From Streptomyces roseoverticillatus (GTDB taxonomy: Bacteria > Actinomycetota > Actinomycetes > Streptomycetales > Streptomycetaceae), in assembly GCF_000719265.1 (NCBI RefSeq), contig NZ_JOFL01000043.1:1-19548 (forward strand): a stretch of DNA of 19,548 bases, written 5' to 3'. The notes below the pieces were generated by a model, which was not told where the DNA came from, did not search any database, and worked only from the letters and a program-made list of their open reading frames with translations. Position numbers and translations under genes: made by a program. Numbering within the stretch: the first letter of the stretch is position 1; each line of letters starts with the position of its first letter. Shown piece after piece: positions 1 to 19,548 of this stretch.

Positions 1-584
1 CGCCGGCCCCCGCCCCCGCCACCGGCTACGCGACCCCGTCGTACGGCAGCCCGCCGCCTCCCGGCCCGCCCGGAATATCCGGAGTGCCCGGGGCGGGCGG
101 GTCGCCCGGTGCGCCGACGAGCACAGCCGGCGGGGCGGTCAGGGGCCCGGCCGGCCCGGTCGGGCGGCCCACCGGGTACCCGATGGGCGCCCACGGGGCG
201 GTGCAGGCCCCTTTCCCGCCGCCGGGCCTGAGCCCGGCGCCCGGCCACGCACCGCCGCCGCCGCGCCGCGGCTGGCCCGTCTACCTGGGACCGCTGCTGG
301 CGCTGCTCCTCATCGCGGGCGGCACCGTCGCCGGAGTGCTGTCGGCGGGAGGGCCCGGGAACAGCGGGCAGCAGCCGGACGACGGCTCCACGGGCACCGT
401 GCAGCCCTCGGAATCCCGGCAGCCGGACGCATCCGGCAGCCCCGGGAGCTCGGAGAATCCCCGTCCCTCCCCGTCCGGGCACGCCACGGACGAACCCACC
501 GCTCCCACCTATCCCACGACCGAACCGACCAGGAACCCGGGAACGTGCAACGGCGGCTGGGTGACGAAATGCGCAACGCGCTGA
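1..584 (+). CDS. C-terminal part of a proline-rich single-pass membrane protein (5' end outside window)
   Basis: The frame with codons beginning at position 3 is open from the window edge to TGA 582-584, so this is the 3' part of a larger gene. The visible product has three parts: a Pro/Gly/Ala-rich, probably cytoplasmic segment, one clear transmembrane helix (about nt 276-350, motif YLGPLLALLLIAGG), and a Ser/Pro/Thr/Gly-rich extracellular tail ending CNGGWVTKCATR. This is the architecture of actinobacterial membrane proteins with a cytoplasmic N-terminal module and a low-complexity outer stalk, but the N-terminal module is missing and I cannot name the protein. A GTG at 84 could be mistaken for the start, but the frame is open upstream with the same composition. 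Near the end an alternative frame (about 542-628) gives a more protein-like charged C-terminus, so a frameshift is possible. The lipoprotein gene follows after 64 bp. Confidence 0.7.
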   Translation, partial: PAPAPATGYATPSYGSPPPPGPPGISGVPGAGGSPGAPTSTAGGAVRGPAGPVGRPTGYPMGAHGAVQAPFPPPGLSPAPGHAPPPPRRGWPVYLGPLLALLLIAGGTVAGVLSAGGPGNSGQQPDDGSTGTVQPSESRQPDASGSPGSSENPRPSPSGHATDEPTAPTYPTTEPTRNPGTCNGGWVTKCATR

Positions 585-648
585 AAGCAGCCGAAGGGCT
601 GAAGGAAGACGCCGAAGGAAAGAACTGACCGGCTTTCGGGGGATGCAA

Positions 649-2070
649 ATGCGGCTGGTGGCCAATCCGTTCCGAGGAACACAGCAGAAACCGTCCGCGC
701 GGCGCCGCCGGCTCCGGCTCGTCGCGCTCCTCACCGTGCCCGTGCTGATCGGCGGCGCGAGCCTCGCCGGGTGCGGGTCCGGCGGCAAGAAATCCGTTCA
801 ACTCGTCCTGGAAGCCGTGGGCGAGATAGGAGCGTTCCCGTTCGTGGAGCACCCGGACACCGATCTCCGGGGCGTCCGGTCCGCCGTGCGCGGCGGCGGG
901 CAGCGGGCGGGGGACGCCCGGGGCACGTTCGGCGGGCTCCAGGGCGCCACGCACTGCGACAAGGCGTCGCTGATCAAGCAGCTCACCGGGGACCCCGAGA
1001 AGGCCAGGGCGTGGGCCGAGGTGAAGAACATCGACGAGGGCAGGATCGGCGAGTACATCAACGGACTCACCGAGACGAGCCTGGAGTTCGACACGCTCGT
1101 CAAGAACCACGACTTCCGCGACGGCGAGGCCAGCGAGTACCTGTCGGTACTGCAGAAGGGCGTGCTCGTCCTCGTGGACAACTTCATGGGGCCGGCCGTC
1201 AAGTGCAACTGCGGCAACCCGCTCCAGGAGCCGGACCAGGCCGTCGACACGAAGGCGGCGAGTTACACGGGCACCCGCTGGGAATCGTTCACCGCCACGG
1301 AGGTGACCGTCATCAAGGCCCGTACGAAGGAACAGGGTCCGGTGAAGCAGATCCCCCTCGTCGACCCCTTCCAGGGCGACAAGGCCTTCGACCGCGGCGT
1401 GGGCAGCGACGGGAGCAAGGACAGCAAGCCCTTCCACTGGGATCCGCCGAAGACGCCTGCGGGCTCTCCGGGTTCGTCGGGTTCCCCGGGAGCCGCCGGG
1501 TCGTCGGACCCCAAGGACCCCAAGGACCCCAAGGACCCCAAGGACAAGGGATCGTCTTCGAAGCCGCCGAAGGACAAGTCCTCGGAGCCGTCGGCCGGGT
1601 CGTCCGGATCCGGATCGTCCGGCGCCGGCTCTTCCGGCCCGGGAGCGTCCTCCAGCGGATCCGGCGAACCGTCAGACGGCTTCTCGGGCCAGGGCGTACG
1701 GCCGACGACGGAGCCCCCGGGGTCACGGGGGCCGGGCGCGTCCTCCAAGAAGCCGCCGCTCGGCAGCACCACGCCCGTCGGTCCGCGCACCACGCCGCCC
1801 CGGACGAGCGCGCCCTCGGCGACGCGGCCCGTCGCGCCGCCCACGGCACCGAAGCCGGTGACGCCCACCTCCTCGAAGCCGGAGGCCCCCACGAAACCCG
1901 TGGCACCCACGACGCACAAGCCCGTGGTGCCGACTGCCGAACGGCCTGAGAGGCCGGTGACGCCGACGGCCGAGAAGCCCGAGAAGCCCGTGGTGCCCAC
2001 CGCCGGCCACCCCGCGGCCCCCACCGCGGCCAAACCCGATCCGCCCAGGGCGGCGACCGGCTCGTCCTGA
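649..2070 (+). CDS. Secreted lipoprotein with Pro/Ser/Gly/Lys-rich stalk
   Basis: I chose ATG 649 because GGGGGA (638-643) sits 5 nt before it; ATG 643 overlaps that ribosome site. The N-terminus has an Arg-rich stretch, a hydrophobic segment and a lipobox SLAGC with Cys42, so it is a type II signal peptide and the protein should be a lipid-anchored extracytoplasmic lipoprotein. Residues of roughly 45-240 look folded and contain Cys residues (ATHCDK, VKCNCGNPL). From about residue 260 onward the protein is low complexity: SSGSPG repeats, four DPK repeats, then KPxxPT repeats to the end, a likely wall-spanning stalk. The folded part resembles Streptomyces lipoproteins annotated as DUF6777, an assignment made from memory; its function is unknown. 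The frame continues in an acidic repeat beyond the TGA (see 2071-2226). Neighbours upstream and in TerD downstream are co-directional, but co-transcription is unproven. Confidence 0.85.
   Translation: MRLVANPFRGTQQKPSARRRRLRLVALLTVPVLIGGASLAGCGSGGKKSVQLVLEAVGEIGAFPFVEHPDTDLRGVRSAVRGGGQRAGDARGTFGGLQGATHCDKASLIKQLTGDPEKARAWAEVKNIDEGRIGEYINGLTETSLEFDTLVKNHDFRDGEASEYLSVLQKGVLVLVDNFMGPAVKCNCGNPLQEPDQAVDTKAASYTGTRWESFTATEVTVIKARTKEQGPVKQIPLVDPFQGDKAFDRGVGSDGSKDSKPFHWDPPKTPAGSPGSSGSPGAAGSSDPKDPKDPKDPKDKGSSSKPPKDKSSEPSAGSSGSGSSGAGSSGPGASSSGSGEPSDGFSGQGVRPTTEPPGSRGPGASSKKPPLGSTTPVGPRTTPPRTSAPSATRPVAPPTAPKPVTPTSSKPEAPTKPVAPTTHKPVVPTAERPERPVTPTAEKPEKPVVPTAGHPAAPTAAKPDPPRAATGSS
1507..1542 (+). repeat. 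Four tandem 9-bp repeats (GACCCCAAG) encoding DPK x4
   Basis: Four perfect in-frame copies of GACCCCAAG lie inside the lipoprotein gene and encode Asp-Pro-Lys four times, followed by DKG. The codons are identical in every copy, which points to recent slippage or expansion. Copy number may vary between strains and would only change stalk length. Confidence 0.9.
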
Positions 2071-2226
2071 CACAAGGCCAAGGCCGAGGACACGACCGAG
2101 GACACAGCCGAGGACACGGCCGATGACAAGGAGGACGCAGAGTCCCGCACATCCCCAATCCACGCCAAGCAGGGACAAACGAATGTCGCGATACGTTGTC
2201 CCCTGCAAGCAAGAAACCGTCCATAG
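2071..2226 (+). other. In-frame open extension after the lipoprotein stop, with 12-bp acidic repeats
   Basis: After TGA 2068-2070 the lipoprotein frame stays open for 51 codons to TAG 2224-2226. Its first half reads HKAKAEDTTEDTAEDT, from degenerate 12-bp repeats (GCCGAGGACACG-like) at 2083-2130. It then runs on as an acidic stretch and later becomes nondescript. This resembles a coding low-complexity tail cut off by a stop. It may be a decayed C-terminus, a recent nonsense change, or UGA-C readthrough. There is no start codon with a ribosome site that would make it a separate gene. The last bases overlap the ribosome site of the TerD gene. Confidence 0.5.
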
Positions 2227-2235
2227 GGGTGGAGC

Positions 2236-3519
2236 ATGGGGATGCTGAAGGGTGCCAACGTCCGGATTCCGGCGCCGGCGGTGCGGGTGGAGCTGGGCTG
2301 GCGCACGGCCCCCGGGGCGCCGGACGTCGACGCCTCCGCCCTGCTGCTCGCCGGCGGCAGAGTCCGCTCGGACGCGGACTTCGTCTTCTACAACCAGGCC
2401 GCGCACCCCTCGGGCGCGGTCCGCCACGAGGGGAAACGGCCGTCCGGCGCCGGCATGACGACGGACACCCTCGCCGTGGACCTCGCCGCGGTAGAGCCGT
2501 CCGTCGAGACCGTGGTGCTGGCCGCCTCGGCCGACGGCGGGAGCTTCGGGCAGGTGCCGGGGCTGTACATCCGCGTCACCGACGCGGCCGGCGGCGCGGA
2601 GCTCGCGCGCTTCGACAGCACGGACGCCACCGTCGAGACGGCGTTCGTCCTCGGCGAGCTCTACCGCCGCCAGGGCGAGTGGAAGTTCCGGGCGGTGGGC
2701 CAGGGCTACAGCACCGGCCTGGAGGGCCTGGCGACCGACTTCGGCATCTCGGTGGACGAGCCGCAGTCGGTCCCCGCCCCGGCCGCCATACCGGCGCCGC
2801 CCGCCCAGGCGCCCGCCGCACCGCCGGTCGCCCCGCCTCCGCCCGCCGCGCCGCCCGCCGCGCCGCCCGCGCCCCAGCCCGTGCGCCTGACGAAGGTCAC
2901 GCTCACCAAGGAGGCGCCCACCGTCTCGCTCACCAAGCAGGGCGGCACGTCCGGGGCGCTGCGCGTCAACCTCAACTGGGAGGTGCGCAAGTCGTTCAAG
3001 GGCTGGGGCCACAAGTTCGGCAAGGCCATGGCCATGCACTCCGACCTGGACCTCGACCTCGGCTGCCTCTTCGAGCTGCGCGACGGCACCAAGGGCGTGG
3101 TGCAGGCGCTGGGCAACTCCTTCGGCTCCCTGCACCGGCCGCCGTTCATCCACCTCGACGGCGACGACCGCACCGGCGCGGTGGCCGCGGGCGAGAACCT
3201 CACGGTCAACCTGGACCACATCAACGACTTCCGGCGCATCCTCGTCTTCGTAACGATCTACGAGGGCGCCCGGAGCTTCGCCGGCCTGCACGCCACGGTC
3301 ACGATGCAGCCGCAGCACGGCGCGCCCGTCGACTTCTCGCTCGACGAGTGCACCGTGCTCTCCAACGTCTGCGCGCTGGCCCTCATCACCAACAACAACG
3401 GCGACCTCGTCGTCCAGCGCGAGGCCCGCTACTTCGTGCCCGACCGCGGCGTCAGCCCGCAGCGCACCCTCGACCGCGCGTACGGCTGGGGCATGAACTG
3501 GACGCCGGGCCGCAAGTGA
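2236..3519 (+). CDS. TerD-family protein with two stress-protein domains
   Basis: The product (427 aa) starts MGMLKGANV and has an N-terminal TerD domain (about residues 1-175; [17 protein letters not shown] and [13 protein letters not shown] segments are typical of this calcium-binding fold). A Pro/Ala-rich linker follows at about 178-218, then a second TerD/TerA-like domain (about 220-427; [28 protein letters not shown]-like). TerD-family proteins are cytoplasmic and linked to tellurite resistance and general stress; the biochemical activity is unsettled. Acidic clusters such as DLDLDL and DGDDRTG are candidate Ca2+ ligands. ATG 2236 is used because AGGGG (2225-2229) lies 6 nt upstream; ATG 2242 (two codons later, 7 nt after GGAG 2231-2234) is equally plausible. 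No other ter genes are visible, so this looks like a stand-alone two-domain paralogue. Confidence 0.9.
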
Positions 3520-3532
3520 CCGGCCGGGCCGC

Positions 3533-4702
3533 TCAGGGCGCGGCCTCGGGGCGGGCGTACGTCCGCCCCTTCCAGGCCGCGCCCCGGCCCCGATAGTGCT
3601 GGACCGCGGAGTCCACGGTCATCAGCAGGTAGAGCAGGGCCGTGAACGGCAGCAGCGGCGCCAGGAGGAGCGGCTGCCGGTAGTAGCGCAGCATCGGCAC
3701 GTACGTCCCGGCCATGATCGCCCAGGCGGCGGCTCCGGCGGTCAGTGCGACGGGCTCGCCCGTCAGGGCGCCCGCCGCCACGGCGACCGGCGGCGCCAGG
3801 TAGACCACCGCCAGCCCGGCGACCGTCCCGGCCAGGAGCAGCGGGTTGTGGCGGAGCTGGGCGTACGCGCTGCGCGAGACCATCCGCCACAGCATGCCCA
3901 GGCCCGGGTAGGGCCGGACGCTGTCCACCCGGTCCGCGAGGCCCAGCCAGATCCGGCCGCCCGTGCGGCGCACGGCCCGGGAGAGCGTCACGTCGTCGAT
4001 CACGGCCTGCCGGATGCTGTCGGGGACGCCGGCCCGCTCGGCGGCGTCGCGCCGCAGGAGGACGCAGCCGCCCGCGGCGGCCGTGGTCCGCGCGCCCGGC
4101 CGGTTGATCCGGCGGAAGGGGTAGAGCTGCGCGAAGAAGTAGACGAAGGCGGGGACGATCAGCCGCTCCCACACGGTCGCCACGCGCAGCCGGGCCATCT
4201 GCGACACGAGGTCCAGGCCGCCCGACTCCGCCGCCGCGACGAGCTCGCGCAGGCTGTCCGGCTCGTGGGCGATGTCGGCGTCGGTGAGCAGCAGGTACGC
4301 GGCGTCGGTGCGCTCCCGGGCGAGCGTCATGCCGTGCCGTACAGCCCACAGCTTGCCCGTCCAGCCCGGGCCGGGCTCGCCCGGGGAGGCGACGGTCAGC
4401 GGCAGTCCGCCGCGCTCGGCCGCCAGTGCGCGGGCCAGCTCCCCGGTGCCGTCGGAGCTGCCGTCGTCCACGAGGAAGATCTCCGCCTTCCCCGGGTAGT
4501 CCTGGGCGAGCAGGGACGGCAGGCTCGACGGCAGCACCTCCGCCTCGTCGCGGGCGGGGACGACGATCGCCACGGGCGGCCAGGCCGCGGGTGGCCTGCG
4601 CTCGGGCAGCCGTACGTCCGTACGCCAGAAGAAGCCCTGGCCCAGCAGCAGCCACAGCCACGCGGCCAGGGAACCCACAGTGATCCAAGTCAGCGCGCTC
4701 AC
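3533..4702 (-). CDS. hpnB: HpnB-like family 2 glycosyltransferase (membrane)
   Basis: The product is about 389 aa from GTG 4702: an N-terminal membrane helix (WLWLLLGQGFFW), a GT-A catalytic domain (VPARDEAEVLPSSLPSLLAQDYP, VDDGSSDGTGELA, LLLTDADIAHEPDSL, VIDDVTLSRAVRRTGGRIW), and two or more C-terminal helices. The DAD motif and the DD(V)xxxxxxR segment fit metal and sugar-nucleotide binding of GT2 enzymes. The whole pattern matches the hopanoid-associated HpnB family, whose exact acceptor is not settled; no other hopanoid gene is visible here. A longer frame starts at ATG 4798, but the added 32 residues are low complexity and lack a ribosome site, whereas GTG 4702 has a CAGACT hexamer 7 nt upstream that suggests a leaderless start. 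It converges on the TerD gene with only 13 bp between stops. Confidence 0.85.
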   Translation of the reverse strand: MSALTWITVGSLAAWLWLLLGQGFFWRTDVRLPERRPPAAWPPVAIVVPARDEAEVLPSSLPSLLAQDYPGKAEIFLVDDGSSDGTGELARALAAERGGLPLTVASPGEPGPGWTGKLWAVRHGMTLARERTDAAYLLLTDADIAHEPDSLRELVAAAESGGLDLVSQMARLRVATVWERLIVPAFVYFFAQLYPFRRINRPGARTTAAAGGCVLLRRDAAERAGVPDSIRQAVIDDVTLSRAVRRTGGRIWLGLADRVDSVRPYPGLGMLWRMVSRSAYAQLRHNPLLLAGTVAGLAVVYLAPPVAVAAGALTGEPVALTAGAAAWAIMAGTYVPMLRYYRQPLLLAPLLPFTALLYLLMTVDSAVQHYRGRGAAWKGRTYARPEAAP

Positions 4703-4709
4703 CCGTGGC

Positions 4710-4715
4710 AGTCTG
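4710..4715 (-). promoter_or_regulatory. Candidate -10 element for leaderless hpnB transcript
   Basis: On the minus strand CAGACT is followed by 7 nt and then GTG 4702. This is the spacing seen for Streptomyces leaderless starts, although the first base departs from TAnnnT. No good -35 is evident. Confidence 0.35.
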
Positions 4716-4802
4716 CCGCACGGAGGGCGGCTGATCGGGGGTCTTTGCGGGAAGCGGAGCGAACGGACCCGCCCGCCGGGGCCGCCGTTTCCGCCCATCC
4801 AT

Positions 4803-4808
4803 TAGAGT
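4803..4808 (+). promoter_or_regulatory. Candidate -10 element (TAGAGT) for the racemase-like gene
   Basis: TAGAGT is followed by 6 nt and GTG 4815, so transcription would begin at or next to the start codon. No Shine-Dalgarno sequence precedes the GTG, which fits a leaderless mRNA. No convincing -35 hexamer was found. Confidence 0.5.
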
Positions 4809-4814
4809 GACCGG

Positions 4815-5612
4815 GTGAAGATCGCGCTCATGGACTCCGGCAACGGGCTGCTGGCGGCAGCCGCCGCCGTGCACCGGCTGCGACCGGACGCCGATCTGGT
4901 CCTCTCCTCCGACCCCGACGGCATGCCGTGGGGCCCCCGTACCCCCGAGGACATCGTCGCGCACGCCCTGGACTGCGCCCGGTCCGCGGCCGCCCTCGCC
5001 CCCGACGCGCTGATCGTCGCCTGCAACACGGCGTCCGTGCACGCGCTCGCGGCGATAAGGGCCGAGCTGGAACCGGCGATCCCGGTGATCGGCACCGTGC
5101 CCGCGATCAAGCCCGCCGCGGCCGCCGGCGGCCCCGTCGCCATCTGGGCGACCCCGGGCACCACCGGCAGCCCGTACCAGCGCGGCCTGATCAGGGACTT
5201 CGCGGCCGGCGTCGAGGTCACGGAGGTGCCCTGCCCCGGCCTCGCGGACGCCGTCCAGTACGCCGACTCCGCGGCCGTGAACGCCGCGGTCGCCGCCGCG
5301 GCCGCCCTCACGCCCCGCAATGTAAGGAGCGTCGTCCTGGGGTGCACCCATTACGAGCTCGTCGCGGAGCGTATCCGTGCGGCGGTCCAGCCCCTGCTGT
5401 CGCCGGCGGTCCCGCGCCTGACCCTGTACGGCTCGGCGGAGGCCGTCGCCGCCCAGACGCTGCGCCGCATCGGCGCCGCGCCCGCCCCCGGCGCCGCGCC
5501 GTCCGGGCGCCTGACGGTGCTGCTCAGCGGCCGCGAGGGCAGCATCGACCCGGCCTCCCTGACCTACCCCGAGGGCCGCTCCCTCGTCGAGGCCGCCGCC
5601 GTACGCCCCTGA
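4815..5612 (+). CDS. Glutamate/aspartate racemase-family protein (MurI-like)
   Basis: This 265-aa protein has the signatures of cofactor-independent amino-acid racemases: MDSGNGLL near the N-terminus (MurI proteins have a DSGxGGL equivalent), GMPWGPRTPEDI (the YGxR-type substrate loop), CNTAS with Cys70, and GCTHY with Cys177 and His179. The two cysteines are the expected acid/base pair. MurI makes D-glutamate for peptidoglycan in the cytosol. The sequence diverges from canonical MurI (PWG instead of PYG, N-terminal GNGLL), so another substrate is possible. Streptomycetes normally carry a separate housekeeping murI. The gene is divergent from hpnB and has its own leaderless-type promoter. A standalone transcription unit is likely. 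Confidence 0.8.
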   Translation: MKIALMDSGNGLLAAAAAVHRLRPDADLVLSSDPDGMPWGPRTPEDIVAHALDCARSAAALAPDALIVACNTASVHALAAIRAELEPAIPVIGTVPAIKPAAAAGGPVAIWATPGTTGSPYQRGLIRDFAAGVEVTEVPCPGLADAVQYADSAAVNAAVAAAAALTPRNVRSVVLGCTHYELVAERIRAAVQPLLSPAVPRLTLYGSAEAVAAQTLRRIGAAPAPGAAPSGRLTVLLSGREGSIDPASLTYPEGRSLVEAAAVRP

Positions 5613-5689
5613 GCCGGCCGCCGGCCCCTTCCGGCCACCCGATCCGGTGCGGTCCGTGCATCACCCCTGCCGTGGTGGCGGAAGGTGAG

Positions 5690-5695
5690 TAGGCT
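5690..5695 (+). promoter_or_regulatory. Candidate -10 element (TAGGCT) for the small membrane protein gene
   Basis: TAGGCT, 7 nt, then ATG 5703. The same hexamer and spacing precede the Nudix gene. This places the start at 5703 rather than at the in-frame GTG 5685. Confidence 0.5.
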
Positions 5696-5702
5696 GCCTG
5701 GT

Positions 5703-6308
5703 ATGAGGGACCATTCCACGGGCCCGCAGGGCCACGAGGGCGACGAGAACACGGGCGCGGCCGGACCCCCTTCCCCGGCCGACGGCGCCGCGGATCTCGC
5801 CGTCTGGACCGGTCGCGCGACCAACCGCGTCCAGTGGCTGCTTGCCGCGGCCGGCGCCGCCTGCCTGGCACTCGGCGTCGAACTGGCCGTCGACAGCGCA
5901 TGGACCTCAGGTCTGGCCCCTCTCGTCATGGCGGTCGTCGGCTGCGTCGCGGCCGGGCTGCTGATGCTCTACGGCACCCTCGCGTTCGTCCATGTGGCCG
6001 TACGGGTCGACATGGAGGCGCTGGAGGTGCGCTGCGGGCACATCGGCGTGCCGCGCACGCGCATCCCGCTGTCCCACGTGGTCGATGCGGACTTCGCCCC
6101 GCGCGTCACGCCGCGCCAGTGGGGCGGCTGGGGCTACCGGTGGCTGCCCGAAAAGGGCACCGCCGTCGTCGTGCGCCGGGGCGAGGGCTTCGTGCTCCGC
6201 CTCGGCGACGGCCGTACGTTCACGGTCACCGTCGACGACGCGGAATCCGCCGTACGGGTGATCCGCCGGGCCCTGCGCCTCGCCCCCGGCCGCAAGGCCC
6301 CGGCCTGA
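5703..6308 (+). CDS. Conserved-type membrane protein, two helices and a C-terminal beta domain, function unknown
   Basis: From ATG 5703 the product is 201 aa. Residues 1-40 are hydrophilic, and two membrane helices follow at about 45-63 and 72-97. The C-terminal domain (about 98-190) alternates hydrophobic and charged residues with the motif QWGGWGYRWLPEKGTAVVVRRGEGFVLRLGDGRTFTV (abridged positions 139-175), which looks like a PH-like beta sandwich. I do not recognise a named family with certainty. The helical hairpin with both ends probably cytoplasmic would put the beta domain in the cytosol. It lies 90 bp after the racemase-like gene and has its own leaderless-type -10, so it is probably transcribed independently. 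Confidence 0.7.
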   Translation: MRDHSTGPQGHEGDENTGAAGPPSPADGAADLAVWTGRATNRVQWLLAAAGAACLALGVELAVDSAWTSGLAPLVMAVVGCVAAGLLMLYGTLAFVHVAVRVDMEALEVRCGHIGVPRTRIPLSHVVDADFAPRVTPRQWGGWGYRWLPEKGTAVVVRRGEGFVLRLGDGRTFTVTVDDAESAVRVIRRALRLAPGRKAPA

Positions 6309-6369
6309 CCTGGGACTTTCTCACCACCCCTGCCGCCACCTGGGTGAACGCCCGGCCCTCCCGGACCAC

Positions 6370-6375
6370 TAGGCT
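6370..6375 (+). promoter_or_regulatory. Candidate -10 element (TAGGCT) for the Nudix gene
   Basis: TAGGCT followed by 7 nt and ATG 6383. There is no ribosome binding site before the ATG, consistent with a leaderless transcript. Confidence 0.5.
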
Positions 6376-6382
6376 CCTGCCC

Positions 6383-6862
6383 ATGCCCACCCCCGATTTC
6401 ATCCGAGTCCTCCGCGCGACCGCGGGCAACCAGCTCCTGTGGATCCCCGGCGTGAGCGCCGTCGTCCTCGACCCCGAGGGCCGCGTGCTGCTCGGCCGCC
6501 GCTCGGACAGCGGCGAGTGGGCGATCATCGGCGGCATCCCCGACCCCGGCGAGCAGCCCGCCTCCGCCATCGTGCGCGAGGTGTACGAGGAGACCGCCGT
6601 CCACTGCGTCGCGGAGCGCGTCCTGGTGGTCGAGGCGCTCGCCCCCGTCACCTACCCCAACGGCGACAAGTGCCAGTACATGGACGTCTGCTTCCTGTGC
6701 CGGGCCGTGGGCGGCGAGGCGCGCGTCAACGACGACGAGTCCCTGGAGGTCGGCTGGTTCGAGCCGGACGCCCTGCCGCCCCTGCAGGAGTTCGCGGTCC
6801 GGCGCATCAAGCACGCCGTGGAGGACGGCGCCACCTGGTTCGAGGGCATCGGGCAAGGCTGA
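6383..6862 (+). CDS. Nudix hydrolase
   Basis: This 159-aa protein is a single Nudix domain. The Nudix box spans residues 51-73 (G51, E57, R65-E66, E69-E70, hydrophobic V73), matching GX5EX7REUXEEXGU except that Ala72 replaces the usual Gly. The Glu residues that bind Mg2+ are intact. Nudix enzymes hydrolyse nucleoside diphosphates linked to another group (nucleotide sugars, NADH, ADP-ribose, oxidised nucleotides). The upstream segment WIPGVSAVVLDPEGRVLLGRR is typical of the ADP-ribose/MutT-like set, but the substrate cannot be read from sequence. It should be cytosolic. The ATG is fixed by the leaderless-type promoter and by the conserved N-terminal strand. Confidence 0.88.
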   Translation: MPTPDFIRVLRATAGNQLLWIPGVSAVVLDPEGRVLLGRRSDSGEWAIIGGIPDPGEQPASAIVREVYEETAVHCVAERVLVVEALAPVTYPNGDKCQYMDVCFLCRAVGGEARVNDDESLEVGWFEPDALPPLQEFAVRRIKHAVEDGATWFEGIGQG

Positions 6863-6918
6863 CCGGCCCCCGTACATAGGCGGCTGCAGGCGCATCCCGG
6901 GGCGGCCATCGACACGGT

Positions 6919-6935
6919 CTATGGCTGCCTATAGT
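6919..6935 (+). promoter_or_regulatory. cynR promoter: TATAGT -10 overlapped by CTAT-N8-ATAG inverted repeat
   Basis: TATAGT (6930-6935) is followed by 7 nt and ATG 6943, again the leaderless arrangement. The inverted repeat CTAT (6919-6922) / ATAG (6931-6934) overlaps the -10, and a further ATAGGC at 6876-6881 mirrors GCCTAT at 6927-6932. LysR-family proteins bind such dyads and often repress their own gene, so autoregulation is a reasonable inference. Confidence 0.45.
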
Positions 6936-6942
6936 GGCGCGC

Positions 6943-7872
6943 ATGGAACTGCGCCACCTCCGCTATCTGCTCGCCGTCGCCGAGCACGCGAACTTCACCC
7001 GTGCCGCGGAGGCCCTGCACATCTCCCAGCCGACGCTCTCCCAGCAGATCAAGCAGCTGGAGCGGTCCCTGCGGGTCCAGCTGCTCGACCGCTCCGGGCG
7101 CAGCGTGCGCCTCACCGACGCGGGCGAGGTGTACACGCGCTACGCCCGGCACGCCCTGCAGGACCTCGCGGCGGGGGAACGCGCCGTGCTGGACGTGCAG
7201 GACCTCTCGCTCGGGACCCTGCGGCTGGCCGTGACCCCGACGTTCACCGCGTACCTGATCGGGCCGCTCGTGGCGGACTTCCACGCCCGGCACGCCGGGA
7301 TCACCCTCGACCTCCGCGAGCTGCCGCAGGACCGCATCGAATCCGCCCTCCTGGCCGACGAACTGGACCTGGGCATCGCCTTCAGCGGCACGTATCTGCC
7401 GGGCGTAGCCGGCACCGACCTGTTCACCGAGACGCTCGGCCTCGTCGTCGGGCCCGGCCACGCGTGCGCGGGCCGCAGCACCGCGCTGCCGGCCGGAGAA
7501 CTGGCCGGACACCCGCTCGCCCTGCTCAGCGGCGACTTCGCGACGCGCCACCACATCGACGCCTACCTCGCCGGGCACGGCGTCACGCCGCGCATCGCCG
7601 TCGAGGCCAACTCCATCAACGCGCTCACCGAGATCGTCGGCAGGAGCGCGCTCGCCACCGTGCTGCCCGACGCGATCACCCGCGGGCCCGCGCACCTGCA
7701 CCCCGTACCGGTCGATCCGCCGCTGCCCGCGCGCACCGTCACGCTGCTGCGCCGGGAGGCCGCCTACCAGAGCGCGGCAGCACGGGCCTTCACGGCTCTT
7801 GCCCGGCGCTGGGCGCGGGAGCAGGACGGCCCTCCGGAGAACCGGGCCCCTCAGGGCGGGCCCCCGGCGTGA
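6943..7872 (+). CDS. cynR: CynR-like LysR-family transcriptional regulator
   Basis: This 309-aa protein has an N-terminal winged HTH (residues 1-62; MELRHLRYLLAVAEHANFTRAAEAL and SQPTLSQQIKQLE in overlapping order) and a periplasmic-binding-like effector domain (about 90-295). Long stretches match E. coli CynR as I recall it: VTPTFTAYLIGPL, DELDLGIAF, LLSGDFATRHHID, VEANSINAL. CynR activates the cyanate operon cynTSX with cyanate as effector. No cyanase or carbonic anhydrase gene is in this window, so the target here is unknown and the effector may differ. The start is ATG 6943; the in-frame GTG at 6934 falls inside the -10 element. The last 83 bp overlap the 3' end of the convergent DedA gene, giving a low-complexity, Pro-rich C-terminus. 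Confidence 0.88.
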   Translation: MELRHLRYLLAVAEHANFTRAAEALHISQPTLSQQIKQLERSLRVQLLDRSGRSVRLTDAGEVYTRYARHALQDLAAGERAVLDVQDLSLGTLRLAVTPTFTAYLIGPLVADFHARHAGITLDLRELPQDRIESALLADELDLGIAFSGTYLPGVAGTDLFTETLGLVVGPGHACAGRSTALPAGELAGHPLALLSGDFATRHHIDAYLAGHGVTPRIAVEANSINALTEIVGRSALATVLPDAITRGPAHLHPVPVDPPLPARTVTLLRREAAYQSAAARAFTALARRWAREQDGPPENRAPQGGPPA

Positions 7873-8518
7873 CGGTGGCGCGCCGCCTGCGGTTGCGCAG
7901 CAGTTCGAGGGCGACCGGCAGCAGGGACAGGGCGACGACGGTGCCCACGACGGGCAGCAGATAGCGGTCCACGTGAGGCACGGCCGAGCCGAGCCCGTAG
8001 CCGGCGAGGACGAGGCCCACCGTCCACACCAGGCCGCCGGCCACCTGCCAGAGCGTGAAGGTGCGCGGCGCGACGCCCAGGGCTCCGGCCAGGGGGTTGA
8101 GGACCGTGCGCACCACCGGGACGAAGCGGGCCAGCACGATGGCGCGGGCGTGTCCGTAGCGGCCGAGCAGCTCCTCGGCGCGGTCGGCGCCCTCGTGCAG
8201 CTTGCGGCTGCGGGAACGGGTGAGGAGCGCCCGCCCGCCGCGCCGCCCGAGGACGTAGCCGGCCTGGGCGCCGCCCAGGGCGCCGGCCACGGACGCGGCC
8301 AGGACCTGCACGAGGTCCAGGTGCGGTCCGGAGTGGGCCCCGCTGCGGGCCAGCAGGCCGGCGGTGAACAGCAGGGAGTCCCCGGGCAGGAAGAAGCCGA
8401 TCAGCAGGCCGGTCTCGGCGAACATCACCACGGCGATGCCGAGCGCGCCGAAGGCGGACAGCAGCGAGGAGGCGTCGAGGGGGTTGACCGCCAGGGCGGC
8501 GGCGGACTGAGCGGGCAC
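7790..8518 (-). CDS. DedA-family membrane protein
   Basis: This 242-aa integral membrane protein carries the DedA (SNARE-associated/VTT) hallmarks: an acidic residue in the re-entrant loop (AETGLLIGFFLPGDSLLFTAGLL) and the arginine motif ARFVPVVRTVLNPLAG. About four to six membrane segments are visible. DedA proteins act in the cytoplasmic membrane as proton-dependent flippases, for example of undecaprenyl phosphate and phospholipids, and affect drug tolerance. GTG 8518 has GGGAGG (8528-8533) 9 nt upstream. The C-terminal tail (RRRRATVTPGARPEG onwards) is hydrophilic and is encoded opposite the end of cynR, so its composition is constrained by both genes. Confidence 0.88.
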   Translation of the reverse strand: MPAQSAAALAVNPLDASSLLSAFGALGIAVVMFAETGLLIGFFLPGDSLLFTAGLLARSGAHSGPHLDLVQVLAASVAGALGGAQAGYVLGRRGGRALLTRSRSRKLHEGADRAEELLGRYGHARAIVLARFVPVVRTVLNPLAGALGVAPRTFTLWQVAGGLVWTVGLVLAGYGLGSAVPHVDRYLLPVVGTVVALSLLPVALELLRNRRRRATVTPGARPEGPGSPEGRPAPAPSAGQEP

Positions 8519-8609
8519 GAGGGGTGGCCTCCCTGATGCGACGGCGTACGCGGGGGGACTGCAGGGACTTCGGGGGAGCGGTCGCGACTGTAGACGATGT
8601 GCGGGGCCG

Positions 8610-8954
8610 CTACGGGCTCATGCCGCTCGCGCGGGCGATGGCGTCGACCTCGCTCCGGTCGTGCTCGGCGGCCGGCGGGGGAGAGCCGTGGGCGCGGACG
8701 ACGACCTGCATGCCGTGCGGTCCGAGATATCCGGCGAGTCTGGTGAGCACCCGGCCGAACTCAGGTGTGAGCAACTCCTTTTCGCGCGGGGAGAAGGGAA
8801 TGTCGACCCCGTTCTCGCGGTGCATGATCGCCTCGTTGAAGCCCTTCAGGATCCGCAGCAGCAGGGCGTAGGACTCCGCGTCGAGGACTGTCTGGAGCTC
8901 GGCCAGGTAGAGCGCGAACTGCTTGGTGCGCTCCAAGAAGTTCCGGTCGTTCAT
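8610..8954 (-). CDS. Small helical protein of unknown function
   Basis: This 114-aa protein starts MNDRNFLERTKQFALYLAEL. It is predominantly amphipathic and helical for about 90 residues (LAELQTVLDAESYALLLRIL, GFNEAIMHREN), followed by a strand-like GMQVVVRAHG and a disordered tail. It has no signal peptide or membrane helix and is probably cytosolic. I do not recognise the family. GC3 bias and coherent composition support a real gene. No Shine-Dalgarno sequence precedes ATG 8954; a weak GACGAT hexamer 6 nt before it might make it leaderless. It is divergent from the MFS gene across a 499-bp gap and is followed by the DedA gene 91 bp downstream. Confidence 0.65.
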   Translation of the reverse strand: MNDRNFLERTKQFALYLAELQTVLDAESYALLLRILKGFNEAIMHRENGVDIPFSPREKELLTPEFGRVLTRLAGYLGPHGMQVVVRAHGSPPPAAEHDRSEVDAIARASGMSP

Positions 8955-9028
8955 ACGGCCATCGTCGCGAAGTCACCGGCGGCACGCGGGCCTTTCGGCA
9001 TCTTCGGGCGGGCCGTGGTCTGAAGAAT

Positions 9029-9046
9029 GGATTCGGCGGAGAATCC
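9029..9046. repeat. Inverted repeat GGATTC-N6-GAATCC
   Basis: Perfect 6-bp arms with a 6-nt centre; flanking AGAA and TTCT extend the symmetry imperfectly. It lies 75-92 bp upstream of the minus-strand small gene and could be an operator for either divergent gene. Confidence 0.5.
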
Positions 9047-9293
9047 GTGTTCTGTTGACGGGAATTCAGTCGCGGTTTTCACCCTTCCGGGGGAACGCCG
9101 GCCGGCCCGGTGGAGCCGCACGGCGAGTGACCCGGCGGCGGCGTTCATCGCACCGCATCGCACCCCTCACTCCGCGCCGCCGCGTGAACGCAATAACGGG
9201 GCACGAGAGTTCCAGCTCTCGAAGAGAGAACCGGGCGCAATTCCCTTGTGCCGGTTTACTCCAGGAGCCGCCGATGCCCGGAATCTCACCCTG

Positions 9294-9320
9294 TTGATAA
9301 GACGTCGGCTTTGCTAACGT
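9294..9320 (+). promoter_or_regulatory. Possible promoter for the MFS gene
   Basis: TTGATA (9294-9299) precedes TAACGT (9315-9320) with a 15-bp gap, shorter than ideal; ACGTAT at 17 bp is an alternative. A transcript from here would have a leader of about 125 nt. Confidence 0.3.
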
Positions 9321-9345
9321 ATCCGCTGAGTACCCTTCCGGGCGC

Positions 9346-9436
9346 GGCCGGTGACTGCCGGGCGGAGTCGGCCCGATCGCCGGGGAACCCTGGCCCCTGA
9401 ACGGGGCCGGGGCCCGAGCTGTCCCCTCGCTCGGGC
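9346..9436 (+). promoter_or_regulatory. Structured 5' leader with three consecutive hairpins before the MFS gene
   Basis: Three potential stems lie back to back: GGCC/GACT pairing with AGTC/GGCC (9346-9373, one bulge); a 10-bp stem 9388-9397 / 9403-9412 with one G-T pair and loop TGAAC; and a perfect 8-bp stem GCCCGAGC 9412-9419 / GCTCGGGC 9429-9436. The ribosome site AGGGA (9444-9448) and ATG 9454 follow directly. I could not match it to a known riboswitch class. It may control translation or attenuation of the exporter gene. Confidence 0.45.
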
Positions 9437-9453
9437 TGACTGCAGGGACGCGC

Positions 9454-10824
9454 ATGAGAACTCTTCGGGCGGTCCGCGAGTGCCCTCTCGCATTGCGATT
9501 GCTATTCATCAACCAGTGCGGCATCGATGCCGGTTTCTATCTGCTGATTCCTTTTCTGGCGACCTATATCGGGCATGATCTCGGAATGTCGGCGGCCGTC
9601 GTCGGGCTGGTCCTCGGAGTCCGCAACCTCAGCCAGCAGGGCATGTACATCATCGGCGGCACCGCGGCCGACCGGCTCGGCCCCCGCGTCGTCATCATCG
9701 CCGGGTGCGCCCTGCGGACCGTGGGCTTCACGCTCTTCTCGTTCGGCAACTCGCTGCCCCTGCTGCTCGCCGCCTCCGGCATCAGCGGACTCGCCGCCGC
9801 GCTCTTCTACCCGGCCGTGCGCTCCTACGTCTCCCACGAGTCGGGCGAGCGCAAGGCCGAGGCGTTCGCCCTGCTCAACGTTTTCGCCACGATCGGCTCG
9901 CTCGTCGGGCTGCTCGCCGGCAGCGTGCTGTACCTGACCGACTTCCGGATCTGCGCCCTCACCGCGGCCGGGCTCTTCGCCGCGCTGACCGTCGCCCAGG
10001 CGTTCGTGCTCCCGGCGCGCGAGGTCTCCGCCGGCCACGACCCCATCGTGCGGGAGCTGCGGGAAGCGCTCGGCAACCGCCGCTTCCTGTGCTTCGCCTT
10101 CGCCACCACCGGCATGTTCATCATGGAGAACCAGCTGTACATGCTGCTGCCCCACGGCGCGCAGCACGTGTCGGGCTGGGGCGGGGCCGAGGCCGTGCTG
10201 CTGAGCGCCGGGGCGGTCGCCAACCTGCTGTTCCAGTTCCGGATCACCCGGAGCCTGGAGCAGCGCGGGGGCGGCATGCGCTGGGTGGGGGCCGGCATCG
10301 CCGTCATAGGGCTCGGCTTCGTACCACCGCTGCTCGTGTGCGACGCGTCTCCCCCGAGGGGCGCCGGGGACGTGGTGCCACGGCTCCTCGTCATGATCTC
10401 CGCCTCGCTGCTGCTGTACTTCGGCGGCATGGTCGCCTACCCGCCGGTCCTGGGTCTGATCCCGCGGTTCGGCAGCGAACGGCTGACCGGTACGTACTTC
10501 GGCCTGTTCTACGTGCTGTCCGGGGCGACGGCGGCCGGTGGGAACGCCGTGGTCGGCTGGGTGATGGACGTCGGCGAGCGCACCGGGCGGGCCTGGCTGC
10601 CGTGGGTGTCCTGCCTGATCTTCGGGCTGACCTCGGGGGGCGCCGTGACCTGGCTGTACCGCACGCGGGTGCTGCCGTGCCCGTACCCGGCGGCGGACGC
10701 GTCCGCCGAGGCCGGGAGCGCCGCGGACGCCGGCGTCCAGGGCGGCGTGGTGCCGGAGGCGGTGCGGATGCTGCCCGGCCAGCCGCGCGTCTCGGACGAC
10801 GCCGCGGACCGCCGTACGGGGTGA
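9454..10824 (+). CDS. MFS drug exporter, MdtH-like
   Basis: This 456-aa integral membrane protein has about twelve predicted helices and a hydrophilic C-terminal tail of about 55 residues. Loop 2-3 carries the MFS motif GGTAADRLGPR, and LVLGVRNLSQQGMYIIGG resembles the QQG segment of MdtH (E. coli multidrug MFS protein) as I recall it. LIRRFG-like SERLTGTYFGLFYVLSG matches helix 10-11 of that group. It is expected to be a proton-driven efflux pump in the cytoplasmic membrane; the substrate is unknown. AGGGA lies 5 nt before ATG 9454. The first 45 codons or so use many A/T-ending codons (TTG, CTA, TAT, CAT, GAT, CCT), whereas the rest is strictly G/C-ending. It lies downstream of a hairpin-rich leader and 188 bp before gabD1. 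Confidence 0.88.
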   Translation: MRTLRAVRECPLALRLLFINQCGIDAGFYLLIPFLATYIGHDLGMSAAVVGLVLGVRNLSQQGMYIIGGTAADRLGPRVVIIAGCALRTVGFTLFSFGNSLPLLLAASGISGLAAALFYPAVRSYVSHESGERKAEAFALLNVFATIGSLVGLLAGSVLYLTDFRICALTAAGLFAALTVAQAFVLPAREVSAGHDPIVRELREALGNRRFLCFAFATTGMFIMENQLYMLLPHGAQHVSGWGGAEAVLLSAGAVANLLFQFRITRSLEQRGGGMRWVGAGIAVIGLGFVPPLLVCDASPPRGAGDVVPRLLVMISASLLLYFGGMVAYPPVLGLIPRFGSERLTGTYFGLFYVLSGATAAGGNAVVGWVMDVGERTGRAWLPWVSCLIFGLTSGGAVTWLYRTRVLPCPYPAADASAEAGSAADAGVQGGVVPEAVRMLPGQPRVSDDAADRRTG

Positions 10825-10897
10825 CGCCCCGCCCCCGGCACGCGCCCGCACTGCCGAGCGGCGCGCACCCGTACCACTGAGCGGGCCCTCACCGGAT

Positions 10898-10928
10898 GGG
10901 TCAAAGGCTGCGGCCGCCGGATTGACCC
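10898..10928. repeat. Inverted repeat GGGTCAA-N17-TTGACCC
   Basis: Perfect 7-bp arms at 10898-10904 and 10922-10928 enclose a GC-rich centre (GCGGCCGC). The right arm contains TTGACC, a -35-like hexamer, about 85 bp before gabD1. It could be an operator over the gabD1 promoter or the terminator of the MFS gene (no T-tract follows). No matching -10 was found at 17-18 bp. Confidence 0.45.
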
Positions 10929-11012
10929 GTGCGCGGCGTGGTACAGGACGGACGGGGCCGGTCCCCGAGAGGCGCACACAGGCCGAGGCATCGCACACGA
11001 GGAGGGCACCCC

Positions 11013-12422
11013 ATGCCCATCGCAACGGTGAACCCCGCGAACGGCGAGACGCTCAGGACGTTCGAGGAACTGGGAGCCGAGGAGATCGAGCGGCGCCTGG
11101 CCGCCGCGGCGTCGGCGTTCCGGGACTACCGCACCACGGACCTCCCCGAACGGGCCCGCCTGCTGAACCGGGCCGCGGATCTGCTGGAGGAGGACCAGGA
11201 GTCCGTCGCCCGCATCATGACCACCGAGATGGGCAAACCGCTGGCCGCCGCTCGCGCGGAGGCGGCCAAGTGCGTCAAGGCCATGCGCTGGTACGCCGCG
11301 CACGCCGCGGAGCTGCTGGCCGACGAGCACCCGCCGCAGACCGAGGTCGCCGACTCCGGGGCCGTCCTCGCCCGCGTCCGCTACCGGCCGCTGGGCGTGG
11401 TCCTGGCCGTCATGCCGTGGAACTTCCCCCTCTGGCAGGTCGTCCGCTTCGCCGCCCCCGCCCTGATGGCGGGCAACGTCGGGCTGCTCAAGCACGCCTC
11501 GAACGTGCCGCAGACCGCGCTCTACCTCGGCGACCTGTTCCGCCGCGCCGGCTTCCCCGAAGGCTGCTTCCAGACGCTGCTCGTCGGCTCGCGGGCCGTC
11601 GAGGGCGTCCTCCGTGACCCCAGGGTCGCCGCGGCGACCCTCACCGGCAGCGAGCCCGCCGGCCGGTCGGTCGCCGCGATCGCCGGCGACGAGGTGAAGA
11701 AGACCGTCCTCGAACTGGGCGGCAGCGACCCGTTCGTGGTGATGCCGTCGGCCGACCTCGAACGCGCCGTGCGGACCGCGGTCACGGCCCGCGTCCAGAA
11801 CAACGGCCAGTCCTGCATCGCCGCCAAGCGCTTCATCGTCCACGCGGACGTCCACGACGCCTTCGTCGAACGGTTCACCGCCCGCATGGCCGGGCTCACC
11901 GTCGGCGACCCCATGGCCGACACCACCGACGTCGGCCCCCTGGCCAGCGAACAGGGCCGCGCCGACCTCGAAGAGCTCGTCGACGACGCCGTCCGGCGGG
12001 GCGCGACGGCCTTGTGCGGCGGACAACGGCCGAAGGACCTGCCGCAGGGCTGGTTCTACGAGCCGACGGTCCTCACCGGCATCACCCCCGACATGCGCAT
12101 CCACCGCGAAGAGGCGTTCGGCCCCGTGGCGACCGTCTACCGCGTAGGGGACGTCGACGAGGCCGTCGAGCTGGCCAACGACACGCCCTTCGGGCTGAGT
12201 TCGAACGTGTGGACCACGGACACGGCGGAACAGGAACGTTTCGCGCGGGACATCGAGGCCGGAGGCGTCTTCTTCAACGGCATGACGGCTTCTCATCCCG
12301 CATTGCCGTTCGGCGGAGTCAAGCGTTCGGGTTACGGACGCGAGCTCTCGGGCCATGGCATCAAGGAATTCTGCAACGTGACAACGGTGTGGCACGGGGC
12401 GGAACCGGCGCGAGGGACGTGA
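11013..12422 (+). CDS. gabD1: NADP-dependent succinate-semialdehyde dehydrogenase (GabD1 type)
   Basis: This 469-aa protein has the full aldehyde dehydrogenase set: VMPWNFPLWQ (cofactor/active-site loop), LKHASNVPQ, GSEPAG, LELGGSDP with Glu234, and NNGQSCIAAKRF with catalytic Cys268, giving the standard 34-residue Glu-Cys spacing. The sequence closely follows Mycobacterium tuberculosis GabD1 as I recall it from the first residues (MPIATxNPAxGET) to the end (FGGVKRSGYGRELS, IKEFCN). The enzyme oxidises succinate semialdehyde to succinate in GABA or alpha-ketoglutarate metabolism, in the cytosol. ATG 11013 is preceded by GGAGG (11001-11005) at 7 nt; the open frame extends 28 codons upstream, but that part is Arg/Gly-rich and not conserved-looking. 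It appears unrelated to the lasso cluster that follows. Confidence 0.93.
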   Translation: MPIATVNPANGETLRTFEELGAEEIERRLAAAASAFRDYRTTDLPERARLLNRAADLLEEDQESVARIMTTEMGKPLAAARAEAAKCVKAMRWYAAHAAELLADEHPPQTEVADSGAVLARVRYRPLGVVLAVMPWNFPLWQVVRFAAPALMAGNVGLLKHASNVPQTALYLGDLFRRAGFPEGCFQTLLVGSRAVEGVLRDPRVAAATLTGSEPAGRSVAAIAGDEVKKTVLELGGSDPFVVMPSADLERAVRTAVTARVQNNGQSCIAAKRFIVHADVHDAFVERFTARMAGLTVGDPMADTTDVGPLASEQGRADLEELVDDAVRRGATALCGGQRPKDLPQGWFYEPTVLTGITPDMRIHREEAFGPVATVYRVGDVDEAVELANDTPFGLSSNVWTTDTAEQERFARDIEAGGVFFNGMTASHPALPFGGVKRSGYGRELSGHGIKEFCNVTTVWHGAEPARGT

Positions 12423-12453
12423 CCTCCCCCCCGAAAGATTAACGATTCTCCTC

Positions 12454-12470
12454 ACGGATTTTTCCGTTTT
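12454..12470 (+). terminator. Weak intrinsic terminator after gabD1
   Basis: ACGGA (12454-12458), loop TTTT, TCCGT (12463-12467), then TTT. The stem is only 5 bp but it is followed by T residues and sits 32 bp after the gabD1 stop. Confidence 0.35.
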
Positions 12471-12484
12471 CGCAGGTGGCGTGA

Positions 12485-12535
12485 GGGGTTGTGTGCCGGG
12501 TGCGGAGCAGAGTGGAGCGCCCCCGGCGCAACCCC
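12485..12535. repeat. Long imperfect inverted repeat upstream of the lasso promoter
   Basis: GGGGTTG (12485-12491) plus GCCGGG (12495-12500) pair with CCCGGC (12522-12527) plus CAACCCC (12529-12535), with a 3-nt/1-nt internal loop and a 21-nt central loop. It could be a second terminator for gabD1 or a regulator site just upstream of the lasso -35. Confidence 0.5.
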
Positions 12536-12553
12536 ATAGGCGTGACTGCGGCG

Positions 12554-12583
12554 TTGTGATGATGCGCTCGTCGTACTTACGGT
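12554..12583 (+). promoter_or_regulatory. Probable promoter of the lasso-peptide operon
   Basis: TTGTGA (12554-12559), an 18-bp spacer, then TACGGT (12578-12583), a fair match to the Streptomyces housekeeping consensus. Transcription would start near 12590 and give a leader of about 100 nt before the precursor gene. Confidence 0.5.
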
Positions 12584-12606
12584 GAGTGCCGCGGATCCAC
12601 CGCTCG

Positions 12607-12624
12607 GATTTCCCTAAGGAAATC
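12607..12624 (+). promoter_or_regulatory. Hairpin in the lasso leader RNA
   Basis: GATTTCC (12607-12613), loop CTAA, GGAAATC (12618-12624): a perfect 7-bp stem about 67 bp before the precursor start. Possible RNA stabiliser or operator. Confidence 0.5.
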
Positions 12625-12638
12625 GATGGAGCCCGCAA

Positions 12639-12650
12639 ACAGGTACCTGT
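12639..12650. promoter_or_regulatory. Perfect 12-bp palindrome ACAGGTACCTGT, candidate operator
   Basis: ACAGGTACCTGT is its own reverse complement. It lies about 50 bp downstream of the inferred transcription start and 41 bp before the precursor ATG, a position from which a bound dimeric repressor could block elongation. No regulator gene is in the cluster. Confidence 0.45.
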
Positions 12651-12690
12651 CGTAGGCAAACATCATCCCCGTCCAAGAAGGAGAATGGTC

Positions 12691-12798
12691 ATGACGTATG
12701 AGCGTCCCACCCTCGCCAAGGCCGGCAGCTTCCGCAAGGTGACGGGCCTCAAGGACCACGGCCCGAAGGACGTCCTGGGCGGCAAGCAGGTTCTCTGA
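12691..12798 (+). CDS. Lasso-peptide precursor (A), predicted core LKDHGPKDVLGGKQVL
   Basis: The 35-residue product fits the actinobacterial lasso precursor pattern. The leader (residues 1-19) contains Y3, P6, L8, G12 and T18-G19, i.e. YxxPxL...G.....TG, where the YxxP region is the B1-binding motif and the Thr is at position -2. The predicted core (residues 20-35) has Leu1 and Asp8, allowing an 8-residue macrolactam and an 8-residue tail, without cysteines (class II). It resembles lagmysin as I recall it, in the pattern L...G..D.LGG...L. My computed monoisotopic mass for the dehydrated core is 1684.96 Da. ATG 12691 has AAGGAG (12678-12683) at 7 nt; ATG 12685 is too close to that site. A longer frame from 12586 is not needed. 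Confidence 0.93.
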   Translation: MTYERPTLAKAGSFRKVTGLKDHGPKDVLGGKQVL

Positions 12799-12804
12799 CC
12801 TGCG

Positions 12805-12836
12805 AGCGGGTGGCGGCCGAAGGGCCGCCACCCGCT
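12805..12836 (+). terminator. Strong hairpin between precursor and cyclase genes (attenuator)
   Basis: A perfect 14-bp stem AGCGGGTGGCGGCC (12805-12818) / GGCCGCCACCCGCT (12823-12836) with loop GAAG, followed by TTCG rather than a T-run. It begins 7 nt after the precursor stop. In RiPP operons such hairpins allow partial termination or protect the precursor mRNA, so precursor exceeds enzymes; that role is inferred here. Confidence 0.75.
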
Positions 12837-12876
12837 TTCGCCGTCCCCGGACATCGCCGACGGAGGGCCGTGCCCC

Positions 12877-14742
12877 ATGGATCAGTCCTTGTCACTCCAG
12901 TCCGTGCCCGCTTGGTTCGTCGTCCTCCCCGACACCGACGCGGCGGGCGCCCTCGCCGCGAGGGCGCTCACCTTCGCCTCCCGCAGCCTGTGCCACGCCT
13001 CGGGACGGCCCTGGATCGTGGGCCGCTGGGACCCGGGGACGGCCGTGACGGGCGCGCACCGGGACACGCGGGTCGTGGTGATCGGGGAGCACGCCGTCAC
13101 ACCGCCCGACGCCGAACGGGCCGCCGCCGCGGTGTCCGGCACCGCTTCGGCGTCCGCCCTGGACCGCCTCGCCGGCCGGCCCGGCACCTTCCACCTGATG
13201 GCCACCGTCGCCGGACGGGTCCGGATCCAGGGCGGTGTCGTCGGGCTGCGGCGCGTCTTCCACGCCGAGGCCACGACGCCCGGCGGCGGACCGGTGAGCG
13301 TGGCGTCCGACCGTGCCGACGTGCTCGCCGAACTGGTGGGCGCCGGACTCGACGAGCGCCGTATCGCCCTCGAAATGCTCGCCTCGGGCGTGCCCTACCC
13401 GTGGCACGGCGGTCCTCTCTGGCGCGGGGTGCACGCCGTGCCCGGCGGCCATCGCCTGACGCTCGACGCCGGCGGCCGGGCCCGCACCACCCGGTGGTGG
13501 TCACCGCCCGACCCCGTCCTCCCGCTCGCCGCGGGCGCCGCGCACCTGAGGGAAGCGCTCACCGAAGCGGTCGCCGTACGCACCCGCGGGCGCGGCCTGG
13601 TGTCGTCCGACCTGGGAGGCCTGGACTCCACAGCGGTGTGCTGCACGGCGGCCCGCGGCGGCGCTGAGGTCGTCGCCTACACCGCCGCCGTCCATGACGA
13701 GGCCGGCGACGACGTGTACTGGGCCGGGCGCACCGTACGGGCGCTGGGCGGCGTCGAGCACCACATCGTCCCGGCCCGCGAGGTGGCCATGACGTTCGAC
13801 GGCATCGACGGCCTGCGGGACATCCTCGACACGCCCAGCATCCTCACCGTCGACCGCCACCGCCGCATGGGCATCATCGAACGGGCCGCGGCCCGCGGAT
13901 CCGGCCTCCACCTCACCGGCCTGGGCGGCGACGAGCTCCTGGCCGGCACGCCCGCCCGGCTGCACACGCTGCTGCTCACCCACCCCTTCGTCGCACTGCA
14001 CGCGATACGCGGGTACGCCGCCAAATACCGCTGGTCCCGGCGGGCGGTGCTGCGCCGGCTCCTGGACCGCAGGTCCTACGACGCCTGGCTCGGCCGCCTC
14101 GCCCGCGACCTCACCGGGCCGCCCGCCCCCGTCGAGGAGCCGCTGCTCGACTGGGCCGTCCCGCCCCGGATGCCGCCGTGGGCCACGCCCGACGCGGTCC
14201 TCGCGGCGCGGGAGCTGCTCCGCGCCCCCCGGACCCCGGCCGGGCCCCGGGGCAGGAACCGCGGCGAACACCGCGAACTGGCCGCGATGGACGGCATCTC
14301 CCAGTGGGTCCGGCACATCGGCCAGATGGCCGCGCCCCTGGCCATCGAGGTCTGCGCGCCCTACTACGACGCCCGCGTCATCGAGGCGGCCCTCGCCGTC
14401 CGCCCGCAGGAGCGGATCACCCCCTGGCGCTACAAGCCGCTCATCGTCGAGGCCATGCGCGGCATCGTGCCCGAAGCCAGCCGCACCCGCAGCACCAAGG
14501 CCAACGCCACGTTCGAGGAGGAGGCGGGACTGCGCCGCCACCGCCGGGCCCTGCTGACGCTGTGCGAGGACTCCCGGCTGGTCCGGCTCGGCCTGGCCGA
14601 CGGGAAGGCGCTGCACGCATGGTGCCGCCGCGCCCTCTCCGCGGAGACGGAGAGCTACCTGCTCCACCCCACCATCGCCTGCGAAGTGTGGCTGCGCTCC
14701 CGGGAGATGACCCCCCTGCCCGCCGCCGACCGGAAGGCGTGA
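12877..14742 (+). CDS. Lasso cyclase (C), asparagine-synthetase-like
   Basis: This 621-aa protein has an N-terminal region related to glutamine amidotransferases but without a catalytic N-terminal Cys (about 1-210; PLWRGVHAVPGGHRLTL), and a C-terminal ATP-pyrophosphatase domain. The PP-loop is SSDLGGLDSTAV (residues 243-254), and TGLGGDELLAG (347-357) is the second active-site segment. Lasso cyclases adenylate the side-chain carboxylate of Asp8/Glu and let the freed N-terminus attack it, forming the ring around the threaded tail; here the acceptor should be core Asp8. The PP-loop lacks the first Ser of the usual SGGxDS (it reads LGGLDS). ATG 12877 follows GGAGGG (12862-12867) at 9 nt. It sits between the precursor and B1, 4 bp before the B1 start. 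Confidence 0.92.
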   Translation: MDQSLSLQSVPAWFVVLPDTDAAGALAARALTFASRSLCHASGRPWIVGRWDPGTAVTGAHRDTRVVVIGEHAVTPPDAERAAAAVSGTASASALDRLAGRPGTFHLMATVAGRVRIQGGVVGLRRVFHAEATTPGGGPVSVASDRADVLAELVGAGLDERRIALEMLASGVPYPWHGGPLWRGVHAVPGGHRLTLDAGGRARTTRWWSPPDPVLPLAAGAAHLREALTEAVAVRTRGRGLVSSDLGGLDSTAVCCTAARGGAEVVAYTAAVHDEAGDDVYWAGRTVRALGGVEHHIVPAREVAMTFDGIDGLRDILDTPSILTVDRHRRMGIIERAAARGSGLHLTGLGGDELLAGTPARLHTLLLTHPFVALHAIRGYAAKYRWSRRAVLRRLLDRRSYDAWLGRLARDLTGPPAPVEEPLLDWAVPPRMPPWATPDAVLAARELLRAPRTPAGPRGRNRGEHRELAAMDGISQWVRHIGQMAAPLAIEVCAPYYDARVIEAALAVRPQERITPWRYKPLIVEAMRGIVPEASRTRSTKANATFEEEAGLRRHRRALLTLCEDSRLVRLGLADGKALHAWCRRALSAETESYLLHPTIACEVWLRSREMTPLPAADRKA

Positions 14743-14746
14743 AACC

Positions 14747-15004
14747 GTGCCCGCACTCAAGCCCGGCGTCCTGATGACCGAGACCGAGTACGGCATCGCG
14801 CTGCTCGACCAGGAGAGCGCCGAATACTGGACGCTCAACCCGACGGCCGCCCTCGTCCTGCGGACGCTGCTGGACGGACACGGCCCCGGACGGGCGGCCG
14901 AGATCCTGACGGCCCGGTACGACGGCGCCGAAGCCGGCGAGGTCGGCGAGGACGTCCGCCGCATCATCGACGAGCTGCGCTCGGCAGGACTGCTCACTCC
15001 GTAG
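14747..15004 (+). CDS. PqqD-like RiPP recognition element (B1)
   Basis: The 85-aa protein has the size and pattern of stand-alone PqqD/RRE proteins of lasso clusters: an N-terminal beta hairpin (PGVLMTETEYGIALLDQESAEYWTL, positions 7-31) followed by three helices (NPTAALVLRTLLDG, AAEILTARYDG, VGEDVRRIIDELRSAGLL). It binds the YxxP leader motif of the precursor and delivers it to B2. The start is GTG 14747, 4 bp after the cyclase stop, with GGAAGG (14732-14737) at 9 nt inside the cyclase gene, so translational coupling is likely. Cytosolic partner of B2 and the leader. Confidence 0.92.
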   Translation: MPALKPGVLMTETEYGIALLDQESAEYWTLNPTAALVLRTLLDGHGPGRAAEILTARYDGAEAGEVGEDVRRIIDELRSAGLLTP

Positions 15005-15064
15005 GACGCCCTGCCGCCCGGTGGCCGTCCGCCGGACCTCGTTCCCCGACCGTAGAGGCACGCC

Positions 15065-15481
15065 ATGTCGACACCGGAAGCGATCCCCTACCAGCCCCGC
15101 TCGATCCCCCTGGGCCGCCGCTGCGTGGCACGGCTGGCCGTGGGCTGCGCCCACCTGCTGGCCACCCAGCCCCCTGCCCGGATCCGCGCCGTCCTGTGCA
15201 GGCTGCGGCGCGGCGCCCGGCCCGCCACGCTCGCCGAGGCGAGCACGGCACGGCGCACGGTCCTCGCCGTGAGCCTCGCCGCCGGAGGCCACAAGGGGTG
15301 TCTGCCGCGCTCCCTGGCCACCGTGCTGCTCTGCCGCTGGTACGGCCACTGGCCCACCTGGTGCGTCGGCGTGCGCAGCCGCCCGCCGTTCGCCGCGCAC
15401 GCCTGGGTGGAGGCCGAAGGCGTCCTCGTCGGCGAAGGCGCCCCGGCCGACTACTTCCAGCGCTTCTTCACCGTGGAGTGA
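15065..15481 (+). CDS. Lasso leader peptidase (B2), transglutaminase-like
   Basis: This 138-aa protein fits the short B2 cysteine proteases of the transglutaminase-like fold. The catalytic Cys79 is in GHKGCLPRSLA and His112 is in FAAHAWVEAEG; the supporting acid in this segment is probably Glu118, where many relatives have Asp (HAWVEVDG). The N-terminal half (residues 18-70) is helical, as usual for the family. It removes the leader after Thr-Gly, probably when the leader is bound to B1. ATG 15065 is preceded by AGAGG (15054-15058) at 6 nt and lies 60 bp after the B1 stop. The next gene starts 4 bp after its stop. Confidence 0.9.
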   Translation: MSTPEAIPYQPRSIPLGRRCVARLAVGCAHLLATQPPARIRAVLCRLRRGARPATLAEASTARRTVLAVSLAAGGHKGCLPRSLATVLLCRWYGHWPTWCVGVRSRPPFAAHAWVEAEGVLVGEGAPADYFQRFFTVE

Positions 15482-15485
15482 GCCC

Positions 15486-17306
15486 ATGACCGCGCCGCCC
15501 TCCGTAGAGACTCCCCGGACCGGCCCTCCCGCCCCCGCGCGGGCCGGCGCGCGGGAGGGCCCGGGCCGGTCGTGGCCGGGGCAGCGGGCTCTGCTGGACC
15601 ACCTGCGCCCGCAGAAGTGGCGCATGGCCGCGGGCGTCGCCCTGGGGCTCACCGGCAGCGTCATGGGCCTGGCCCAGCCCTTGGCGGCCAAGCGCGTGAT
15701 GGACGACATGGGCCGGGGGGCGCCGGCCGCCGGCCCCGTTCTGCTGCTCAGCCTGCTGGTCGTGGCCGGAGCGGTCCTCGCGGGCCTCGGGCACTACGTG
15801 CTGCAGTGGTCAGCCGAATCCGTCGTCTGCACCGCCAGGTGCAGGCTGGCCGACCGCCTCCTGCGGCTGCGCGTGCCCGTCGTGGAGGGCTCCGAACCGG
15901 GCGACCTGATATCCCGGGTGACGTCCGACACGACTCTGCTGCGCCAGACCGCGCCCCAGGCGGTGTCGGCGGCGGTCACCGGCACCCTGGTCACCGCGGC
16001 GACGGTCGTCATGATGGGGCTGCTCGACGCCGTGCTGCTGGGCGTCACCCTCGGCGTGATCGCCTTCGCCGGGGTCGTCGTCGCGGTCGTGGCCCCGCGG
16101 ATCGGTCGCGCCACGCACGGCACGCAGGAGGCGGTGGGTCGTATCGGGGCGGCGCTGGAGCGGGTGATGGGCGCCTTCCGCACCGTCAAGGCGTCGGGCG
16201 CCGAGCGGCACGAGGCGGCTGCGCTGGCCGGGGCGGCCGAACGCGCCCGGCGCACCGGGGTACGGGCCGCGGCCTGGGAGGCCGTGTCAGCGACGACGTC
16301 GGCGGTGATCATCCAGGTCAGCTTCCTCGTGGTGCTCGGTGTGGGGGGCGCGCGCGTCACCTCCGGCGCGACGGAGGTCTCCACGCTCGTCGCCTTCCTG
16401 CTCTACCTCTTCGCCCTCGCCCCGCGCATCGGGCAACTGGTCGAAGGCGTCGGCCAGGTCCAGGTGGGGGCCGCCGCCGCGGTCCGCATCGCACAGGCCG
16501 AAGAGCTGGAGACGGAGGAGCTGGAGACGGAGGAGCTGGAGAGCAACGAGGGGGCAGAAGTCAGGCGTGTGCCCCTCAGCGTGTCGTTCGACCGGGTGAG
16601 CTTCGCGTACCGGCCCGGGCTGCCCCGCGTCCACCACCAGGTCTCCTTCACCGTGCCCGCGCGCGGCCTGACCGCGTTCGTGGGCCCGTCCGGCGCGGGC
16701 AAGACCACGGTCTTCTCCCTGATCGAGCGCTTCTACGAACAGGATTCCGGCCGCGTGCTCCTGGGCGGCGAGGACGTACGGCAGTGGCCGCTGGCCCGGC
16801 TCCGCGCGTCCATCGGCTACGTGGAGCAGGACGTTCCCGTCCTCGCCGGCACCCTGCGGGACAACCTGACGCTCGGCACTCCCGACCCCGGCGCCGCGGA
16901 ACTCGCCCGCGTCCTGCGGCTGGCCCGCCTGGACCTGCTCGCGGACCGCCTGCCGGACGGCTTGGACACCGACGTCGGCCACCGCGGCAGCCGCCTCTCC
17001 GGCGGCGAGCGGCAACGCGTGGCGATCGCCCGCGCCCTGCTCCGCCGTCCCGGCCTGCTCCTGCTGGACGAGGTCACGTCCCAGCTCGACGCCGCCAACG
17101 AGGCGGCGCTGCGCGACACCATCACCGACACCGCTCGCCACACCACCGTCCTGGTGGTCGCCCACCGGCTCTCCACCGTGACCACGGCGGACCGGATCGT
17201 GGTCATGCAGGCGGGACGCGTACGGGCGGCCGGCACCCATGCCGAGCTGCTGGCGCGCGACGCGCTCTACCGTGACCTGGCGAGCACACAGCTGCTCGGC
17301 CCGTAG
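15486..17306 (+). CDS. Lasso cluster ABC exporter (D), fused TMD-NBD half transporter
   Basis: This 606-aa protein has a Pro/Ala-rich N-terminus (about 1-35), a six-helix type-1 exporter membrane domain (about 45-335), a Glu-rich linker with a tandem repeat (about 339-355), and a nucleotide-binding domain: Walker A GPSGAGKTT (K406), Q-loop YVEQDV, signature LSGGERQ (from L504), Walker B LLLLDE (D528, E529), H-loop H560. All catalytic residues are present, so a homodimer would be active. It should export the mature lasso peptide and confer self-immunity; no C39 peptidase domain is present, as expected with B2 doing the cleavage. GGAG (15475-15478) lies 7 nt before ATG 15486, inside the B2 3' end. 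Confidence 0.92.
   Translation: MTAPPSVETPRTGPPAPARAGAREGPGRSWPGQRALLDHLRPQKWRMAAGVALGLTGSVMGLAQPLAAKRVMDDMGRGAPAAGPVLLLSLLVVAGAVLAGLGHYVLQWSAESVVCTARCRLADRLLRLRVPVVEGSEPGDLISRVTSDTTLLRQTAPQAVSAAVTGTLVTAATVVMMGLLDAVLLGVTLGVIAFAGVVVAVVAPRIGRATHGTQEAVGRIGAALERVMGAFRTVKASGAERHEAAALAGAAERARRTGVRAAAWEAVSATTSAVIIQVSFLVVLGVGGARVTSGATEVSTLVAFLLYLFALAPRIGQLVEGVGQVQVGAAAAVRIAQAEELETEELETEELESNEGAEVRRVPLSVSFDRVSFAYRPGLPRVHHQVSFTVPARGLTAFVGPSGAGKTTVFSLIERFYEQDSGRVLLGGEDVRQWPLARLRASIGYVEQDVPVLAGTLRDNLTLGTPDPGAAELARVLRLARLDLLADRLPDGLDTDVGHRGSRLSGGERQRVAIARALLRRPGLLLLDEVTSQLDAANEAALRDTITDTARHTTVLVVAHRLSTVTTADRIVVMQAGRVRAAGTHAELLARDALYRDLASTQLLGP
16503..16541 (+). repeat. In-frame 15-bp tandem repeat in the exporter linker (2.6 copies)
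   Basis: GAGCTGGAGACGGAG occurs twice perfectly (16503-16517, 16518-16532) and partly a third time (16533-16541), encoding ELETE ELETE ELE. It lies in the linker between membrane and ATPase domains of the D transporter. Identical copies indicate a recent expansion. Confidence 0.9.
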
Positions 17307-17346
17307 GCCGTGTGCTTGCGTTCTCCCCGGCCCTCGGGTGCGACGC

Positions 17347-17377
17347 TTGAACTCAAGGTTGGTTGAGGTTCTAGCGT
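17347..17377 (+). promoter_or_regulatory. MerR/SoxR-type promoter of the second ABC exporter
   Basis: TTGAAC (17347-17352) and TAGCGT (17372-17377) are separated by exactly 19 bp, the long spacer typical of MerR-family-activated promoters. Within it lies the dyad ACTCAAG (17351-17357) / GTTGAGG (17362-17368), close to the SoxR-type CCTCAAG-N4-CTTGAGG. Transcription would start about 27 nt before ATG 17411. No merR gene is in the window. Confidence 0.65.
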
Positions 17378-17410
17378 GCGGGTGTACCGACGTCTCCCGA
17401 GGAGAGCCCC

Positions 17411-19303
17411 ATGAGCATGGAAGTCACGGCGTGGACATCGCTGCACAGCGCGATGAACGCCGAACAGGGCCGGCGGCCCCTCTCACGGGCCACCGTGCGC
17501 CGCATCGCCGCGTTCGCGCGGCCGCACCGGCGGAAGCTGGGGCAGTTCCTGCTGCTGAGCGTGGTCATGGCGCTGCTCGCGGTGGCGACGCCGATCCTGG
17601 CCGGACGCGTCGTCGAGGGGATCGTGCACGGCGACGACACCGGGACCGTCGTCCGGCTCGCCCTGCTCATCGCGGTGCTCGCCGTCGCGGAGGCGGGCCT
17701 GGGGCTGCTGACCCGCTGGCTGTCGGCGACCCTCGGCGAGGGCCTCATCCTCGACCTGCGGACCGCGGTCTTCGACCACGTGCAGCGGATGCCGGTCGCC
17801 TTCTTCACCCGCACCCGCACCGGCGCACTCGTCAGCCGCCTGAACAACGACGTGATCGGCGCCCAGCGGGCCTTCAGCAACACCCTGTCCGGCGTCGCCT
17901 CCAACATCGTCACTCTCGTCCTGACGCTCGGCGTGATGCTCAGCATCTCCTGGCAGATCACGCTGCTCGCGCTCGTCCTGCTGCCGGTATTCGTCGTGCC
18001 CGCCCGCCGGATGGGCGCGCGCATGGCCGGGCTGCAGCGCGAGGCGGCCGCGCACAACGCCGCGATGAGCAGCCGGATGACCGAGCGGTTCTCCGCGCCG
18101 GGCGCCACCCTCGTCAAGCTGTTCGGCCGGCCCGCGGACGAGTCCACCGAGTTCGCGGCCCGCGCCCGCGCGGTGCGGGACATCGGCGTCCGCACCGCCA
18201 TGGCGCAGTCGGCGTTCATCACGGCCCTCACTCTCGTCTCCGCGCTGGCCCTGGCCCTCGTCTACGGCCTCGGCGGCTTCTACGCGCTGCACGGCCGGCT
18301 GGAGCCGGGAGCCGTCGTCGCGCTCGCCCTCCTCCTCACCCGCCTCTACGCCCCGCTCACCGCGCTGGCCGGCGCCCGTGTCGAGGTGATGAGCGCCCTC
18401 GTCAGCTTCGAGCGCGTCTTCGAGGTCCTCGACCTCGAACCGCTGATCGCCGAGAAGCCGGGCGCACGGAAGGTGCCGGACGGGCCGGTCTCCGTCGAGT
18501 TCGACGGCGTACGGTTCGGCTACCCGTCCGCCGACAAGGTCTCCCTCGCCTCCCTGGAGGAGGTCGCCGGCCTGGACACCCGCGGCGGCGCCGAGGTCCT
18601 GCACGGAGTCTCCTTCCGCGCCGAACCCGGCCGCATGGTCGCCCTCGTGGGCTCCTCCGGCGCGGGGAAGTCCACCATCGCCCAGCTGCTGCCGCGGCTG
18701 TACGACGCCGACGCCGGAACCGTACGCCTCGGCGGCGTCGACGTGCGCGACCTGAGCGCCGACTCCATCCGCGAGACGCTCGGCATGGTCACCCAGGACG
18801 GGCACCTCTTCCACGACACGGTCCGCGCCAACCTCCTCATCGCCCGGCCGGACGCCGCCGAGGACGAGGTCTGGGACGCGCTGCGGCGCTCCCGCCTGGA
18901 CGGCCTGGTGGCCGCCCTGCCCGACGGGCTGGACACGGTCGTCGGCGAGCGCGGCTACCGGCTCTCCGGCGGCGAGCGGCAGCGGCTGACCATCGCCCGC
19001 CTGCTGCTGGCCCGCCAGCGCGTCGTCATCCTGGACGAGGCGACCGCCCACCTCGACTCGACCTCCGAAGCCGCCGTCCAGGAGGCGCTGGCCGAAGCCC
19101 TGGAGGGCCGCACGGCCGTGGTGATCGCCCACCGGCTGTCCACGGTGCGCGCCGCCGACCTCATCCTCGTCGTCGAGGACGGCCGGGTCGTCGAACGCGG
19201 CACCCACAGCGAGCTGCTGGCCGCAGGAGGACGCTACGAGGAGCTGCACCGCACGCAGTTCGCCCGCGTGAAGGCGGACGGGGAGGCGGAGCCCGTCGGC
19301 TGA
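17411..19303 (+). CDS. Second ABC exporter, fused TMD-NBD half transporter
   Basis: This 630-aa protein has a short N-terminal tail, a six-helix type-1 membrane domain (about 45-330; the coupling segment LRTAVFDHVQRMPVAFF is clear) and an ATPase domain: Walker A GSSGAGKST (K420), signature LSGGERQ (from L518), Walker B VVILDE (D542, E543), H-loop H574. All motifs are intact, so it can work as a homodimer. Such exporters move drugs, lipids or peptides. An insertion of about 20 residues (SADKVSLASLEEVAGLDTRG) sits before Walker A in the NBD strand region, common in this actinobacterial group. ATG 17411 follows GAGGAG (17399-17404) at 6 nt. It has its own MerR-type promoter, 104 bp after the lasso exporter, so it is probably separate from the lasso operon. 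Confidence 0.9.
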   Translation: MSMEVTAWTSLHSAMNAEQGRRPLSRATVRRIAAFARPHRRKLGQFLLLSVVMALLAVATPILAGRVVEGIVHGDDTGTVVRLALLIAVLAVAEAGLGLLTRWLSATLGEGLILDLRTAVFDHVQRMPVAFFTRTRTGALVSRLNNDVIGAQRAFSNTLSGVASNIVTLVLTLGVMLSISWQITLLALVLLPVFVVPARRMGARMAGLQREAAAHNAAMSSRMTERFSAPGATLVKLFGRPADESTEFAARARAVRDIGVRTAMAQSAFITALTLVSALALALVYGLGGFYALHGRLEPGAVVALALLLTRLYAPLTALAGARVEVMSALVSFERVFEVLDLEPLIAEKPGARKVPDGPVSVEFDGVRFGYPSADKVSLASLEEVAGLDTRGGAEVLHGVSFRAEPGRMVALVGSSGAGKSTIAQLLPRLYDADAGTVRLGGVDVRDLSADSIRETLGMVTQDGHLFHDTVRANLLIARPDAAEDEVWDALRRSRLDGLVAALPDGLDTVVGERGYRLSGGERQRLTIARLLLARQRVVILDEATAHLDSTSEAAVQEALAEALEGRTAVVIAHRLSTVRAADLILVVEDGRVVERGTHSELLAAGGRYEELHRTQFARVKADGEAEPVG

Positions 19304-19326
19304 ACGGACGTCATGCTGAACGGCAG

Positions 19327-19365
19327 CGGCCCGTCCGCCGGCATCCGGTGCCGGCGGACGGGCCG
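19327..19365. terminator. Strong bidirectional terminator hairpin
   Basis: A perfect 16-bp stem CGGCCCGTCCGCCGGC (19327-19342) / GCCGGCGGACGGGCCG (19350-19365) with a 7-nt loop. It lies between the stop of the second exporter and the stop of the convergent minus-strand gene, 15 bp before the latter, and can serve both. Confidence 0.85.
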
Positions 19366-19380
19366 TCCGTACGCGTGCTG

Positions 19381-19548
19381 CTACTCGCCCTGACGGAGCG
19401 CCAGGGCCGCGCGCTTCACGGCGGCCGCGACGGACTCCGTGGCGCCCGGGTTGAAGACGCTGGGGATGATGTAGTTGGCGTTGAGTTCGTCCTCGGTGAC
19501 GACGTCGGCGAGGGCGCCGGCGGCCGCGAGCATCATGCCGGTGTCGAC
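19381..19548 (-). CDS. C-terminal end of a probable malic enzyme (5' end outside window)
   Basis: On the minus strand the frame is open from the window edge to TAG 19381-19383, giving 55 residues. The segment ALADVVTEDELNANYIIPSVF followed by a helical AAAVKRAALALRQGE matches my recollection of the C-terminus of bacterial NAD(P)-dependent malic enzymes, where LxxNYIIPS(x)F is conserved after the NAD domain. Malic enzyme decarboxylates malate to pyruvate in the cytosol. Only the last helices are visible, so the cofactor type cannot be judged. The gene converges on the second ABC exporter. Confidence 0.65.
   Translation of the reverse strand, partial: VDTGMMLAAAGALADVVTEDELNANYIIPSVFNPGATESVAAAVKRAALALRQGE

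Follow-up and report, generated by a model that had tools for sequence, protein, structure and literature searches.

A lagmysin-clade lasso-peptide gene cluster of Streptomyces roseoverticillatus with a cyclase PP-loop one residue short

Gene content and extent of the cluster

The window, i.e. the whole 19,548-nucleotide stretch of DNA that was analysed, carries five adjacent genes on the plus strand, and judged from its sequence the region 12691–17306 is a complete lasso-peptide cluster with precursor, cyclase C, B1, B2 and ABC exporter (Table 1). The five genes named in the first-pass annotation were all recovered by ORFs and family models, in the same order and on the same strand; its cluster start at 12554 was too early, 12554–12690 being upstream DNA.

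Table 1. Features of the lasso-peptide locus, positions as in the window.
Feature	Position	Strand	Size or detail	Evidence
Ribosome-binding site	12678–12683	+	AAGGAG	7 nt upstream of ATG 12691
Precursor gene A	12691–12798	+	35 aa	lasso_leader_L3, DUF5972, similar in relatives
Leader	12691–12747	+		sequence read
Core	12748–12795	+	LKDHGPKDVLGGKQVL	sequence read
Stop codon	12796–12798	+		sequence read
Hairpin after precursor stop	12806–12835	+	13-bp stem, 4-nt loop, no T-run	folding vs shuffles
Cyclase C	12877–14742	+	621 aa, asparagine-synthetase fold	PF00733, AF2 model
Shortened PP-loop of C	13609–13632	+	DLGGLDST, residues 245–252	alignments, models
B1, PqqD-like leader-recognition protein	14747–15004	+	85 aa	lasso_PqqD_Strm, PF05402, alignment
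B2, transglutaminase-like leader peptidase	15065–15481	+	138 aa	lasso_biosyn_B2, PF13471, alignment
D, ABC exporter	15486–17306	+	606 aa	PF00664, PF00005

The precursor scored above the cut-offs of NCBIfam lasso_leader_L3 (26.2 bits against 19) and Pfam DUF5972 (49.8 against 22.6). Leader-binding B1 and transglutaminase-like B2 likewise exceeded those of the NCBIfam models lasso_PqqD_Strm (100.8 against 70) and lasso_biosyn_B2 (115.7 against 33), and Cys79 and His112 of B2 showed no variation in an alignment of 10 sequences. The cyclase was recognised as asparagine-synthetase-like by Pfam only (Asn_synthase, 129 against a cut-off of 21), and fell below two narrower NCBI cyclase models (230.6 against 300, and 59.7 against 525).

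Identical five-gene order together with a similar precursor recurred in all but one of the 16 close loci (L004–L019), which excludes a chance grouping; in the exception, L016, the contig stops 145 bases before C, where a precursor would escape view. The exporter gene D lies at the equivalent place in L004–L019. Two flanking genes were rejected as cluster members: the ALDH gene (10929–12422) adjoins the cluster only in L004 and L006, being present in L005 merely as a 38-residue piece, and the second ABC transporter (17411–19303) also adjoins it in L004 and L006. Neither was found in L007–L019, where the flanks of L007 and L016 lie partly beyond the contig ends. A plasmid-borne cluster was rejected as well, since megablast of 12691–17306 returned no plasmid record.

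Precursor, predicted core and hairpin

The precursor protein reads MTYERPTLAKAGSFRKVTG (leader) followed by LKDHGPKDVLGGKQVL (core). An alternative in-frame start at ATG 12685 is possible, but it nearly overlaps the AAGGAG site. No sigma-70-like promoter was found in 12423–12900, and Rfam gave no matches at gathering score in the window.

The leader claimed in the first-pass annotation, YxxPxL...G.....TG, is present, has Thr at −2 and fits the pattern YxxPxLxxxGxxxxxTx as worded in an excerpt of PMC6856326. In the core, Asp8 falls within positions 7–9, where the ring acceptor Asp or Glu is expected according to excerpts of PMC8498205 and PMC4979651. Because certain loci were recovered from two sources each (L008/L026, L015/L029, L018/L027), distinct loci were counted; 35 of those with a precursor belong to the cyclase clade described below. 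At core position 8, 27 of these 35 have Asp and 4 have Glu, the spacing being different in L014, L043, L044 and L045. With the acceptor at position 8 in 31/35 distinct related loci, the Leu1–Asp8 ring proposed earlier is very probable, and the masses given with it ([M+H]+ 1685.97, [M+2H]2+ 843.49) were reproduced on recomputation; the uncyclised peptide would give [M+H]+ 1703.98.

Cleavage elsewhere than after Thr-Gly, with a core and ring other than LKDHGPKDVLGGKQVL and Leu1–Asp8, appears very unlikely. The register of the clade is not rigid, because in L039–L042 the leader is one residue shorter and the conserved Tyr lies at −16 instead of −17; in L014, which has one residue fewer, the cut VTG/KHTGPKD would leave a 7-residue ring and VT/GKHTGPKD a Gly1–Asp8 ring. 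Against such a shift, the leader carries at −2 the Thr that is customary in this penultimate position according to the consulted parts of PMC10368454 and PMC11420955, the cut after TG is the one that places the acceptor at position 8 in the 31 loci, and citrulassin N, with the core of L049 and a leader of the same length as in the window precursor, begins at Leu1 directly after TG and has a Leu1–Asp8 ring.

The common core pattern of the family is [LIV]K[DN]xGPKDxLGG[KR]QxL. Among 19 distinct coding sequences K2, G5, P6, K7, D8, L10, G11, G12, Q14 and L16 were invariant, more than one codon being used at 7 of these 10 positions. Silent codon differences exceeded amino-acid-changing ones in leader and tail; in the ring part the amino-acid-changing differences were the more frequent (0.229 against 0.192 per codon comparison), because positions 1, 3 and 4 vary. 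A search of the available papers found no description of the core or of the family pattern.

The hairpin after the precursor stop (−32.6 kcal/mol) was matched in stability by 0/40 shuffles. A strong hairpin followed the precursor gene in 26 of the 40 distinct loci examined, all of them clade members (26/35 distinct clade loci), when the exact duplicate stretches L026, L027 and L029 were skipped and L016 had no precursor. The feature is not general: at least 1/40 shuffles was equally stable in the other 14 loci, including L018, L033, L034, L039–L042, L044, L045 and all five citrulassin-type loci. No terminator-like site was found at the hairpin, which probably sets the ratio of precursor to enzymes or protects the precursor mRNA.

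The PP-loop of the cyclase

The ATP-binding PP-loop of C is one residue short, reading DLGGLDS against DLSGGLDS, and the canonical Ser-Gly-Gly-x-Asp-Ser motif is thereby absent; the other lasso-type cyclases examined had mostly DLSGG[LM]DST. The Ser column was a gap in 220/220 clade rows and Ser in 90/90 rows of other lasso-type cyclases. The short rows comprise 216 of 217 homologues (the shortened protein P0019, motif DLGG, was left out), the window and L043–L045, of which L045 is also P0121 and hence counted twice; the full rows comprise 79 control loci, L020–L023 and L046–L052. The short loop was present in 217/217 homologues among the best 120 of 619 and best 120 of 822 matches, and the full loop in 79/79 control loci, i.e. 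the stronger of 120 matches listed without locus (hand count, 41 weaker ones left out). The own-genome paralogue L002, kept out of the full rows, retains Ser in DLSGDLDS. The two groups also differ at position 286, with Thr in 100% of the short rows and Ala in 92% of the full rows. The count of 23/392, with three candidates scored per genome, is a lower bound. The first-pass annotation had not included the shortened loop, and no description of such a cyclase variant was found in the literature search.

That the gap is an alignment choice only, with Gly replacing Ser in a loop of unchanged length, is unlikely. L043–L045 retain Ser (DL-SGLDS), and the exact place of the gap is not unique because two alignments put it in different columns for these three loci. 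Between Asp columns 245 and 250, however, the window cyclase and L043–L045 have four residues, one below all 90 full rows, and the strand-to-helix loop of the AF2 models is three residues (246–248) in C against four (228–231) in the citrulassin-type L046.

The loop shortening appears on the quick cyclase tree as one change of single origin. A 30-row branch joins C with the cyclases beside exact lagmysin cores (SH-aLRT 100), in a tree of 48 rows (45 different; L002, L006 and L016 left out) with long outgroup branches, where the outgroup is not on one side of any branch.

The AF2 model of C (pLDDT 92) shares its overall fold with the closest solved folds by Foldseek, i.e. TsnB9, beta-lactam synthetase, carbapenam synthetase and AsnB (12–16% identity). 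These enzymes have an SGGxDS loop and activate a carboxylate with ATP, as is proposed for C. The role of the loop is argued from such distant folds, because a PDB sequence search with C gave no match and, according to the portions consulted of PMC13352647 and PMC11420955, there is no solved lasso cyclase structure.

The short loop is presumably active, because the cyclases beside exact lagmysin cores have it too. It is most improbable that the loop leaves this clade inactive in ATP use, with linear or otherwise modified products: although the clade has lost a Ser kept throughout the other lasso-type rows, it is large, it keeps the other conserved residues (D245, D250, S251, G350, D352, K520, R538 and K541 occur in both the short and the full group), its leaders and tails show the excess of silent differences, and lagmysin, listed as a lasso peptide, has the short loop beside its exact core. 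A large natural clade without this motif residue suggests that the residue is dispensable.

In the earliest branch of the clade, i.e. L043–L045 with the near-identical L043 and L044, the sole acceptor Asp is at position 10 (L043, L044) or 11 (L045), outside the known 7–9. The rings predicted from clade cores would thus have 8 residues in most loci, 7 in L014, 10 in L043 and L044, and 11 in L045. It is conceivable, though doubtful, that the clade binds ATP through the one-residue-shorter loop and that a freed or shifted active site allowed other ring sizes. Other cyclases reading DLSGLDS are P0122–P0130. The idea of 10- and 11-residue rings rests on three loci, because searches of 199 and 362 genomes gave no new early-branch locus and the plasmid search yielded cyclases of 39% identity only; if the early branch does close such rings, the accepted size limit would be broken and enzymes for these rings supplied.

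Proposed pathway and known relatives

We consider it highly likely that the product of the locus is an exported class II lasso peptide of the lagmysin clade, with a Leu1–Asp8 ring closed by an active short-loop C. In the proposed pathway B1 would bind the YERPTL leader and B2 would cleave after Thr-Gly, C would adenylate Asp8 with ATP and close the Leu1–Asp8 ring around the tail VLGGKQVL, and D would export the 16-residue product at the calculated [M+H]+. The cyclase would work despite the lost residue, with L-G-G-L-D-S in place of S-G-G-L-D-S as phosphate-binding turn and ATP held probably via amides of the backbone together with the retained Asp250, Ser251 and Lys520. Lasso cyclases set the range of lasso peptides that is accessible, and the core offers a mass-predicted target across many Streptomyces.

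Lagmysin has reportedly been isolated (Tietz, 2017). The lagmysin core relied on in the first-pass annotation was correct, as were the 7/16 positions identical with LKDHGPKDVLGGKQVL. Membership in the lagmysin group, as suggested there, held, since exact lagmysin cores occur in the cyclase clade; novelty as an isolated case did not, a nearly identical core being present in 19 other distinct loci. On the evidence of core and cyclase sequences, the product would add a further member to an already known group of peptides.

The exact lagmysin core was found at L035 and L036, beside cyclases reading DLGGVDS in the same clade as C, and a review table gives lagmysin as a class II lasso peptide. These clusters are like the one studied in the order A-C-B1-B2, the leader spacing, the 16-residue core with Leu1, Asp8 and an LGG tail ending in Leu, and the short PP-loop DLGG[LV]DS. 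They differ at 9/16 core positions and in the cyclase (ca. 56% identical), and D comes next in L035 only, as L036 ends soon after B2. A Streptomyces rimosus cluster was labelled "Lagmysin (80)" by automatic similarity in a genome paper (PMC13098539), the consulted part of which describes no product for it. This cluster presumably corresponds to the type studied here, because at the S. rimosus locus L015 the core reads VKNTGPKDVLGGKQLL; the cluster has the same core pattern, gene order and short loop, and differs in its core sequence.

The citrulassin clusters (L046, L048–L051) are alike in leader shape, Leu1, Asp8 and the split B1/B2, but have the full PP-loop DLSGGLDS, cyclases 43–44% identical to C, and Arg9, which gets citrullinated. 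Lagmysin-type and citrulassin-type cyclases form matched pairs for testing how ATP is held.

Lasso peptide gene cluster

The window corresponds to contig C43 in an assembly of 7.2 Mb, and its nearest relatives (S. hiroshimensis, S. huiliensis and S. roseoverticillatus) make a Streptomyces origin probable. It carries a tightly packed five-gene operon on the plus strand. The first-pass annotation had claimed a complete lasso peptide cluster, and this was correct: precursor, C, B1, B2 and D were all identified and the family models concurred, for C by Pfam only. For the precursor, the ATG at 12691 was preferred to the alternative start at 12685, because AAGGAG is located 7 nt 5′ of the former.

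Features identified in the window, with position, strand and supporting observations
Feature	Position	Strand	Observations
DUF6777 protein	643-2070		Upstream, outside the cluster
TerD-domain protein	2236-3519		Upstream, outside the cluster
NUDIX-domain protein	5834-6862		Upstream, outside the cluster
Precursor	12691-12798	+	Curated family-model cut-off passed
Hairpin	12806-12835		Strong perfect 13-bp stem
Cyclase C	12877-14742	+	Pfam Asn_synthase passed; below two narrower NCBI cyclase models
B1	14747-15004	+	Curated family-model cut-off passed
B2	15065-15481	+	Curated cut-off passed; Cys79 and His112 invariant in ten sequences
ABC exporter D	15486-17306	+	

The search for the closest cyclases gave 20 loci, of which 16 (L004-L019) were close, and a precursor was found in 15 of these 16. 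Of these loci, L004 and L006 alone keep the ALDH gene and the second ABC gene next to the cluster.

Precursor, core and ring size

The leader YERPTLAKAGSFRKVTG matches the pattern YxxPxLxxxGxxxxxTx reported for lasso leaders in a passage of PMC6856326, its Tyr lying at −17 and its Thr at −2. Both residues are described in part of PMC10368454, where −17 may be counted in an alignment specific to the paper. For the core LKDHGPKDVLGGKQVL, the lasso [M+H]+ calculates to 1685.970, bearing out the predicted mass, and comparison with the lagmysin sequence tabulated in a section of PMC12427821 confirmed the proposed identity at 7 of 16 positions. The exact lagmysin core is present twice among the relatives, in L035 and L036. 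No second locus with the exact window core was found among the relatives compared, the closest (L004, L005, L006, L019) being one residue off. An earlier description of the core, named in the first-pass annotation as a ground for refutation, was not found, neither core nor family-pattern strings having a match in the searchable literature, mostly without subscription journals. With the window cluster, the lagmysin group gains a new member.

In the GPKD family (22 equal-length loci with 19 distinct coding sequences, without L014 for its length and L016, where the contig stops short of the gene), ten of the sixteen core positions were invariant and position 1 was always Ile, Leu or Val. Per codon comparison, silent differences exceeded amino-acid-changing ones in the leader (0.224 and 0.093) and in the tail (0.160 and 0.122); in the ring part the amino-acid-changing differences prevailed (0.229 and 0.192), because positions 1, 3 and 4 vary. 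The constancy of core positions across species suggests a fixed target or receptor for the peptide.

The predicted Leu1-Asp8 ring agrees with the clade sharing the short-loop cyclase: assuming a cut after Thr-Gly, the acceptor was at position 8 in 31 of the 35 distinct loci with a precursor (27 Asp, 4 Glu). The core of L014, KHTGPKDILGGKQLL, is one residue shorter with the acceptor at 7, which predicts a ring of 7 residues, or one from Gly1 to Asp8 should cleavage follow Thr. In the early branch (L043, L044, L045), the sole acceptor Asp was at 10, 10 and 11, with Tyr at −17. Ring sizes of 7-9 are stated in passages of PMC9266682, PMC4979651, PMC8498205 and PMC10368454, and rings above nine are too loose according to part of the review PMC12427821. 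Large rings in the early branch are a lead rather than a result: the leader register is shifted by one in L039-L042, and a deeper cut could restore an 8- or 9-residue ring.

The hairpin lies 3′ of the precursor stop, between the precursor and cyclase genes. The best 30-nt hairpin was more stable than all 40 dinucleotide shuffles in 26 of 40 distinct loci, all within the clade (26/35), whereas none of the five citrulassin-type loci passed, nor did nine clade loci. Stem sequences often differ between clade loci (GGGTGGCGGC, GGGTGGTGGC, GCGGGCGGCG). Since no terminator-like T-run was found at the window hairpin, its role is likely partial termination or mRNA protection favouring the precursor.

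Shortened PP-loop of the cyclase

The PP-loop SGGxDS is the ATP-binding element of asparagine-synthetase-type enzymes, and mutating its Ser in McjC reportedly abolishes activity, unconfirmed in the literature searched. In the window C, DLGGLDS stands in place of this type of loop. The alignment column between Leu246 and Gly247 was a gap in 220/220 clade rows and Ser in 90/90 other lasso-type cyclase rows. Among the matches listed, all 217 homologues were short (207 DLGG, 10 DLSG), and the full loop was found in all 79 control rows, these being 79 of the 120 other cyclase rows listed for the same genome sample. A short-loop cyclase occurs in at least 23 of the 392 genomes of the genus sample, the window's genome counted in, as read from the motifs of its cyclase rows.

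One residue was probably lost first and Ser replaced by Gly second, because the early branch reads DL-SGLDS. According to a tree built without the motif columns, which needs one change for short versus full and two for three states, the shortening is of single origin; for specialists, this and the possible large rings are the main interest. In AF2 models (mean pLDDT 92.0 and 91.4), the strand-to-helix loop has three residues in the window enzyme versus four in citrulassin-type L046. Near-fixed differences in short-loop rows also include Thr286 in place of Ala and, in 204/220, the lack of a Pro behind residue 290, and conserved Asp, Ser, Lys and Arg residues are kept. The phosphates may be held by Ser251 and Lys520 together with backbone amides from the shorter turn. 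No description of the shortening was found in the literature searched, including passages of PMC13352647, PMC12427821, PMC12971885, PMC9266682, PMC6784204, PMC6856326, PMC4979651, PMC11420955, PMC8498205 and PMC7533575.

Irregular cyclase genes were also observed. In S. hiroshimensis L006, the gene is out of frame close to its start (near 6001-6207; database protein P0019, 513 aa), the motif and remaining cluster genes being present despite the break, and in L033 an otherwise short-loop cyclase has a single in-frame stop codon. The window's own genome holds a second, distant cyclase-like gene (L148; C31 6964-8952, minus strand), where a 6-base array of 10.7 copies translates to an Ile-Gly run directly ahead of the PP-loop DLSGDLDS; NCBIfam scans of four neighbouring ORFs found no lasso B1 or B2, and the gene is possibly decayed or phase-variable. 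Four similar Streptomyces plasmids of 256-260 kb (NZ_CP108267.1, 85076-86851, and three others) encode a cyclase that is related to asparagine synthase, possibly of lasso type, and shares 39% identity with the L045 enzyme.

The short-loop variant is most likely active, because the cyclases beside the exact lagmysin core (L035, L036) have the short loop, as in the window C, and a section of PMC12427821 places lagmysin among the class II lasso peptides.
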